Assembly: GCF_014621775.1 (NCBI RefSeq)
Contig: NZ_CP061204.1
Coordinates: 516,501 to 580,500 of the forward strand
DNA from: Stenotrophomonas sp. 169
Lineage (GTDB): Bacteria; Pseudomonadota; Gammaproteobacteria; Xanthomonadales; Xanthomonadaceae
Length of the DNA stretch: 64,000 nt
Direction: 5' to 3'
In this document: positions 1 through 64,000 of the stretch, piece after piece
Position numbering within the stretch: position 1 is the first letter of the stretch
Layout: each line of letters begins with the position of its first letter
Notes under the pieces: generated by a model
Database searches by the model: none
Seen by the model: only the letters and a program-made list of their open reading frames with translations
What the model was told of the DNA's origin: nothing
Position numbers and translations under genes: made by a program

Positions 1-2044
1 AGGCATCGATGTTGCGTACGGTCAGTGCGCGGAACTGGCCCGGTGCATGCACGTCGGTCAACAACGAATTGCGCAGGGCCTGCTCGCGGCTCTTGCTGCG
101 CCACGCCTGGGCGAAGCCGAGGAAGAAGCGCTGATCGGGCGTGAAGCCTTCCAGCGTCTGTCCCGGCTTGCCCTGCAGCGAGAGCTGGTAGGCATCGTAG
201 GCGGTGCCCAGTCCGGCCACGTCGGCGATGTTCTCGCCCAGCGACAGGCGGCCGTTGACGTGCACGCCGGGGAAGGGCTCGTAGCTGCTGAACTGCGCGG
301 CCAGCGCGTCGCCCGCTGCGTTGAACTTCTGCAGGTCCTGCGGCGTCCACCAGTTGTGCAGGCGGCCGGTGTCATCGAACAGCGCGCCCGCGTTGTCGAA
401 CCCGTGGCTGATCTCGTGGCCGATCACCGCACCGATGGCGCCGTAGTTCACGGCATCGTCGGCGGCGCCGTCGAAGAAGGGCGGCTGCAGGATCGCCGCC
501 GGGAACACCAGGCGGTTTTCAAGCGGCACGTTCATCGCGTTGATGGTCTGCGGCAGCATCGCCCACTCGCCGTGGTCCGGTGCCTTGCCCAACTTGGAAA
601 GATTGCGCTGGTACTCGAACTGTTCGGCGCGCTGCGCATTGCCCAACGGGTCATCCCGCTTCACCTCCAGGCCGCTGTAGTCGCGCCACGTCTCCGGATA
701 GCCCATGCCCACGGTGAGTCCGGCAACCTTGGCCTTGGCACTGGCCTTGGTCTGCGGTGACATCCACTCCAGGCCATCGATGCGCTTGGAGAAGGCGGCG
801 ATGATGTTCTTCGCCATCGCGTCGGCGCGTTCTTTGGTCTTGGCGTCGAAGTGCTTTTCCACGTAGCGCTTGCCGATGGCTTCGCCCACGGCGTGGTTGG
901 CATCGTCCACCGCCCGCTTCCAGCGATCACTCTGCTGCGGGGTGCCACTGAGTGCGGTGCCATGGAAGGCGAAGCGCGCATCGGCGAACGTCTTCGGCAG
1001 GTAGGGCGCGGCCCGGTCCAGGGCGTGGAAGGTCAGGTAGTCCTTCCAGTCTTCAAGGGGTTCGGTGGCGACCAGCCGCGACAGGCCGGCGACGGCCTTG
1101 GGCTGCCAGACGATGAAATCCTGCTGCTGGCCCAGCCCGGAGGCCTCCAGGAACGCGGCCCAGTCCATGCCCGGCGCCTTCGCACTGAAGTCTTCGCGGG
1201 TCCAGGGGTTGGCCCCCTTGGCGACGTCGTTGGTTTCTTCCTGGCTCACGTGGGCCTGGGCGATCCTGGTTTCCAGCGCCACGATGCGCTGCGCCTTCGC
1301 GGCGGGGTCGGCGACGCCGGCCAGCTTCAGCACCTGGCCTACGTAGTCCTGGTACTGCTTGCGCAACGCCGCCATGCGGCCATCGCCCAGGTAGAAATCA
1401 CGGTCCGGCATGCCCAGCCCACCCTGCACGAGGTAAGGCGCGGTGCGCTCCGGCTGCAGCAGGTCGACCGACACCCACAGCCCGAGCAAGCGGTCGGTGT
1501 AGAAGTTCGTGGCGTTGAGCAGGTCCACGTCGGCGCGCACGTCGGCACCGAGTGCGCGGGCCAACGCGGCCTTGTCGGCGAGCGCCTCGATCGCCTGCAA
1601 CTGCGGCTGCACCGGGGCGAGTCCGCGCTGTTCGATGCCGGCCTCGTCCATGTAGGCCGCGTAGTAATCGCCGATCAGCTTGTCTTCGCCGGTGGCCTGC
1701 GCATTGTTCGCCGCGCCTTCCAGGATGGCGCGCGTATCGGCCTGGGTTTTTTCAGCGATCACGTTGAAGCTGCCGAACCGCGAGCGGTCGGCCGGGATCT
1801 CGGTGTTCTTGACCCAGCTGCCGTTGGCGAAGTCGAAGAAGTTGTCGCCCGCGGCCACGCTGCGGTCCATGCCCGATGCATCGAAACCGAAGCTGCCCAG
1901 CTGTGCCTTGGCGGGAGCCTCGGCGGCGGCTTGCTGCTGGGGCTGTGGCGCATCGGCCGGGGTATCGCCACCGCAGGCCGACAGGGTCAGGGACAGGCTG
2001 GCGGCGATGGCCAGCAGCAGGGGAGAGCGGCGCAACCTGGGCAT
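1..2044 (-). CDS. M13 family zinc metallopeptidase, lipoprotein (3' end cut by window edge)
   Basis: Reads from an ATG at 2044 leftwards off the window, so about 681 codons are present and the C-terminus (probably about 20 residues by family length) is missing. The N-terminus is a lipoprotein signal: two Arg, a Leu/Ala hydrophobic core and a lipobox ending LSAC at about residue 28, followed by a Gln/Ala-rich linker. The catalytic motif HEISHGF lies near residue 543, and a second metal-ligand region (GENIADVAG) follows about 60 residues later, the normal M13 (neprilysin/PepO) arrangement. Known family role: zinc endopeptidase for oligopeptides, here presumably membrane-anchored and facing the periplasm. 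Divergent from the c-di-GMP gene. Substrate unknown. Confidence 0.93.
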   Translation of the reverse strand, partial: MPRLRRSPLLLAIAASLSLTLSACGGDTPADAPQPQQQAAAEAPAKAQLGSFGFDASGMDRSVAAGDNFFDFANGSWVKNTEIPADRSRFGSFNVIAEKTQADTRAILEGAANNAQATGEDKLIGDYYAAYMDEAGIEQRGLAPVQPQLQAIEALADKAALARALGADVRADVDLLNATNFYTDRLLGLWVSVDLLQPERTAPYLVQGGLGMPDRDFYLGDGRMAALRKQYQDYVGQVLKLAGVADPAAKAQRIVALETRIAQAHVSQEETNDVAKGANPWTREDFSAKAPGMDWAAFLEASGLGQQQDFIVWQPKAVAGLSRLVATEPLEDWKDYLTFHALDRAAPYLPKTFADARFAFHGTALSGTPQQSDRWKRAVDDANHAVGEAIGKRYVEKHFDAKTKERADAMAKNIIAAFSKRIDGLEWMSPQTKASAKAKVAGLTVGMGYPETWRDYSGLEVKRDDPLGNAQRAEQFEYQRNLSKLGKAPDHGEWAMLPQTINAMNVPLENRLVFPAAILQPPFFDGAADDAVNYGAIGAVIGHEISHGFDNAGALFDDTGRLHNWWTPQDLQKFNAAGDALAAQFSSYEPFPGVHVNGRLSLGENIADVAGLGTAYDAYQLSLQGKPGQTLEGFTPDQRFFLGFAQAWRSKSREQALRNSLLTDVHAPGQFRALTVRNIDA

Positions 2045-2347
2045 GGAATTCTCGAACGGCGGAAAAATACCAGTCTACTGCCTGCTACCGGGGCTGGTTG
2101 CAGTGGCAACCGTGCCGCAACAGGGCGGCGCCTGTGCCGGATGTGGCTGAACGGGGGATGCTCCTCTTCCTGTCGTCATCTGCCTGATGCATGCTGCAAA
2201 CGGGGCCGGGCTGGGCGCGCTGCGCGCGACATCACCGGGAAACAATCAGGGCAGTCAAGAAAGTGCATCCGCGGCCGCTCTGGTCAGGATCACAGGAAGC
2301 GTTTTGCGCATGAGAGCAACTGCCCACCATTGGCAACGTTCGCACCG
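2045..2347. other. Divergent intergenic region, 303 bp
   Basis: Lies between the starts of the M13 peptidase (minus) and the EAL protein (plus), so it must hold both promoters. I see no convincing -35/-10 pair, palindrome, repeat or additional ORF in it. Confidence 0.5.
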
Positions 2348-5299
2348 ATGTCCGCACTGAGTCGCGCCTTGCTGCGCCCGCAGCGCGCCTTCCTGTGGGG
2401 CGGCGCGCTGCTGGGTGTGCTGTTCGGCGCTGGGCTGGCCACGATGCTGGCCAGCGATTTCCAGCGTCGCGCAGACGTGGCGCAGCGCCAGAGCCGCACC
2501 TTGGCGGTGGGCAGCCAGCGCCTGTTATGGCTGGAAATGCGCAATGTGGAACGGGCGATGCATGGCATCGGGGCCGATGCGGCGCAGCTGTTCCGCAGCG
2601 TGCCGGCGCAGGCCCCTCAGTTGCTGGACCAGAACATCGCCGGCGTGCTGCACCGCCATGCCGAGCTCGACAGCATCGTAGTGGTGGACCAGCACGGGCG
2701 CGCGATCACCAGCGGAGTCGGTGACCTGCAGCTGCCGTTGTGGGTGGACGGCCAGCGCCGTGGCTCTGGCAGCGATCTGTACCTGGGTCCGCCGCAGCGT
2801 CACGATGGACTGAACTGGGTGCTGCCGCTGGCACTGCAGCTTGAGCAGGATCGCTGGTTGCTGGTGCGGCTGCATACCAGCGAACTGCAACGGATCATCA
2901 GCGGCCTGGATATCGGTAGCCAGGGCGTCGTATCGATCACCGACGTGGAAGGACACGTGCTGGCCCGCGCGCCGGCAAGCGGCGACATCGTGGGGCAGCG
3001 CTTCGACCTGCCGCACCGGTCCGCGTTGGGCACCGATGCGGTGCACTCGCTTGGCGTGGAAACCAGCGCCATCGACGGGACGACCCGCATCTCGGCGATG
3101 AGCACGCTGCACCAGTATCCGCTGGCGGTGTATGCGGGATTGGGAAGGCGCGACGTGCTGTCTGCGTGGTGGCCGTATCTGTACGCGGCATCGGCGATGT
3201 TCCTGCTGTACTGGGTGCTGCTGGGTGCCTTGGTGTGGGTGGTCCGTCGTACCAGCCGACGCCAGCTCGTGCTGGCCGAAGAGCTGCGCACCGGCCATGC
3301 CGAGCTGCTGCTGGCGCATCAGGTGGGTCGCGTGTGCACCTGGTATGTCGATGAGGATGCCTGCCAGCTGCACTGGTCGCCGCTGGCGCGTGAGCTGTTC
3401 GGCGTGCCGGTGGACACCCTGCCGGTTTCGGATTTCTTCGCCCGCGTGCACCGCGAGGATGCGGGTCGCCTGCAGGCCGCCTTCGACAGCGCGTTTGCCG
3501 GTGATGCGGTATTGGATGAAGTGTTCCGCCTGGTGCTGCCCGGCGGCGAGATACGCTGGGTGAGCGCGCGTGGACGCCGCGTGGCGATGTCCGACCGGCA
3601 GCGGCGCGTGATCGGCGCGGTGACCGACATCAGCGAGCGGTACCAGGCCCGTGAGCGACTGGTACAGGCGGAGCGTCAATTCCGCCTGCTGTTTGACCGC
3701 AATCCCGCGCCGTTCTGGGTGTTCGACCCGGACACGCTGCGCTTCATGGAGGTCAACCGCGCGGCGATCAGCCAGTATGGCTATACCCGCGAAGAGTTCC
3801 TCGGGATGAGCATCCTCGACATCCGCCCGCGCGAGGGCTGGGAAGAGATCCGCGGCGCGATCGCCGATGCCCGCGTCGGCGAAGTACAGGATGCCAAGAT
3901 ACGGCTGCACCAGCGCAAGGATGGCAGCGTCTTCGAAGTGCGCGCCCATCTGTCGCGGCTGGATTTCGATGGCCGTTCGGCGTGCCTGGTGTTGGCCGAG
4001 GACGTGAGCGAGCGGCTGGCCTACGAGCGCGAACTTGCCTACCACGCCAGCCACCATCCGCAGACCGGTCTGCTCAATCCGCGCGCACTGGCTGCTGCAC
4101 TGGACGACTGCGGCAGCGGGTACACCGTCGCCTTCATCCAGTTGCGCGGACTGCAGCTGGTGTCCGATGCGCTGGGGGGTGATATCGGGGATGCGGTGTT
4201 GCAGGCGATGGCCACGCGGCTGGGTGGGCTGGGCGCACGTTACGGCTGGCTGGCCTTCCAGCCGGGCGAGGACTTCGTGTTCGCCTTCCGTGATGGGCAG
4301 GAAACACAGAGCGCGCTGGACGCGTTGGTGCAGATCGTATCGGAGCCCGTACGTGGCAAGGAGTCGCTGCATCAGTTCGAGCCGAGCGTGGGGGTGGCGG
4401 TGCATATCGCGGGCGATGGCCTGCAGGCTACCCAGGTGATCGGTATGGCCGCACAAGCGGCCCACAGTGCGCGGGCCGAGGGCGACGCGCTGGCATGGTT
4501 CGACCCCAGCGTGACCGCGCGATTGGCCGAGCGGCTGCGTTTGGCCGGGCGGATCCACAACGCGATCGACGCCGAGTTCGAGCTCTACTTCCAGCCGATC
4601 TGTCATGCCGCCGATGGCACGCCGGCCGCGCTGGAGGCGTTGCTTCGCTGGCCGCAGGCCGATGGCAGCTTCATTCCGCCGGGCGACTTCATCCAGCTGT
4701 GCGAAGACACCGGCCTGATCCTGGCGCTGGGGCGCTGGGTGATCCGCGCGGCGGCGCAGGCGCAGCGGCAGCTGGTGGATGCCGGCTGGGGTGACCTGCC
4801 GATTGCGGTCAATGTGTCGGCGGTGCAGTTCTTCAACAGTGATCTGGTGGGTGAGTTCGCGCGCGCCATGCAGGAGTTCGGCCTGCGTCGCGGTGCACTG
4901 CAGGTGGAGCTCACCGAGAGCAGCCTGATGCGCAAGCCTGCACAGGCGATGCAGACGATGCAGCGGCTGCACGAGCAGGGCATCTGCGTATCGCTGGATG
5001 ACTTCGGTACGGGGTATTCGAGCATGTCCTACCTGCAGCACCTGCCGCTGGATATCTTGAAGATCGACCGCAGCTTCGTGGCGGATGTGGAAACCAATCC
5101 GCGCAATGCGTCGATCTGTCGGGCGCTGTTGTCGCTGGGGCACAGCATGGGCTTGACGATCATTGCGGAGGGCGTGGAAACCCCGGGCCAGCTGCAGTGG
5201 CTGGGCGCGCACGGCTGTGATCAGGTGCAGGGCTACCTGCTGGGGCGCCCGGCGCCGCTGGCGACGGTGATCGCGCAGCTGGATGCGGTGGAGGCCTGA
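2348..5299 (+). CDS. Membrane c-di-GMP signalling protein: sensor domain, PAS-PAS, degenerate GGDEF, EAL
   Basis: 983 residues from the ATG at 2348; the open frame continues upstream, but that part antisenses the M13 gene. A transmembrane helix near residues 15-35 and another near 283-305 bracket a periplasmic sensor region, followed by two PAS domains (about 345-430 and 445-560), a GGDEF-like domain (about 567-720) and an EAL domain (about 730-980). The GGDEF signature is replaced by PGEDF, so cyclase activity is doubtful. The EAL domain keeps EALLRW near residue 762, DDFGTGYSS and AEGVETPGQ, so c-di-GMP phosphodiesterase activity is likely. Probable role: lowering c-di-GMP in response to a periplasmic or redox/ligand cue. 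The signal is unknown. Confidence 0.93.
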   Translation: MSALSRALLRPQRAFLWGGALLGVLFGAGLATMLASDFQRRADVAQRQSRTLAVGSQRLLWLEMRNVERAMHGIGADAAQLFRSVPAQAPQLLDQNIAGVLHRHAELDSIVVVDQHGRAITSGVGDLQLPLWVDGQRRGSGSDLYLGPPQRHDGLNWVLPLALQLEQDRWLLVRLHTSELQRIISGLDIGSQGVVSITDVEGHVLARAPASGDIVGQRFDLPHRSALGTDAVHSLGVETSAIDGTTRISAMSTLHQYPLAVYAGLGRRDVLSAWWPYLYAASAMFLLYWVLLGALVWVVRRTSRRQLVLAEELRTGHAELLLAHQVGRVCTWYVDEDACQLHWSPLARELFGVPVDTLPVSDFFARVHREDAGRLQAAFDSAFAGDAVLDEVFRLVLPGGEIRWVSARGRRVAMSDRQRRVIGAVTDISERYQARERLVQAERQFRLLFDRNPAPFWVFDPDTLRFMEVNRAAISQYGYTREEFLGMSILDIRPREGWEEIRGAIADARVGEVQDAKIRLHQRKDGSVFEVRAHLSRLDFDGRSACLVLAEDVSERLAYERELAYHASHHPQTGLLNPRALAAALDDCGSGYTVAFIQLRGLQLVSDALGGDIGDAVLQAMATRLGGLGARYGWLAFQPGEDFVFAFRDGQETQSALDALVQIVSEPVRGKESLHQFEPSVGVAVHIAGDGLQATQVIGMAAQAAHSARAEGDALAWFDPSVTARLAERLRLAGRIHNAIDAEFELYFQPICHAADGTPAALEALLRWPQADGSFIPPGDFIQLCEDTGLILALGRWVIRAAAQAQRQLVDAGWGDLPIAVNVSAVQFFNSDLVGEFARAMQEFGLRRGALQVELTESSLMRKPAQAMQTMQRLHEQGICVSLDDFGTGYSSMSYLQHLPLDILKIDRSFVADVETNPRNASICRALLSLGHSMGLTIIAEGVETPGQLQWLGAHGCDQVQGYLLGRPAPLATVIAQLDAVEA

Positions 5300-5322
5300 G
5301 AGCGCGCAGGAGGGGGCGCGCA

Positions 5323-5359
5323 GGGCCCGCTGCGCTCGCCGACCATGGGTCGGCGCTAC
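5323..5359 (+). repeat. Partial SMAG-type palindromic repeat
   Basis: The right half of the 75-bp paired repeat seen elsewhere in the window: a GCTCGCCGACC arm, ATGG loop and GGTCGGCGCTAC arm ending in CTAC. The left half is absent. It lies just after the EAL gene stop. Confidence 0.75.
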
Positions 5360-5486
5360 GGATGCTGGCCGCTCGGCGCGACGGGGCGGCATTGCGGTCA
5401 TTGCTGGGACGGACCGGCTCGTCGGTCCTGTTTATCGCGTCGTCGGCGAGGCCTACGCTGGTCGCAGGTTTTCCGAGGCCCGCACC

Positions 5487-6281
5487 ATGCGCCGTCTGCC
5501 CAGTCTGTACATCTCCCACGGTTCGCCGATGACGGCGCTGCAGCCGGGCCAGGTCGGCCTTCGCTTGGCGGAGCTGGCGGCCGACCTGCCACGGCCCCGC
5601 GCCATCGTCATCGCCAGTGCGCACTGGTTGAGTGACCTGCCGCGCGTCGGCGCGCATCCGCAACCCCCGACGATCCATGATTTCGGTGGCTTCCCCGAGG
5701 CGCTGTACCGGATCCGCTACCCGGCCCCCGGCGACCCCGTGCTGGCTGCGCAGGTCCTGCAGAGGCTGCAGGACGCACACCTGGACGCACAGCTGGACGT
5801 GAGTCGCGGGCTGGACCACGGGGCGTGGGTGCCGCTGCGCCTGCTGTTCCCGGACGCGTCGATCCCGGTCGTGCCGATCTCGCTGCAACCGCAGCGCGGT
5901 CCGCTGCACCAGCTTGCACTGGGCCGTGCCTTGGCGCCGCTGCGCGACGAAGGGGTGCTGCTCATCGGCTCGGGCAGCATCACCCACAACCTGCACGATT
6001 TCGGTACGTATCAGGATGGCAAGGAGGCGCCCTACGTGCGTCCTTTCATCAACTGGGTAGAGCAGCGCCTGGCTGCCAGCGATGTCGATGCCTTGCTCGA
6101 CTACCGGCGCCAGGCCCCCTACGCGGCGCGCGCACATCCGACGGACGAGCACCTGCAGCCGCTGCATTTCGCCATGGGGGCGGCAGGGACGGGCGGGTTG
6201 GGCGCGCAGCGCATCGATGCCGGGATCGACGCGGGCATGCTGGCGATGGACATCTACCGCTTCGACGGCGAGCGCAGCTGA
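5487..6281 (+). CDS. Class III extradiol-type dioxygenase (YgiD/DODA family)
   Basis: 264 residues from the ATG at 5487 (MRRLPSLYISHGSPM), chosen because family members begin this way. The N-terminal ISHGSP motif, SAHW near residue 46, a DHGAW motif in the middle and SGSITHNL are the conserved metal and active-site segments of the family that contains plant DOPA 4,5-dioxygenase and E. coli YgiD. Zn or Fe binding and ring cleavage of catechol-type substrates are inferred from the family. The physiological substrate is not evident, and no aromatic-degradation genes adjoin it. It stands alone between the EAL gene and the antiporter. Confidence 0.9.
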   Translation: MRRLPSLYISHGSPMTALQPGQVGLRLAELAADLPRPRAIVIASAHWLSDLPRVGAHPQPPTIHDFGGFPEALYRIRYPAPGDPVLAAQVLQRLQDAHLDAQLDVSRGLDHGAWVPLRLLFPDASIPVVPISLQPQRGPLHQLALGRALAPLRDEGVLLIGSGSITHNLHDFGTYQDGKEAPYVRPFINWVEQRLAASDVDALLDYRRQAPYAARAHPTDEHLQPLHFAMGAAGTGGLGAQRIDAGIDAGMLAMDIYRFDGERS

Positions 6282-6433
6282 CGACCCGCGCACTCCCTCG
6301 CGCTCGCTCCGTATCTGCCGACCGCCACACGCTCCGCTTATGGGCGATATCAAATGGGTGTGCTAGTTTTTTCGCGTTAGTGGCGCTTGGCCTGTCGGCC
6401 ATCCTTCCCCCCGCGCCGTCATCTGGATGATGC

Positions 6434-8080
6434 ATGCATACCATTGAAGTCGTACTGGCGATGCTGGTCGCGGTAGTCGCCAGCGGCTACCTCGTCCGGG
6501 TCCTGCCGTTTTCGCTGCCGTTGCCGCTGGTGCAGATCGCGCTGGGCGCGGTGATTGCCGGGGTGTTCAACCGGGGTCATGACCTCGACCCGGACATGTT
6601 CTTCCTGCTGTTCCTGCCGCCGTTGCTGTTCCTCGACGGCTGGCGCATTCCCAAGCAGGGCTTGTTCCGCGACAAGGGCGCGATCCTGGAGTTGGCCTTC
6701 GGCCTGGTGGTGTTCACCGTGCTCGGGGCCGGCCTGCTGATCCACTGGATGATCCCGGTGATGCCGCTGGCCGTGTGTTTCGCATTGGCGGCGATCATCT
6801 CGCCGACCGACCCGGTGGCGGTCGGTGCGATCGCCTCGAAGGCCCCCATTCCCAAGCGTCTGATGCACATCCTGGAGGGCGAATCGCTGCTCAACGATGC
6901 CTCGGGCCTGGTCTGCTTCCGCTTTGCCGTGGCCGCGGTGATGACCGGCAGCTTCTCGCTGGCGACCGCGTCGCTGACCTTCCTGTGGGTGGCCGTGGCC
7001 GGCCTGGCCGTGGGTGTCGCGGTGACCTTCGGGGTATCCACCTTCCAGCGCTGGTTGTGGCGGCGCTTCGGCGAAGAGCCGGGCGCGGCGATGCTGGTCA
7101 ACCTGCTGATCCCGTTCGCGGCCTACCTGCTGGCCGAAGAGATCAACGCCTCGGGCATCCTCGCTGCGGTGGCCGCCGGCATCACCATGAGCTACGTAGA
7201 GCTGACGGGCCGCGTATCGGGCAGCATGCGGGTGCAGCGCTCGGCGGTGTGGAACATGCTGCAGTTCACCTTCAACGGCATCATGTTCGTACTGCTGGGC
7301 GAACAGCTGCCGGGCATCGTGGAGCGCGCCATCGAGACGATGGGCGAGAGCGGCCACCAGAATCCGTGGTGGCTGGCGGTGTATGTGCTGGTGATCAACC
7401 TTGCGCTGATCCTGCTGCGTCTGTTGTGGGTATGGCTGTCGCTACGATGGAACCTGTTGCGTGTGCGCCGTCGCGGGCAGAAGCAGGGCGAAGCGCCCGG
7501 CTGGCGCATCGTGGTGGCGACCTCGGTGGCCGGCGTGCGCGGCGCGATCACCCTGGCCGGCGTGCTGACCCTGCCCTTGTTCCTGCCCAGCGGTGATCCG
7601 TTCCCGGCACGTGACCTGGTGATCTTCCTGGCCGCCGCGGTGATCCTGTTCTCGCTGATCGGAGCCAGCGTGGCGCTGCCGCAGCTGTTGAAAGGGCTGC
7701 AGTTGCCGGCTGATTCGGGTGAGCGCAAGGAAGAGGACGTGGCCCGCAAGCTGGCTTCGAAGGCGGCGCTGGCCGGGGTGGAGCGGATGCGGCAGCAGTT
7801 GGTGCTGAAGCAGACCACCGAGAACGTGCAGCTGTACAACGATGCGGCGTCGCGGGTGAGCCTGCTGTACCAGCGCAATCTGGAAAAAGAGAACGGCCCC
7901 GATGTCGATCCGGAGAAGGTGCGGCGCATGGAGCGCGGCTACCGCCAGCTGCGCAGTGCCGGCTTGGTGGCCGAGCGCGAAGAACTGTTCCGGCTGACCC
8001 GGCGCGGGGTGATCTCCGACGAGATCTCACGCAAGCTGATCCGCAACCTGGACCTGCTGGAATCCCGGCAGCGGGAATGA
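6434..8080 (+). CDS. Na+/H+ antiporter, CPA1 family (NhaP/YjcE type)
   Basis: 548 residues with about twelve hydrophobic segments over the first 410 residues and a soluble C-terminal tail rich in charged residues. Signature segments include LLFLPPLLFLDGWR, SPTDPVAVGAI near residue 119-129 (the ion-binding Asp region), EGESLLNDASGLV and GVRGAITLAG. These are diagnostic of monovalent cation:proton antiporters of the CPA1 type. Located in the inner membrane and expected to extrude Na+ (possibly K+) for pH and salt homeostasis. Start ATG at 6434; the two ATGs a few bases upstream are out of frame. Single-gene unit. Confidence 0.93.
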   Translation: MHTIEVVLAMLVAVVASGYLVRVLPFSLPLPLVQIALGAVIAGVFNRGHDLDPDMFFLLFLPPLLFLDGWRIPKQGLFRDKGAILELAFGLVVFTVLGAGLLIHWMIPVMPLAVCFALAAIISPTDPVAVGAIASKAPIPKRLMHILEGESLLNDASGLVCFRFAVAAVMTGSFSLATASLTFLWVAVAGLAVGVAVTFGVSTFQRWLWRRFGEEPGAAMLVNLLIPFAAYLLAEEINASGILAAVAAGITMSYVELTGRVSGSMRVQRSAVWNMLQFTFNGIMFVLLGEQLPGIVERAIETMGESGHQNPWWLAVYVLVINLALILLRLLWVWLSLRWNLLRVRRRGQKQGEAPGWRIVVATSVAGVRGAITLAGVLTLPLFLPSGDPFPARDLVIFLAAAVILFSLIGASVALPQLLKGLQLPADSGERKEEDVARKLASKAALAGVERMRQQLVLKQTTENVQLYNDAASRVSLLYQRNLEKENGPDVDPEKVRRMERGYRQLRSAGLVAEREELFRLTRRGVISDEISRKLIRNLDLLESRQRE

Positions 8081-8090
8081 TCGGCCCCTG

Positions 8091-8161
8091 GTAGAGCCGG
8101 CTTCAGCCGGCTGCTGTTGCCGATTGCCTGCGGTAGAGCAGCCGACTGAAGTCGGCTCTAC
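8091..8161. repeat. Pair of SMAG-type palindromes, inverted
   Basis: The first unit begins GTAGAGCCGGCTTCAGCCGG at 8091 and the second ends GTCGGCTCTAC at 8161, so the pair is bounded by GTAG and CTAC. This is the second sequence subfamily in the window (GTAGAGCCG rather than GTAGCGCCG). It follows the antiporter gene and precedes the convergent DUF3297 gene, and may act as transcript-end structure. Confidence 0.8.
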
Positions 8162-8192
8162 CCAGTCGGTTGCCCCCCGTGACCGCGAAAGC

Positions 8193-8444
8193 TCAGCCCT
8201 GCGGCTTCAGGTCCAGGAAGCGCACGTCGACGTTGCCTTTGATCTTCAAGGTCATCGGGTTGCCGCGGCGGTCACGGGCCTTGCCGGCCTGCACGCGGAT
8301 CCAGCCTTCGCTGACCGAATACTCTTCGACGTCGGTGCGCTCGACATCGTTGAAACGCACGCCGACGCCGCGCTCCAGCGCCTGGGCGTCGTGATGGGGG
8401 CTGGCCGGGTTGATGGCCAGGTGGTCGGGAGGCGTATCGCTCAT
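8193..8444 (-). CDS. DUF3297 family protein
   Basis: 83 residues from the ATG at 8444 (MSDTPPDHLAINP). The open frame extends 53 codons further upstream, but MSDT is the usual start of this small family and the upstream part overlaps the promoter zone of the next gene. Conserved features visible: GVRFNDVERTDVEEY, EGWIRV and a Lys/Arg-rich GNPMTLKIKG segment. It is a small soluble protein of unknown function, widespread in Proteobacteria. Divergent from the 180-residue acidic protein at 8593. Confidence 0.85.
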   Translation of the reverse strand: MSDTPPDHLAINPASPHHDAQALERGVGVRFNDVERTDVEEYSVSEGWIRVQAGKARDRRGNPMTLKIKGNVDVRFLDLKPQG

Positions 8445-8592
8445 TGCAGGATTCACTGTGGCGGCCAACACGGCCGGCTTCATGCGGTAAAGGATACCCG
8501 GCCCGGCGGCGTGGCCCAATCCCGGTGCTTCCGGCTCGAGCCGCCAGGCCTCAGAATGCAGGCCACGCACCACGCATCCCAGGAACACGCCC

Positions 8593-9135
8593 ATGCCCGA
8601 CAACAGCGATTATTTCGACTTCCAGGAAGAAGAGCACGACTTCGACGAGGCCGACTTCGAGGCACGTGCGTGGAACCTGCTGGTGCTGATCAACCCGGGC
8701 GACGAAGAGCTGGCGCTGCAGCAGTTCAACCGCTTCCGCGAGCTGCTGGCCGAGCAGGGCGAGCCGATGGAGGCCGACAGCGACTGGCTGCCGCCGCTGT
8801 TCGGGGCGATCGGCTGGCAGAGTGGCTTCGAGGTGGAGCGCGACGATCTGGAATCGCTGATGTCGGCCGTCAACGAGCTGTCTGCACGGTTCAACCTGCA
8901 GGTGGAGTGGGGCGGCGACCTGGACGATGAGGATTTCACGGCGGACCTGGACGGCGCGCAGCTGATGTCCACCGCGTTCGATCGGCTACGCGAACGCAAC
9001 TACACGCTGTGGAGCGTGGATGCCGGCAGCGAAGGCTTCACCGGCTGGATGGCGCTGACCCGCGATGACGACGCGATGCTGGCGCTGTGCTCGCTGATGA
9101 ACGTGGAAGTGCGGTTGGGCAGCGACCCGTTCTGA
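8593..9135 (+). CDS. Acidic conserved protein of unknown function (possibly DUF6630)
   Basis: 180 residues, strongly acidic (Asp/Glu runs at the N-terminus and near residue 115), without signal peptide or membrane segments. The NPGDEELALQQFNRFRELL segment and the GAIGWQSGFEVE segment look like a compact alpha/beta domain; I associate this pattern with Xanthomonad DUF6630 proteins, but that is recollection, not a search. Start ATG at 8593. Ends six bases before the convergent DUF4031 gene, leaving no room for a terminator between them. Confidence 0.8.
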   Translation: MPDNSDYFDFQEEEHDFDEADFEARAWNLLVLINPGDEELALQQFNRFRELLAEQGEPMEADSDWLPPLFGAIGWQSGFEVERDDLESLMSAVNELSARFNLQVEWGGDLDDEDFTADLDGAQLMSTAFDRLRERNYTLWSVDAGSEGFTGWMALTRDDDAMLALCSLMNVEVRLGSDPF

Positions 9136-9141
9136 CGCGGC

Positions 9142-9420
9142 TCAGTCGGGCTGGTACTGCGCGCGGGCGTTGGCGATCACCGCCTTCATCCGCGCACGAT
9201 CGGTGTGCCGGGAGATCGGCATCGCCCCGAGGGCGATGGCCTGCACGCGCATCGGCGCGCTGACATCGTAATGCGCGCCACTGGCTTTGTTCTGGAACGC
9301 GCGGTGGGGCATGCCGAGCTGCGCCGCCATGGCGTGCAGCTCGGGCAAGGTGTCGGCCATCAGGTGCGCCCAGCGCTGTCCGCGCCAGGCGTGTACTGCG
9401 TCGTCGACGTAGACCGTCAC
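9142..9420 (-). CDS. DUF4031 family protein
   Basis: 92 residues (MTVYVDDAVHAWRG...). The start YVDDA followed by the W-RGQRWAHLMAD segment, the Glu-Leu-His stretch and the PHRAFQNKASGAHYDV region match the small DUF4031 family of unknown function. Upstream on the same strand, 17 bp away, is the 174-residue acidic-tailed protein, so the two probably share a transcript. Confidence 0.85.
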   Translation of the reverse strand: MTVYVDDAVHAWRGQRWAHLMADTLPELHAMAAQLGMPHRAFQNKASGAHYDVSAPMRVQAIALGAMPISRHTDRARMKAVIANARAQYQPD

Positions 9421-9437
9421 CGTGATTCCGCCAGGCC

Positions 9438-9962
9438 TCAGGCCTTCGGCTTGTCGTCGGCGTCGGCGTCAGCGTCGACAGCGGCGTCAGCCTCGACGTC
9501 GACGGCATCGGTCGATGCGTCGGCTGCAGCTGCGTCCGCATCGGTGTCAGCGGTGGCTTCGGTAGCTGCGTCTTCCGCGTCGATGGTATCGAACTCGGCA
9601 GCCAGCTCATCCAGGTAAGCGTCAGCGTCCAGGTCCTTCTCGGCCGCCATCACCTTGATCAGCTCGCCCAGGCCATCGGAGTACTGCAGGTCGACCTTGC
9701 GGCCTTCCTTGCCCTGCACATTGGCCAGATGCTTGAGCATGGCCAGCATCGGCATCGGGTCGTCCGCGTTGCCCATCGTCTGGCCACCGATCGACAGCAG
9801 CCACTGGCGGCCCTGCAGGCCAATCGCGGCCACGACCTGGCCTTCTTCATTGGTCAGCACGGCGTGGTTCTGCACCTGCTGCTGATCGCTCAGGCGGGCG
9901 AACGGGCGCTTGGGCTGCTGCTTCTTGCGCTTGTCGCGCTTGGACTTGGACAGCTTGGACAT
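9438..9962 (-). CDS. Conserved hypothetical protein with basic N-terminus and Ala/Asp repeat tail
   Basis: 174 residues from the ATG at 9962 (MSKLSKSKRDKRKKQQ). The frame is open for 22 more codons, but those precede the natural basic N-terminus. The first 18 residues are Lys/Arg-rich; a globular middle (about residues 25-120) has a VVAAIGLQGRQWLLSIGG strand pattern; the last 45 residues are an irregular Ala-Asp repeat, extremely acidic. The charge asymmetry suggests nucleic-acid or ribosome contact at the N-terminus and a disordered tail. No family recognised. Probably co-transcribed with the DUF4031 gene downstream. Confidence 0.8.
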   Translation of the reverse strand: MSKLSKSKRDKRKKQQPKRPFARLSDQQQVQNHAVLTNEEGQVVAAIGLQGRQWLLSIGGQTMGNADDPMPMLAMLKHLANVQGKEGRKVDLQYSDGLGELIKVMAAEKDLDADAYLDELAAEFDTIDAEDAATEATADTDADAAAADASTDAVDVEADAAVDADADADDKPKA

Positions 9963-10039
9963 GATGCGGCTACCTGCAAAAAAGGAGGCCCCCATTGTAA
10001 GGGCCCAAGGCAGCGAGCGCAGGGACATGCCCTGCGCGC

Positions 10040-10996
10040 TCAGGGGGCGGCGTCGCCGACCTCGATGGGCGCCTGCGCGGCCTGCACATCGGGGTCTGCC
10101 ACTGCGGCGGACATCGCAACCGGCGTGCCGGCGCCGGACAGTGCGGCGGCTTCCGCATCCTTGGTCATCACCACGATGCTGATGCGGCGGTTGATCGGAT
10201 TCTGCGGGTTGGTCTTGTCGAACAACACCGAGGAGGCCAGGCCGACCACGCGGGTGACCTTGCTGTCATCCAGGCCACCGTCCACCAGCGCACGCCGGGC
10301 GGCATTCGCGCGGTCCGCGCTGAGTTCCCAGTTGCCATAGCCATGGACGCTGCTGTACGCCGTGGTGTCGGTGTGGCCGGTCAGGCTGATCCGGTTCGGT
10401 ACGTGGTTCAGGTAGGTCGCCAGCTCATGCAGGATCGTGCGGGTGTACGCCTTCAGGGACGAGCCACCCAGGTCGAACATCGGCCGGTTCTGCTTGTCCA
10501 CGATCTGCACGCGCAGCCCTTCCGGAGTGAGGTCGAGCAGCAACTGGTCCTTGAAGGGTTCCAGGGCCTGGCTCTTGCTGATCGCTTCCTGCAGTTCCTT
10601 CATCAGCGATTCCAGCTGCTGTTTCTCGCGCTCGCGGCGATCGATGGCCTGCGGGATGGCTTCACGCTGGTTCTGGAACGGGTCGCTGCTGTTGCCGCGG
10701 CTGACGTCGGCCGCGCCGCCCAGCTTGATCATCGACGTGCTGGCACCGCCGGGCCCGGCCATGCCCGGAGCCGGCGTGGTGCTCTTGCCCGACAACGGAC
10801 TGGGGTTGCGGAAGTACTCGGAAATGGCGCCGCGCTCGGGCTTGCTGGTGGACGCCACCAGCCACAGCACGAGGAAGAACGCCATCATCGCGGTCACGAA
10901 GTCGGCATACGCCACTTTCCACGAGCCGCCATGATGCGCGGCGTGGCCGTGCTTCTTGACCCGGCGAACGATGACGGTGGGCTTGGTGTCCGACAT
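10040..10996 (-). CDS. motB: Flagellar motor stator protein MotB
   Basis: 318 residues. One N-terminal transmembrane helix (about residues 28-50, DFVTAMMAFFLVLWLVAS) with the proton-carrying Asp in the YADFVTAMMAFF motif, a linker of about 100 residues, then an OmpA-like peptidoglycan-binding domain with LTGHTDTTAY and NWELSADRANAARRAL. This anchors the stator to the cell wall. Start ATG at 10996 lies three bases after the motA stop, as in a standard motAB operon. No other flagellar genes are in the window. Confidence 0.97.
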   Translation of the reverse strand: MSDTKPTVIVRRVKKHGHAAHHGGSWKVAYADFVTAMMAFFLVLWLVASTSKPERGAISEYFRNPSPLSGKSTTPAPGMAGPGGASTSMIKLGGAADVSRGNSSDPFQNQREAIPQAIDRREREKQQLESLMKELQEAISKSQALEPFKDQLLLDLTPEGLRVQIVDKQNRPMFDLGGSSLKAYTRTILHELATYLNHVPNRISLTGHTDTTAYSSVHGYGNWELSADRANAARRALVDGGLDDSKVTRVVGLASSVLFDKTNPQNPINRRISIVVMTKDAEAAALSGAGTPVAMSAAVADPDVQAAQAPIEVGDAAP

Positions 10997-10999
10997 GGC

Positions 11000-11854
11000 T
11001 TATTTGACCGTCTTCAGGTGCTGCTCGAACTCCGAGAAGGCCGGGCGCACATCGGAGGGCAGGGTCTTGCGGGCGAACTCCAGGGCGATCTTCGGGTTGT
11101 AGCCGCGCAGGCAGGCCAGCAGGGCGGTCTTCACTGACTCATAGATGCGGCTGTCCTGCTCGGCGCGCGCTTCCATGGCCGCTGCCATCGGGCCGACGAA
11201 TCCATAGCCCAGCAGGATGCCGAGGAAGGTGCCGACCAGCGCGCCGGCCACGTGTGCGCCGACTTCTTCGATCGGGCCACCAATGGAGCCCATGGTGATG
11301 ACGATGCCCAGCACGGCGGCCACGATGCCGAAGCCGGGCAGGCCGTCGGCCACCTTGGTCACGACCTGCGAAGGCGCCAAGGCTTCGGCGTGGTGCTTCT
11401 CCAGCTCCAGCTCCAGCAGCGGCTCCAGTTCATGAGGTTCGATGTTGCTGCCGATCATCAGGCGCAGGCAGTCGGTGATGAAGTCCACCAGATGGTGGTC
11501 GGCCTGCACCTTCGGGTAGTTCGCGAAGATCGGGCTTTCGCCGGGCTTCTCTACGTGGTCTTCCAACGACATGAAGCCTTCGCGACGCGCCTTGTTGAGC
11601 AGTTCGTAGACCAGGCTGAGCACATCCAGATAGTCCTGCCGCTTGTAACGCGGCCCCTTGAACACGGCCACGCTGGCCTGCAGGGTCTGCTTGACCGTCT
11701 TTGCCGGCGTACCCACCAGGAACGCGCCCACGGCGGCACCGCCGATGATGACCAGCTCATACGGTTGCCACAGGGCACCCAGCCGACCGTGGGCGCCGAG
11801 ATAGCCGCCAAGCACGCTGGCGATGACAACGAGGAAGCCGATGAGGATGAGCAT
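11000..11854 (-). CDS. motA: Flagellar motor stator protein MotA
   Basis: 284 residues with four hydrophobic segments: two at the N-terminus (about 3-22 and 34-52) and two at about 170-190 and 200-220 (PGFGIVAAVLGIVITMG, GTFLGILLGYGF). A large cytoplasmic loop carries the charged residues that touch FliG. Forms the proton channel with MotB. First gene of the motAB operon. I looked for a sigma-28 promoter (TAAA with GCCGATAA) upstream and did not find a good one. Confidence 0.97.
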   Translation of the reverse strand: MLILIGFLVVIASVLGGYLGAHGRLGALWQPYELVIIGGAAVGAFLVGTPAKTVKQTLQASVAVFKGPRYKRQDYLDVLSLVYELLNKARREGFMSLEDHVEKPGESPIFANYPKVQADHHLVDFITDCLRLMIGSNIEPHELEPLLELELEKHHAEALAPSQVVTKVADGLPGFGIVAAVLGIVITMGSIGGPIEEVGAHVAGALVGTFLGILLGYGFVGPMAAAMEARAEQDSRIYESVKTALLACLRGYNPKIALEFARKTLPSDVRPAFSEFEQHLKTVK

Positions 11855-11912
11855 GGACGCGACGCAGGAAGCAGGGGTATCTCCCTTTACGGCGCGTTCA
11901 CGGGTTTTCTGA

Positions 11913-11941
11913 AGAGCGGATGTGTGAAATCCATCCGCTCT
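11913..11941 (-). terminator. Hairpin between msrB and motA
   Basis: AGAGCGGATG and its exact complement CATCCGCTCT flank a 9-nt loop (10-bp stem). It lies 16 bp after the msrB stop. There is no clean T-run on the minus strand, so termination efficiency is uncertain. Confidence 0.5.
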
Positions 11942-11956
11942 GGTGCCGTCAGGTGA

Positions 11957-12424
11957 TCAGGCGGCCGGCTGGGCCTCAGCACCGCCGCGCTTGAGCGGAT
12001 CGGCGTAGGGCGCGCCATTCTCGGTGAATGAAAGTGAGACGGAGTTCAGGCAGTGCCGCTCGAACGTGGGCGGCGGTCCATCCGGGAACACATGACCCAG
12101 GTGGCTGCCGCAGCGGGCACAGGTGATCTCCGTGCGGATCATGCCGTGGCTGATGTCGCGGATTTCATGCACGTGTTCGGCAGCGAAGGGCGCAAAGAAG
12201 CTGGGCCAGCCCGTACCGGAGTCGAACTTGGTGTTGGAGCGGAACAGCGGCAGGGCGCACAGGCGGCAGCAGTAGACACCGTCCCGCTTGTTGTCCAGGA
12301 ACACGCCGCAGAAGGGCGCTTCGGTGCCGTGCTGGAGCAGCACGCGCGCCTCGTCGGGGCTGAGGCTGGCTTCCAGCGCTTGGCGTTGGGCGTCGCTGGG
12401 GGGCGTGAGGTCGAAGGCGCTCAT
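11957..12424 (-). CDS. msrB: Peptide-methionine (R)-S-oxide reductase MsrB (cytoplasmic)
   Basis: 155 residues from the ATG at 12424 ([15 protein letters not shown]); a longer open frame upstream has no family support. It contains the two zinc CxxC pairs (CRLC near residue 52 and CARC near 101), the SGTGWPSF core and the catalytic Cys in RHCLNS. Reduces methionine-R-sulfoxide in proteins using thioredoxin. It has no signal peptide, unlike the second MsrB at 36.9-37.4 kb, so the strain has separate cytoplasmic and exported enzymes. Confidence 0.95.
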
Positions 12425-12567
12425 GCGGGATCTCCATGGGGGACTGTCTGCAGATGGGGCCGGCGCCGACGGCATGCAAGCGCGGGCTCCCTTCATGGGC
12501 AGCACCATTCATGGGCAGCACACAGGGCCGGGTGCAGGCTGGGGTCACACCGTGTGGGAGCCGTGCC

Positions 12568-12981
12568 ATGAACCGATCATTGTTGTTGCTGGGCGTGCTG
12601 CTGCTGCCCACCCTGGCCTTGGCGCAGATCGCCTCGCCGTCCAGCCCGACGTCCACCCGCGGGGCGACCACGGTGACGCCGCCTGCAGCGCAGCCTGTGC
12701 CTGCCCAGCCGCCGCGACCGGTGCAGCCATCGCCCCCGTCCCCGGTGCAAACGCCGCGCCCCCTGATGAATCCACCGCCGGCGGCCGGACCGATCCGCAG
12801 CACGGGACCGGCGCAGATAGCGCCGCCCCCCACCAGCACCGCCCCGGCGAAGGTGTATGACCGCGATGGGCGGATCATTCCAGGCGTGCGGCCGGCCGGC
12901 CAGAACCGCGTGTTTGACTCGCGCACTGGTCGATACCACGACAGCGTGCCGCAGGGCGCGGACTCCAAGATCAAGCCGTAA
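12568..12981 (+). CDS. Exported proline-rich small protein, function unknown
   Basis: 137 residues from the ATG at 12568. A signal peptide (MNRSLLLLGVLLLPTLALAQ) is followed by about 75 residues of Pro/Ala/Thr-rich low complexity, then a short conserved-looking C-terminus with VYDRDGRIIPGVRPAG and NRVFDSRTGRYHDSVP. The last segment is the only part likely to fold. Probably periplasmic or cell-envelope. No family recognised; such sequences are often annotated as hypothetical in this genus. Confidence 0.7.
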   Translation: MNRSLLLLGVLLLPTLALAQIASPSSPTSTRGATTVTPPAAQPVPAQPPRPVQPSPPSPVQTPRPLMNPPPAAGPIRSTGPAQIAPPPTSTAPAKVYDRDGRIIPGVRPAGQNRVFDSRTGRYHDSVPQGADSKIKP

Positions 12982-12997
12982 CGCACTGCGGCCATCG

Positions 12998-13144
12998 GTA
13001 GCGCCGAGCCGTGCTCGGCGGAATGTTTCCGCCAACGGCCCGCTGCGCTCGCCGACCCTGGGTATGCCAGTCGTCCTGACCGGCACCCTACGGGCCGTCG
13101 CAAGCGACGTTGGCCGCGGCTCCTGCCGCTGCCTTCGGCGCTAC
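12998..13144. repeat. 147-bp long-form SMAG-type composite repeat
   Basis: Begins GTAGCGCCGAGCCGTGCTCG and ends CGGCGCTAC. Compared with the 75-bp form it carries 72 extra bases holding further small palindromes (CGTCGC-AA-GCGACG and a CCGCGGCTCCTGCCGC-type hairpin). The same 147-bp length recurs at 28634-28780. Confidence 0.8.
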
Positions 13145-13188
13145 CGCTTTTTTTTCTTCTTCATTACGCGGCTGGCTGGCGTCCATCG

Positions 13189-13263
13189 GTAGCGCCGAGC
13201 CGTGCTCGGCGGAATGTTCCCGCCAACGGCCCGCTGCGCTCGCCGACCATGGGTCGGCGCTAC
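13189..13263. repeat. 75-bp SMAG-type paired repeat
   Basis: A GTAGCGCCGAG-CCGTG-CTCGGCG palindrome, a spacer of about 25 bp, and a GCCGACC-ATG-GGTCGGCGCTAC palindrome in inverse orientation; exactly 75 bp from GTAG to CTAC. Confidence 0.85.
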
Positions 13264-13296
13264 TGCTTTTCTCTTTTTTCATACGCGGCTGGCGGC

Positions 13297-13460
13297 CACG
13301 GAACCTGTCAGGGGGCCGGGCGGTGGGGCGGGGCGGGGGCGTTGAGCGCCATGGATGGCGCGAAACGAGGCCCGCAGGAGCGGTTTTTGCCGTCCCCCGA
13401 CCCGCCCCACCGCCCGGACCCAACCCAGCGGCAGCTCCAACACCCAGCCGCGAGGGGGTC
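13297..13460 (+). repeat. Structured intergenic element, copy A
   Basis: Starts CACGGAACCTGTCAG. A GC-rich 5' arm (13312-13340, containing CCGGGCGGTGGGGCGGG) pairs with a 3' arm (13393-13421, containing CCCGCCCCACCGCCCGG). Between them is the perfect palindrome GCGCCATGGATGGCGC (13346-13361), then CGAAACGAGG and a T5 tract. Copies B and C elsewhere conserve the centre and keep the arms complementary while changing their sequence. Preceded by a pyrimidine tract after the SMAG pair. Confidence 0.75.
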
Positions 13461-13598
13461 TCACCCGCTCGACCCGCCCCGCTGCCCAGTCAGCACAATC
13501 AAGACGCCAGCTCACGCGACATTCGCCCGCCAGTAACCCAGGCAGGCAGAAGGTGGGCCTGCGCCGACCAAGGCGCCATCCCTCAAGTGAGCGCCATC

Positions 13599-13742
13599 AT
13601 GGGTACGCAGAACAAAGACGATAAGTCGCAGGACAAATCGCAGCAGGGTCGTCAGCCGCAGCAGCAGCAACAGCAGGCGGATGCGCAGAAAACCAAGCAG
13701 CCGCAGGACAAGCCGCAGCAGGGATCCAAGCAGCAGCGCTGA
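13599..13742 (+). CDS. Small Gln/Lys-rich hydrophilic protein
   Basis: 47 residues from the ATG at 13599: Gln, Lys, Asp and Ser make up nearly the whole protein, with a run of six Gln in the middle. No hydrophobic core, so probably disordered. No strong ribosome binding site is visible. It is followed by a good hairpin terminator, which supports expression, but low-complexity composition makes the coding call tentative. Confidence 0.45.
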   Translation: MGTQNKDDKSQDKSQQGRQPQQQQQQADAQKTKQPQDKPQQGSKQQR

Positions 13743-13768
13743 CGCCCCATCGTGGGAGCGAGGAAAGG

Positions 13769-13789
13769 GTGCCGGCCAAGGGCCGGCAC
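13769..13789. terminator. Convergent hairpin terminator
   Basis: A perfect 9-bp stem GTGCCGGCC with loop AAG and GGCCGGCAC, sitting between two convergent genes (the small Gln-rich ORF and the Lrp-type regulator). No T-run, so it may work in both directions only weakly. Confidence 0.6.
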
Positions 13790-13801
13790 TGCCGTATCCG
13801 G

Positions 13802-14281
13802 TCAATCAGGAATCGGCAGGCTCCAGGTCTCCTTGACCTCTTCCATCACGATGTAGCTCTTTGATTCGCGCACATGCGGCAGGGTCAGCAAGGTGCTGCC
13901 CAGCAGCTTGCGGTACGACGCCATCTCGCTGATCCGTGCCTTCAGCAGATAATCGAAATCCCCCGACACCAGATGGCATTCCAACACGTTGGGCAGCTTC
14001 AGCGCCGCGCGGCGGAACTCCTCGAAGATGTCGCCGGACTTGTACGCCAGGCTGATTTCCACGAAGACCAGCAGGCTTGCCTTCACCGCCGCGGGGTCCA
14101 GATGCGCGTGGTACCCGGTGATGACCGCCTCGCGTTCCAGCCTGCGCACCCGGTCCGTACACGGCGTCGTCGACAGCCCGACGCGTTCGCCCAGTTCAGT
14201 GAAGGAAATACGGCCCTCCGCCTGCAGGATGCGCAGTATTTTTCGGTCAATTTTGTCGAGGTCGCGAATACGCGTGGCCAT
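13802..14281 (-). CDS. Lrp/AsnC family transcriptional regulator
   Basis: 159 residues. An N-terminal winged helix (about residues 8-60, with DRKILRILQAEGRISFTELG and a recognition helix around STTPCTDRVRRLE) is joined to an AsnC/RAM ligand-binding domain (about 70-150, VLECHLVSGDFDYLLK). Family members sense amino acids. It is transcribed divergently from dadA-alr, and the equivalent regulators in Pseudomonas and enterics (DadR, Lrp) activate D-amino-acid dehydrogenase operons in response to alanine, so control of dadA-alr is the likely job. That role is inferred from position. Confidence 0.93.
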   Translation of the reverse strand: MATRIRDLDKIDRKILRILQAEGRISFTELGERVGLSTTPCTDRVRRLEREAVITGYHAHLDPAAVKASLLVFVEISLAYKSGDIFEEFRRAALKLPNVLECHLVSGDFDYLLKARISEMASYRKLLGSTLLTLPHVRESKSYIVMEEVKETWSLPIPD

Positions 14282-14306
14282 CGGGTCACCTGCGGAGTAT
14301 GGATTT

Positions 14307-14370
14307 CAGGTAAATATCCTGATCTGCTTTCAAAAAACGCGCAAATTCACTGGTTTGTGCTGACTATACT
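14307..14370 (+). promoter_or_regulatory. dadA promoter region with possible Lrp-type half-sites
   Basis: A -10-like TATACT lies at 14365-14370, about 60 bp upstream of the dadA start; no good -35 is present, as expected for an activated promoter. The imperfect palindrome CAGGTAAATATCCTG at 14307-14321, in the AT-rich divergent spacer, is a reasonable operator for the adjacent Lrp-type protein. Visual assignment only. Confidence 0.35.
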
Positions 14371-14429
14371 TCTCCGAATAGGGTCCCAGCGTGCCTGTAC
14401 GCAGGGAATGATCGGGTTGGAGAAGTCTC

Positions 14430-15737
14430 ATGCGCGTTCTCATCCTTGGCAGCGGCGTCATCGGCACCACCAGTGCCTGGTACCTGCGCCAGGCCGGTTT
14501 CGACGTCACCGTGCTCGACCGTCAGCCGGGACCGGCGCTGGAGACCAGCTTCGCCAATGCCGGCCAGCTCTCGTTCGGCTACACCTCACCGTGGGCGGCG
14601 CCGGGTGTGCCACGCAAGGCGATCGGTTGGCTGTTTGAAAAACACGCGCCGTTGGCGATCCGCCCGGGCATGGACCTGGCCCAGTACCGCTGGCTGTGGC
14701 AGATGCTGCGCAACTGCACGCACGAGCGCTACGCGATCAACAAAGCGCGCATGGTGCGCATGTCCGAGTACAGCCGCGACTGCTTGAACCAGCTGCGCGC
14801 GGAAACCGGCATCGACTACGAAGGGCGCGAGCTGGGTACCACGCAGCTGTTCCGCACCCAGCAGCAGCTGGACGCGTCCGCACAGGACATCGAGGTGCTG
14901 GCGCAGTACGGCGTGCCGTATGAGGTGCTGGACCGTGCCGGCATCATCGCGGCCGAGCCCGCACTGGCGCATGTGGACGGGCTGGTGGGGGCGCTGCGGC
15001 TACCGCGCGACCAGACCGGTGACTGCCAGCTGTTCACCCGTCGGCTGGCGGCGATGGCCGCCGAGGCGGGCGTGGAGTTCCGCTACGACGTGGATATCGC
15101 CGGCGTGCAGTATGACGGCGACCGCATCACCGGCGTGCGCGTGGACGGCAAACTGGAAACCGCCGATCACTACGTGGTGGCGCTGGGCAGCTACTCGCCG
15201 GCCTTGGTCGCCCCCCTCGGGCTGGACCTGCCGGTGTACCCGTTGAAGGGCTACTCGCTGACCCTCCCGATCACCGACCCGGCCATGGCGCCGACGTCGA
15301 CGATCCTGGATGAGAGCTACAAGGTAGCGGTCACCCGCTTCGACAACCGCATCCGCGTAGGCGGCATGGCCGAGGTCGCGGGTTTCGACCTGTCCCTGTC
15401 GCCGCGCCGCCGCGAGACGCTGGAATTGGTGGTGCGCGATCTGTATCCGAAGGGCGGTGACCTGTCGCGCGCCGAGTTCTGGACCGGGCTGCGCCCGGCC
15501 ACGCCGGATGGCACGCCGGTGGTGGGCGCCACGCCGTTCCGCAATCTGTTCCTCAACACCGGCCATGGCACGTTGGGCTGGACGATGGCTTGCGGCTCGG
15601 GACGCTACCTGGCCGACCTGATGAGCGCGCGCCAGCCGCAGATCAGCACGGAAGGGTTGGATATTTTCCGCTACGGCGGCAAGGCCGTTCCGGCATCGCA
15701 CAGGGAGAGCCTGCAATGCGCCCCGCACGTGCGTTGA
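14430..15737 (+). CDS. dadA: D-amino acid dehydrogenase small subunit DadA
   Basis: 435 residues. The Rossmann FAD motif is at the very N-terminus ([20 protein letters not shown]), with a second FAD region near the C-terminus ([14 protein letters not shown], then [16 protein letters not shown]). It oxidises D-alanine and other D-amino acids to keto acids, passing electrons to the membrane quinone pool. GGAG lies seven bases before the ATG. The 3' end overlaps the alanine racemase start by 22 bp, so L-alanine is converted to D-alanine and then pyruvate by one operon. Confidence 0.96.
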
Positions 15738-16786
15738 TCGACCTGGAAGCGCTGCGCAGCAACTATCGGCTGGCGCGGGAGCTGGGCGGTGGCAAGGCGT
15801 TGGCCGTGGTGAAGGCCGATGCCTACGGACACGGTGCCGTGCGCTGCGCGCAGGCGCTGGAAAGCGAGGCCGATGGCTTTGCGGTCGCCACCATCGAAGA
15901 AGCGCTGGAGCTGCGCGGGGCAGGTATCCGCGCGCCCATCCTGCTGCTGGAAGGGTTCTTCGAGGCCAGCGAGCTGCTTTTGATCGCCGAGCATGGCCTG
16001 TGGACGGCCGTGGGCGCGCCCTGGCAGGTCGAGGCGCTGGCTGCTTTCGCATCGCCGGTACCGTTGACGGTGTGGTTGAAGCTGGACAGCGGCATGCACC
16101 GGCTCGGCCTGGACGTACCGACGTTCCGCGCCGCGCACGCGCGTCTGTCCGCATTGCCGCAGGTGGGCGAGATCGTGCTGATGACGCACTTGGCGCGCGC
16201 CGACGAGCTCGACAGTGAACGCACGCATGAGCAGGCGGCGCTGTTCGCCGCAGCGATCGACGGGCTGGCGGGCCAGACCAGCGTGTGTAATTCGCCGGCC
16301 CTGTTGGGCTGGCCGGATGTGCGCAGTGACTGGGTACGGCCGGGCCTCATGCTGTACGGCGCCAATCCCCTTGCCGTCGGTTCGGACGTCACCGCACGGC
16401 TGCGGCCGGTGATGACCATGTGCTCCAAGGTCATCGCCGAACGATGGATCGAGGCCGGCGAGCCGGTGGGCTACGGGGCGCGCTTCGTTGCCCCCCAGCG
16501 CACCCGGGTCGGGGTGGTGGCGATGGGATACGCCGACGGCTATCCCCAGTTCGCTCCGAATGGCACGCCGGTGGTGATCGACGGGCAGCCCGGTGAAGTC
16601 ATCGGCCGGGTATCGATGGACATGCTGACCGTGGACCTGACCCGGCACGCAGCGGCGGGCGTGGGTAGCGAGGTGCAGCTGTGGGGTGGGCAGGCGCTGT
16701 CACTGTCCGAGCTGGCGCCGCGGTGCGGGGTGAGCGCGTACCAGCTGCCGTGTGCGGTCAAGCGGGTAAGGCGCGAGTACTGCTGA
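15716..16786 (+). CDS. alr: Alanine racemase, catabolic (DadX type)
   Basis: 356 residues from the ATG at 15716, which lies inside the end of dadA with GGGAGAG upstream. It has the PLP-lysine motif [10 protein letters not shown] near residue 32-41, a substrate-binding VGYGARF segment and the second catalytic Tyr in the [11 protein letters not shown] region. It supplies D-alanine to DadA. A separate biosynthetic alr may exist elsewhere in the genome; this window cannot show that. Confidence 0.96.
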
Positions 16787-16803
16787 GCCGCGATGGGCTC
16801 GGC

Positions 16804-16828
16804 GCCTTCCACGCTTGGCGTGGAAGGC
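16804..16828. terminator. Convergent terminator hairpin after alr
   Basis: A perfect CCTTCCACGC stem, TTG loop, GCGTGGAAGG. It lies between the stops of alr (plus) and the DUF3016 gene (minus), suited to end both transcripts. Confidence 0.65.
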
Positions 16829-16846
16829 CCATGCCCCAGGATCCGC

Positions 16847-17419
16847 TCAGTTGGCGGCGATCCGCTTGGCCAGGTCGCGGCGCACCCAATCGTCGATGAG
16901 CTTCTTTTCGTAGCGCAACGGGTCGCTGCTGCTGTGCAGGCCCACGCTGCCGTGCAGGTAGCCGCTGTCACGCAGCGCGGCTTCGCCCTGGTCGATCACG
17001 GTGCCGTCCGCCCCCGTCAGGGTGTAGGCCAGGGTGATCCGGGGTGGATAGATGTCACGCATGATGCGGATGTCGCTGGCCCGCGGCCCCTGCCACGGCT
17101 CGAAATCACCGGCACGCTTGATGTCCACGAAGGTGACATCCAGCAGCTGGCCGGGCTGCAGGCTCTTGCTGGCGGTCTTGCGCGTGTACTCGGCCAGTTG
17201 CTGTACCCAGTTGCCGCGCTCGGCCTCGAACCGGTTGGTGCTGTTGCGCAGTTCGGTGAACCCGCTGGGGTCGTTCCACTTCACGCTGACCGGGCCGTCG
17301 GCTTCCAGTGCGCGCGGCGCCTGGGGATCGGTAACGGTACGCGGCGCCGCCGTGGCGGTGATCGCCGCGGTAGCAAGCAAGGTGGCCAGCAGCAGCCGGG
17401 GTGTCGAGAGGCGGGTCAT
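16847..17419 (-). CDS. Exported DUF3016 family protein
   Basis: 190 residues from the ATG at 17419. A signal peptide (MTRLSTPRLLLATLLATAAITATA) precedes a mature domain with VSVKWNDPSGFTELRNS near the start and LDVTFVDIKRAGDFEPW in the middle, features of DUF3016, a periplasmic family of unknown function in gammaproteobacteria. The upstream 37 codons of the open frame are not part of the protein because the signal peptide would then be internal. Confidence 0.85.
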   Translation of the reverse strand: MTRLSTPRLLLATLLATAAITATAAPRTVTDPQAPRALEADGPVSVKWNDPSGFTELRNSTNRFEAERGNWVQQLAEYTRKTASKSLQPGQLLDVTFVDIKRAGDFEPWQGPRASDIRIMRDIYPPRITLAYTLTGADGTVIDQGEAALRDSGYLHGSVGLHSSSDPLRYEKKLIDDWVRRDLAKRIAAN

Positions 17420-17616
17420 GACCTGGCTCCAGCGCCGCAGGCGGCGCAGTGGGTGTGCGATCCAGTGTGGGCCTGTCGTCGGGGCCGGACAAGGGCCCGG
17501 CGGTCGCAGGCAGTCCGCGCTCAGGGGCAATTCATCACCTGATAAGTGACCGTTGGCGCTTGACGCTGCGAATACGCAGTCTGGACCATGCTGTGCTGAC
17601 TGTTCCCAGGCTGACC

Positions 17617-19647
17617 ATGCCCTTGTCCTCTCTCGATACGACCGTGGAAACCCCGTCCCGCCCGGCTGTGCCCAGTGCTGCGGACCACCACCGGCATGTG
17701 CTGGAACGCATGTATGCGGGGTTCTGCGTGATCAAGGTGCTGTTCGAGAACGAGCGGCCTGTGGATTACCTGTTCCTTGAAGTGAACGATTCCTTCGCCC
17801 GCCATACCGGTCTGATCGATCCGGTGGGCAAGCGCATGTCCGAGCTGGAGCCTGGCCACGAAGCGGACTGGTCCCGCATCTACGGCCGTGTCGCCCGCAC
17901 GGGCCAGCCCGCCCAGTTCGAGATGGAGGCGCGGGCGCTGGGCCGCTCTTACTCGGTCGATGCGGTGCAGGTCGGGGCAGCGGGCGATGATACGGTCGCG
18001 GTGTTGTTCTTCGACGTCAGCGCACGCAAGCAGATCGAGGGCGAGCTGGGCGAGAGCGAAGCGCGTTTCAGTGCACTGGCGGATGGATTGCCGATGCCGG
18101 TGTGGGTGCTGGACGAGCTCGGCCATTCGCGGTTCGTCAACAGTGCGTTCACCGAGTTCTTCGGCGGCGAAGAAAGCCGCCTGCCGGAAGACGTGTGGCG
18201 GGGACTGGTGCATCCCGACGATGCGTCGGTGTTTGAGTACGAACTGCGCGAAGCGCTGTCGGCGCAGCGCTCGATGCAGACGCTGGTACGGGCGCGCCGC
18301 GCCGATGGCGAATGGCGCTGGCTGGAGATGAACGCACGTCCGCGGTTCTCCCGTCAGGGTCACTTCGTCGGCCTCGCGGGCAGCAGCCCGGATGTCACCG
18401 AACGCCGGGAGATCGAACTGGCGCGCGAAGAGCTGCTGCAGTCCGAGCGCGCAGCACGCAGCGCGGCAGAGAACACGGCGCGGCTGAAGGACGAGTTCCT
18501 GGCCACGTTGTCGCACGAGCTGCGTACGCCGTTGACCACCATCCTGGGCTGGAGCGAGCTGCTGCTGCAGCGCGTCGAGGCGGACAGTCCGCTGCGCAAG
18601 GGCCTGGGCGTGATCGCCAGCAGTGCCAATGCGCAGAAGCGCCTGATCTCGGACATGCTGGACCTGAGCAGCATGCTGCTGGGCAAGGTGCAGCTGGAAG
18701 TGGAAGTGCTGGATCTGCGCGACCAGCTGAACGAGGCGCTGGGTGCGCAGGAACTGGTGGCAGAGGGCAAGGCGCTCGACGTCAGCATCGAGCTGCCCGA
18801 TGGTCCCTGCCTGGTGCTGGGCGATGCGACACGCATGCAGCAGGTGTTGTGGAACCTGCTGTCGAACGCGATCAAGTTCACCCCGGCCGAGGGCTTCCTG
18901 AAGCTGCGGCTGGAAGACCTGCCTGACGGCTGGCAGGTGACCGTGCAGGACAGCGGCGATGGCATCGCACCGGAATTCATCGGCCATCTGTTCGGACGCT
19001 TCCGCCAAGCCGACGGAACCACCACGCGACGCCATGGGGGACTTGGCCTCGGCCTGGCCATCGTGCAGCAGCTGGTGGAGCTGCATGGCGGCACGGTGTC
19101 CGCTGCCAGCGAAGGCCACGGCCATGGCGCGACGTTTACCGTGCGGCTGCCGCGCTATGTGCAGGACCAGGGCTCGCGCCCGCTGCGCGAGGTGATCAGT
19201 GGCGGCCCCATCATCGAGCGCGTGGTGGAGCCGTATCCACTGCGCGGCCTGCACGTGCTGGCCGTGGAAGACCAGGTGGAAGTGCTGGAATACCTGCGCC
19301 GCATGCTGGAAGAGCAGGGTGCAGCGGTAACCGCCGCGGCGTCCGCCGGCGAGGCGCTGGCATTGCTGGACGAGAACCGCCACGAACGCTTTGATGTACT
19401 ACTGACCGATATCGGCATGCCGGGGATGGACGGCTACGGCTTGATCCGTACGCTGCGCGAGGATATGGCCGTGGATGCGGCGGCGTTGCCGGCCGTGGCG
19501 GTGACCGCACTGGCACGCGCGGATGATCGACGCCGTGCGTTGGCGTCCGGGTTCCAGGAGCATGTCGCAAAGCCGTATTCGGTGGCGCAGCTGGTGGCCG
19601 CCGTGCGGCACGTGCAGGTTCCCGCCACGCAGGCCGCGTTGCACTGA
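17617..19647 (+). CDS. Hybrid sensor histidine kinase/response regulator with two PAS domains
   Basis: 676 residues from the ATG at 17617 (MPLSSLDTTVETP). The order is PAS (about 25-145), PAS/PAC (about 150-265), HisKA with the phospho-acceptor His near residue 300 in SHELRTPLTTILGW, HATPase with WNLLSNAIKFTP and GLGLGLAIVQQLVELHGG, then a C-terminal receiver with its phospho-Asp near residue 598 in LTDIGMPGMDG. No transmembrane helix, so it is a cytoplasmic sensor of a soluble or redox cue through PAS. The receiver suggests a phosphorelay. No output regulator adjoins it. Confidence 0.93.
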   Translation: MPLSSLDTTVETPSRPAVPSAADHHRHVLERMYAGFCVIKVLFENERPVDYLFLEVNDSFARHTGLIDPVGKRMSELEPGHEADWSRIYGRVARTGQPAQFEMEARALGRSYSVDAVQVGAAGDDTVAVLFFDVSARKQIEGELGESEARFSALADGLPMPVWVLDELGHSRFVNSAFTEFFGGEESRLPEDVWRGLVHPDDASVFEYELREALSAQRSMQTLVRARRADGEWRWLEMNARPRFSRQGHFVGLAGSSPDVTERREIELAREELLQSERAARSAAENTARLKDEFLATLSHELRTPLTTILGWSELLLQRVEADSPLRKGLGVIASSANAQKRLISDMLDLSSMLLGKVQLEVEVLDLRDQLNEALGAQELVAEGKALDVSIELPDGPCLVLGDATRMQQVLWNLLSNAIKFTPAEGFLKLRLEDLPDGWQVTVQDSGDGIAPEFIGHLFGRFRQADGTTTRRHGGLGLGLAIVQQLVELHGGTVSAASEGHGHGATFTVRLPRYVQDQGSRPLREVISGGPIIERVVEPYPLRGLHVLAVEDQVEVLEYLRRMLEEQGAAVTAAASAGEALALLDENRHERFDVLLTDIGMPGMDGYGLIRTLREDMAVDAAALPAVAVTALARADDRRRALASGFQEHVAKPYSVAQLVAAVRHVQVPATQAALH

Positions 19648-19693
19648 GTTTTCACGACCCATCAGCGACGCTGCAGGCAGGAGGTACCTACCC

Positions 19694-19990
19694 ATGTCCA
19701 GAACCGCCCCACGTATCCATACCGACCCGGCGCGCATTGCCGCGCTGGAAGCCTTGATTCCCCGCCTCGATGGCGACTCACGTGTGCAGCTGATCCTCGA
19801 TGACGGCCGCCGTGTGCTGGGTACCGTCGCGGTACGCCCGACGATCCAGCAGTATCGCGATGAAGCCGGCGATGAAGGCAGCAATGGCCAGCTGCGGCTG
19901 GATGATCTCGATACGCCCGCCCAGCAGCACAACGTGTGGTTGGACGAGATCGTCGAGATCCGCGACCTGCCCCCGGTGACGGGGCGCTAG
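19694..19990 (+). CDS. DUF3247 family protein
   Basis: 98 residues (MSRTAPRIHTDPARIAALE). The VQLILDDGRRVLGTVAVRPTI segment followed by LDEIVEIRDLPP resembles a small beta-barrel, and the whole matches the Xanthomonad-restricted DUF3247. AGGAGGT lies about 10 bases upstream of the ATG, a good ribosome binding site. Function unknown. Forty-six bases behind the hybrid kinase gene, so co-transcription is possible. Confidence 0.85.
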   Translation: MSRTAPRIHTDPARIAALEALIPRLDGDSRVQLILDDGRRVLGTVAVRPTIQQYRDEAGDEGSNGQLRLDDLDTPAQQHNVWLDEIVEIRDLPPVTGR

Positions 19991-20006
19991 CGCAACCACA
20001 CAGGGA

Positions 20007-20025
20007 CGGGCCGTTGGACGGCCCG
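20007..20025. terminator. Convergent hairpin terminator
   Basis: CGGGCCGT-TGG-ACGGCCCG between the stops of the DUF3247 gene and the 87-residue minus-strand gene. Flanking GGGA/TCCC can extend the stem. Confidence 0.6.
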
Positions 20026-20038
20026 CTCCCGCTGGGGA

Positions 20039-20302
20039 TCAGTGTTCGAACGGTGTTGCGGTTGCTTCGAAGCGGCGCTCGTAGGCGCGCTCGTCTGCGA
20101 CGCGGCTGATCTCCTCATCGGCCAGGTCCGGCGCCCCATAAACCGCATAGGCAACGCTGCCATCGCCGGTCTTGCCGACCTGATGCAGGCGGTAGCGGGC
20201 ATGTCCACCGCCGGTATCTTCGGGATAGTGCACGGGCGGCTGACTGCCCTCCAGGTCCATCTCACTGTTGTCGACCACGCCACCGACGAACAAGGCACGC
20301 AT
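20039..20302 (-). CDS. Conserved hypothetical protein
   Basis: 87 residues (MRALFVGGVVDNSEMDLEG). Soluble, with a YPEDTGGGHARYRLHQVGK segment and an acidic ADEEISRVADERAYERRFE helix. I recognise the pattern as one conserved in Xanthomonas and Stenotrophomonas but know no function. Alone on its strand; its start lies about 160 bp from the divergent rsmC-like gene. Confidence 0.75.
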   Translation of the reverse strand: MRALFVGGVVDNSEMDLEGSQPPVHYPEDTGGGHARYRLHQVGKTGDGSVAYAVYGAPDLADEEISRVADERAYERRFEATATPFEH

Positions 20303-20465
20303 GCGGTATCTCCAAGGATTGCGGGGGTGTCCCTACCCTGACCGCTGGGGTGTTCGCGTTGCATCAAGGGGATGTTGGGTTTTCGCAAAGCGGACGGTCA
20401 GCAAGCCGGTGGCGCGGAGCCGCTACAATGGTCGCCCCCTGAAGATTCCAAGGCTTACGTGCCCG

Positions 20466-21524
20466 ATGGCCGCCCGCGACGACGCCCCGCTGCAGACCTT
20501 GTTCCTGCCCTTGTCCCAAGGCCTTCTGCGCTGGCCGCAGGGGCCGGCGGCCTTCCTGCGCGCGCGCGATGGCTGGCCATTGCGCGAGCAGGCGCAGGGT
20601 CGGGAGGTCATCTGCGAGCAGAGCTTCGCCCCCTTCGCACAGGCCCTGGAGGCCGGTGGCTTCGAGGTTGCCGCCGAACTGGGTGCCGAGCAGGCGGGCC
20701 GCTATGCGTTGGTGCTGATCCTGCCGCCGCGCCAGCGCGACGAAGCGCGTGCGCTGTTCGCCCGTGCGCTGACCCTGCTGGCACCGGGCGGGGTGATCGT
20801 CGCCTGCCAGCACAACGATGAAGGCGCACGCTCGGGCGAGGGCGACTTCAAGCAGTTGACCGGGCTGGGCGGCAGCCTGACCAAGCACCATTGCCGCGTG
20901 TACTGGAGCGCCCCCGCAGCGGGCCAGCACGACGAGGCGCTGGCCAAGCGCTGGGCGGCACTGGATACCCCGCGCCCCATCCTGGGCGGGCGCTTCATCA
21001 GCCGCCCCGGGGTGTTCGCGTGGGACCGTACGGACCCTGCGTCGGTGCTGCTGGCCGAGCATCTGCCCGCCGATCTGGCCGGGCGTGCGGCCGACCTGGG
21101 CGCCGGCTACGGCTATCTGTCGCGCGAACTGCTGGAGCGCTGCCCCGCCATCAGTGCGCTGGACCTCTATGAAGCGGAAGGTCGTGCGCTGGACCTGGCG
21201 CGGTTCAACCTTGCCGAGCCGCCGCGCGCGCTGCCGGTGCAGTTCCTGTGGCGCGACGTCACCGCCGGCATCGAGCCGGGCTACGACGTGATCATCAGCA
21301 ATCCACCCTTCCACACGCCCTCGCGCGAGAACCGGCCGGACATCGGCCAGCGGTTCATCGCCGTGGCCGCGCAGGCGTTGAAGCGGGGCGGCCGGTTGTT
21401 CGTGGTCGCCAACCGTCACCTGCCCTACGAAAACGTGCTCAACGACAGCTTCGGCACCGTGCGGGTCGTGACCGAGCGTGATGGGTTCAAGCTGATCGAG
21501 GCGGTGCGCGGAGGCAGCCGGTGA
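20466..21524 (+). CDS. rsmC: RsmC-like 16S rRNA (guanine-N2)-methyltransferase
   Basis: 352 residues from the ATG at 20466; the longer open frame upstream antisenses the previous gene. The N-terminal half is the degenerate methyltransferase-like domain seen in RsmC, and the C-terminal half is a class I SAM fold with DLGAGYGYLSREL and the catalytic ISNPPFHTPS motif typical of base N2-methyltransferases. Likely methylates G1207 (or a neighbouring guanine) of 16S rRNA. Its TGA overlaps the GTG start of the pseudouridine synthase gene, so two ribosomal RNA modification enzymes are translationally coupled. Confidence 0.88.
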   Translation: MAARDDAPLQTLFLPLSQGLLRWPQGPAAFLRARDGWPLREQAQGREVICEQSFAPFAQALEAGGFEVAAELGAEQAGRYALVLILPPRQRDEARALFARALTLLAPGGVIVACQHNDEGARSGEGDFKQLTGLGGSLTKHHCRVYWSAPAAGQHDEALAKRWAALDTPRPILGGRFISRPGVFAWDRTDPASVLLAEHLPADLAGRAADLGAGYGYLSRELLERCPAISALDLYEAEGRALDLARFNLAEPPRALPVQFLWRDVTAGIEPGYDVIISNPPFHTPSRENRPDIGQRFIAVAAQALKRGGRLFVVANRHLPYENVLNDSFGTVRVVTERDGFKLIEAVRGGSR

Positions 21525-22222
21525 AGCTGGTCAAGCTGATCGCAAACCTGGGCTATGGCAGCCGCAAGCAGGTGCAGTGGCTGTTTCGCGAGGGCCGCGT
21601 CACCGATGCGGAGGGCGAGGTCCTGTACGCCGACGATCAAGTGGCGCACGAGGCCATCCGCGTGGACGGCGAGCCGCTGGACGCCCCGGTCGGGTTGACC
21701 ATCGCGCTGCACAAGCCGCGCGGTGTCACCTGTTCGACCAAGGACAAGGGGCGGCTGGTGTATGACCTGCTGCCGCCGCGCTACCGCGATCGTGACCCGG
21801 TGTTGTCCACGGTGGGTCGACTGGACCGCGATACCAGTGGCCTGCTGCTGCTGACCGACGACGGTGGGCTGCTGCACCGGATCATCTCGCCGAAGGCCAA
21901 GCTGCCGAAGGTGTATGAGGTGGAGCTGGCCGAGGACCTGCGCGGTGACGAGGCAGGACAGTTCGCCAGCGGCGCGCTGATGCTGGAAGCGGAGAAGACC
22001 CCGCTGCTGCCGGCGGAGCTGACCGTGCATGGCCCGCGCAGCGCGACGCTGGTGCTGCATGAGGGCCGCTATCACCAGGTACGGCGGATGTTCGCTGCGG
22101 TCGGCAACCACGTCGACGCGCTGCACCGCAGCCGTGTGGGTGGGCTGGGACTGCAAGGGCTGGAAGAGGGGCAGTGGCGTCCGTTGGATGCGACCGATCT
22201 GGACACCCTGTTCGCGCCGTGA
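21521..22222 (+). CDS. rsuA: RsuA-type 16S rRNA pseudouridine synthase
   Basis: 233 residues from a GTG at 21521 that overlaps the rsmC stop (GTGA). An N-terminal S4-like domain (KLIANLGYGSRKQVQWLFREG) is followed by the synthase domain with the catalytic Asp in VGRLDRDTSGLLLLTDDG. The RsuA/RluB/E/F subfamily modifies single uridines; the 16S site U516 is the best guess, but an RluE-type target cannot be excluded. Translationally coupled on both sides. Confidence 0.9.
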   Translation: MKLVKLIANLGYGSRKQVQWLFREGRVTDAEGEVLYADDQVAHEAIRVDGEPLDAPVGLTIALHKPRGVTCSTKDKGRLVYDLLPPRYRDRDPVLSTVGRLDRDTSGLLLLTDDGGLLHRIISPKAKLPKVYEVELAEDLRGDEAGQFASGALMLEAEKTPLLPAELTVHGPRSATLVLHEGRYHQVRRMFAAVGNHVDALHRSRVGGLGLQGLEEGQWRPLDATDLDTLFAP

Positions 22223-22905
22223 GTGAGATTGCCGCTTTGCCGTTCCGCCCCGACGCCGTCATCTTCGACATGGACGGTCTGATGATCGACAGCGAGCGGG
22301 TGTCGATTGCCTGTTGGAGCGAGGCATCGGCGGCAATGGGCATCGCGCTGCCCGATGGATTCTTCCTGCAGATGGTGGGGCTGGGCGATCGTGACTGCGA
22401 GCGGCTGCTGCTGCAGCACATCGACGAGGCGCGGATCGCCTCCCTGTTTTCGAACTGCCATGACCTGTACGAGGCGCGCACCCAGGCCGGCCTGCCGCTG
22501 CGCCCGGGCATCCTGGAACTGCTCGATCTGCTGAAGACGCACGGCGTGCCGCGTGCGGTGGCGACCTCTACCCGGCAACCCCGCGCCAACCGCAAGCTGG
22601 CGGCCAGTGGCCTGCTGCCGTACTTCGACGCGGTGGTGACCAGCAGCGATGTGCAGCACCCCAAGCCGGCGCCGGACATCTACCTGCGGGCCGCGCAGCA
22701 GCTGGGCAAGGACCCGGCGCGCTGCCTGGCGCTGGAGGATTCGCCCGCCGGCACGCGGGCCGCCGTGGCCGCGGGCATGACCGCCATCCAGGTGCCCGAT
22801 CTGGTGCATCCGGATGACAGCCTGCGTGCGCTGGGCCACCGCATCGTGGACTCACTGCATGACGTGCGGGCCCTGCTGGTGCCCTGGTTGGCGGCTGCAC
22901 CCTGA
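22219..22905 (+). CDS. HAD superfamily (subfamily IA) sugar-phosphatase-like hydrolase
   Basis: 228 residues from a GTG at 22219 that overlaps the rsuA stop (GTGAG). Motif I is DMDGLMIDSE with the nucleophile Asp near residue 15, motif II is in VATSTRQPR, and motif III/IV are KPAPDIYL and LEDSPAGTRAA. The helical cap after motif I is of the beta-phosphoglucomutase/YcjU class. Third gene of the rsmC-rsuA operon. The substrate is probably a small phosphorylated metabolite; no specific assignment is possible. Confidence 0.9.
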   Translation: MSEIAALPFRPDAVIFDMDGLMIDSERVSIACWSEASAAMGIALPDGFFLQMVGLGDRDCERLLLQHIDEARIASLFSNCHDLYEARTQAGLPLRPGILELLDLLKTHGVPRAVATSTRQPRANRKLAASGLLPYFDAVVTSSDVQHPKPAPDIYLRAAQQLGKDPARCLALEDSPAGTRAAVAAGMTAIQVPDLVHPDDSLRALGHRIVDSLHDVRALLVPWLAAAP

Positions 22906-22929
22906 GGCACCCTCACGCCGTGTGGGGTG

Positions 22930-22952
22930 ACGCCGAGCATGGCTCGGCGCCA
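22930..22952. repeat. Single SMAG-like palindrome
   Basis: CGCCGAGC-ATG-GCTCGGCG, lacking the GTAG end on the expected side (a GTAG appears out of register downstream). Located between convergent HAD and fabB genes and could serve as terminator. Confidence 0.55.
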
Positions 22953-23001
22953 CCTGTAGCTCCCGTCACGACCGTTATCCGGTTGCGCCCAGCGGATCGG
23001 C

Positions 23002-24210
23002 TCAGACCCGGCCGAACACCAACGCGGCGTTGGTGCCGCCGAAGCCGAAGCTGTTGGACATCACCGTATCCAGCTGCTGCTCGCGGCTCTCGCGCACGAT
23101 CGGGAATCCTTCCACCTTCGGATCAAGCTCGGTGATGTTCGCCGAACCGGCAATGAACCCATCGCGCATCATCAGCAGGCAGTAGATCGCCTCGTGCACG
23201 CTTGCCGCACCCAGCGAATGGCCGGACAGCGCCTTCGTCGACGACAGCGGCGGAATGGCCTCGCCGAATACTTCGCGGATCGCACCCAGCTCGGTGACGT
23301 CGCCCAGCGGCGTGGACGTGCCGTGCGTATTGAGGTAATCCAGCGGACGGTCCACGTGTTCCATGGCCATCTTCATGCAGCGCACGGCACCTTCGCCGGA
23401 CGGAGCGACCATGTCGGCGCCATCGGAGGTCACGCCATAGCCGATCAGCTCGGCATGGATGGTGGCACCGCGCGCAATGGCGTGGTCGTAGTCTTCCAGC
23501 ACCAGCATGCCACCGCCGCCGGCGATGACGAAGCCGTCGCGGTCCTTGTCATACGGGCGCGAGGCCGTGGCCGGGGTCTCGTTGAAGCCGGTGGACAGCG
23601 CGCCCATCGCATCGAACATCACGCTCATCGACCAGTGCAGGTCTTCACCGCCACCGGCGAGCATGATGTCCTGCGCGCCATGGCGGATCAGGTCGGCGGC
23701 CGCGCCGATGCAGTGTGCCGAGGTGGCGCAGGCGGCCGACAACGAATAACTGAGACCCTTGATCTGGAACGCGGTGGCCAGGCAGGCCGACACCGTGCTG
23801 CACATCGTGCGCGGCACCATGTACGGGCCGACCTTGCGCACGCCGCGGCTGCGCAGGATATCGGCCGCTTCCACCTGCCACTCGCTGGAGCCACCGCCGG
23901 AACCGGCGATCAGGCCGGTACGCGGGTTGCTCACCTGCTCGGTGGTCAGGCCGGCATCGGCGATGGCATCGCGTGCGGCGATGAAGGCGAACGCCGAGGC
24001 ATCGCTCATGAAGCGCTTGAGCTTGCGGTCGATCAACGCATCCAGGTCCAGGTCCACGCGACCACCGACCTGGCTGCGCAGGCCGGCTTCGGCATGGTCA
24101 GGCAGGGCGGTGATGCCGGGGCGGCTGGCACGCAGGTTGGCCGATACGGTGTCCAGGTCGTTGCCCAGGCACGAGGTGATGCCCATTCCAGTAATGACGA
24201 CGCGACGCAT
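23002..24210 (-). CDS. fabB: 3-oxoacyl-ACP synthase I (FabB)
   Basis: 402 residues. Condensing-enzyme thiolase fold with catalytic Cys in SAACATSA near residue 163, His in [12 protein letters not shown] near 298 and His in [11 protein letters not shown] near 333; the glycine-rich [12 protein letters not shown] end is also present. Elongates the unsaturated acyl chains made by FabA. Its ATG overlaps the fabA TGA by one base (TGATG), the standard fabAB operon. Confidence 0.97.
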
Positions 24211-24725
24211 CAGAAGTTCTCGGTGGAAGTGAAGAGGCCCACGCGCAGATCCTTGGCGACGTAGATTTCGCGGCCATCCACCAGCATGCGGGCGTCGGCC
24301 TGGGCCATCACCAGCTTGCGGTTGATGACCCGGGTGATGTCGACTTCATAGCTGACCAGCTTGGCGTCGGGCAGGACCTGGCCGGTGAACTTCACGTCAC
24401 CACAGCCAAGCGCACGGCCGCGGCCGGGGGCGCCGATCCAGGTGAGGAAGAAGCCGGTGAGCTGCCACATGGCATCCAGCCCCAGGCAGCCGGGCATGAC
24501 CGGGTCGCCGGCGAAGTGGCACTTGAAGAACCAGAGGTCCGGACGGATATCCAGTTCTGCGCGTACCATGCCCTTGCCGTGCGGGCCGCGGTCATCGCGG
24601 ATGTCGGTGATGCGGTCGAACATCAGCATCGGGTCGTTGGGCAGGCGCCCGGCGCTGGCGCCGAACAGTTCACCGCGGGCGCTGGCCAGCAGCTGGTCGC
24701 GGTCGAACGCGTGGAGACGAGTCAT
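24210..24725 (-). CDS. fabA: 3-hydroxydecanoyl-ACP dehydratase/isomerase (FabA)
   Basis: 171 residues from the ATG at 24725 ([20 protein letters not shown]), exactly the E. coli FabA length; a longer open frame runs 76 codons upstream but is not homologous. Catalytic His lies in [16 protein letters not shown], and the Asp in [14 protein letters not shown]. Introduces the cis double bond for unsaturated fatty acid synthesis. First gene of fabAB. The roughly 200-bp divergent spacer with dinB should hold its promoter; I see no clear FabR-like palindrome. Confidence 0.97.
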
Positions 24726-24927
24726 GGAAAGCACGATCCTGGAAGCGAAGAACGGGTAATCAAGCGCCCGAGGATGCATGACGGGAATGGTTTCAATCAA
24801 ACATTTCCACCGTACGCACGCGTAGTGTGTACAGCTGAAAACGCGCATCCTGTTGATGTGCAACGACCATACTTCGGCGTGTGGCCCACCAAGGTCGAAT
24901 GCCCCCTTTCCCTTCATCATGAGCACT

Positions 24928-26004
24928 ATGCGCAAGATCATCCACGTTGACATGGACGCGTTCTACGCGTCGGTGGAGCAGCGCGATGACCCGTCACTGC
25001 GCGGAAGGCCGGTGGTGGTGGCGTGGCGTGGGGCGCGTTCGGTGGTATGCGCGGCCTCCTACGAGGCCCGGGTGTTCGGCATCCGCTCGGCCATGCCGGC
25101 ACTGCGGGCTGAACGGCTGTGCCCGGATGCCGTGTTCGTGCCACCGGACTTCGCCCGCTACAAGGCGGTTTCGCGGCAGGTACGCGAGATCTTCCTGCGC
25201 CACACCGACCTGGTGGAGCCGCTGTCGCTGGACGAGGCGTACCTGGATGTGACCGTGCCGAAATCCGGCATCGCGTTGGCAACCGACATCGCCCGCGAGA
25301 TACGCACGCAGATCCGCGATGAGACCGCGCTGACCGCCTCTGCCGGCATTGCGCCGAACAAATTCCTGGCGAAGATCGCGTCGGACTGGCGCAAGCCGGA
25401 TGGGCAGTTCGTGGTGACGCCGCAGCGGGTGGATGCGTTTCTGCTGCCGCTACCGGTGAAGAAGGTCCCGGGCGTCGGCGCGGTGATGGAGGGCAAGCTG
25501 GCGGCGTTGGGCATCATCACCTGCGGCGACCTGCGCGCCTGGTCGGCGGCGTCGCTGGAGGAAGCCTTCGGCAGTTTCGGCCGCAGCCTGTACAACCGCG
25601 CGCGCGGCATCGACGAACGTCCGGTGGAGCCCGACCAGCAGGTGCAGTCGATATCGTCGGAGGACACTTTCGCCGAAGACCTGCCGCTGGATGCACTGGA
25701 GCCGGCCATCGTGCAGTTGGCCGAGAAGACCTGGACGGCTACGCGCAAGACCGACCGCATCGGGCATACCGTGGTATTGAAGCTGAAGACCGCGCAGTTC
25801 CGCATCCTGACCCGCAGCTACACGCCGGAGCGCGCGCCGGAGTCGATGGAAGCGCTGCGTGACATCGCACTGGCCCTGCGGGCCCGCGTGGACCTGCCAG
25901 AAGACACCCGTTACCGGCTGGTTGGCGTCGGGCTGGGCGGCTTCCGCGAGCGCGAACCCGTCCTGCAGGGTGACCTCTTCCAGAACGGGGACGGAGGGAA
26001 TTAA
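24928..26004 (+). CDS. dinB: DNA polymerase IV (DinB)
   Basis: 358 residues from ATG 24928 ([20 protein letters not shown]), matching the E. coli start; ATG 24919 adds three residues and is equally possible. Catalytic acidic residues sit in [10 protein letters not shown] and [10 protein letters not shown]. The [16 protein letters not shown] palm segment and helix-hairpin-helix ([17 protein letters not shown]) are present. Error-prone translesion polymerase. No LexA-like TTAG-N6-TACTA box is visible upstream. The last seven codons and the stop lie inside a long inverted repeat, which encodes the QNGDGGN tail, so the C-terminus has been shaped by an inserted repeat. Confidence 0.95.
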
Positions 26005-26031
26005 TCGAAATTAATTCCCTCCGTCCCCGTT
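25984..26031. repeat. 22-bp perfect hairpin overlapping the dinB stop
   Basis: The arm AACGGGGACGGAGGG plus AATTAAT (25984-26005) and its exact complement (26010-26031) flank the loop CGAA. The right arm is followed by TTTTC, so it may terminate dinB. Same GGGACGGAGGG core as the hairpins at 50.89 and 54.67 kb. Confidence 0.8.
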
Positions 26032-26035
26032 TTCG

Positions 26036-26673
26036 TCAGTAGGCGGCGGTGATGATTTCACGCGGGTGGGCGTTGGTTTCGAGTTCTTCGACAAAGGCGG
26101 CGCCATAGTCGGCGTAGCTGATGCGGCTGTGGCCGTCGGCGTCGGTGAGGAACGTCCTTGCCTGTACGCGATAGGTTCCGCGTTCTTCACCGGGGCCGAT
26201 TTCTGCGGCGGGCGAGAAGAACGTCCAGTCGATGTCCTGCACCGGGCGCAGCTGGGTCAGTGCATCGCGTGCGGCGAGTGCGAAGGGTTTGTAAGCGGCC
26301 GGGAAATCCGGCGTGTCGACCAGTTGCAGGCCCGGGGCGACCTCCAGGCTGCCCGCACCCCCACCACCACCAGCCGCGGCACGTTGGCTTCGCGTGCGGC
26401 TGCCACCAGTTGCGCGGCCACGGCGGCGATCTGGCCGATGTCATCTCCGGGGCGCGGGCCGTAGGCGCTGGCCAGCACATCATGTCCACGGATGACGGCG
26501 GCGAGTGCGGCGGCATCGTCCAACGGGGCGATGGCCAGGGAGGCGCCCGCCAGCTCGGCGGGGAGCGCTTTTTCACTGCGCACGATGGCCTTTACCTGAT
26601 GGCCCTTGGCCAAGGCGTGGCGGGCGATCTGGCGACCGATGTTGCCGGTGGCACCGACGAGGGCGATCTTCAT
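26036..26673 (-). pseudogene. Frameshifted NAD(P)-binding (atypical SDR/NmrA-like) gene
   Basis: An N-terminal piece from ATG 26673 (MKIALVGATGNIGRQIARH, glycine-rich NAD(P) motif GxxGxxG) runs in frame to the VPRLVVVG segment. Then the correct reading continues in another frame (GAGSLEVAPGLQLVDTPDF through to ITAAY at 26036). The break coincides with a run of five C on the plus strand (26358-26362); six would restore a continuous 212-residue protein, the usual length of this YwnB/NmrA-like family. No other lesion is visible, so this is a very recent mutation, a sequencing error or a phase-variable tract. Divergent from the LysR gene at 26772. Confidence 0.85.
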
Positions 26674-26771
26674 GGGGGAGCTCCGTAGCGGTTGGGAGCG
26701 ATCACTGTAGGCGTCGCCACTGGTTCGAAAAACAGCGTATAACGACCGTGTTTGTTGCATGGATCGAACAA

Positions 26772-27674
26772 GTGGACCGACTTACTGCCATCGATGTGTT
26801 CATCGAGGTCGCCGAGCGCGGCAGTCTGACGGCTGCGGCGGAGGCCCTGGACATGTCACGGCCCATGGTGACCCGTTATCTGGCGGAGCTGGAGCAGTGG
26901 CTCGGCGCGCGCCTGCTGCACCGGACGACCCGCCGGGTGGGGCTGACGGGGCCGGGCGACGTTGCGCTGTCGCATTTCCAGCAGATGCGTGGCGTGCGCC
27001 AGGCGCTGGAAGATGAGCTGGCCAGCCAGGATCCCGAGCCGCACGGTGTGTTGCGCGTAACGGCCAGCGTGTCGTTCGGGCAGCTGCATTTGGCGCCCGC
27101 CGTTGCGGACTACGTGAAGCGCCACGCGCAGGCACGGATCGAACTGCTGATGGTGGACCGCATCGTCAATCTGGTGGAAGAGCGCATCGATCTGGCGGTG
27201 CGCATTTCACGGCAGATCGATCCGGCGCTGATCGCGCGGCGGTTGGCGGACTGCCGGTCGGTGCTGTGCGTGGCCCCGGCCTACCTGCGGCAGCACGGCA
27301 CGCCGCAGAGCGCGGAAGAGCTGGCATCGCACAACTGCCTGACCCATCACTACGTCGGCAAGGGGGTATGGCGGCTGCGGCGGGACGGGCGCGAGGTGGC
27401 GGTGAGTGTATCGGGCAACATCAGTGCCAACGATTCGTCGTTGCTGCTGGAGGCGGTGCGCAGCGGGACGGGGATCGCCATGCTGCCCGCTTACCAGGTG
27501 AACCCGCTGTTGGCCAGCGGCGAACTGGTGGCGCTGTTACCGGACTACACGCTGGACGTGATGGGGCTGCATGCCGTGTATGCCTCGCGTCGACAGCAAT
27601 CGACATTGCTGCGCAGTTTCGTCGACTTCCTGGTGGAGCGCTTCTCAGGCCCTGCGTTCGTGCCTTATTGCTGA
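26772..27674 (+). CDS. LysR family transcriptional regulator
   Basis: 300 residues from a GTG at 26772 (read as MDRLTAIDVFIEVAERGS), the typical LysR length and start. Winged helix about residues 1-60 with LTAAAEALDMSRPMVTRYLAELEQWLGARLLHR split over helix-turn-helix; the remainder is a LysR substrate-binding domain of the PA0477/DsdC-like aromatic/quinone-responsive kind. Divergent from the frameshifted NAD(P)-binding gene, which it most likely controls by the usual LysR arrangement. No effector can be named from sequence. Confidence 0.92.
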   Translation: MDRLTAIDVFIEVAERGSLTAAAEALDMSRPMVTRYLAELEQWLGARLLHRTTRRVGLTGPGDVALSHFQQMRGVRQALEDELASQDPEPHGVLRVTASVSFGQLHLAPAVADYVKRHAQARIELLMVDRIVNLVEERIDLAVRISRQIDPALIARRLADCRSVLCVAPAYLRQHGTPQSAEELASHNCLTHHYVGKGVWRLRRDGREVAVSVSGNISANDSSLLLEAVRSGTGIAMLPAYQVNPLLASGELVALLPDYTLDVMGLHAVYASRRQQSTLLRSFVDFLVERFSGPAFVPYC

Positions 27675-27772
27675 GCCCGTGCGGACGCAGCAGAGACCAG
27701 GCCGCAGACACCACGCGGTGTTACGGCGCAGGTCCCTACACTGTGCCTCCCCCCGCACTGCGCAGCCGCCCC

Positions 27773-28447
27773 GTGAGCGAAGCAACAACGTATCCCTATC
27801 CGTTGGTCGTATTCGACCTTGATGGCACGCTCGTCGACAGTGCCGCTGATATCGCAGAGGCGCTCAACCGCACCTTGGTGGACTGGCAGCTGCCGCGCGT
27901 GCCGGAGGCCACCGTGTTGACGTGGATCGGCGATGGCGTGCGCCGACTCGTGGAGCAGGCCTTCACCGCGGCCGGCAGCACGATCGATCTGGACACGGTG
28001 ATGCCGGGCTTCATGGTGCATTACCGCGAGTGCCTGCTGCGCAGTCCGCGGCTGTTCGATGGCGTGGCTGAGGCGCTGCAGGTGCTGCAGGCGCGCGATG
28101 TGCCCATGGCCATCTGCACCAACAAGCCGTCGGCGCTGGTGCAGCCGCTGCTGGATCACCTGGGCATCGGCACTGTGTTCGCGTTGGTACTGGGAGGCGA
28201 TTCGCTGCCGCAGCGCAAGCCGAGTGGCGAGCCCTTGCGGCACATCGCGGCGCAGTTCGGCGAAGACCCGGCCGCGTGCCTGATGGTGGGCGATTCCTTG
28301 ACGGATTACCGTGCCGCACTGGATGCGGGCATGCCGGTTGCCCTGGTGCGCTATGGCTATCCGCGGGGGCTGGATCTGCAGCACAACGAAGCGGTCGCCG
28401 TGATCGATGACCTGCGCGATCTGCCTGGGTTGCGCGCCGGGGCGTAA
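27773..28447 (+). CDS. gph: Phosphoglycolate phosphatase
   Basis: 224 residues from a GTG at 27773 (MSEATTYPYPLVVFDLDGT). HAD motif I is FDLDGTLVDSAADI, motif II is in ICTNKPS, the Lys is in RKPSGEPLRH and motif IV is MVGDSLTDYRAA. Length and the GDSLTDY form fit Gph, which removes 2-phosphoglycolate formed in DNA repair. MupP-type specificity is an alternative in gammaproteobacteria. Followed immediately by the triple repeat array. Confidence 0.9.
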   Translation: MSEATTYPYPLVVFDLDGTLVDSAADIAEALNRTLVDWQLPRVPEATVLTWIGDGVRRLVEQAFTAAGSTIDLDTVMPGFMVHYRECLLRSPRLFDGVAEALQVLQARDVPMAICTNKPSALVQPLLDHLGIGTVFALVLGGDSLPQRKPSGEPLRHIAAQFGEDPAACLMVGDSLTDYRAALDAGMPVALVRYGYPRGLDLQHNEAVAVIDDLRDLPGLRAGA

Positions 28448-28449
28448 CG

Positions 28450-28524
28450 GTAGCGCCGAGCCGTGCTCGGCGGAATGTTTCCGTGCACGGCCCGCTTCGC
28501 TCGCCGACCATGGGTCGGCGCTAC
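28450..28524. repeat. 75-bp SMAG-type paired repeat (array unit 1)
   Basis: GTAGCGCCGAGCCGTGCTCG to GGTCGGCGCTAC, 75 bp, two bases after the gph stop. First of three units in a 331-bp array that fills the gap between gph and btuB. Confidence 0.85.
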
Positions 28525-28541
28525 CGATCTCGGGCGCTGTT

Positions 28542-28616
28542 GTAGCGCCGAGCCGTGCTCGGCGGAATGTCTCCGTGCACAGCCCGCTGCGCTCGCCGAC
28601 CACGGGTCGGCGCTAC
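28542..28616. repeat. 75-bp SMAG-type paired repeat (array unit 2)
   Basis: Same structure and length as unit 1, with spacer changes (CTCCGTGCACAG) and the loop ACCACGGGT replacing ACCATGGGT. Separated from unit 1 by 17 bp that resemble the 17 bp before unit 3 (TCGGGCGCTGT versus TCGGACGCTGT). Confidence 0.85.
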
Positions 28617-28633
28617 CGCTCTCGGACGCTGTG

Positions 28634-28780
28634 GTAGCGCCGAGCCGTGCTCGGCGGAATGTTTCCGTGCACGGCCCGCTTCGCTCGCCGACCATGGGTA
28701 TGCCGGTCGTCCTGACCGGCACCCTGCGGGCCGTCGCACGCGACGTTGGCAGCGGCTCCTGCCGCTGCCTTCGGCGCTAC
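28634..28780. repeat. 147-bp long-form SMAG-type repeat (array unit 3)
   Basis: GTAGCGCCGAG to CGGCGCTAC. The extra 72 bp hold three further hairpins: TGCCGGTC-loop-GACCGGCA, CGTCGC-AC-GCGACG and GGCAGCGGC-TCCT-GCCGCTGCC. Same length and order as 12998-13144. Confidence 0.85.
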
Positions 28781-28793
28781 CGCTCCCGCCGCA

Positions 28794-30632
28794 TTACTGC
28801 GGCTGGTAGCGCACGCTGAGCTGGTACTCGCGGCCGGGCTGGTTGTACCAGGCGACGGTTTCGTAGCGGCGATCGAATACGTTCGCCGCACGCGCCAGCA
28901 ACGACCAGTCTGGACCCAGCGCGTACTCAAGACGCACGTCCAGCGTGCCGTAGCCGCCCAGCTTCACCGTGTTGGCGGCATCGTCATAACGCTTGCCGGC
29001 ACCGAAGCCGGTGACGCCCACACGCACGTCACCAAAACGGCGGTCCATATCGATGCGCGCGGTCTGCTGCGCGCGACGCGCCAGCCAGTTGTCGTACTGG
29101 GTGCCGACGGTGTGGTTGCGCGGATCGGTGTAGCTCAGCTGCGCGTTGACGTCGATACCGGCCACGCGGGTGGTGCCGGTCAGCTCGGCTCCACGGATGC
29201 GGGCCTTTTCCACCTGTGTCATGCGGAAGGTTGCCGCGTCATACGTGATCAGATCGTCCACGCGCGTCTCGTAAACATCCAGGCCCCAGCGCCAGCCTTG
29301 GCCCTGCTGAGCGACGCCGACATTGGTGCTGCGTGCCTTCTCCGGATCAAGGGTGGCAACACCGCTCCACGGGTCGTACAGATCGCTGAAAGTAGGTGCC
29401 TTGAACGCGGTGCCATGGCTGGCGGTCAGCTTCCAGCCGCCGCCCAGTTCCATGCCCCATGCCAGCGAACCGGTGGTGTGGTTACCGAACTGCTCGTTGT
29501 CATCGTTGCGCACGCTGGCCTGCAGTTGGTGCTGACCGAAGCGTCCCTGGTACTGCAGGAACACGCCGGTGTTGTCACGGCTGTCGACCAGATAACCAGC
29601 GCTGCTGCCGTCCAGACTGTCATCGCTCCAATCCACGCCGCCGCTCAGCAGCTGACCGTCGGCAAGGCCGATGTCAGCCTGCACCGAGGCACTGTCACGC
29701 TGTGTCTGTGCACGGCCGAACGCATCGAACGGGCCGCTGTTGTCGGACTCGTTGTCGCTGCGGCCGATGTTGGCGGTCACGGTCAATCGCTCAGAGGGGG
29801 CATAGCGGACCTTGCCAGCCAGTACCTGCTGCAGGGTCTCGGAATAGTTGTAATAGCCGTCGTAGTGGTTCTCCGCTTCGGCGCGCAACGCGCTGCCCTC
29901 TACGGTCCACTGGTCGTTGACGTGGTAGCCGCCGCGCGCGCTTTTGGACAGGTTGCGGTAGCCGTCGCGGTCTGGCTCATCCGCGCCGCAGCCTTGGAAG
30001 GTGGCCGCCGAGCCCCGGCAGGCATCGATGCCATCGCTGTGCTGGTAGGCGATATCGATGCCGAACCAGCCCCGTTCCGTTCCCCCGCCGATACCACCGC
30101 TGGCCTGGCGAAGTCCGTTGCTGCCGCCGCCCAGCTCCAGGCGCGGTGCGAATCCGCCTGTGTTGCGGCGGGTGAATATCTGCACGACGCCGCCAATGGC
30201 ATCCGCGCCATACAGGCTGGACTGCGGCCCGCGCACGATCTCCACGCGCTCTATCTGCGCCAGCGGCAGGTCCTGCAGCATGGCCAGGCCGAAGTCGGCG
30301 GTATTGATACGCACGCCGTCCACCAGCACTACGGTGTGCGACGAGTTGGTGCCGCGCAGGAACAGCGAGGTCTGCTTGCCGAGCCCGCCGGTGTTGGTCA
30401 GGTTGATGCCGGCGCGGCCGCGCAGCAGGTCCTGCAGCGAGGTCGCCTGGCTGGATTCGATTGCGGCGCGGTCGATCACCTGCGCCGGGTTGAGGCTGTC
30501 GGTCAGCGCGATCGGTGTGCGCGTGGCGGTGACCAGCACTTCGTCGAGCGCGGTCGCTGCGTTCTGCGCGTGGGCAACGCCCGGCAGTGCGGCAAGCACG
30601 GCCAGGGAAAGGATTCGGGACTGCACTGACAT
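28794..30632 (-). CDS. btuB: TonB-dependent vitamin B12 receptor BtuB
   Basis: 612 residues from the ATG at 30632. A signal peptide (MSVQSRILSLAVLAALPGVAHA) is followed by a TonB box region (LDEVLVTATRTP), a plug domain with VLVDGVRINTADFG and VEIVRGPQSSLYGADAIGG, and a 22-strand barrel ending in an aromatic-rich ELSVRYQP-like terminus (YQLSVRYQPQ). Length and plug motifs match BtuB rather than siderophore receptors. The cobalamin riboswitch upstream confirms the substrate class. Outer membrane. Confidence 0.94.
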   Translation of the reverse strand: MSVQSRILSLAVLAALPGVAHAQNAATALDEVLVTATRTPIALTDSLNPAQVIDRAAIESSQATSLQDLLRGRAGINLTNTGGLGKQTSLFLRGTNSSHTVVLVDGVRINTADFGLAMLQDLPLAQIERVEIVRGPQSSLYGADAIGGVVQIFTRRNTGGFAPRLELGGGSNGLRQASGGIGGGTERGWFGIDIAYQHSDGIDACRGSAATFQGCGADEPDRDGYRNLSKSARGGYHVNDQWTVEGSALRAEAENHYDGYYNYSETLQQVLAGKVRYAPSERLTVTANIGRSDNESDNSGPFDAFGRAQTQRDSASVQADIGLADGQLLSGGVDWSDDSLDGSSAGYLVDSRDNTGVFLQYQGRFGQHQLQASVRNDDNEQFGNHTTGSLAWGMELGGGWKLTASHGTAFKAPTFSDLYDPWSGVATLDPEKARSTNVGVAQQGQGWRWGLDVYETRVDDLITYDAATFRMTQVEKARIRGAELTGTTRVAGIDVNAQLSYTDPRNHTVGTQYDNWLARRAQQTARIDMDRRFGDVRVGVTGFGAGKRYDDAANTVKLGGYGTLDVRLEYALGPDWSLLARAANVFDRRYETVAWYNQPGREYQLSVRYQPQ

Positions 30633-30769
30633 GAGGGAACTCCGGCTGCCGCGCACGCCCGCGCGGACATAAAGGGAGCTGCAGCACGTGGGGCTGGGCG
30701 ATGCGCACCGCGAATGCTCGCGATGGCCGTCGCCGATGCCCACCGCATCGCAACCTGGTGCTTCCTGGC

Positions 30770-30940
30770 CGGTCTCCGGGCTTGCCGTCGGTGGGAACCC
30801 ACCGGGCGGACGCCTTCCCATGCTGGGCACAGTGGCGTGATGTCCGCTTGTGACGCGCTTACCGTTGCGGGGGCAGCGCCGGAGTGGCATCTCACGATGT
30901 GTCACCGGCTTCCCGTTTCAACCTGCCAGCTTGCGCCGCA
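30770..30940 (-). ncRNA. Cobalamin riboswitch upstream of btuB
   Basis: Read on the minus strand: CAGGTTGAAACGGGAAGCCG, then GCTGCCCCCGCAACGGTAAG, then GCCACTGT, GGGAAGGCG and the B12 box AGCCCGGAGACCGGCC (about 30776-30793). This is the canonical order of the AdoCbl aptamer. It sits about 140 bp before the btuB ATG. Known behaviour: cobalamin binding represses translation or transcription of btuB. Confidence 0.95.
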
Positions 30941-31041
30941 GGTCACCTTGAAGTGCGCGCAGTCTAAGCGATCACACGCGGCAATGCAGGGCGATGCGGC
31001 CGGTGCACTAGAATGGACTCTGTTTCGTTCCAGATCTGCCG

Positions 31042-31134
31042 ATGACGTCGATGCCGTGTTGTGTTGTTCCCCTGTTCGAACGCCTGGGCGTGCGCCCGCT
31101 GATGCACGACAGGCACACCGGGGGCGGGCGATGA
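31042..31134 (+). CDS. Possible 30-residue leader ORF overlapping the CobC-like start
   Basis: ATG at 31042 reads MTSMPCCVVPLFERLGVRPL and ten more residues, ending at a TGA that overlaps the next ATG (ATGA at 31131-31134). The exact stop/start overlap suggests translational coupling. No strong Shine-Dalgarno, no recognised family. It may be a leader peptide, a remnant of a cobalamin gene or chance. Confidence 0.3.
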   Translation: MTSMPCCVVPLFERLGVRPLMHDRHTGGGR

Positions 31135-31718
31135 TCCTGGACCTGGTGCGCCATGCCAGTACCGGACGCGATACCCACCTGGACGGACGCACCGATCCAC
31201 CGTTGTTGGCTGGTGCGCATGACGGTCTGTGTGCCGCCTATGACCTGCACGAATGGGAGCGTGTGATCTGCTCGCCCCGCCTGCGTGCACTACACACCGC
31301 CGTGGCGCTGGCCGTGCCGCGAGGGCTGGAGGTGCAGCCGGACGCGGAGTGGGAAGAGCTGGACTTCGGCGACTGGGATGGTGTGGCCATCGACACGCTG
31401 CCCGAGCAGGCACTGCTGGGCTTTCATCGTGATCCGCACGCGTTTCCACCGCCGAACGGCGAAAGCTGGGGACACTTCGAGCGACGGATCGCGCGCGCGC
31501 TGGATCGGTTGTTCGATGCAGAGGAAGCCGACGATGCGGCGCCAACGCTGATCGTCAGCCACGGCGGTCCGCTGCGGATGGTGCTGTCACAGGTATGTGG
31601 GTTGCCGGTGGCCCTGTGCTGGGCGTTGCGTATCGACCACGGCACGCGGCTGCGGCTGCGGGTGGAGCGGGGCGACGGCGGGCTGTGGGGCGAGCTGCTG
31701 GAGCTGCAACAGCCGTGA
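31131..31718 (+). CDS. Histidine phosphatase family protein, CobC-like (alpha-ribazole phosphatase)
   Basis: 195 residues from the ATG at 31131. RHASTGRDTHLDGRTDPPL holds the phospho-His (RHG-like RHA) motif, and SHGGPLRMVL the second catalytic His; an ELDFGDWDG segment fits the phosphoglycerate-mutase superfamily, including CobC. Placement divergent from btuB and its B12 riboswitch favours a role in nucleotide-loop assembly or salvage of cobalamin. The remaining cob genes are not nearby in this window, so the CobC name remains an inference. Confidence 0.85.
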   Translation: MILDLVRHASTGRDTHLDGRTDPPLLAGAHDGLCAAYDLHEWERVICSPRLRALHTAVALAVPRGLEVQPDAEWEELDFGDWDGVAIDTLPEQALLGFHRDPHAFPPPNGESWGHFERRIARALDRLFDAEEADDAAPTLIVSHGGPLRMVLSQVCGLPVALCWALRIDHGTRLRLRVERGDGGLWGELLELQQP

Positions 31719-31728
31719 TGCGGTCGTT

Positions 31729-31803
31729 GTAGCGCCGAGCCACGCTCGGCGGAATGTCCCCGCGCGCGGCCCGCTGCGCTCGCCGACCATGGGTCGGCGC
31801 TAC
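31729..31803. repeat. 75-bp SMAG-type paired repeat
   Basis: GTAGCGCCGAGCCACGCTCG to GGTCGGCGCTAC, exactly 75 bp, 10 bp after the CobC-like stop. Confidence 0.85.
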
Positions 31804-31806
31804 CGG

Positions 31807-31881
31807 GAAGCGGCGCGTCGTGCTCGGCGGGATGTGTCCGCGTACGGCCCGCTGCGCTCGCCGACCTTGGGTCGGCGCTAC
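31807..31881. repeat. 75-bp SMAG-type paired repeat, degenerate left end
   Basis: Three bases after the previous unit. The left end has decayed (GAAGCGGCGCGTCG in place of GTAGCGCCGAGCCG), so the left hairpin is weakened, while the right arm ends normally in GGTCGGCGCTAC. Confidence 0.75.
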
Positions 31882-31883
31882 CG

Positions 31884-32216
31884 TCAGTCCTGCGTGTCGG
31901 CGTCGTCGAAACGTCGTTCGTGCACGGGGCCGGAGGCCGGTCCCGGCGCTTTCAACGGCTGCAGGGCGATGCGTGCTTCGTAGTCCTGCACCAACGCACC
32001 GCGTTGTGCTTCGGACAGGTCCTGCCAGTGGCAGTCCAGCAACGCGCCTTCCAACGAATAAAGCAGGTTGAGGCTGGGCTTGAAGCCCGCGCGCCTGATC
32101 TTGACGAAGGCGCCGACCGAGCCGATCGCGAGCAGTTCTTCGCGGCTGCGCAGCCCCACCTGGCGCAGCCAGGCAGCGCTCTTCGGACCGATGTTGCGCA
32201 GCTGCAGGGTGCTCAT
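31884..32216 (-). CDS. TfoX C-terminal domain protein
   Basis: 110 residues (MSTLQLRNIGPKSAAWLRQVG). The LRNIGPKSAAWLRQVGI-type helix-hairpin-helix and the SREELLAIGSVGAFVKIRRAG segment are the TfoX C-terminal domain, without the N-terminal TfoX domain. In other species full TfoX promotes competence-gene expression; a stand-alone C-terminal domain has no proven role. The ATG overlaps the stop of the free-methionine sulfoxide reductase gene (ATGA), so they form an operon. Confidence 0.88.
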   Translation of the reverse strand: MSTLQLRNIGPKSAAWLRQVGLRSREELLAIGSVGAFVKIRRAGFKPSLNLLYSLEGALLDCHWQDLSEAQRGALVQDYEARIALQPLKAPGPASGPVHERRFDDADTQD

Positions 32217-32695
32217 TGCAGGGCGTCGACGAATACCGCAGCGATGGCTTCCAGGCCGGCCTGGTCATCGGCATCGAAGCGCGCCGGGTCCGGGCTGTCC
32301 AGGTCGAGCACGCCGATCAGCGTATCGCCCTTCACCAGCGGTACCACCAGCTCGGAACGGGAGGCGGAATCGCAGGCGATATGGCCCGGGAAGGCGTCCA
32401 CATCATCGATGCGCTGGGTCACGCGCTGGGTGGCGGCAGCACCACAAACGCCCTTGTGCAGGGGGATGCGTACGCACGCAGGCAGGCCCTGGAACGGGCC
32501 GACAACCAGCTCGGTACCGTCGAACAGGTAGAAGCCGGCCCAGTTGAGCTGCGGCACGGCGTGGTAGATCAGCGCGGAGAGGTTGGCCGCATTGGCGATG
32601 CGGTCGCTCTCGCCATGGACCAGGGCACGGGCCTGTTCCAGCAGCTGGGCGTATTGTTCCGGCTTGCTGCCGGTCAGCGAAGAGGTGGCGAACAT
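32213..32695 (-). CDS. msrC: GAF-domain free methionine-(R)-sulfoxide reductase
   Basis: 160 residues, a single GAF fold. The three family cysteines are visible in PACVRIP, KGVCGAA and HIACDSAS, along with LNWAGFYLFDG and GVLDLDSP. Reduces free methionine-R-sulfoxide with thioredoxin. Coupled by ATGA to the downstream TfoX-C gene. This adds a third class of methionine-sulfoxide reductase to the MsrA and two MsrB enzymes in the window. Confidence 0.93.
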   Translation of the reverse strand: MFATSSLTGSKPEQYAQLLEQARALVHGESDRIANAANLSALIYHAVPQLNWAGFYLFDGTELVVGPFQGLPACVRIPLHKGVCGAAATQRVTQRIDDVDAFPGHIACDSASRSELVVPLVKGDTLIGVLDLDSPDPARFDADDQAGLEAIAAVFVDALQ

Positions 32696-32704
32696 GGCGT
32701 CAGT

Positions 32705-34150
32705 CTAGCAAGGCACGGCGTCGCGGGCGGCAAGGCCGCGCGCAAGCGCGCCGATCCGCGCTATGCCGGCCACGTAGTGCTCATCCAGCGCCTGGCAGCA
32801 GGAAAGCCGCAGGCATTGCCGGTAGCGTGCGCCCCGCGAATACACCTGGCCGGGCATGAACACGATGTCCTCTGCCAGCGCCTGCTCGAACAGCTGGCCG
32901 GTGTCCACGCCCGGTATTTCCAGCCACAGCAGGAAACCGCCGGTCGGCTCGGTCGCCAGCGTGCCGGGCGGAAAGTGCTGGGCGACCAGCTGTCGGACGC
33001 GCCCGGTCTGTTCGCGGTACAGCCGGCGCATGCGCCGGAGATGGTGCTCGTAGTTGCCCGCCTCGAGGAACGCCGCGACAGAATCACCGAGCAACCGCGA
33101 CTCGGCACCGCTGGAGTGGAACTTGAGCAATGCGATGCGCTCGCTGAAGCGGCCGCCCTCGAGCCAGCCGATGCGGTAGTCCGGCGCCAGCGTCTTGGAG
33201 AAGCCGGCGCAGACCATGACCCAGCCCTCGCGGTCGAATGCCTTGAGCAAGGGTTCCAGCGGTTCGGTGTGCTGCAGCTCGGCGTACACGATGTCTTCGA
33301 TCACCGGCAGCCGCCGGGCGCTGGCCAGCGCGGCCAGGCGTTGCTTGGCGGCGACCGGCATGGTGCAGCCCAATGGATTGTGCACGGTGGGCATCACCAC
33401 CAGCGCGGCCAACGTCGTGGTATCGAGCAGGGTGGCCAACGCGTCCACGTCCAGCCCGTGTTGCGGGTGGGTGGGCAGTTCGATCGCCTGCAACCCGAGG
33501 CTGGCAAGCAGCGGATACAGGTTGAAGTAGGACGGGGCCTCCAGCCCCACGGCGTCGCCGGGCTGGGTGACCGCGCGCAGCGCCAGCTGCAAGGCCTCCA
33601 TCGCCCCATGGGTCAGCACGATGCGTTCCGGCACGGTGTGCAGCCCCAGGCGCGGGCCGCGCTGCACGATCTGCCGGATCAGCGCCTGCGAACCATTCTG
33701 TCGCGCGTAGGTTTCCACCGTGGCCATGCCCCGACGCAGCACCTGCGCCGTCGCGCGCTGCAGGTGGGGGCCGGGATAGAAGGCCGCGCCCCGCGGCCCG
33801 GCGAAGGCGAGGTCCAGCACCTGCGGGCGCTGCTGCGCGGCAAGGACGCGTGCCATCATCGCCTGCTGGCCGGGGGCGGTGGGGGCCGACGGGACATCGC
33901 GTAACGAGCGCTGCGGCACCTGCAGGCGCTGCGCGACTTCGAACCCCGAACGCGGCAGCGGAATCACCAGACCGGCATCTTCGAGTTGCCGGTAGGCCCC
34001 GATCACGGTGTTCAGGCTGACCTTGCGCTGGTCGGCCATCTGCCGCAGCGAAGGCAGACGCGCCCCGCTGGGCAGGCGTCCGGCGTGGATCGCCGCCGCC
34101 AGTTCATCAGCAAGGCGCTGGTAGCGAGGGGATGTGGTGAGCTCATCCAT
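32705..34150 (-). CDS. MocR-type regulator: GntR winged helix fused to aminotransferase-like domain
   Basis: 481 residues from the ATG at 34150 (MDELTTSPRYQRLADELAAA). A GntR DNA-binding domain (about residues 8-75, GARLPSLRQMADQRKVSLNT) is followed by a class I/II aminotransferase fold with VMPTVHNPLGCTMPV and the PLP Lys in FSKTLAPDYRIGW. Family members (PdxR, GabR, TauR) sense PLP or amino compounds. No obvious target gene is divergent from it, so the regulon is unknown. Runs towards msrC on the same strand. Confidence 0.92.
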   Translation of the reverse strand: MDELTTSPRYQRLADELAAAIHAGRLPSGARLPSLRQMADQRKVSLNTVIGAYRQLEDAGLVIPLPRSGFEVAQRLQVPQRSLRDVPSAPTAPGQQAMMARVLAAQQRPQVLDLAFAGPRGAAFYPGPHLQRATAQVLRRGMATVETYARQNGSQALIRQIVQRGPRLGLHTVPERIVLTHGAMEALQLALRAVTQPGDAVGLEAPSYFNLYPLLASLGLQAIELPTHPQHGLDVDALATLLDTTTLAALVVMPTVHNPLGCTMPVAAKQRLAALASARRLPVIEDIVYAELQHTEPLEPLLKAFDREGWVMVCAGFSKTLAPDYRIGWLEGGRFSERIALLKFHSSGAESRLLGDSVAAFLEAGNYEHHLRRMRRLYREQTGRVRQLVAQHFPPGTLATEPTGGFLLWLEIPGVDTGQLFEQALAEDIVFMPGQVYSRGARYRQCLRLSCCQALDEHYVAGIARIGALARGLAARDAVPC

Positions 34151-34296
34151 CTGTACCCATCCCGCTGACCATCCGCCGTGCCTGTAACCGTGGGATGGCC
34201 AGCCTAGCATGGGCCTGCCGCGCGCCGCTTCGTAGCGGGTCAGCGCGCTTTTCTGCCTGCGACCGCGGCCCAGCGCACCCACTCAGCCGTGCGGCG

Positions 34297-35034
34297 TCAA
34301 CGCATCGGCACCAGCATCGGATCCTTGCGGTACAACTGCGGGAAGCGCTGCTGCAACGCGACCAGCTTGGGCGCATCGTAGTAGCGGATGTAGGCGGCCT
34401 GCGGATTCCGCTCCAGGTAATTCTGGTGATACGCCTCGGCGGGATAGAAGCGCTTGCCCGTGCCCAGCTCGGTCACCACCGGCGAGGTGAACGAGGCGCC
34501 GATCTGTCCTACGTAGGCGCGGTTGGCTGCCTGTTGGCGCGCGTCGTCGCTGAAGATGGCGGAGCGATACTGCGTGCCGCGATCCGGGCCTTGTCGATTG
34601 AGCTGGGTCGGATCATGCGCAACCGAGAAGAACACCTGCAGCAGCTGGCCGTAGCTGACCTGGCGCGGATCGTAGTCCACCCGCACCGCCTCGGCGTGGC
34701 CGGTGCGACCGCCGCTGATGGTTTCATAGCGCGCGGTCGATGCCTCGCCCCCGATGTAGCCGGACACCGCGTTGCTGACGCCCTTGACGTGCTGGAACAC
34801 GCCCTGCACGCCCCAGAAGCAGCCGCCGGCGAACACCACGCTGGCCTGCGTGCGGTCATCCTTGAAGGCAGCGGTTCCGGTGGGCGCGGGCAGCGCACGG
34901 CTTTCTTCGCTGATGCGAGCCGCACCGGCAGCGGCGCCAAGGGCCGGTCCCGCATCCACCGCAAAGGCGACCAGCGAGCCCACGACCAGCGTCGCGACGG
35001 CGGCGGCGATACCCTGTTCCAGTGAGAGTTTCAT
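34297..35034 (-). CDS. msrA: Exported peptide-methionine (S)-S-oxide reductase MsrA
   Basis: 245 residues. The N-terminal hydrophobic segment (about 8-28) looks like a signal or anchor, absent from cytoplasmic MsrA. The catalytic motif GGCFWGVQGVFQ, GYIGGEASTARYETISGGRTGHAE and YHQNYLERNP are standard. Reduces methionine-S-sulfoxide in envelope proteins. Ten bases behind dipZ in a msrB-dipZ-msrA operon; DipZ would deliver the electrons. Confidence 0.94.
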   Translation of the reverse strand: MKLSLEQGIAAAVATLVVGSLVAFAVDAGPALGAAAGAARISEESRALPAPTGTAAFKDDRTQASVVFAGGCFWGVQGVFQHVKGVSNAVSGYIGGEASTARYETISGGRTGHAEAVRVDYDPRQVSYGQLLQVFFSVAHDPTQLNRQGPDRGTQYRSAIFSDDARQQAANRAYVGQIGASFTSPVVTELGTGKRFYPAEAYHQNYLERNPQAAYIRYYDAPKLVALQQRFPQLYRKDPMLVPMR

Positions 35035-35043
35035 ACGATCTCC

Positions 35044-36813
35044 TCAACCAAACGTAAATGCGTAGGCCTGGACGCCGGGGTCCAGGAATTCGATCTCGAA
35101 CAGGTGCTCGCCGATGTTGTCGCGCTGGCGTACCAACTGGTAAAGACGGTGCTCATCGACCACGCCGGTGCCATCGGGATGGACGTCGCCGCCTGCATCG
35201 GCGGACGGAAGCGGCTTGCCATCCATCAACACGCGGAAACGAACCGGCGCGCCGTTTTCCGCCGGCGCCAACACCAGGTGCAGGTCGCGGGCGTGGAAAC
35301 GGAAGGCGATGCGGCCACCGGCCTGCTGCAGTTCCGCAGCCTCTTCGCTCACGGTCCAGGGTCCCCGCAATGCCCACTGGTTCAGCGTGAAGCGATCCGG
35401 CAGCGTGTAGTCGGCCCGTTGTCCGTTGCGGATGCCACCGGGAGACGCGAAGTTCTCCGCGCGGGCATGGCCCAGATAGGTCTCCGGCGAGCGCAGGTTG
35501 CCCATGTCGGCCTGCTCGGCAACGCCCTGCAGGCTGGTGGCGGCCGCGGGGTCGGCAGGCGGGGGCAGGTCGGTCTGGCCCGCCTCCTGCAGCAGCCGAC
35601 GGATCACCTGCTCGGAGTGCGCATAGTTGCCCTCGCCGAACTGGTGCGCGCGGATGCGCCCCTTCGCATCGACGAAGTAGTGGGCCGGCCAATAGCGGTT
35701 TTCGAATGCGCGCCAGATGGCATAGTTGTTGTCCAGCGCGACCGGGTAGTCGACCTTCAGTTGTTCAACGGCGCGCATCACATTGCGCGGATTTCGCTCG
35801 AAGGCGAACTCGGGCGTATGTACGCCGATCACCACCAGGCCATGGTCGCGGTAGCGCTCCTGCCATTCGTGCACGAAGGGCATCGCGCGCAGGCAGTTGA
35901 TGCAGGAATAGGTCCAGAAATCGATCAACACGACCTTGCCGCGCAGCTGCTCGCGGGTCAGCGGTGGGCTGTTGAGCCAGCCGGTGCTGCCGTCGAGGGC
36001 CGGCAGTTCGCCTTCGACCGGCAACGGCGTATCGGCCGCCCCGGCTGCGCCCGTGCTGGACAGCGTGGAGGCGGCGGGCTGCACGCCAGGAACCGCGTTG
36101 AGCAGCCCCTGCTCCAGTCGCGCCGTGCTTACCGCAGAAAGGCGCGTCAACACACCGGTGTCCCAGCCCATGGCGATGGCGACCACCGCCAGCAGCGCGG
36201 CAACGCCCAGCAGGCGGCGCAGCGTATTGCCCAGGCCCAGCCGTGCCTTCAAGGCATTGAAGACGCGACCGCCGATCCACACCGCCAGCGCGAGGGCCGT
36301 CACTGCGCCCAGAGCGTAAGCCAGCAGCAGGCTGCTGGTGCTGGCACTGGCGCCATTCAATGCCGCGCCGGTCAGCACCAGACCGAGGATCGGGCCAGCA
36401 CATGGCGCCCACAGCAGGCCAGTGGCGATACCCACGAGCAGGGAGGTGCCCGCTCCGCCCCGTCCGGCTTCATCGGCCGCATCGGCCCGCGCACTGAGTC
36501 GTGCGCCGGCCCGCTGGAACGGTGCCAGCAAGCGGTCGGAAAAGCGTGGCCACAACAACGCCAGAGCGAAAACCGCCATTACGACCAGCGCGATCCAGCG
36601 ACCGATCTGGTTGGCCTGCGCCACCCAGGCGCTGCCCACGGCCGCCAGGCTGGCCACCACGGTGAAGGTGATCGCCATGCCCAGCAGCAGCGGCAGGGTG
36701 CTGCGCAGGAAGGAGCGGCCTGCGCGTGCAAACACGAACGGCAGCACCGGCAGGATGCAGGGACTGAGCAGGGTCAACACACCCCCCAGGTAGGCCAGCA
36801 GCAACAGCATCAT
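35044..36813 (-). CDS. dipZ: DipZ/CcdA-thioredoxin fusion, thiol-disulfide reductase of the envelope
   Basis: 589 residues from the double ATG at 36813, with GGAG six bases upstream; the 33 codons before it in frame overlap the msrB end. CcdA-type membrane domain (about 1-225) with LLSPCILPVLPF and APCAGPILG cysteines in helices 1 and 4; thioredoxin-like domain (about 280-430) with SCINCLRAMPF; a C-terminal beta domain (about 440-589) as in mycobacterial DipZ. Transfers reducing power from cytoplasmic thioredoxin across the membrane. Placed between exported msrB and msrA, its natural clients. Confidence 0.92.
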   Translation of the reverse strand: MMLLLLAYLGGVLTLLSPCILPVLPFVFARAGRSFLRSTLPLLLGMAITFTVVASLAAVGSAWVAQANQIGRWIALVVMAVFALALLWPRFSDRLLAPFQRAGARLSARADAADEAGRGGAGTSLLVGIATGLLWAPCAGPILGLVLTGAALNGASASTSSLLLAYALGAVTALALAVWIGGRVFNALKARLGLGNTLRRLLGVAALLAVVAIAMGWDTGVLTRLSAVSTARLEQGLLNAVPGVQPAASTLSSTGAAGAADTPLPVEGELPALDGSTGWLNSPPLTREQLRGKVVLIDFWTYSCINCLRAMPFVHEWQERYRDHGLVVIGVHTPEFAFERNPRNVMRAVEQLKVDYPVALDNNYAIWRAFENRYWPAHYFVDAKGRIRAHQFGEGNYAHSEQVIRRLLQEAGQTDLPPPADPAAATSLQGVAEQADMGNLRSPETYLGHARAENFASPGGIRNGQRADYTLPDRFTLNQWALRGPWTVSEEAAELQQAGGRIAFRFHARDLHLVLAPAENGAPVRFRVLMDGKPLPSADAGGDVHPDGTGVVDEHRLYQLVRQRDNIGEHLFEIEFLDPGVQAYAFTFG

Positions 36814-36850
36814 CGACGCTCCATCAAGGGGATCAGCAGGAAGAGGGACA

Positions 36851-37408
36851 TCACACGGGCACGCGCCAGCGTTCGCCGCTGTCGTTGGCATCGGCGGCGG
36901 CAGAGGGTTCAAACGTCATCGCTGCACCGTTCATGCAATAGCGCAGACCCGTCGGGCGGGGGCCGTCGTTGAACACATGGCCCAGATGGCCACCACAGCG
37001 GCGGCAGTGGATTTCCACCCTTACCATGCCGAACAGCGTATCGCGCTGCTCGCCTACCGCGTCCTTCAGCGGCTGCCAGAAGCTCGGCCAGCCGGTGCCA
37101 CTCTCGAACTTGGTGGCCGACGAAAACAGCGGCAGCGCGCAGCCCGCGCAGTGGAACGTGCCCCGGCGCTTTTCCCGGTCCAGCGGACTGCTGCCTGCGC
37201 GCTCGGTGGCCTGCTGGCGCAGCACGGCGTACTGCGCAGGGGTCAGGCGCTGCTTCCATTCGGCATCGCTGCGCATGATGTCGAAGCGGCGGGCCGGCGC
37301 GGCCTCGGCGGCTGCAGGGGCAGCGCGGCTGCAGGCCCCCACGCCCAGCACGCTGGCGGCGGCTGCCATGCCGCCCAGGCCAAGCAGGTGACGACGGGTA
37401 AGCGACAT
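36851..37408 (-). CDS. msrB: Exported peptide-methionine (R)-S-oxide reductase MsrB
   Basis: 185 residues. Starts with a Tat-like or Sec signal (MSLTRRHLLGLGGMAAAASV) and a possible lipobox (GVGAC), so it is exported. MsrB domain with zinc pairs CAGC and [12 protein letters not shown] and catalytic Cys in LRYCMNG. First gene of msrB-dipZ-msrA. The operon parallels PilB of Neisseria, where TlpA, MsrA and MsrB domains are fused. Divergent from a two-component system. Confidence 0.94.
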   Translation of the reverse strand: MSLTRRHLLGLGGMAAAASVLGVGACSRAAPAAAEAAPARRFDIMRSDAEWKQRLTPAQYAVLRQQATERAGSSPLDREKRRGTFHCAGCALPLFSSATKFESGTGWPSFWQPLKDAVGEQRDTLFGMVRVEIHCRRCGGHLGHVFNDGPRPTGLRYCMNGAAMTFEPSAAADANDSGERWRVPV

Positions 37409-37553
37409 GGGCGATCTCCAGCGAAGGACGATGTGGCCATGCTGCGCCCACGCGCATCAACGAATCCTCACGGAGAGTTCAATTTTCCGTGATACATCCA
37501 CCGGCCGGCCGAAGGACAATGACGGCACGTCTTCCTGCCGCCACCCTGCCTCC

Positions 37554-38276
37554 ATGACTGCTGCCCAGCGCGTCCTGATCGTCGAAGACGATGTCCACAT
37601 CGCCGACCTGCTGCGCCTGCATCTGGCCGATGAAGGCTACACGGTGGTGCATGCGGCCGACGGTGACGTCGGCATGCGGCTGCTGGAGCAGGAGGGGCCC
37701 TGGGATGCGCTGGTGCTGGATGTGATGTTGCCCGGCGTGGATGGGCTGCAGATCTGCCGCCGCGCGAGGGCGATGGCGCGCTATGTGCCGATCATCATCA
37801 TCAGCGCCCGTGGCAGCGAGACCCAACGGATCGTCGGGCTGGAACTCGGCGCGGATGACTACCTTGCCAAGCCGTTTTCGATGCCGGAACTGGTGGCGCG
37901 AGTACGCGCGCTGCTGCGCCGTGCCGACGCGATGGCACAGAACGCGCGGCTGGATGCGGGGGCGATCGAACTGGGCCCGCTGCGCCTTGACCCGCTGGCG
38001 CGGGTGGCTGCCCATTCCGGCAAGGAGCTGGAGCTGACGCCGCGCGAGTTCGACCTGCTGCTGTTCTTTGCCCGCCATCCTGGGCAGGTATTCACCCGCG
38101 CCGAGCTGCTGGACCAGGTCTGGGGTTACGGCCATGATGGCTACGAGCACACCGTCAACACGCACATCAATCGCCTGCGCAACAAGATCGAAGCGGACTC
38201 GGCCAATCCGAAGCAGATCCTCACGGTATGGGGCCGCGGCTACAAGCTGGTGGGCACCACCGGAGGTGACGCGTGA
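37554..38276 (+). CDS. OmpR/PhoB-type response regulator
   Basis: 240 residues from the ATG at 37554. Receiver domain (about 8-120) with acidic pocket VEDD, phospho-Asp near residue 56 in VLDVMLPGVDG and Lys in YLAKPFSMPEL; C-terminal winged helix (about 140-235) with LTPREFDLLLFF and NTHINRLRNKIE. Overlaps the kinase gene by GTGA. Divergent from msrB-dipZ-msrA across about 145 bp, so control of envelope methionine repair (compare E. coli HprRS and msrPQ) is an attractive inference. Confidence 0.94.
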   Translation: MTAAQRVLIVEDDVHIADLLRLHLADEGYTVVHAADGDVGMRLLEQEGPWDALVLDVMLPGVDGLQICRRARAMARYVPIIIISARGSETQRIVGLELGADDYLAKPFSMPELVARVRALLRRADAMAQNARLDAGAIELGPLRLDPLARVAAHSGKELELTPREFDLLLFFARHPGQVFTRAELLDQVWGYGHDGYEHTVNTHINRLRNKIEADSANPKQILTVWGRGYKLVGTTGGDA

Positions 38277-39745
38277 CGCTTCGGCTGCGGCTGTGGCAGA
38301 AACTGGCGGCGGTGTTCGCCGCGCTGCTGGTGCTGTGCAGCCTGGCGCTGCTGGGCATGCAGATGCGCATGGCGCTGCGGCATGAGCAGGAAGTGGTGCA
38401 GCGCCTGTCGCTGGGGCTGGCCGCGCACATCGCCCAGCGCAGCGAGCTGATGGACCAGGCGGGCATGCGCGAACTGGAAGTGCGCGCGCTGTTCGGCCAG
38501 CTGATGGCGGTCAATCCCAGCGTCGAGGTGTATCTGCTGGACGAGCAGGGCCGCGTGCTGGGCCATGACGCACCGAGTGGCCATCTGCATCGCGACAAGG
38601 TGGACCTGGCGCCGCTGAAAGCGCTGCTGGCCGGCGGGGCACTGCCGATCCTCGGCGACGACCCGCGCAGTGCCAGCGGACGCAAGGTCTTCAGCGTGGC
38701 GCCGCTGGTGGTGCAGGGCAAACCAGCAGGCTATGTCTACGTGGTGCTGGTGGGTGAACAGCGGCAGATGCTGGCGGATGACCTGGCCAGCAGCAGCCAG
38801 TGGCGCACCACGCTGTGGTCGGTGGTGCTGGTTGCGGTGCTGGGCATGCTGGCCGGACTGGTGGCGTTCTATTGGGTGACGCGGCCGCTGCGTGAGTTGA
38901 CCCGGCGCATTCAATCGTTCGACATCGATGCCCCCACGGAGCTGCCTGCGCTGCCCGCGCTGCGCGGTGACGAGCGCGACGAACTGCTGATTCTGGAGCA
39001 CGCACACGCACAGATGGCCCACCGACTTGGTGAGCAGTGGCAGCAACTGCGTCAGCAGGACCTGCAGCGACGCGAGATGGTTGCCAACATTTCCCATGAC
39101 CTGCGCACGCCGTTGGCGTCGCTGCATGGCTATCTGGAAACGCTGGCGATGAAGGAAGCTACATTGAGCGTTGAAGAACGCCGTCGTTATCTGGCGATCG
39201 CGCTTTCGCAGAGTGCCAAGGTCGGCGGACTGGCGCGCGCGCTGTTCGAGCTGGCACGGCTGGAGCACGGCCAGGTGCAACTGCAGTGGGAAGTGTTCGC
39301 GCTGCCGGAACTGCTGCAGGATGTGCTGCAGAAGTTCGAATTGTCCGCCGAAGCCAAGCAACAGCGGCTGGATGCATCGTTCCCGCAGGGGCTGCCGCTG
39401 GTGCGTGCCGACGTGGGGCTGGTGGAACGGGTACTGACCAACCTGATCGACAATGCGCTGCGGCATACGCCGGAGGGCGGTCATGTGCAGGTTCGGCTCT
39501 TCGCAGCGCCGGACCACGTGCGCGTGCAGGTAAGCGACAACGGCCCCGGCGTGGATCCGGCCCTGCGCGCGACGCTGTTCCATGCGCCAGCCGCGCTCGG
39601 TCCGCGTCGCGGCGAGAATGGCGGGCTTGGGCTGCTGATCGTGCAGCGCGTGGTGCAACTGCATGGCCACGACATCCGGCTGCTGGACACCGAGCAGGGC
39701 GCGACCTTCGAGTTTGCGTTGCCGCGGGCGAAGCCTGCAGGCTGA
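38273..39745 (+). CDS. Membrane sensor histidine kinase
   Basis: 490 residues from a GTG at 38273 overlapping the regulator stop. Transmembrane helices near 8-28 and 175-195 enclose a periplasmic sensor of about 145 residues, then HAMP, HisKA with His near residue 275 in NISHDLRTPLASLHGY, and HATPase with LIDNALRHTPEGGHV and GLGLLIVQR. Classical EnvZ-like layout. The periplasmic domain has no cysteines that I can see, so the signal is not read by disulfide in an obvious way. Confidence 0.94.
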   Translation: MTLRLRLWQKLAAVFAALLVLCSLALLGMQMRMALRHEQEVVQRLSLGLAAHIAQRSELMDQAGMRELEVRALFGQLMAVNPSVEVYLLDEQGRVLGHDAPSGHLHRDKVDLAPLKALLAGGALPILGDDPRSASGRKVFSVAPLVVQGKPAGYVYVVLVGEQRQMLADDLASSSQWRTTLWSVVLVAVLGMLAGLVAFYWVTRPLRELTRRIQSFDIDAPTELPALPALRGDERDELLILEHAHAQMAHRLGEQWQQLRQQDLQRREMVANISHDLRTPLASLHGYLETLAMKEATLSVEERRRYLAIALSQSAKVGGLARALFELARLEHGQVQLQWEVFALPELLQDVLQKFELSAEAKQQRLDASFPQGLPLVRADVGLVERVLTNLIDNALRHTPEGGHVQVRLFAAPDHVRVQVSDNGPGVDPALRATLFHAPAALGPRRGENGGLGLLIVQRVVQLHGHDIRLLDTEQGATFEFALPRAKPAG

Positions 39746-39804
39746 GCGTCGGATGATCTGCGTGCAGGATCGCCCGGTTTGATGTCGGCCGGCCGGGTCC
39801 GTGC

Positions 39805-39828
39805 GCTGCCGACTGAAGTCGGCACTAC
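39805..39828. repeat. Single SMAG-type palindrome
   Basis: CTGCCGACTGAAGTCGGCACTAC, ending in CTAC; the same subfamily as the right unit at 8133-8161. It follows the histidine kinase gene by about 60 bp. Confidence 0.65.
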
Positions 39829-39938
39829 CAGGCGAGGCGCAGAGCGGGAGATAGCAGGCGCGCCGGTCCACAGGCGCAGAGCGGGCAGCAGGCCGCATGC
39901 ACGCGTCGGGGAGTAGGTAGCGGGTGCAACGCCGAGCC

Positions 39939-40052
39939 AAAAAAAAGGACCCGACAGAGGGAGGGATCTGTCGGGTCCTGCGACTGCACGGGGGGAGGGA
40001 CCCATGCAGTGTTCTGGTGGTCTGCGGAACCGGGAAGATTCGCGACCTGTTG
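39939..40052 (-). ncRNA. Candidate small RNA with two identical TCCCTCCC hairpin loops
   Basis: Read on the minus strand from about 40052. A weak hairpin GCGAA-loop-TTCCGC exposes a CCC-containing loop; a second hairpin (40010-39983) has a 10-bp stem ACTGCATGGG / CCCGTGCAGT with loop TCCCTCCC; a terminator hairpin (39979-39946) has a 13-bp stem AGGACCCGACAGA / TCTGTCGGGTCCT with the same loop TCCCTCCC, followed by T7. About 114 nt. The loops are complementary to Shine-Dalgarno sequences. Size and C-rich loops recall the Xanthomonas sRNA sX13, but identity is not verified. Confidence 0.7.
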
Positions 40053-40090
40053 CAATGCAGCATACGCCTTTCGTGCTGCATTGCAACAGG
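40046..40090 (-). promoter_or_regulatory. sRNA promoter embedded in a 17-bp inverted repeat
   Basis: CCTGTTGCAATGCAGCA and its exact complement (40074-40090 and 40046-40062) flank 11 bases. On the minus strand the upstream arm holds TTGCAA (-35-like, 40086-40081), and 16 bases later TATGCT (-10-like, 40064-40059), placing a start near 40052. The symmetric arms over both promoter elements would suit a dimeric repressor or activator. Confidence 0.5.
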
Positions 40091-40144
40091 ATCGTCTGCC
40101 GTGTCCTGAACGAGGCTGAATGTCGTTCAGTATCAACCACTTGC

Positions 40145-40510
40145 TCAGCGGGTCGCGGGCCCACGATAGCGGCATCCGGACGTGCAGGTCTCATGCACGG
40201 TGATCTCGCTGAGGGCAGGCAGCACCGGCTTGAGCTCCTGCCAGATCCAGACCGCCAGATTTTCGCTGGTCGGGTTTTCCAGCCCCGGGATGTCATTGAG
40301 GTAGTGGTGGTCCAGGCGGTCGTAGATCGGCTGGAATGCGGCTTTGACGTCGCCGAAATCCATGATCCAGCCGGTCTGTGCACCGGGTTCGCCCTCGACT
40401 TTCAGTTCCACCCGGAACGAATGGCCGTGCAGGCGCGAACACTTGTGGCCCGGCGGCACGTTGGGCAGCCGATGCGCTGCTTCGATCATGAAGATTTTGA
40501 AGATTTCCAT
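40145..40510 (-). CDS. queD: 6-carboxy-5,6,7,8-tetrahydropterin synthase (QueD)
   Basis: 121 residues. Zinc ligands in AAHRLPNV and LHGHSF, catalytic Cys in [12 protein letters not shown], the [10 protein letters not shown] segment and the LDHHYLND and [12 protein letters not shown] motifs are all present. Converts dihydroneopterin triphosphate to CPH4 for queuosine synthesis. The length equals E. coli QueD. Alone on its strand; the candidate sRNA lies directly downstream on the same strand with its own promoter. Confidence 0.95.
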
Positions 40511-40576
40511 GATGCGGATTGTACCGGTCCGCAGTGCCAGGCCCGTTACAACGGCAGTTGAATCCTTTTCATCGCG

Positions 40577-40621
40577 ATGAAGAGATGTTAGCTTCTCTTA
40601 TATCCGTATGAAGAGATGTTA
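40577..40621 (+). promoter_or_regulatory. Direct and inverted repeats upstream of a TonB receptor gene
   Basis: ATGAAGAGATGTTA occurs at 40577-40590 and 40608-40621, 31 bp (three helical turns) apart. The first copy together with TCTCTT at 40594-40599 also forms the inverted repeat AAGAGA-N8-TCTCTT. Lies 65-110 bp before the receptor start, so it probably is an operator. The regulator is not identified. Confidence 0.5.
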
Positions 40622-40685
40622 TTGGCTGCGCAGCAGCCGTTCATGTGCTACTGCGGAACTGCCACCACCACCCCACGAAGACCAC

Positions 40686-43331
40686 ATGCCCCAGCACACC
40701 TTGCTCGTGGCGGCCTTGGCCGCTGCCTTGGCCGCGCCTTTGCCTGCCGCAGCCGACACCTCTGCCGACACCTCCGCCAGTGGCGATGCCAGCACACTGG
40801 CCGCCGTGCGGGTCACCGGGTCCAACATCAAACGCACTGACACGGAGACCGCCAACCCGGTCCAGGTGATCGGCCGCGAACAGCTGGAGGCCACCGGCAA
40901 GGCGTCGGTCGCCGATGTACTGCGCTCGATCTCGGCCAACACCGGCAATGCAGCGAACGAGACCTCCAACAGTGGCTGGGCCTCTGGCTCGGCAGGTATC
41001 GGCCTGCGTGGCCTGTCGCAGAAAAACACGCTGGTGCTGCTCAATGGCCGGCGTTTGGCCAACTATGGTTTCCCGGCCAATGGCCTGTCCGACACCTTCG
41101 TCAACCTCAATGCGCTGCCGCTGGTCGCCGTGGAACGGATCGAAGTGCTCAAGGACGGCGCGTCGGCGGTGTATGGCTCGGATGCCGTGGCCGGCGTGGT
41201 CAACATCATCACCCGACAGAACTACCAGGGCGCGGAGATCGGCGGCAGCGTCGGCACGGCGGACCAGGGCGGGCTGGACGAAACCAAGCTGAAGTTCGTC
41301 GGCGGGCTGGGTGACCTGGAGCGCGATGGCTACAACATCCTCTTCAGCCTGGAAGCTTACAACCGCGATCGCCTGGACCAGGACGAGCGCGACCTGACCC
41401 AGAGCGGCATCTACAGCGACAAGTCCGGTGGCCGCTGGAACGGCTGGTCGGCGAAAGGCGCGCGGTACCTGATCAATGGGGCGTCGGTGCCCATGCTCGA
41501 TGCCAATGGCCAGTGCCCGGACGGCACCACCCTGGTCGCCAGCGCGCCGATCGATGGACTGGCCGGCAACACCTGCGGCTTCAACCAGGCACCGTTCACC
41601 ACGTTGATTCCGTCGACCAAACGCTGGCAGGCCTATGCGAACGGCACGTTCCGCGTCAGTGACAACGTCGAAGCCTTCGGCGAAGTCCTGTACAGCGAGG
41701 TAAAAGGCGTTTCCTGGTTTGGCAGCAGTCCCTTCTTCACCCTGGAAAGTGGTCGCTTCGCGCTGAACGCGGATACCGGACTGGCCGAGCCGGTGTCTTC
41801 GAGCCTGCCCGCCAACAACCCCTACAACCCGTACGGACGGGCCGTGCCGATCGAATACACGTTCTTCAACCTCGGCGGCACGGTGAAGACCAACCGCTCG
41901 CAGTCCTACCGCGGACTGGTCGGCCTGCGCGGCAGCAGCGAGCGCTGGGATTGGGAGGTGGCCGCGTTCGGTGCCCGCAGCAGCGAGCGCGAAACCGTGT
42001 CCGGTGGCTTCGCGAACCGCTGGGCGTTGGCCGACGCGTTGGCCACCGGCAGCTACAACCTGTTGGATCCGTCGGCCACGCCTCAGTCGGTGCTTGATGG
42101 CATCAACATCGCCACCTTGCGCCCGGCCGAATCCAAGCTGCAGGGCATCGATGCGAAAGTGTCCGGCACGCTGGGCCGTACCTGGGCCGGCGACATCGGC
42201 TTCGCCTCGGGGCTGGAGTGGCGCCGCGAGAAGCTGGATTCCAACAATCCCTGGCAGATCGATGCCGGCCTGCAGGTACGCCCGGCCATCGCCGAAGTGC
42301 ATGGCGAGCGGACCGTGACCGCAGCGTATGCCGAGGCGATCGTGCCGCTGGCCTCCAGGCTGGAGCTGTCGGTCGCCGCGCGTGCGGATCATTACGACGA
42401 CTTCGGCGATGCGTTCTCGCCCAAGCTGGGCCTGCGCTGGCAGCCGCTGGACTTCCTGCTGGTGCGCGCGGCCGCGTCGAAGGGCTTTCGTGCGCCTTCG
42501 CTTTCGGAGAACTCGGACAGCACCAGCATTTCCTACGGCAGCGTGGTCGACCCGCGTGACCCGGACCTGCCCGGATCGCGGCAGAACCCCACGTTCTTCA
42601 CCGTCGGCAACACCGACCTGAAGCCGGAACGCACGCGCAGCTATAACTTCGGCGTGGTGCTGTCGCCGTGGGCGAACACCAACCTGAGTGTCGACTACTA
42701 CAAGATCGAGCTGGAGAACCTGGTCGGCACCAACAACACCCAGACCCTGGTCACCAACGATGTGCCCGGCGCGGTGCAGCGCGATGAGCGCGGCAAGATC
42801 CAGGCCGTGTATAACCGCTACCAGAACCTGAGTGACCTGAAGACGTCCGGCATCGATGTCGAGCTGCGCCAGCGCGTGCCCACCGATCGCTTCGGCACCT
42901 TAAACCTGAGCTCGGCGTACACCCATGTGCGCGACTACCGCCGGCCCACGGTGATCGGCGGTCCGCTCGTGGACTACGCCGGCAGCAACCTCGGTGCGAC
43001 CTTGCCGAAGAACAAAGCGACGACGTCGTTGGACTGGGCGTACGGTGATGTACGCACGGCGCTCACCTGGTACTACACCAGTGGTTATGACCAGAAGGCC
43101 AGCACGACGGCGCAGGCCGTGCAGGACCGGGTCGACTCGTACAGCCAGTTCGATCTGTACGTCGGGTACACCGGATTCGAGCAGCTGACCCTGTACGCGA
43201 AGATCCAGAACCTGGGCGATGAGGCACCGCCGTACGACGCGTCGTTCCCGGGCATCCGCGCGCCCTACGATTTCAGCCAGTACGACCTGCGCGGACGCTA
43301 CTTCACGGTCGGGTTCGACTACCGGTTCTGA
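40686..43331 (+). CDS. TonB-dependent outer-membrane receptor
   Basis: 881 residues from the ATG at 40686, where a signal peptide begins (MPQHTLLVAALAAALAAPLP). The frame opens at 40608, but that would bury the signal. Plug domain with VRVTGSNIKRTDTE, QVIGREQLEATGKAS, LVLLNGRRLANYGF and LKDGASAVYGSDAVAGVVN; large barrel ending GRYFTVGFDYRF. This NIKR/AVYGSDAVAGV subtype is common in Xanthomonads for carbohydrate or peptide uptake rather than iron. Followed after 98 bp by an M14 peptidase, suggesting peptide import. Ligand unknown. Confidence 0.92.
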   Translation: MPQHTLLVAALAAALAAPLPAAADTSADTSASGDASTLAAVRVTGSNIKRTDTETANPVQVIGREQLEATGKASVADVLRSISANTGNAANETSNSGWASGSAGIGLRGLSQKNTLVLLNGRRLANYGFPANGLSDTFVNLNALPLVAVERIEVLKDGASAVYGSDAVAGVVNIITRQNYQGAEIGGSVGTADQGGLDETKLKFVGGLGDLERDGYNILFSLEAYNRDRLDQDERDLTQSGIYSDKSGGRWNGWSAKGARYLINGASVPMLDANGQCPDGTTLVASAPIDGLAGNTCGFNQAPFTTLIPSTKRWQAYANGTFRVSDNVEAFGEVLYSEVKGVSWFGSSPFFTLESGRFALNADTGLAEPVSSSLPANNPYNPYGRAVPIEYTFFNLGGTVKTNRSQSYRGLVGLRGSSERWDWEVAAFGARSSERETVSGGFANRWALADALATGSYNLLDPSATPQSVLDGINIATLRPAESKLQGIDAKVSGTLGRTWAGDIGFASGLEWRREKLDSNNPWQIDAGLQVRPAIAEVHGERTVTAAYAEAIVPLASRLELSVAARADHYDDFGDAFSPKLGLRWQPLDFLLVRAAASKGFRAPSLSENSDSTSISYGSVVDPRDPDLPGSRQNPTFFTVGNTDLKPERTRSYNFGVVLSPWANTNLSVDYYKIELENLVGTNNTQTLVTNDVPGAVQRDERGKIQAVYNRYQNLSDLKTSGIDVELRQRVPTDRFGTLNLSSAYTHVRDYRRPTVIGGPLVDYAGSNLGATLPKNKATTSLDWAYGDVRTALTWYYTSGYDQKASTTAQAVQDRVDSYSQFDLYVGYTGFEQLTLYAKIQNLGDEAPPYDASFPGIRAPYDFSQYDLRGRYFTVGFDYRF

Positions 43332-43429
43332 TCAGCCTGCTTCGTTGCACCGCAATGTCCGCCTGGTCGCCGCGTGCGGCCAGGTGGCTGCCCTCGGCGC
43401 TCCAGCGCCAACCTTCATGGGGAATCGTT

Positions 43430-46021
43430 GTGTCCTTCCATCGCAGTGTGTTGTTGTCCTTGTTCGTTGCCGCCATCGCGGTCGCCGCTCCGGTTCTCCC
43501 GGCGCAGGCGCAGAGTGCTTACTTCTTCCCGCAGGGCCAATCCACCGATTTCGATCCGGCCGTGCCGACGCCGCAGCAGTTCCTCGGCTACGAGGTCGGC
43601 AGCCGCTACACGCGGCATGATCAACTGGTGGCTTACTTCAACGAACTGGCCAAGCATTCCGACAAGATCACGGTGCAGGAAATCGGCCGCAGCTACGAAG
43701 GGCGTCCGCTGCTGATCGCCACGGTGACCTCGGCACAGAACCACGCACGGCTGGACACGCTGCGCCAGCAGCACGCCACCCTGGCCGATCCCGCGCAACC
43801 GCGCACCGCTGCCGGCGACAGCCCCGTGGTGGTGTGGCTGGGCTACAGCGTGCACGGCAACGAGACCTCCAGCGGCGAGGCGGCGATGCTGACGGCGTAC
43901 TACCTGGTGGCCAACCGCAGCGCCGAGACGCAGCAGTGGTTGCAGAACGCCGTGGTGCTGTTCGATCCGGCGCAGAACCCGGACGGCCGTGACCGAGCTG
44001 CGAACTGGCACAACGCCTACGCATCCAGTCCGGCATCGGCCGACCCGGCCGACAAGGAGCACGTTGAGCCGTTCCCGCAGGGTCGCACCAACCACTACTT
44101 CACCGACCTCAACCGCGACTGGCTGGCCCTGACGCAACAGGAAAGTCGACCGAAGATCGAGGTCTTCCACCAGTGGTACCCGAACGTGCAGATCGACTTC
44201 CACGAAATGGGCAAGGACAGCACCTACTACTTCGAGCCGTCACCGAAGAGCATGCACAGTCCGTTGCTGCCGGCCGCGTCGTACGAGTTCAACAAGACCC
44301 TGGCGAAGTACCACGCCGCCTCGCTGGATGCGTTGGGCTCGCTGTATTACACCGGCGAGAACTACGACAACTTCTCACCGGTGTATGGCTCCACCTACCC
44401 GGATTTCCACGGTGCCGTGGGTGTCACCGTCGAACAGGCCAGCTCGCGCGGACGCGTGCAGGAGTCGGTCAATGGTCCGTTGACCTTCCCGTTCACCATC
44501 CGCAACCAGGTCGCCACCGGGCTGGGCACCTTGCGCGGTGCGGTGGCTGAGCGGGAAGGCCTGTTCACCCTGCAGAAGACGTTCTTCCAGTCCGCGCTCA
44601 AGCAGGCGGGGCAGCAGCCCTTGAAGAGCTTCGTGTTCGGCGATGCGCACGATCCTGCGCTCACCCGGAAGCTGCTTGAGTTGTTGCTGCTGCACCGGAT
44701 CGAGGTGCATGCGCTGGCATCGACCGTCACCGTAGAGGGGCGCCGCTTTGAACCGGGCAGTGCCTACGTGGTGCCCGCTGCGCAGCCGCAGTTCCGGCTG
44801 GTGCATTCGATCTTCGCCGACACCCCGCCGATCAAGGGCGATGTGTTCTACGGCAGCACGTCTTACGCTATCGCACCGGCCTACGGGGTCGCTTTCGCCG
44901 CCAGCAAGGGGCGCATCGCGGAGGGCACGCAGGTAACCGCGTTGCCGCCGGTGCAGGCGGGGGTACGGGGTGGCCAGGCCGGCTACGCGTATGTGATCGA
45001 TTGGCGCGACTACAACGCGGGCCGTGCGCTGTACGCACTGCAGTCCAAGGGTCTGTCCACGCGCGCGGCATTCCAGTCTTTCACCGCCAGCACGGTGGGC
45101 GGCGATGTGTCGTTCGCGCCCGGCAGCATCGTGGTGCCGGTGGCAGGACAGCCACTGCAGGGCGCGGCGCTGCGGGATGCCGTGCAGGCGGCCGCAACGG
45201 ATGCAGGCGTGCAGGCCCATGCACTGGCCAGCGGCCAGAGCCGGGGCGGTGTCGATCTGGGCAGCGATGGGGTGAAGGCATTGCGCAAGCCCGCCGTCGC
45301 GCTGGTGATGGGTGAGGGCGTGAACGCCACCGAGATCGGCTCGGCCTGGTTCCTGCTGGACCAGCAGCTGCAGCTGCCCGCCAGCAAGATCGACCCGACC
45401 CAGCTGGGCAAGGTGGCGTTGGACCGCTACACCACGATCGTGTTGTCCGGTGGCAAGTACGAGGCAGTGGACGACGTCGCCGTGGGCGCGCTGAAGCGCT
45501 GGATCCAGGCAGGCGGATCGCTGGTGACGTATGGCACCGCCTCGCGCTGGGCAATCGACAAGAAGTTGGCCGACGGTGAGAAGCTAGGCCAGGACGAAGA
45601 GACCACTGCGGGCGAACGCAAGGCGTTCGGCGATCAGCGCGATATCGCGGCGATCGAGCGGGTGAGCGGCAACATCCTCAGTGCGGACATCGACACGAGT
45701 CATCCGCTGGGCTTCGGCGTACCGGGTCGCGCGCTTGCGGTGAACAAGGAAAACGCGGTGGTGCTGCAGCCGAGCGCCAATCCGTTCTCCACGGTGGTGC
45801 GGGTGGACGAGCAGCCGCGCGTCAACGGCTATCTGTCCGAGCGCAACCGGGCGCGGGTAAAGGGCTCGGCGTGGTTGCTGGTGTCGCCGCAGGGGCAAGG
45901 CAACGTGGTGTTGTTCGCCGATGACCCGGCGCACCGGAAGTATTGGCACGGGACGGACCGGTTGCTGGTCAATGCGGTGTTCTTCGGCAATCTGTTGAAC
46001 CCGGCGAAGCCGAGGGGGTAG
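43430..46021 (+). CDS. Exported M14 family zinc carboxypeptidase-like protein
   Basis: 863 residues from a GTG at 43430, preceded by GGGGA at good spacing, giving the signal MSFHRSVLLSLFVAAIAVAA. M14 domain (about 40-370): zinc ligands His and Glu in YSVHGNETSSGE, the later DFHEMGK, and a catalytic Glu in GVTVEQASSRG. The remaining 490 residues are a class seen in large Bacteroidetes and Xanthomonad M14 proteins. Likely trims peptides in the periplasm after import through the upstream TonB receptor. Followed by a GC hairpin at 46029-46047. Confidence 0.9.
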   Translation: MSFHRSVLLSLFVAAIAVAAPVLPAQAQSAYFFPQGQSTDFDPAVPTPQQFLGYEVGSRYTRHDQLVAYFNELAKHSDKITVQEIGRSYEGRPLLIATVTSAQNHARLDTLRQQHATLADPAQPRTAAGDSPVVVWLGYSVHGNETSSGEAAMLTAYYLVANRSAETQQWLQNAVVLFDPAQNPDGRDRAANWHNAYASSPASADPADKEHVEPFPQGRTNHYFTDLNRDWLALTQQESRPKIEVFHQWYPNVQIDFHEMGKDSTYYFEPSPKSMHSPLLPAASYEFNKTLAKYHAASLDALGSLYYTGENYDNFSPVYGSTYPDFHGAVGVTVEQASSRGRVQESVNGPLTFPFTIRNQVATGLGTLRGAVAEREGLFTLQKTFFQSALKQAGQQPLKSFVFGDAHDPALTRKLLELLLLHRIEVHALASTVTVEGRRFEPGSAYVVPAAQPQFRLVHSIFADTPPIKGDVFYGSTSYAIAPAYGVAFAASKGRIAEGTQVTALPPVQAGVRGGQAGYAYVIDWRDYNAGRALYALQSKGLSTRAAFQSFTASTVGGDVSFAPGSIVVPVAGQPLQGAALRDAVQAAATDAGVQAHALASGQSRGGVDLGSDGVKALRKPAVALVMGEGVNATEIGSAWFLLDQQLQLPASKIDPTQLGKVALDRYTTIVLSGGKYEAVDDVAVGALKRWIQAGGSLVTYGTASRWAIDKKLADGEKLGQDEETTAGERKAFGDQRDIAAIERVSGNILSADIDTSHPLGFGVPGRALAVNKENAVVLQPSANPFSTVVRVDEQPRVNGYLSERNRARVKGSAWLLVSPQGQGNVVLFADDPAHRKYWHGTDRLLVNAVFFGNLLNPAKPRG

Positions 46022-46028
46022 GTGGGTT

Positions 46029-46047
46029 GCCGGGCTTGCAGCCCGGC
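46029..46047. terminator. GC-rich hairpin after the M14 peptidase gene
   Basis: GCCGGGCT-TGC-AGCCCGGC, eight bases after the stop codon. No T-run; may instead be a REP-like palindrome. Confidence 0.45.
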
Positions 46048-46068
46048 ACCTGCAGAAGCAACTGCAGC

Positions 46069-46110
46069 GGCAACAGCAACAGCAACGGCAACGGCAACGG
46101 CAACGGCAAC
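46069..46110 (+). repeat. Hexanucleotide tandem repeat (seven units)
   Basis: Seven 6-bp units of GGCAAC or AGCAAC in a row, between the M14 gene and the repeat-rich gap. Not coding in any supported frame. Confidence 0.8.
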
Positions 46111-46127
46111 AGCTGCGGGGCTGCTTG

Positions 46128-46210
46128 GAGGTGGGGCGGGGTGGGTTGGCAGGGGACGGCAAGGGCCGCATCCATGCGGGCCTCGTTTCGTGCCATCCAT
46201 GGCACGGGTC
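46128..46210 (-). repeat. Structured intergenic element, partial copy D
   Basis: On the minus strand it shows the palindrome GTGCCATGGATGGCAC, then CGAAACGAGG and a GC-rich 3' arm, as in copies A-C. The central palindrome has changed from GCGCCAT/ATGGCGC to GTGCCAT/ATGGCAC on both sides, keeping pairing. A convincing 5' arm partner is missing or badly decayed. Confidence 0.55.
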
Positions 46211-46350
46211 CACGTCATCGCATTCGCGCTGCCGCTCCCACGCTTTGCTTCGCAAACCGCGGGCCCCGTCTCACCAGCACCCACACCCCGCCGCTTCGCG
46301 GCCGCCCCTGACTCAGGGGCTCCCTCCACCCGACGGATTATCGCCATCTG

Positions 46351-46424
46351 TAGCGCCGAGCCGTGCTCGGCGGAATGTCCCCGCCAACGGCCCGCTGCGC
46401 TCGCCGACCATGGGTCGGCGCTAC
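46351..46424. repeat. SMAG-type paired repeat, 74 bp
   Basis: GTAGCGCCGAGCCGTGCTCG to GGTCGGCGCTAC with one base fewer in the spacer than the 75-bp units. Followed by a pyrimidine tract and element copy B, the same order as at 13189-13421. Confidence 0.85.
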
Positions 46425-46458
46425 CGCTTTTTTCTTTTTTCTTACGCGGCTGGCGGCG

Positions 46459-46626
46459 CACGGAACCTGTCAGAGGGCTGGGCGGTGGGGCTGCGCGGGG
46501 GCGTTGAGCGCCATGGATGGCGCGAAACGAGGCACGCATGGACGCAGTTTTTGCCGGCCCCCGCACAGCCCCACCGCCCAGCCCCAAGCACGCAGCCTGC
46601 ACTTGCAGCCCACCGCGAGGGGCTCC
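46459..46626 (+). repeat. Structured intergenic element, copy B
   Basis: CACGGAACCTGTCAGAGGG, 5' arm 46474-46502 (contains CTGGGCGGTGGGGCTG), palindrome GCGCCATGGATGGCGC at 46508-46523, CGAAACGAGG, a T5 tract, and 3' arm 46557-46585 (contains CAGCCCCACCGCCCAG). The arms pair almost perfectly over about 29 bases. Confidence 0.75.
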
Positions 46627-46649
46627 GCCGTTCGCTGTATAACAATCGT

Positions 46650-46668
46650 ATTGCGAATCATTCGCAAT
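46650..46668 (+). promoter_or_regulatory. Fur box upstream of the DUF4198/EF-hand/TonB receptor genes
   Basis: ATTGCGAATCATTCGCAAT is a perfect 8-bp inverted repeat around TCA, close to the Fur consensus core (GAATCATTC). It lies 55 bp before the first ATG of the cluster, overlapping an expected promoter, so iron repression is likely. Confidence 0.75.
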
Positions 46669-46723
46669 AGGCATAGAGTGTGCGCCGCCGGACTGGGGCC
46701 GGTGCCTTCCACGAGATATGCCG

Positions 46724-47518
46724 ATGAAAACCTGCTTGCTGGCTGGCCTGATGCTGGCCGCCGTCGTGTTGCCTGCCCATGCGCATACGCCATATCTGGC
46801 ACCGGCGACGTTCCAGATCCAGCCGACCAGCCTGGTCACGCTCGATGCCAGCTTCGCTGAAACCTTCTTCGTTCCCGAGGTGGTGTTCGACAACAGCACC
46901 TTCGTGGTGACCGATCCCGATGGTGTGACCCATGTACCCGATACCGTGCATCTGTTGAAGACCCGGGCCGTGGTCGAGCAGCGGCTGCCGGGCAAGAAGG
47001 GCACCTACCGCTTCAGCACCGGTAATCGCCTTGGCGCGGTGTTCCGTACGTTCGAGGTCAACGGCAAGACCGCAAGCAGCCGTGACCCGTCCACGCCGCT
47101 GCCAGCCGGGGCGAAGATCGTGTCGCACTACCAGAGTCTGTCGCGGTCGGAGGTCTATCTGACGGCCGGGGAGCCGACCACCGACGCCCTGAAGCCTTAC
47201 GGCAAGGGCCTTGAGCTGGTCCCCGTCACCCATCCGAGTGATCTGTACGTCGGCGAGTCCTTCACTTTCGAAGTGCGCTACGACGGCAAGCCGCTGCCGG
47301 CGCAGAAGGTGGAGATCAACCGCGCGCTCGGCGATGGCCACAGCCAGCCGGCCGCACTGGAACTCACCACCGATGCCGCGGGCAAAGCCACCTTGCCGTT
47401 GCAGCAGGCAGGCAGCTACCTGGCGTTGATCCGCTATCGCGGCGCTGCCCCGGCAGGTGCTGCTGCACCGCAGTACGGCAACAACTACACGCTCAGCTTC
47501 CGCGTGCTGGAACCGTAA
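46724..47518 (+). CDS. DUF4198 family periplasmic protein
   Basis: 264 residues from ATG 46724 (MKTCLLAGLMLAAVVLPAHA), preferred over ATG 46718 because of spacing to the upstream GAG. Mature part begins HTPYLAPATF. Two beta-sandwich segments follow, with VLTAGEPTTD-like and SFTFEVRYDGKPLPAQKVEI pieces typical of DUF4198 (relatives include periplasmic nickel/cobalt uptake components). His is the first mature residue region, a possible metal ligand. First gene behind the Fur box; EF-hand and TonB receptor genes follow on the same strand. Confidence 0.85.
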   Translation: MKTCLLAGLMLAAVVLPAHAHTPYLAPATFQIQPTSLVTLDASFAETFFVPEVVFDNSTFVVTDPDGVTHVPDTVHLLKTRAVVEQRLPGKKGTYRFSTGNRLGAVFRTFEVNGKTASSRDPSTPLPAGAKIVSHYQSLSRSEVYLTAGEPTTDALKPYGKGLELVPVTHPSDLYVGESFTFEVRYDGKPLPAQKVEINRALGDGHSQPAALELTTDAAGKATLPLQQAGSYLALIRYRGAAPAGAAAPQYGNNYTLSFRVLEP

Positions 47519-47544
47519 GCCACTCCCTTGAAGGATTTCCTCGT

Positions 47545-48372
47545 ATGACCAAGATCATGATCGCGCTGGCGCTGCTTGCGGCTACATCGGCCCCCACGGC
47601 ATCCGCGCAACAGGCCACGGCACCTGCCCTGTCTTCTGCCGCAGCAGATTTCCTGGAGCAGTTCGATCCGCAGGACACCGGCGCGGTCAGCTGGGCACAG
47701 TTCGAGACCTTCCGTCGCGCACGCTACGCCGCGACCGACCGCAATGGCGATGGCAGCGTGGACAAGCAGGAGTACATCGACGAGTACCTGCAGCGTTTCG
47801 ATGAACGCCTGGCCAAGGCCCGCGAAGGGCACCTGCGGCAGACCGACACACGCTTCAAGGCGCTGGACCAGGACAAGGACGGGCGCATCAGCCGCGACGA
47901 ATTCGACGCAGCGGGCGAGCGCACCTGGGACGGCTACGAGAAGAGCCAGGACGCGACGCAGGAAAGCGCGGCGGCGACCAACCGCGATCCGCTGAAGATG
48001 CCGACCTCGCATACCGCCAACGGCATGCTGGACCTGTACGACCGCAACGGTGACGGAGTGGTCGATCGCGCCGAGTTCGATGCTGCACGCGCCGCCACGT
48101 TCGCCGCGACCGACACCAATGCCGATGGTCAGTTGGACCTGGCCGAGTACACCGCCGAATTTGCCGGTCGCCTGGATGCGCAGCGCACGAAGGTGCGAGA
48201 GGCGGGCGGGCGTCAAGCGGCGGTGCGCTTCGGGGCACTGGACACCGACAAGGACGGTCGGATGACCTTCGCCGAGTACCAGGTGTCGGGCAAGCGCCTG
48301 TTTGATCGCGCTGATACCAACGGTGACCGCATCGTCGATGCGCGTGATCCGGAACCGACCGCTACGCCGTGA
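47545..48372 (+). CDS. Exported protein with six EF-hand calcium-binding loops
   Basis: 275 residues with a signal peptide (MTKIMIALALLAATSAPTASA). Six loop motifs of EF-hand type can be read: DRNGDGSVDKQE, DQDKDGRISRDE, DRNGDGVVDRAE, DTNADGQLDLAE, DTDKDGRMTFAE and a last, degenerate DTNGDRIVDARD. Helical segments between them are rich in Arg, Glu and Ala. A periplasmic calcium-binding protein or calcium-dependent scaffold is expected. Twenty-six bases after the DUF4198 gene and 133 before the receptor, so part of the iron-regulated set by position. Confidence 0.88.
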   Translation: MTKIMIALALLAATSAPTASAQQATAPALSSAAADFLEQFDPQDTGAVSWAQFETFRRARYAATDRNGDGSVDKQEYIDEYLQRFDERLAKAREGHLRQTDTRFKALDQDKDGRISRDEFDAAGERTWDGYEKSQDATQESAAATNRDPLKMPTSHTANGMLDLYDRNGDGVVDRAEFDAARAATFAATDTNADGQLDLAEYTAEFAGRLDAQRTKVREAGGRQAAVRFGALDTDKDGRMTFAEYQVSGKRLFDRADTNGDRIVDARDPEPTATP

Positions 48373-48505
48373 CACATCGGGTGCCTGCATGCCGTCGGCG
48401 CCCCATCAACCGATCTCCCACGACCTCCCAGCCCGCACCGCCGCCACGCGCGTCGGCAGCCAGGAATGGCGTTAGCCCAGCCTTTCTCCCTGCGGAGCTT
48501 TCCCG

Positions 48506-50815
48506 ATGAACCTGTCCCTCTCCCTGCTTTCACTGGCGGTGCTCGCCAGCCTGTCCGCGATACCCGCCGCGCATGCGGACGCACCGGCCGATGCCGGCAC
48601 CCTCGATACCGTGCGGGTGGAAGCCGAGCGCGCCAAGAAGAGCACGTCGCGCAACCAGAACGTCACCGTGCTTACCGCTGCCGACCTGGACGCGGACATG
48701 GCCAACACCATGGAAGAGGCCATCCGCTACATCCCCGGTGTCAGCGTGGTGGACATGGGCCGCTTCGGTGACAACGGCTTCAACATCCGCGGCCTGGAAA
48801 GCGACCGCGTGGCGATCACTGTCGATGGACTCAGCCTCGGCGAGTCCGTGGAAACGGCGCGTTCGTATGAGTTCTTCCGCAGTGGCCGCGGCGACGTGGA
48901 CATCGACACGCTGAAGAGCCTGCAGGTGATCAAGGGGGCGGATTCCATCACCGCTGGCAGTGGTGCGCTCGGTGGTGCGGTGGTGTTCACCACCAAGGAC
49001 CCGGCCGACTACCTGAAGGCCGTCGGCAACGACACGCACGTGGGGGTCAAGTTCGGCTACAGCGGCGCCAACGACGAGACCATGGGTACGCTCACTTTCG
49101 CCAACCGCACCGGCATCGCCGAATCGATGCTGGTCTATACGCGCCGCGAAGGCCATGAATCAGAGAGCTGGTACGACACGACCGTGGACCGCATCGGCAT
49201 CGGCCGGCGCACCCCCGATCCGGTGGACAGCACGCGTGACAATCTGTTGGGCAAGCTGGACCTGCAGCTGGATGAACGCAACACACTCGGTTTCATGATC
49301 GAGCGTGGCCGTGCGCGCAACGAAGTGGGCAACCTGTCGCGCGTGTACGCGCCCGGCTATCTGGAGCGGCGCGGTGATGACCGCAATGATCGGGATCGCT
49401 ATGGCGTGCGCTGGCAGTACCGCCCGCAGAATGCGCTGTTCGACAGCGTGGAAGCGCAGCTGGATCGCCAGGTCACCGAGAGCCGGGGCCTGACCACCAT
49501 CCTCGCCGGTAGCGGCTGCCCGGGGCGCACCGTGCCGTGCCTGCGCAGCGAGAACCGTGCGACCGAACAGACGCTGGATCGCGCGGCACTGGATTTCAGC
49601 AAGGTGCTGGAAACGTCCGGCGCACGCCATGACATCGCGTACGGACTGGCCTGGCAGCGCCGCGACGTGGACTTCACCGCCGTGGATACGCGATGGACGG
49701 CGGCGGGCACCGTCGCCAGCGTCGACCAGGATCCGCGCCAGGTCCCCAGGACCGACGCGCGCAACTGGAACCTGTATCTGCGCGACAGCGTGTCGTTGCT
49801 GGACGACCGACTGATCCTGAGCGGCGGTGCACGCTATGACCGTTATGACTATTCGCCCACGGTGGATGCCACCTTCGTCGACCCGACGGGCAGCGTGCGT
49901 GACCTGCAGTTTTCCGCGCCGAGCTGGCAGGCGGGTGCCGAGTTCCGCTTCCTGCCCGACCACGCGCTATGGGCGCAGTTGGGACGCGGGTTCCGTGCAC
50001 CCAGCGTGGCCGATCTGTACTCGCCGACTGGATCCACTGTCGCCTTTGATGCGCTGACCGGCGCGCAGGTGCAGTTCGATACCTCATCATCGAATCCAGA
50101 CCTGGATGCCGAAAAGAGCTTGAATGTAGAGCTGGGTTACCGCTGGACGACGGACCGTGGATTGCTGGGCGTCTCGCTGTTCCGCGACCGCTACAGCAAC
50201 TTCATCGAGACGGTGACCACGGCGCAGGCTTACGCCAACGGCTACCGCACCACCGCGACGTCGCCCGTGTTGTACCGCTACAACGCAACGATGCCGATGA
50301 ACGCCGGCAAGGTGATCGTCAAGGGTGCCGAGCTGGAAGGTCGCTGGCAGTTCAACGATGCGTGGTCGTCGCGCATCGCGGCCGCCTACAGCGAAGGCGA
50401 GAAGGCCAACGGTGATCCGCTCGAGAGCATCGTGCCGGCCAGCGTGGTGGTCGGGCTGCGCTATGCGCCATCGCCCGTGTGGAATGTCACGGCCAACTTG
50501 ACCCACGCTTGGGGAAAGAACGCCGACGATGCTTACACCACGTTGGCCAACGGCACCCGCGAGACCCCGGATTGGGTCGGCAAGGTCGATGGCTACACGG
50601 TGCTGGACCTGGTGGGCAGCTGGAACATCAGCGACCAGTTGCGGTTGAGTGCCGGTGTGTACAACCTGACCAACCGCGAGTACTACCTGTGGCAGCGGGT
50701 GCGCGGCGTGTTCGAGGGCTCGACCACGTTGTATGGCTACGTCAACGAGGAGGGCATCGGTCGTTACAGCGAACCGGGCCGCAATGCACGGGTGACCGTG
50801 GCGTACACCTTCTGA
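48506..50815 (+). CDS. TonB-dependent receptor, haemoglobin/transferrin/lactoferrin type
   Basis: 769 residues. A signal peptide (MNLSLSLLSLAVLASLSAIPA) is followed by a TonB box region (LDTVRVEAERAKK), plug with EEAIRYIPGVSVVDMGRFGD, FNIRGLESDRVAITVDGL and SLQVIKGADSITAGSGALGG, barrel with FMIERGRARNEVGNLS, and an aromatic C-terminus ending RVTVAYTF. The plug style matches the haem/haemoglobin-transferrin family (HmuR/HasR relatives). Presumed iron or haem importer. Preceded by the DUF4198 and EF-hand genes and a Fur box 1.8 kb upstream. Confidence 0.9.
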   Translation: MNLSLSLLSLAVLASLSAIPAAHADAPADAGTLDTVRVEAERAKKSTSRNQNVTVLTAADLDADMANTMEEAIRYIPGVSVVDMGRFGDNGFNIRGLESDRVAITVDGLSLGESVETARSYEFFRSGRGDVDIDTLKSLQVIKGADSITAGSGALGGAVVFTTKDPADYLKAVGNDTHVGVKFGYSGANDETMGTLTFANRTGIAESMLVYTRREGHESESWYDTTVDRIGIGRRTPDPVDSTRDNLLGKLDLQLDERNTLGFMIERGRARNEVGNLSRVYAPGYLERRGDDRNDRDRYGVRWQYRPQNALFDSVEAQLDRQVTESRGLTTILAGSGCPGRTVPCLRSENRATEQTLDRAALDFSKVLETSGARHDIAYGLAWQRRDVDFTAVDTRWTAAGTVASVDQDPRQVPRTDARNWNLYLRDSVSLLDDRLILSGGARYDRYDYSPTVDATFVDPTGSVRDLQFSAPSWQAGAEFRFLPDHALWAQLGRGFRAPSVADLYSPTGSTVAFDALTGAQVQFDTSSSNPDLDAEKSLNVELGYRWTTDRGLLGVSLFRDRYSNFIETVTTAQAYANGYRTTATSPVLYRYNATMPMNAGKVIVKGAELEGRWQFNDAWSSRIAAAYSEGEKANGDPLESIVPASVVVGLRYAPSPVWNVTANLTHAWGKNADDAYTTLANGTRETPDWVGKVDGYTVLDLVGSWNISDQLRLSAGVYNLTNREYYLWQRVRGVFEGSTTLYGYVNEEGIGRYSEPGRNARVTVAYTF

Positions 50816-50828
50816 GGGGCAGATCCGC

Positions 50829-50850
50829 CAGCGCCGAGCCATGATCGGCG
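50829..50850. repeat. Degenerate SMAG-type palindrome
   Basis: CAGCGCCGAGCCATGATCGGCG, 14 bp after the receptor stop; one arm is imperfect and the GTAG end is lost. Confidence 0.5.
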
Positions 50851-50888
50851 AGCGCGAAGTGCGGCCGCCTCGTGCCATCAACAACGAA

Positions 50889-50918
50889 AAAGGGACGGAG
50901 CTCGCGCTCCGTCCCTTT
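50889..50918. terminator. Bidirectional terminator hairpin
   Basis: A 13-bp stem AAAGGGACGGAGC with loop TCGC and its complement, followed on the plus strand by TTTGTTCTT and on the minus strand by TTCGTTGTT. It separates the convergent TonB receptor and helicase genes. Core GGGACGGAG is shared with the hairpins at 25984 and 54672. Confidence 0.8.
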
Positions 50919-50966
50919 GTTCTTGCTGCGTTCAAGCTACCGGCCAGAGCCCGGCGCTATCTCGCA

Positions 50967-52394
50967 TCAGACCGCGCGGCTGGTGCCCGCGCTGCGGCCA
51001 CGACCGGCACCGGCGCCGGCGGCACCACCGCCACCACGACGCTGGCCCTGGCCCTGCGCGGCACGCGCCTGGCCCGCACCGTTGCCGCCGCCTTCGCGAC
51101 GACCGCCACCCGGCTTCTTCGGACCGGCATGCGCGTGACGCGGCGCATCGCCGTGCGGACGACGGGCATGCGAGGTCTTGCGCACGGCACGGTCACCCAT
51201 ATCGCTGTCAGCCTTGCCCGGTGCACTGTTGCCCCAGCGGATCGGCACCTGCAGCTCGAAGCCCGGTACGTCGCGGATATCCATGTCGCGGCCCAGCAGG
51301 CGCACGATCTGGCGCAGCAGCTTCACCTCATCCTGGGCGACCAGCGAAATCGCTTCACCGGTGGCGCCATTACGGCCGGTACGGCCGATGCGGTGCACGT
51401 AGTCTTCGGCCACCATCGGCAGATCGAAGTTGATCACCTTCGGCAGCTCGTTGATGTCGATACCGCGTGCCGCGATGTCGGTCGCGACCAGCACGGTGAC
51501 ACGGCCGGCCTTGAAGTCCGCCAGTGCGCGCAGGCGCTGGCCCTGGCTCTTGTTGCCGTGGATCGCGGCGGTCTTGATGCCGGACTTGTCCAGGAACGCG
51601 GCCAGCTTGTCGCTGCCGTGCTTGGTGCGGGCGAAGACCAGGGTCTGCTCGCGGCTGTCCTGCGCCAGCAGGTGCAGCAGCAGGTCGCGCTTGCGACTGC
51701 CGTCGACCGGGTGGACGCGGTGGGTGATCAGCTCGGCGACGGTGTTCTTCGGCGTGACCTGGATCTGCTCCGGGTTGCGCATGAACTCCATGGCCAGCTG
51801 CTTGATGCTCTCTTCGAAGGTCGCCGAGAACAGCAGGGTCTGGCGGTTCTGCTTGGGCAGCTTGGCCAGGATGCGCTTGATCGACGGCAGGAAGCCCATG
51901 TCGAGCATGCGGTCGGCTTCGTCCAGCACCAGCACTTCAATGCCGGACAGGTCGATGCTGCGACGCTCGATATGGTCGATCAGGCGGCCCGGGCAGGCCA
52001 CCAGCAGGTCCACGCCACGGCGCAGGATGTCCAGCTGGTTGCCCATGCCGACGCCGCCGTAGATGCAGGCGCTCGGAATGCGCAGGTACTTGCTGTAGCC
52101 GCGCAGGCTGTCGTGCACCTGGGTGGCGAGTTCGCGGGTCGGGGTCAGGATCAGCGCGCGCGGCTTGCGCGGGCCGCCGTTGGACACTTCCTGCGAACTG
52201 GTGGCCAGGTGCTGCAGCAGCGGCAGGCCGAAGGCGGCGGTCTTGCCGGTGCCGGTCTGTGCGCCGGCCAGCAGGTCACGGCCGGCCAGGGCGAGCGGGA
52301 TCGCCTGCTCCTGGATCGGGGTCGGGGTTTCATAGCCCTGCTCGGAAAGCGCACGCAGCAGGAAGGGCGCAAGGCCCAGGGATTCAAAGGACAT
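50967..52394 (-). CDS. rhlE: DEAD-box RNA helicase, RhlE type
   Basis: 475 residues from the ATG at 52394 (MSFESLGLAPFLLRALSEQG); the in-frame extension to 52523 is the leader. Q motif, Walker A AQTGTGKT, PTRELATQ, VLDEADRMLDMGF, SATF and HRIGRTGRNG motifs are all present. The C-terminal 90 residues are a disordered, Gly/Arg/Ala-rich RGG-like tail (GGGRREGGGNGAGQARAAQG), typical of RhlE. Remodels RNA during ribosome assembly or cold adaptation. Confidence 0.95.
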   Translation of the reverse strand: MSFESLGLAPFLLRALSEQGYETPTPIQEQAIPLALAGRDLLAGAQTGTGKTAAFGLPLLQHLATSSQEVSNGGPRKPRALILTPTRELATQVHDSLRGYSKYLRIPSACIYGGVGMGNQLDILRRGVDLLVACPGRLIDHIERRSIDLSGIEVLVLDEADRMLDMGFLPSIKRILAKLPKQNRQTLLFSATFEESIKQLAMEFMRNPEQIQVTPKNTVAELITHRVHPVDGSRKRDLLLHLLAQDSREQTLVFARTKHGSDKLAAFLDKSGIKTAAIHGNKSQGQRLRALADFKAGRVTVLVATDIAARGIDINELPKVINFDLPMVAEDYVHRIGRTGRNGATGEAISLVAQDEVKLLRQIVRLLGRDMDIRDVPGFELQVPIRWGNSAPGKADSDMGDRAVRKTSHARRPHGDAPRHAHAGPKKPGGGRREGGGNGAGQARAAQGQGQRRGGGGAAGAGAGRGRSAGTSRAV

Positions 52395-52689
52395 TCGAGA
52401 AAGCTCCAAAAACAGAGAACGCCTGACCGAATGGCCAAGCGGGGGCAGATCGATGAGATCGGCTGACTCGGAGCGTTCCCGTGAACCGCGCTGCGAGAAT
52501 TGGGGGCAACCGGCGCGAAGCACAGGCTGGAATGCGTGACGTACGGCGTCGGAGTTGGGGCGGGCGAGGGGTCTATGACCTGACTCGCCGGCGGTCCCGG
52601 AGGGAAACGGACGGCCGTTGCAGACCGGCGAAGTCTACCCGAAGTTTGAGACTTGGCGCAAAGGGGCGTGTTCAGGTTGGGCTGCACGC

Positions 52690-52831
52690 CACGCCGGATG
52701 CGGGTGGGGCCGGGCGGGGAGGCTGTGCGGGGGCCGGCAGAAGCCGCATCCTGCGGGCCTCGTTTCGCGCCATCCATGGCGCTCAACGCCCCCGCCCAGC
52801 CTCCCCGCCCGGCCCTCCGACAGTTTCCGTG
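52690..52831 (-). repeat. Structured intergenic element, copy C
   Basis: Inverted relative to A and B. Arms at 52706-52735 and 52788-52817 are complementary (minus-strand 5' arm contains CCGGGCGGGGAGGCTGG). The central palindrome GCGCCAT-GG-ATGGCGC lies at 52767-52782, with CGAAACGAGG next to it and ACGGAAACTGTCGGAGGG at the 5' end (compare ACGGAACCTGTCAGAGGG in B). Confidence 0.75.
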
Positions 52832-52849
52832 CTTCCCGGACAAGGCCGC

Positions 52850-52872
52850 TAGCGCCGAGCCGTGCTCGGCGG
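52850..52872. repeat. Single SMAG-type palindrome
   Basis: TAGCGCCGAGCCGTGCTCGG with trailing CGG; left unit of the paired repeat only, 18 bp from element copy C. Confidence 0.7.
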
Positions 52873-52995
52873 CAGGGACGCCTCCGGTCATCCGCGGGAC
52901 CGGCCTACACTCGGGGATGCGGCGGCGCAGCTTTCCGTGGTTGCGGGGCTTTGATTACACTTGAAACTTGTTGTCCACCTCTGCCGGATATCCCC

Positions 52996-53985
52996 ATGAA
53001 GCTTGGTTCGTTGAAGGAAGGGGGCCGCGACGGCACCTTGATCGTGGTCTCGCGTGATCTTGCGCACGGGGTGCGTGCCACCGGTATCGCGGCGACGCTG
53101 CAGGTGGCGTTGGAAGACTGGGCGCGCGTGGCGCCGCGGCTGGATGCGCTCTATCAATCGCTCAATGCCGGCGATGCCGATGGTGTCTTCGACATGGACA
53201 TGCAGGCGCTGGCAGCCCCGCTGCCGCGCGCTTACGAATTCCTGGACGGCAGCGCGTACCTGCCGCACGTGGCGCGGGTGCGCCGCGCGCGCGGTGCCGA
53301 GGTGCCGGAGAGCTTCTATACCGATCCGCTCATGTACCAGGCCACCAGCGCCGGTTTCCATGGTCCGCGCGATCCGGTGAAGGTGGTCAGCGAGGACTAC
53401 GGCATCGACCTGGAGGCGGAGATCGTGGTGATCACCGACGATGTGCCGATGGCGGTCACCCCCGAGCAGGCAGCAGGCCATATCCAGTTGATCGGGTTGG
53501 TCAATGACGTGTCGCTGCGCAACCTGATCCCGGGCGAGCTGGCGAAGGGGTTCGGTTTCCTGCAGTCCAAGCCGCGTTCCGCGCTGTCGCCGGTGTTCGT
53601 CACCCCGGACGAACTGGGCGCTGCCTGGCAGGACAGCACGCTGCACCTGCCGCTGCTGACGCATATCAATGGCGCCTGGTTCGGCGCGCCGGAAGCCGGC
53701 GTCGACATGCAGTTCAATTTCGCCCAGCTGGTGGCCCATGCGGCCAAGACCCGCCCTCTGGGGGCGGCGACCATCGTCGGCTCGGGCACCATCGCCAACG
53801 AAGACACCAGCAAGGGCGCGTCCTGCTTCGCCGAGCAGCGCACCGTGGAAACCCTGCGCGACGGCAAGCCCAGCACGCCGTTCATGTCCTTCGGTGACGT
53901 GGTGCGTATTGAAATGCTGGATGCGGCCGGCAACAGCATCTTCGGCGCCATCGAGCAGCGCATTGAACAGGCCTCCGCGCCGTGA
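52996..53985 (+). CDS. Fumarylacetoacetate hydrolase family protein
   Basis: 329 residues from the ATG at 52996 (MKLGSLKEGGRDGTL). FAH fold with the metal-binding DYGIDLEAEIVVI (Glu-x-Glu), NDVSLRNLIPGEL, QSKPRSALSPV and GSGTIANEDTS. The C-C bond hydrolase splits fumarylacetoacetate (or a similar acylpyruvate). Its stop overlaps the GTG start of the zeta-class GST gene, the last two steps of tyrosine/homogentisate breakdown, which supports the FAH identity. Homogentisate dioxygenase is not in this window. Confidence 0.9.
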   Translation: MKLGSLKEGGRDGTLIVVSRDLAHGVRATGIAATLQVALEDWARVAPRLDALYQSLNAGDADGVFDMDMQALAAPLPRAYEFLDGSAYLPHVARVRRARGAEVPESFYTDPLMYQATSAGFHGPRDPVKVVSEDYGIDLEAEIVVITDDVPMAVTPEQAAGHIQLIGLVNDVSLRNLIPGELAKGFGFLQSKPRSALSPVFVTPDELGAAWQDSTLHLPLLTHINGAWFGAPEAGVDMQFNFAQLVAHAAKTRPLGAATIVGSGTIANEDTSKGASCFAEQRTVETLRDGKPSTPFMSFGDVVRIEMLDAAGNSIFGAIEQRIEQASAP

Positions 53986-54668
53986 ATGACGAGGCGGCGC
54001 AGGAGCCGGGCGGGCAGGGACGTATCGTCCTGCACACCTATTGGCGCTCCAGTGCAGCCTACCGCGTGCGTATCGGGTTGCACCTGAAAGGTCTGTCGTG
54101 GGAGCCGCAGCCGGTCCATCTGGTGCGCGATGGCGGCGAACAGCACCATGACGGCTACCGTGCGCTCAATCCACAGCAACTGGTGCCGACGCTGCTGCAC
54201 CGCGGGCAGGTGCTGACGCAGTCCATGGCCATCCTGGAATACCTGGATGAGCTGTTCCCGGCCATGCCGCTGCTGCCGGCAGACCCGGTCGGGCGTGCGC
54301 GGGTGCGCGGCTTGGCCCAACTGGTGTCCTGCGATATCCACCCGCTGAACAACCTGCGGGTGATGCAGTATCTGGAGCGTCAGCTGCAGGTGCCGGTCGA
54401 TGCGCGCACGCAGTGGACCCTGCACTGGATGGCCGAAGGCTTGGCTGCGATGGAGTCCCTGCTGGCGGCCAGCACCGCGACCGGCACGTTCTGCCACGGC
54501 GACCAGCCCGGCCTGGCCGACGCCTGCCTGATCCCTCAGCTCTACAACGCCCATCGCTTCGGCCTGGAGCTGACCCCTTATCCGACCTTGCGGCGGATCG
54601 AGGCGGCGTGCCTGGGCCTGGAGGCGTTCGACGCTGCGCGTCCAGAGAATCAGACCGACGCCGTGTGA
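53982..54668 (+). CDS. maiA: Maleylacetoacetate isomerase (zeta-class glutathione S-transferase)
   Basis: 228 residues from a GTG at 53982 overlapping the FAH stop. N-terminal thioredoxin-like domain with the zeta signature RSSAAYRVRIGLHLKG (glutathione-activating Ser), Pro in NPQQLVPTL, QSMAILEYLDE; C-terminal helical domain with DIHPLNNLRVMQYL and ADACLIPQLYNAHRF. Converts maleylacetoacetate to fumarylacetoacetate, the substrate of the preceding enzyme. Confidence 0.93.
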   Translation: MNDEAAQEPGGQGRIVLHTYWRSSAAYRVRIGLHLKGLSWEPQPVHLVRDGGEQHHDGYRALNPQQLVPTLLHRGQVLTQSMAILEYLDELFPAMPLLPADPVGRARVRGLAQLVSCDIHPLNNLRVMQYLERQLQVPVDARTQWTLHWMAEGLAAMESLLAASTATGTFCHGDQPGLADACLIPQLYNAHRFGLELTPYPTLRRIEAACLGLEAFDAARPENQTDAV

Positions 54669-54671
54669 ACA

Positions 54672-54747
54672 AAAAAGGGGACGGAGGGGATTAAGTCGTT
54701 TTCGGCCTTGGGGCCGAAAACGACTTAATCCCCTCCGTCCCCTTTTT
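54672..54747. repeat. 36-bp perfect hairpin between maiA and pilU
   Basis: Arms 54672-54707 and 54712-54747 are exact complements with loop TTGG. The outer part is AAAAAGGGGACGGAGGGG followed by ATTAAG. The T5 end can terminate maiA, and the other end abuts the pilU stop, so it can act both ways. Core shared with the dinB hairpin. Confidence 0.85.
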
Positions 54748-55874
54748 CAGAAGCCGTGGGTGATGCTGGGTTGGCCTTCGGAGAAGTCGGCGTAGGGGTC
54801 GTGTTCGCCGTCGCTGCCTTCGGACAGGCGGAACTTCAAGGCCAGGCCGTCGCGGGAGTCGGCGGCGCGCAGTGCTTCCTCGATCTCGATGGTGCCGTCC
54901 TTCGCCATGCGGAACAGGCACTGGTCGAAGCTTTCCATGCCTTCTTCCAGCGAGGCTTCCATCGCAGCCTTGATCTCGTGCACCTGGCCGCGGCGCAGCA
55001 GGTCTCGGATCATCGGCGTGTTGATCAGGACCTCGGTGGCGGGCAGGCGGCGTCCGTCCTTGCCCTTCACCAGGCGTTGGCTGATGACGCCGCGCAGGTT
55101 CAGCGACAGGTTCATCAGCACGTTGCGGTGGGCGCTTTCCGGGAAGAAGTTCAGGATGCGCTCAATCGTCTGGTCGGCATTGTTGGAGTGCAGGGTGGCC
55201 AGGCACAGGTGGCCGGTCTCGGCGAAGGCAATGGCCGCCTCCATCGTTTCCGAATCCAGGATTTCGCCGATCAGGATCACGTCGGGTGCTTCACGCATTG
55301 CGTTCTTCAAGGCGCTGTTGAAGGCATGCGTGTCCAGCCCAACCTCGCGCTGGTTGACGATCGACATCTTGTGCTTGTGCAGGTACTCGATCGGGTCCTC
55401 GATGGTGAGGATGTGCCCGGTGGTCGTGCTGTTGCGGTGGTCGATCATCGAGGCCAGCGAGGTGGACTTGCCCGACCCGGTGGACCCCACCACCAGGACC
55501 AGGCCGCGCGGGGTCATGATGACGTCCTTCAGCACCTGCGGCAGGTTCAGCTCTTCGATGCTGGGTATCCGGCTACGGATGGCGCGGATGACCATGCCGA
55601 CTTCGCCACGCTGCTTGAACACGTTCACGCGGAAGCGCCCGGTGTCCGCCAGGGCAATCGCCATGTTGAGTTCCAGCTCGCGTTCGAACTGAGGCACCTG
55701 GCCTTCGTCCATCAGCGAGTAGGCGATTTTCTTGACCATGCCGGGCGGCAGGCCGGTGTTGCCGAGCGGGTACAGCTTGCCCTCGATCTTGATGTAGACC
55801 GGCGCACCGGTAGTCAAGAACATGTCCGAAGCATTCTTTTCGGTCATCAGCTTCAGGAAGTAGCCGATATCCAT
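54747..55874 (-). CDS. pilU: PilT/PilU family retraction ATPase, PilU type
   Basis: 375 residues from the ATG at 55874 (MDIGYFLKLMTEKNASDMF). Walker A GSTGSGKST, Asp-box LTIEDPIEY, Walker B-like LIGEILDSETM and His box TGHLCLATLHSN. The ILDSETM form and the acidic C-terminal extension are PilU rather than PilT characters. Acts at the base of type IV pili with PilT during retraction. No pilT neighbours it here; the upstream gene is divergent, which differs from the common pilT-pilU pair. Confidence 0.92.
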   Translation of the reverse strand: MDIGYFLKLMTEKNASDMFLTTGAPVYIKIEGKLYPLGNTGLPPGMVKKIAYSLMDEGQVPQFERELELNMAIALADTGRFRVNVFKQRGEVGMVIRAIRSRIPSIEELNLPQVLKDVIMTPRGLVLVVGSTGSGKSTSLASMIDHRNSTTTGHILTIEDPIEYLHKHKMSIVNQREVGLDTHAFNSALKNAMREAPDVILIGEILDSETMEAAIAFAETGHLCLATLHSNNADQTIERILNFFPESAHRNVLMNLSLNLRGVISQRLVKGKDGRRLPATEVLINTPMIRDLLRRGQVHEIKAAMEASLEEGMESFDQCLFRMAKDGTIEIEEALRAADSRDGLALKFRLSEGSDGEHDPYADFSEGQPSITHGF

Positions 55875-55976
55875 ACGCGTTTTTCCCCAAAAACGAGTCG
55901 CCGACGGCCTAAGTTGCAAGCATGCCGTCGGCTTGACGACAATGGCCGTGCACAATCATCGGCACGGCCTCCCCAA

Positions 55977-56369
55977 ATGAATCGACGTAGCTTCGCACAA
56001 ATGCGCCACGCCCTGTATGTGACGGCGTTGGCATTCGCACTCTCTGCCCCGGCCATTGCACTGGCGCAGGACGGCGCGCTGGAACTGGCGCAGGCACGGC
56101 AAGCGGTGGAGAAGGCCACCCAGGCTGACGCCGACCAATACGCCCCCGATCTGATCAACCTGGCAAGACAGGGCCTGGAGCAGGCCCAACGTGCGGCAGG
56201 CGACCGTCGGGAGCGCAAGAACGCGCCCGCCATGGCCCTGCGTGTGGCCGCGGATGCCGACTTGGCCCGTGTCCGCAGCGAGGAAGCCACCGCCACCGCG
56301 CAGCTGCAGCTGCGCCGCAATGAAGTCACCCAGCTGCAACGCCAGCTGGAAAACGGGGATGACCGCTGA
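55977..56369 (+). CDS. DUF4398 domain periplasmic protein
   Basis: 130 residues from ATG 55977 (MNRRSFAQMRHALYVTALAF); ATG 56001 is an alternative that gives a shorter signal. Signal peptide, then an amphipathic helical domain with QARQAVEKATQADADQYAPD and a Glu/Arg/Gln-rich coiled-coil end. DUF4398 proteins are usually encoded beside OmpA-like proteins, as here: its TGA overlaps the next ATG (TGATG). Confidence 0.88.
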   Translation: MNRRSFAQMRHALYVTALAFALSAPAIALAQDGALELAQARQAVEKATQADADQYAPDLINLARQGLEQAQRAAGDRRERKNAPAMALRVAADADLARVRSEEATATAQLQLRRNEVTQLQRQLENGDDR

Positions 56370-57253
56370 TGCGCGCACGTTCGATGTACTTGGCTGCGGG
56401 GCTGTTGACCCTGCCCCTGTTGGCCGTTGCTGCCGACGATCCGGCGGTACTGCAGCTCAACCAGCGCCTGATGGCGATCTCGGCCAATCCGGATACGGCC
56501 AACCTGGGCGCGTTCGAGCGCATGCAGGCGCAACAGGCGATCAGTACCCTCGATAGCGCCAAGCGCCGCGACCAGGAGCTTGCCAGGTACTTGGCCGAGC
56601 GGCGGGTAGAGATCGCCGAGACTTCGGTGCGTGCGGCCTTGGCCCAGCGCGAAGTGGATCGGCTGGAACGCACCCGCAGCGACATGCTGATCGAAGCGAG
56701 CCGCCGGGAAGCGGCACGTGCGCGGCAGGAAGCCGAGCGTCTGCGTGTGCAGGCGCAGATCCAAGCGGAGGAGGCCGAACGGCTGCGACTCGCTGCGGAG
56801 AGTGAGGTGCTGGCCCGGCAGGATGCGGAGAACGCGCTGACCAGCGTGGCCGGCAAGCAGCAGCAGCGCCTCAGCGCGGCGCAGCAGAACGCGGCCAAGC
56901 TGGCACGCGAGGAAGCGGAGCTGGTGTCCGGCCAGAAGCTGCCGGGCAGCAAGTTCGACAGCCGGGGTGAGATCTTCACGTTGACCGGCGATGCGTTTGC
57001 CAGCGGCCAAGCCAGTCTGTCCAACGGGGCGAAGAACCAGGCCAAGGCACTCGCCGAGTACCTGAACATCGGCAAGAAGGGCCGCGTGCGCATCGAGGCC
57101 TACGACAGTGCCAACGGCGTTGGCCAGCGACGTGCCGACGCGGTGCGCGACGCACTGGTTGCTGCAGGCGTCGCCGGCAATCGCATCCAGTCCGTCGGCA
57201 AGAAGGCTGCCTCCACGCGAGCGCGTTCCGTCGAGGTGATTGTTTCACCTTAA
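56369..57253 (+). CDS. OmpA family protein with long coiled coil
   Basis: 294 residues. Signal peptide (MRARSMYLAAGLLTLPLLAVA), a roughly 140-residue Arg/Glu/Ala-rich coiled coil (about 60-170), then an OmpA-like peptidoglycan-binding domain (about 185-294) with GDAFASGQASLSNGAKNQAK and GQRRADAVRDALVAAGV. The usual asparagine-rich loop is reduced. Translationally coupled to the DUF4398 gene; the two likely form a periplasmic complex that bridges to the cell wall. Confidence 0.88.
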   Translation: MRARSMYLAAGLLTLPLLAVAADDPAVLQLNQRLMAISANPDTANLGAFERMQAQQAISTLDSAKRRDQELARYLAERRVEIAETSVRAALAQREVDRLERTRSDMLIEASRREAARARQEAERLRVQAQIQAEEAERLRLAAESEVLARQDAENALTSVAGKQQQRLSAAQQNAAKLAREEAELVSGQKLPGSKFDSRGEIFTLTGDAFASGQASLSNGAKNQAKALAEYLNIGKKGRVRIEAYDSANGVGQRRADAVRDALVAAGVAGNRIQSVGKKAASTRARSVEVIVSP

Positions 57254-57419
57254 AGTATTGTTTTCGTTAATAAATGCGAGCGGGTTCACTACATCCTGAA
57301 CCGCTCGTCGCCCCGACCCGGCTATTTGTCGCGAGGGGCTTGAAGGCCCCCTTCGGCAAGCGTAGGGTCAATTGTCCGGGACGCATTCGGCGGACCGGAC
57401 AGAAAGGAGGGCCGGGCCG

Positions 57420-57584
57420 ATGCAATCGTGGCACGAACCAGCGCAGGCAGACATCCACGGGCCAGTGTGGAACGCCTTGCAGGACGTGGCCTTGCACGCG
57501 CCCGCCTTCCTTCCCTCAATCGACGCCCTGTGCCGAAAGGCCGGGGCGTTCGTGTTCCAGCTGAAGGAGGTACATCATGTTTGA
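57420..57584 (+). CDS. Unrecognised 54-residue small protein
   Basis: ATG at 57420 is preceded by AGAAAGGAGG, a near-perfect Shine-Dalgarno sequence nine bases upstream. The protein (MQSWHEPAQADIHGPVWNAL and 34 more residues) is slightly acidic with one Cys, no signal or transmembrane segment. It overlaps the start of the DUF465 gene by eight bases, suggesting translational coupling. No family recognised. The strong ribosome binding site is the main support. Confidence 0.6.
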   Translation: MQSWHEPAQADIHGPVWNALQDVALHAPAFLPSIDALCRKAGAFVFQLKEVHHV

Positions 57585-57816
57585 AGATCAGTCCCAGAGC
57601 GAGATCGAAGCCCGCCGCGCGCGCGATCCGGAGTTCCGGACCCTGCATGACGAACACCGGAAGTTGAATCGCCAATGCATGGATGCCGAGCTCGGCGTTA
57701 TGGCAGTCAGTGATATCACCCTGGGCCGGATGAAGCGGGAAAAGCTGCTGGCCAAGCAACGTCTGCAGCGCATGCTGGAGACCCCCGTGCAATCACAGAC
57801 CTCCCCCGCGCATTGA
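57577..57816 (+). CDS. DUF465 (YdcH-like) small protein
   Basis: 79 residues with AAGGAGGT six bases before the ATG. A two-helix hairpin: HDEHRKLNRQCMDAE, then LGRMKREKLLAKQRLQRML, the pattern of the YdcH/DUF465 family. Small cytoplasmic protein of unknown function, common in gammaproteobacteria. Overlaps the small ORF upstream. Confidence 0.85.
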   Translation: MFEDQSQSEIEARRARDPEFRTLHDEHRKLNRQCMDAELGVMAVSDITLGRMKREKLLAKQRLQRMLETPVQSQTSPAH

Positions 57817-58017
57817 GTTGACCCACAGCAAGCAGGCAGGCCAAAAGGGCCCGTCCTGTAAGAACATCGCCGTTCCCTGTCGCGGGCGGCCTGGGCCTCC
57901 TCGTCGGCTCATGTCGTCCGCGTCACTTGGGGCTTGGTGCATTCCCCCTGACATTCGCGGTCAACCAGCGGATAATCCAGTATCCGGCCCTGCGGGGCGC
58001 GAACTGAAGTCCCCCGA

Positions 58018-59388
58018 ATGCCCATCCATGCTTCCGTCCTCGATCTCATCGGCCATACCCCCATCGTCAAGGCCCAGCGCCTGGATACCGGTGTCTGCGA
58101 GCTGTTCCTGAAGCTCGAGAGCGCCAACCCGGGCGGCTCGATCAAGGACCGCATCGGCCTGTCGATGATCGAGGCGGCTGAACAGCGCGGTGACCTGAAG
58201 CCGGGCGCGACGCTGGTGGAGGGCACGGCGGGCAATACCGGCCTGGGCCTGGCGCTGGTGGCGCAGCAGAAGGGCTACAAGCTGGTGCTGGTGGTGCCGG
58301 ACAAGATGAGCCGGGAAAAGATCTTCAACCTGAAGGCCATGGGCGCTGAAGTGCGCCTGACCCGTTCGGACGTGGCCAAGGGCCATCCGGAGTACTACCA
58401 GGACCTGGCCAAGACCATCGCTGACCAGATTCCGGGCGCTTACTTCATCAATCAGTTCGGCAACCCCGACAACCCGGCGGCCCATGAGTTCGGTACCGGC
58501 CCGGAAATCCTCGAGCAGATGGACGGCGACCTGGACGCGATCGTGTTCGGCTGTGGCAGCTCGGGCACCATGACCGGTCTGTCGCGCGCGTTTTCCACGC
58601 TGTCGCCGAAGACCGAGCTGGTGCTCGCCGACCCGGTCGGCTCGATCCTGGCGGAATACATCAATGATGGCGTGCTCAACGACAAGTCCGGCAGCTGGCT
58701 GGTCGAAGGCATCGGTGAGGACTTCCTGCCGTCGATCGCTGATTTCAGCCGCGTCACCAAGGCCTATGCCATCACCGATGCGGAAAGCTTCCACACCGCA
58801 CGGGAGCTGCTGGGCAAGGAGGGCATCCTGGGCGGCTCGTCCACCGGCACTCTGCTGGCGGCAGCGCTGAAGTACTGCCAGGAGCAGACCACGCCGAAGC
58901 GGGTTCTCGTGCTGGTCTGCGACACCGGCAACAAATATCTGTCGAAGATGTACAACGACTATTGGATGCTGGACAACGGCTTCCTGGAGCGCCCTCAGCA
59001 TGGCGATCTGCGCGACCTGATCCTGCGCCCGTATGGCCAGCGCGATACCGTAGTGATCGGTCCGAACGATCTGTTGACCACCGCCTATCAGCGCATGAAG
59101 CTGTATGACGTCTCGCAGCTGCCGGTCGTCGACGGTGACACGCTGGTGGGCATCGTCGATGAAAGTGATGTCCTGCTGCATGTGTACGGTGACGAAGCGC
59201 GCTTCCGCGATACCGTCTCCACCGCGATGGTCAGCAAGCTCGACCGGCTGGATGTGAAGTCGCCGATCGAGGCCCTGCTGCCGGTATTCGACCGCGGCCA
59301 AGTTGCGATCATCATGGACGGTGACAGCTTCCTTGGCCTGATCACCCGCATCGACCTGTTGAATTACCTGCGCCGTCGCGTTCAGTAA
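58018..59388 (+). CDS. Cystathionine beta-synthase with C-terminal CBS pair
   Basis: 456 residues. PLP fold-type II: Lys in GGSIKDRIGL near residue 42, the ATLVEGTAGNTGLGLAL segment, GCGSSGTMTGLSR; then two CBS motifs (about 335-390 and 395-456, LPVVDGDTLVGIVDESD, MDGDSFLGLITRIDLL). The CBS pair suggests adenosyl-ligand (SAM-type) control. Condenses homocysteine and serine. Followed by cystathionine gamma-lyase, giving the reverse transsulfuration route to cysteine. Confidence 0.92.
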   Translation: MPIHASVLDLIGHTPIVKAQRLDTGVCELFLKLESANPGGSIKDRIGLSMIEAAEQRGDLKPGATLVEGTAGNTGLGLALVAQQKGYKLVLVVPDKMSREKIFNLKAMGAEVRLTRSDVAKGHPEYYQDLAKTIADQIPGAYFINQFGNPDNPAAHEFGTGPEILEQMDGDLDAIVFGCGSSGTMTGLSRAFSTLSPKTELVLADPVGSILAEYINDGVLNDKSGSWLVEGIGEDFLPSIADFSRVTKAYAITDAESFHTARELLGKEGILGGSSTGTLLAAALKYCQEQTTPKRVLVLVCDTGNKYLSKMYNDYWMLDNGFLERPQHGDLRDLILRPYGQRDTVVIGPNDLLTTAYQRMKLYDVSQLPVVDGDTLVGIVDESDVLLHVYGDEARFRDTVSTAMVSKLDRLDVKSPIEALLPVFDRGQVAIIMDGDSFLGLITRIDLLNYLRRRVQ

Positions 59389-59514
59389 CGCGACGTTTGC
59401 TGGAATTGGCCTCTGAATCCGCGTTTATCCGTGTCAATGGGCGTTAAGCCCACGCTGATAGACTCCCGACCCCTTGATGGCGACCGTGTTGGGCGCCCTG
59501 CAGGAATCAACTTA

Positions 59515-60714
59515 ATGTCCGATTCGTCCAAGCCCGCCCACGCGCGTGCGTTGTCACTGGCCACGCTGGCCATCCATGGCGGCCAGTCGCCGGACCCCAG
59601 CACGGGCGCGGTGATGCCGCCGATCTATGCGACGTCCACCTATGCGCAGAGCAGCCCCGGCGAGCACCAGGGTTTCGAGTACTCGCGCACCCACAACCCG
59701 ACGCGCTTTGCGTACGAGCGGTGCGTGGCCTCGCTGGAAGGCGGCTCGCGTGGTTTCGCGTTTGCGTCGGGCATGGCGGCCACGTCCACGGTGATGGAAC
59801 TGCTGGATGCCAACAGCCATGTCGTGGCGATGGATGACATCTATGGAGGCACGTTCCGGCTGTTCGAGCGCGTGCGTCGTCGCACCGCCGGGCTGGATTT
59901 CAGCTTCGTCGACCTGACCGACGTGGCGGCCTTCGAGGCAGCGATCACGCCGGCCACGAAGATGGTGTGGATCGAAACCCCCACCAACCCGATGCTGAAG
60001 ATCGTCGACATCGCGGCGGTTGCCGCCGTGGCGAAAAAGCACGGGCTGATCGTGGTGGTCGACAATACCTTCGCCTCGCCGATGCTGCAGCGCCCGCTGG
60101 AACTCGGCGCGGACCTGGTGCTGCACTCGGCCACCAAGTACCTCAATGGCCATTCGGACATGGTGGGCGGCATGGTGGTGGTCGGTGACAACACCGAGCT
60201 GGCCGAGCAGATGGCCTTCCTGCAGAACTCCATTGGCGCGGTGCAGGGGCCGTTTGACAGCTTCCTGGCCCTGCGTGGCCTGAAGACACTGCCGCTGCGT
60301 ATGAAGGCGCATTGCGCCAACGCGATGGCCCTCGCGCAGTGGCTGGAAACCCAGCCAACGGTGGAGAAAGTGATCTATCCGGGGCTGAAGAGTCATCCGC
60401 AGCACGAACTGGCTACTGCACAGATGAACGGTTACGGCGGCATCGTGTCGATCGTACTGAAGGGCGGGTTCGACGCGGCGAAGCGGTTCTGCGAGCGCAC
60501 CGAGCTGTTTACGCTGGCCGAGTCGCTGGGGGGTGTTGAGAGTCTTGTGAACCATCCTGCGGTGATGACGCATGCTTCCATTCCGGTTGAACGGCGGGAG
60601 AAGCTGGGAATCAGTGCGGGGCTGGTGCGGTTGAGCGTGGGTGTGGAAGATCTGGGTGATCTGATGGTGGATCTGGAGCGGGCGCTGTCGAGAGCGGCAG
60701 AAGAAGGCGTTTAA
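59515..60714 (+). CDS. metB: Cystathionine gamma-lyase/gamma-synthase (PLP, Cys/Met metabolism family)
   Basis: 399 residues from the ATG at 59515 (MSDSSKPAHARALSLATLAI). Cys/Met metabolism PLP fold with YSRTHNPTR, FASGMAATS, the PLP Lys in LHSATKYLNGHSDM and VESLVNHPAVMTHAS. Paired with CBS it is more likely the lyase. In Xanthomonas this gene (metB) borders the LPS cluster, and here too it is followed one base later by a glycosyltransferase and O-antigen export genes. Confidence 0.93.
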   Translation: MSDSSKPAHARALSLATLAIHGGQSPDPSTGAVMPPIYATSTYAQSSPGEHQGFEYSRTHNPTRFAYERCVASLEGGSRGFAFASGMAATSTVMELLDANSHVVAMDDIYGGTFRLFERVRRRTAGLDFSFVDLTDVAAFEAAITPATKMVWIETPTNPMLKIVDIAAVAAVAKKHGLIVVVDNTFASPMLQRPLELGADLVLHSATKYLNGHSDMVGGMVVVGDNTELAEQMAFLQNSIGAVQGPFDSFLALRGLKTLPLRMKAHCANAMALAQWLETQPTVEKVIYPGLKSHPQHELATAQMNGYGGIVSIVLKGGFDAAKRFCERTELFTLAESLGGVESLVNHPAVMTHASIPVERREKLGISAGLVRLSVGVEDLGDLMVDLERALSRAAEEGV

Positions 60715-60715
60715 T

Positions 60716-62119
60716 ATGTCGCCGAAAACCATCAATACTCCCTTTCGCCATCGCCTTGTCAGCTGGGTGATCAGCCAGCAGTGGCTGCGGGCCATATACC
60801 GATTCGTACCGGCATCCTTCAGGGGGCGCGTTGCCAGCCGCTTGATGGCGACTCCGGAGTTGGTCGATTTCCGGTTCGACCGAGAGGCAGAATGGGACGA
60901 AAAGCGTGCTGCGGTCGTGGACGCGCCCGTACGCATGTTCGCTGTTGATGTGCCGTCGTGGCCGGGCCAGGGAGTGAACGTGTTCGCCTACTTGCGCGGC
61001 CAGTTCGGTCTCGCCGAGTGCGCGCGGATGTATGCGCGCGCACTTTTAGGAGCGGGCTATCCGACTGCCCTCGTCGACGTCGACATCAACCTTCCACACG
61101 GCTGGAATGATCGTAGCCTTGACGCCTACATCGGCGAAGAGTCGCCGCACGATATCCACTTGATTTTCGTCAACCCGGACTTTCTACCCGCGGCCATCGA
61201 GCAGATCGGCAAGGCAAAGCTGGAGGGGGGCTATGTCATCGCGTGCTGGTTCTGGGAACTTGAGAATATCCCCGCCAGCTGGTTGCCGGCATTGGAACTT
61301 GTTGATGAGATTCTGGTGGCCTCCCGTTATGTTGGCGATGCCTTTTCGAAGGTTACCGACAAGCCGATTCTCTGCGTACCACTTCCCTTGAGCGAAGTGG
61401 GCGACAGCGGCTTGCAGCGGGAGGATTTTGGGATTCCTGAAGATGCCTTCGTCTTCCTGACCTCCTTTGATTTCAATTCCTTCGTCCATCGCAAAAATCC
61501 TTTCGCTACGATAAGGGCTTTTCAGCAGGCGTTTCCCAAGGATCGCGATGACGTGCAGCTGCTTGTCAAGACGAGCAACGGATTCCGGCGGCCAGATCGC
61601 CTTCAGCTGCTCGTTGATGCGGTTGACGATGATTCGCGAATCATCATACGTGACCATGTGCTGGATCGCGCCGATGTTCAGGCATTGCAGCGTTGCTGCG
61701 ATGTCTATGTGTCGCTGCACCATGCTGAAGGCTTTGGCTTGGGGTTGGCCGAATGCATGGCGCAAGGCAAGCCTGTGATCGGTACAGCGTGGTCCGGCAA
61801 CATGGAGTTCATGGATACAGAGAACAGCGCGCTGGTTGGTTATTCGCTGGTGCCGGTGGAAGAGGGCGAGTACGCCCACCATGAGGGTCAACGATGGGCC
61901 GCCGCCGATGAAGCGGACGCGGCTATCTGGATGCGGCGCCTTGCCGACGATCCGGGGCTGGCGATCACGTTGGGCGAACGGGCGCGGCAGTCGGTGACCC
62001 AAACACTTTCTCCCGAGCGTGCAGCCGAGATCCTTATCAAACGTCTTGATCAGATTCACCAGGAGCGTGCATTGGCCACTGGTCCCAATGCTTCATCGCT
62101 CCCCCTTGAGGAAAAATAA
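60716..62119 (+). CDS. GT4-type glycosyltransferase, O-antigen cluster
   Basis: 467 residues. The N-terminal 80 residues are unlike standard GT-B starts; then a GT-B fold with GQFGLAECARMYARALLGAG and the donor-site HHAEGFGLGLAECMAQGKP (Glu-x7-Glu) near residue 335-350, and NMEFMDTENSALV. Adds a sugar to a lipid-linked or nascent glycan in the cytoplasm. Immediately precedes wzm and wzt. Local GC is visibly lower than in the flanking core genes, consistent with a laterally variable LPS locus. Confidence 0.88.
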   Translation: MSPKTINTPFRHRLVSWVISQQWLRAIYRFVPASFRGRVASRLMATPELVDFRFDREAEWDEKRAAVVDAPVRMFAVDVPSWPGQGVNVFAYLRGQFGLAECARMYARALLGAGYPTALVDVDINLPHGWNDRSLDAYIGEESPHDIHLIFVNPDFLPAAIEQIGKAKLEGGYVIACWFWELENIPASWLPALELVDEILVASRYVGDAFSKVTDKPILCVPLPLSEVGDSGLQREDFGIPEDAFVFLTSFDFNSFVHRKNPFATIRAFQQAFPKDRDDVQLLVKTSNGFRRPDRLQLLVDAVDDDSRIIIRDHVLDRADVQALQRCCDVYVSLHHAEGFGLGLAECMAQGKPVIGTAWSGNMEFMDTENSALVGYSLVPVEEGEYAHHEGQRWAAADEADAAIWMRRLADDPGLAITLGERARQSVTQTLSPERAAEILIKRLDQIHQERALATGPNASSLPLEEK

Positions 62120-62124
62120 AACCG

Positions 62125-62913
62125 ATGCACAGCTATTCGTCGACGTTTAAAGATCTGAGCGATGGGTTCAGGGGGGCGAAAGTCTCTCTATACATCGCAA
62201 TGGGTGACATCCGCGCACGTTACAGGCGCAGCGTCCTCGGTCCCTTCTGGCAGTCGCTCGCCACGGCAATCGGCGTGGTTGGCCTAGGCCTGTTGTGGAG
62301 TCAGCTCCTCAACATGGACCGACAGAAGTTCATCCCGACGCTGACTGCTGGTCTCATCATCTGGCAGATGCTTTCGGGCGTGCTGATCGAAAGCTGCGGG
62401 CTGTTTGTCCGGCAGGCTCCGATCATCCGTAACGTCGTCATGCCATTATCCGTGCATCCGATGAGCGTCGTAACCCGTTACGTGGTCAACTTTGCCCACA
62501 GTCTGGTGGTGTTCGTAATCGTGGCGGTGTTCATGAAGATCGACATCAACTGGAACACGTTGCTGTTCATTCCGAACCTCCTTCTTGTGCTCGTCAACCT
62601 GCTTTGGGTGTCCTTCGTTTTTGGAGTGATCGGCGCGAGATATCGAGATCTGGAGTACGGAGTGGCGTCCATCATGCCCATGCTCTTTCTCGTGAGCCCG
62701 GTGATGTACCGACTGGAGTTTCTGCCATTCTCGTCGGTCATTCTGGAGTACAACCCGTTCACCTATCTCATTGAGGTTCTGCGCTCACCCATGCTGGGGC
62801 ACGTCCCGACCCTGCATACCTATGTAGTGCTGGTAGTCATGGCAGTCGTTGGATGGCTGTTGGCGTTCTGGTTACTTCATAAAGCCAAGCTCCGGCTGCC
62901 TTTCTGGATCTGA
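62125..62913 (+). CDS. wzm: O-antigen ABC transporter permease (Wzm family)
   Basis: 262 residues, six hydrophobic segments spread through the protein, with the ABC-2 family features YRRSVLGPFWQSLATAIGV near residue 32-50 and YNPFTYLIEVLRSP near 212. Transports undecaprenyl-linked polysaccharide from cytoplasm to periplasm together with the ATPase encoded three bases after its stop. The pair indicates the ABC-dependent (not Wzy-dependent) O-antigen pathway. Confidence 0.93.
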   Translation: MHSYSSTFKDLSDGFRGAKVSLYIAMGDIRARYRRSVLGPFWQSLATAIGVVGLGLLWSQLLNMDRQKFIPTLTAGLIIWQMLSGVLIESCGLFVRQAPIIRNVVMPLSVHPMSVVTRYVVNFAHSLVVFVIVAVFMKIDINWNTLLFIPNLLLVLVNLLWVSFVFGVIGARYRDLEYGVASIMPMLFLVSPVMYRLEFLPFSSVILEYNPFTYLIEVLRSPMLGHVPTLHTYVVLVVMAVVGWLLAFWLLHKAKLRLPFWI

Positions 62914-62915
62914 TA

Positions 62916-63674
62916 ATGACTGCAAAGCTCACATTCGAGAACGTAACGCTTCGTTACCCCATCTACAATTCCCACAGCCTTTCGCTGCGACGCAATCTGG
63001 TTGGCATCGCGACGGGTGGGCGACTGTTGGCAGGTAGTGGCCAAGTCACTCAGGTCACCGCATTGGACAGCGTGTCTTTCAGCCTTAAACAAGGTGATGC
63101 GATCGGGATAGTGGGCCACAACGGGGCAGGCAAGAGTACGCTGCTGCGCACGATGGCAGGTATCTACACGCCGCTTCAGGGAAGGATCGAGCGCGTGGGC
63201 CGGGTCGCTACCATGCTGGAGGTCGGGGCCGGGATGGATCCCGAGCTCTCCGGTTACGACAACATTCGTCGCATGGGTATGATGCTTGGGCTGTCGCTTG
63301 CGGAAATCAATTCACGTATCCCGGAGATCGAGGAATTCACCGACCTGGGTGATTTCCTTCAACTGGCTGTTCGGACCTACTCCGCAGGCATGGCGATGCG
63401 TCTGATGTTCGCGGTGGCGACATGTACGACGCCGGATATCCTGCTGGTCGACGAGGTATTCGACGTCGGAGACGAGGCATTCAAGGAGCGCGCGTCTGAG
63501 CGCATGCACAAGTTCATCAAGTCGTCGCAGATTTTCTGCTTGGCCTCACATTCAATGGATACGATTGCCGAGTATTGCAATCGTGTTTTCGTGCTGAATC
63601 ATGGCAAGCTGCGCGAAATCTCGATTTCAGAGCTAACCTCGGAAGGATATGCGATTGAAACTCAGGCTGGGTAA
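62916..63674 (+). CDS. wzt: O-antigen ABC transporter ATPase (Wzt family, short form)
   Basis: 252 residues. Walker A GHNGAGKST near residue 67-75, the family signature segment RTYSAGMAMRL (non-canonical for LSGGQ), Walker B ILLVDEVFDVGDEAF and switch His in ASHSMDTI. It ends just after the ATPase domain, so it lacks the C-terminal carbohydrate-binding domain of long Wzt proteins that recognise capped O-antigen. The following ORF overlaps its end by 26 bp. Confidence 0.93.
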   Translation: MTAKLTFENVTLRYPIYNSHSLSLRRNLVGIATGGRLLAGSGQVTQVTALDSVSFSLKQGDAIGIVGHNGAGKSTLLRTMAGIYTPLQGRIERVGRVATMLEVGAGMDPELSGYDNIRRMGMMLGLSLAEINSRIPEIEEFTDLGDFLQLAVRTYSAGMAMRLMFAVATCTTPDILLVDEVFDVGDEAFKERASERMHKFIKSSQIFCLASHSMDTIAEYCNRVFVLNHGKLREISISELTSEGYAIETQAG

Positions 63675-64000
63675 CGCAGTTCGTCACGCGGCGGACAAGG
63701 CGGCGCAATCACGTTCCACGGATGGCTTGCTTGCCCCCGGGGAAGAGATCGAGATCAACAATACGTCCTTCGATAACATGGGGGCGCTCACGTTGCGTGG
63801 GTTTGCTGCACCGGAGGCGGACGGAATCTGGTCAAGCGGTGATGTGTCTCTCATCGAGGTACGCATGCGGGCCGTCAACGCCGATCGGCGCTATCGGCTG
63901 ATAGTGAGTGCGATACCTTTCCAGGGTCCGGGACATCGGGCACTTGTCGAGATCAGCATCAACGGTGGGCCTGCGCACCAAGTGCTGAGCAAAGGCAGTG
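63649..64000 (+). CDS. Beta-sandwich-like protein of the O-antigen cluster (3' end cut by window edge)
   Basis: Starts at ATG 63649 inside the end of wzt, with GGAAGG just upstream, and stays open to the window edge (117 codons). The visible part begins MRLKLRLGNAVRHAADKAAQ and contains SFDNMGALTLRGF, GIWSSGDVSLIEVRMRAVN, YRLIVSAIPFQG and RALVEISING, alternating strands typical of a carbohydrate-linked beta-sandwich. It could be a recognition domain for the exported glycan or the N-terminus of a larger glycosyltransferase. No family named. Confidence 0.65.
   Translation, partial: MRLKLRLGNAVRHAADKAAQSRSTDGLLAPGEEIEINNTSFDNMGALTLRGFAAPEADGIWSSGDVSLIEVRMRAVNADRRYRLIVSAIPFQGPGHRALVEISINGGPAHQVLSKGS

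Follow-up and report, generated by a model that had tools for sequence, protein, structure and literature searches.

ERIC sequences, about 127 bp long, are inverted repeats scattered through intergenic regions, and TwoAYGGAY owes its name to two hairpins with AYGGAY loops. In CsrB, RsmX, RsmY and RsmZ, short stems end in GGA loops of the ANGGAX type, and each RNA has more than one such hairpin. In the portions of the literature available to us, the high-affinity CsrA/RsmE site is an ANGGAX hexaloop that sits immediately on top of a stem and has its N and X looped out; forms without N are bound more weakly (PMC4005645). The accessible text of a further survey lists TwoAYGGAY for the gamma-Proteobacteria (Weinberg 2010, PMC2864571), and excerpts of four papers present REPs as units of 20–40 nt that have a GTAG-type head and are associated with RAYT genes (PMC2613905, PMC3686654, PMC2817692, PMC3733652). 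RsmU (sRX061) of Xanthomonas campestris is described, in the available parts of its report, as an RsmA-binding RNA with GGA motifs that derives from a 3' UTR; it comes from a single locus, 25 bp after comEA, in two forms, one of 77 nt and one of 117 nt that includes a terminator (PMC7694677).

Here, we describe an element of about 125 nt that occurs in three full copies and one partial copy in a 64,000-nt stretch of DNA from Stenotrophomonas sp. 169 (the window; Table 1). The original prediction gave copies A, B and C a common 5' box, the central palindrome GCGCCATGGATGGCGC and CGAAACGAGG, and all three copies have these parts where it placed them. It also proposed that the enclosing arms differ in sequence from copy to copy yet pair within each copy, and folding of A, B and C bears this out: their plus-strand minimum free energies are -92.4, -92.0 and -99.7 kcal/mol, with z scores of -4.6, -6.2 and -7.4 and equally good folding in 0 of 200 shuffles. 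Copies A and B, which were folded both ways, are very stable on either strand. Partial copy D lies head-to-head with copy B, its own 5' arm replaced by other sequence, and has the reported double change (C to T on one side, G to A on the other) in its central palindrome. The predicted layout was right in its palindrome and arms and wrong in drawing a single hairpin around the palindrome, as the structure is a three-way junction. A GC-rich stem of about 24–28 bp (P1) ends in this junction, which bears two hairpins, P2 and P3. P2 comprises the central palindrome and, beyond a GA/GA internal loop, a CGTT/AACG helix that lengthens it. P3, absent from the original prediction, has compensatory changes of its own; it exists in two forms, GGC...GCC and GCGC...GCGC, which are exchanged as a whole.

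Table 1. Positions in the window of the element's copies and their parts
Feature	Position	Strand	Remarks
Copy A, full element	13297..13421	+	Model R2 match 13295-13427, 115.7 bits
5' box ACGGAACCTGTCAG of copy A	13298..13311	+	Conserved; outside the stems
P2 hairpin, copy A	13346..13361	+	AUGGAU loop, C-G closing pair
P3 hairpin, copy A	13369..13391	+	AGGA loop, without the N of ANGGAX; U-rich 3' bulge
Copy B, full element	46459..46585	+	Model R2 match 46457-46591, 134 bits
P2 hairpin, copy B	46508..46523	+	AUGGAU loop
P3 hairpin, copy B	46531..46555	+	AUGGAC loop
Copy D, partial: 3' half, P2 and P3	46128..46210	-	Model R1 match 46122-46256, 47 bits
Copy C, full element	52706..52831	-	Model R2 match 52700-52833, 120 bits
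P2 hairpin, copy C	52767..52782	-	AUGGAU loop
P3 hairpin, copy C	52736..52759	-	AGGAU loop, without the N of ANGGAX

SMAG-like REPs adjoin all three full copies as a separate unit (window positions 13190–13266, 46350–46430 and 52845–52875). In copies of type I, a T-rich tract and an apparent outer stem, CGCGGC...GCCGCG, unite REP and element as a composite. Copies of type II (for example, those at loci L030, L034 and L042) have short tandem-repeat tracts of the GTTGCT/GGCAAC type at their 3' side, and a similar tract flanks copy D (window positions 46050–46115).

The original prediction knew of no described family with this layout, and we likewise found no named match in Rfam or in the available literature on these repeats. 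At Rfam gathering scores, no family matches the element in the window, where the sole match is a cobalamin riboswitch (positions 30750–30965, minus strand, 105.5 bits). At E ≤ 10 across 14 loci, all 54 matches fall below the gathering cut-offs, and many of them are microRNA hairpins lying over the element. The CsrB, RsmX, RsmY and RsmZ models matched neither the window at gathering scores nor the 14 loci at E ≤ 10. In the portions at our disposal, publications on CsrA and repeats and on Stenotrophomonas and Xanthomonas repeats contain nothing that fits the element, and the four SMAG, REP and RAYT papers cited above do not describe it.

As in CsrB and the Rsm RNAs, more than one short stem of the element ends in a GGA loop of the ANGGAX type; unlike them, it is a high-copy dispersed repeat, and a long stem clamps its three-way junction. 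It has in common with RsmU its GGA motifs and a related bacterium as host; RsmU is an RsmA-binding RNA from a 3' UTR, and RsmA binding and transcription in 3' regions are predicted for the element. The two are not the same, as covariance model R2 finds nothing next to comEA in the four other Xanthomonas genomes searched: the nearest matches lie more than 1 kb away at two of the four comEA loci, and the other two have none. The likeness to TwoAYGGAY is taken from its name; many copies fit the AYGGAY loop, others have G or A at N, and TwoAYGGAY is not among the Rfam matches at E ≤ 10 in the 14 loci. The element resembles SMAG, REP, REPIN and BIME sequences in being high-copy and intergenic, in its inverted pairs and arrays and in its convergent bias. 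At about 125 nt and without a GTAG (GTRG) head, it is neither a REP nor a SMAG, for which that head and a palindrome of 20–40 nt are diagnostic. Repeated weak Rfam matches to Ysr224 (18–31 bits against a cut-off of 70) led us to test ERIC, which we also reject: in the one Escherichia coli copy used (L299), the central hairpin has no GGA loop and R2 finds no match. That locus itself gave a Vibrio AS5 match below the cut-off.

Covariation within the host genome and across genera supports the proposal that pairing is under selection. In the statistical test that the original prediction had called for, double changes occur in 21 of 42 base pairs among 47 copies from the host genome, with no shuffle of 500 as high on any measure, and in 36 of 42 pairs among 45 diverse copies (again 0 of 500 shuffles), where 96.3% of alignment cells are paired. 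The covariation score of the diverse set is 0.613, compared with 0.152 for shuffles and at most 0.094 for slid partners. Because this alignment was fitted to a covariance model, it favours structure; however, both sides vary in 23 of the 24 P1 pairs while 99.3% of cells remain paired, which well exceeds what such fitting would give. Rather than drifting independently, the arms stay paired genome-wide.

The mismatches in these arms also tell the two strands apart. Under pure DNA symmetry, G·T and A·C should be equally frequent because each is the other on the opposite strand. In 136 unique P1 arm pairs aligned without the covariance model (150 rows minus 14 that were duplicate, short or poorly aligned), we counted 227 G·T and 20 A·C; element by element, 89 have more G·T, 5 have more A·C and 42 are tied. 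Alignment by the model gives 34 versus 0 in the 45 copies and 227 versus 15 in the best 150 of 157 matches. This excess identifies the plus strand, in the orientation of the original prediction, as the strand whose folding is kept. As a control for mutation bias, we counted substitutions in four sets of flanks of the host genome's copies, and these raw counts, not adjusted for base composition, gave C>T 38, 32, 25 and 5 versus G>A 18, 17, 26 and 11; overall there is no comparable one-sidedness, and type I flanks lean towards C>T about two to one. The G·T excess is absent from P3, with 3 G·T versus 27 A·C in the 47 copies (16 of the 27 at the hexaloop ends, which need not pair), 1 versus 22 in the 45 copies and 2 versus 88 in the best 150 of 157 (86 of the 88 at the two hexaloop ends). 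For P2, the corresponding ratios are 0:2, 1:3 and 10:13. G·T is the better tolerated mismatch in single-stranded DNA too, and the strand test therefore cannot tell RNA and single-stranded DNA apart.

GGA is present in both loops of all 77 full copies in the host genome, with 17–22 nt between the two GGAs, and two sites at such spacing suit one CsrA dimer. The full C-ANGGAX-G form is found in P2 of 68 copies and P3 of 59 (both loops in 50, P2 only in 18, P3 only in 9), so that each of the 77 has it in at least one loop. The 27 copies without a full ANGGAX in one of the two loops include copies A and C, and the remaining loops hold GGA in a shortened or altered loop. Across genera, in the best 150 of 157 matches, GGA occurs in P2 of 146 copies and in P3 of all 150; 76 of these P3 loops match the pattern used to fetch them, which fixed GGA, and the 74 outside that pattern have GGA as well (74/74). 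The base preceding GGA in P2 can be any of the four and the base following it varies. The pair that closes the P2 and P3 loops is C-G in 45 of 45 rows of the diverse set, and most pairs below it vary; in one host-genome copy (GATGGATG), which lies outside that set, G replaces the closing C of P2. The model does not conceal copies whose P2 has no GGA, as these are still detected, with scores of up to 95 bits (L164). Judged by sequence, these loops have the features of a Csr/Rsm-binding site, ANGGAX directly on a stem with C-G closure, and the exceptions CAGGAG and CAGGATG fit the described lower-affinity form.

CsrA is encoded in the host genome. Among genomes at least 90% complete, it was found in 45 of 46 that bear the element and in 199 of 230 others, as tallied by hand from the element search and the CsrA search (one-sided Fisher test, 0.017, which ignores kinship). 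Four of 56 element-bearing genomes gave no CsrA hit: three are less than 90% complete, and one (G342) is 98% complete. This last genome has seven element matches; its missing CsrA hit reflects a gap in the assembly or else counts against the CsrA reading.

The host genome (4.16 Mb) contains 77 full copies and hence 154 loops. Covariance model R1, built from 47 aligned copies of this genome, found divergent relatives: its 125 matches comprise 63 full copies at E < 1e-24, 14 more divergent full copies and a remainder of antisense shadows and partial copies. Model R2 recovered all 77 plus one antisense shadow. An exact search of the genome for the palindrome gives 51 occurrences (reversed control, 0): 47 with both arms, three in D-like copies with a replaced 5' half and one without arms (L012), which we take as a chance match.

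The covariance model search of Stenotrophomonas genomes proposed with the original prediction returned matches, and one genome (G029) had none in three samples. More broadly, matches were found in 29 of 149 genomes (14 of 54 genera) of a family sample, in 56 of 321 genomes (49 of 242 genera) of a sample of the class Gammaproteobacteria and in 19 of 299 genomes of a phylum sample, all 19 within Gammaproteobacteria; with 10–22 candidates scored per genome, zero counts and copy numbers in these three samples are weak. Hosts among the matches listed include Stenotrophomonas, Xanthomonas, Luteimonas, Thermomonas, Arenimonas, Marinobacter, Alcanivorax, Haliea, Aquisalimonas, Nitrococcus, Microbulbifer and Halopseudomonas, and some are metagenome bins. 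The cross-genus set came from 77 of at least 80 loci (three short ones were left out), and the best 150 of its 157 matches were aligned. A scan for inverted repeats without the covariance model, run on loci mostly fetched for holding the element, returned 197 long-stem repeats, 156 of them with two GGA hairpins. BLAST found nothing for copy B in plasmids and E. coli, nor for one Xanthomonas copy in plasmids and phages. Despite the lack of an E. coli match for copy B, a contig labelled as a Klebsiella pneumoniae metagenome-assembled genome (L182) has two copies; this contig is possibly mis-binned.

Several other readings have to be weighed against this evidence. Long inverted repeats are corrected by template switching, and P1 arms that are more than 98% paired could owe their compensatory changes to such correction of quasi-palindromes, with no selection on structure. 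Compensatory changes alone do not exclude correction at the DNA level, but the strand asymmetry speaks against it: template switching gives no reason for so many G·T and so few A·C, nor for conserving two loops and a junction across genera, and we consider this origin very improbable. A second reading takes the long stem as a bidirectional transcription stop or a stabilizer of mRNA 3' ends, with loop sequence mattering little. Gene context agrees with such a role: of intergenic regions of at least 100 bp in 165 loci searched with the model, 54 of 150 with the element are convergent compared with 26 of 208 others (two-sided Fisher test, 2e-7), and 16 of 150 are divergent compared with 55 of 208 (2e-4). 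These counts rest on genes called by a home-made gene finder and cover 68 of the 77 host-genome copies and 173 others, with 31 elements left out for a missing flanking gene. Where the flanking genes are in tandem, the element's folded strand lies in the sense orientation 54 times and in the antisense orientation 56 times (26 versus 29 for singletons). The equal orientation and the very stable folding of copies A and B on both strands suit a stop or stabilizer, and the orientation counts also weigh most heavily against a simple 3'-UTR RNA, which should be biased. However, in the copies inspected by eye, no run of U directly follows the stem in the plus direction, which also speaks against an intrinsic terminator; one copy sits in the interval between trpC and trpD, about 20 bp from either gene (L105); and the fixed loops and strand asymmetry would be left unexplained. 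On balance, a role for the stem alone seems unlikely. At L105 (1479–3130), copies lie both between and beside these two genes, and the element looks to be tolerated inside an apparent trp operon.

A more serious competitor, which we regard as possible if somewhat improbable, is a non-autonomous mobile DNA hairpin akin to REPINs, in which a single strand folds and a transposase acting in trans contacts both GGA tips. Neighbours less than 700 bp apart are mostly head-to-head, in 14 of 16 cases in the host genome and in 37 of 51 elsewhere (12 of the 51 are tail-to-tail), and Xanthomonas has tandem arrays of two or three head-to-head pairs, spaced by about 300–410 bp from pair to pair (L178, L187, L134 and L126). 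The convergent enrichment, as described for REPs, and the lack of gene-strand bias point the same way. So does turnover at the site of copy C, where 30 Stenotrophomonas loci from 41 matched genomes, some of them incomplete, have 10 doublets, 7 singles and 13 without the element; at the site of copy A, 3 of 30 loci have it, the host's own included. The comparison of empty orthologous sites, which the original prediction had suggested for finding insertion boundaries, did not succeed, as neighbouring blocks change too: no clean insertion junction or target duplication, as expected of a MITE, was seen at the two sites. In G750, 94% identical in the neighbouring gene, site C has no hairpin and holds other repeat remnants. 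In one relative (L267, 1961–2720), the left element has a long insert in P3, and the linker holds a second REP pair. Also against mobility, none of nine listed gaps of 350–4000 bp between neighbouring copies contains a transposase; two have no genes and seven have ordinary ones, which we take from their translations to be aroA, trpC, trpD, those for ribosomal proteins L28 and L33, and others; on these gaps, we also rejected an autonomous version of the element with a gene of its own between neighbouring copies. We rejected a RAYT as the mobilizer in the host genome, where the element is at none of the three Y1 transposase loci (only 8–11 bit matches); two of these loci (L297 and L298) carry GTAG-type REPs, and the patterns used detected none at the third (L296). 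The searches of plasmids with two copies and of phages with one were empty, and a mobile hairpin leaves the coincidence with the CsrA consensus unexplained.

From the observed structure, conservation, folded strand, loop consensus and GGA spacing, we infer, with a probability of roughly 0.55, that this is a dispersed multi-copy RNA element whose two loops bind an RsmA/CsrA dimer. The original prediction had offered a mobile hairpin or a structured RNA; the strand asymmetry and CsrA-type loops favour RNA, and the turnover and head-to-head pairs indicate that copies come and go. The plus strand would be transcribed, usually by read-through in 3' regions, and fold into P1, P2 and P3, whose two hairpin tips would expose GGAs about 20 nt apart and could hold one RsmA/CsrA dimer. 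A head-to-head pair would offer one correctly oriented element to read-through from either side. Cleavage of the long P1 stem by RNase III could free the head as a small RNA. Together, the 77 copies with their 154 loops would act as a distributed RsmA decoy; alternatively, individual copies could serve as local RsmA-dependent 3' stabilizers, and the element may also spread as a repeat. A bolder and rather doubtful extension is that a self-spreading repeat carrying an RsmA/CsrA docking platform is the main RsmA decoy, so that dozens of dispersed elements and not one sRNA gene, by way of read-through, would set the level of free RsmA.

If dimer binding holds true, intergenic DNA would contain a large class of unrecorded binding sites for CsrA/RsmA, a much-studied global RNA regulator of Gammaproteobacteria, and for Xanthomonadaceae there would be a source of RsmA control that is open to testing. 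There would also be a host-level reason for the persistence of a strictly structured repeat at dozens of copies.
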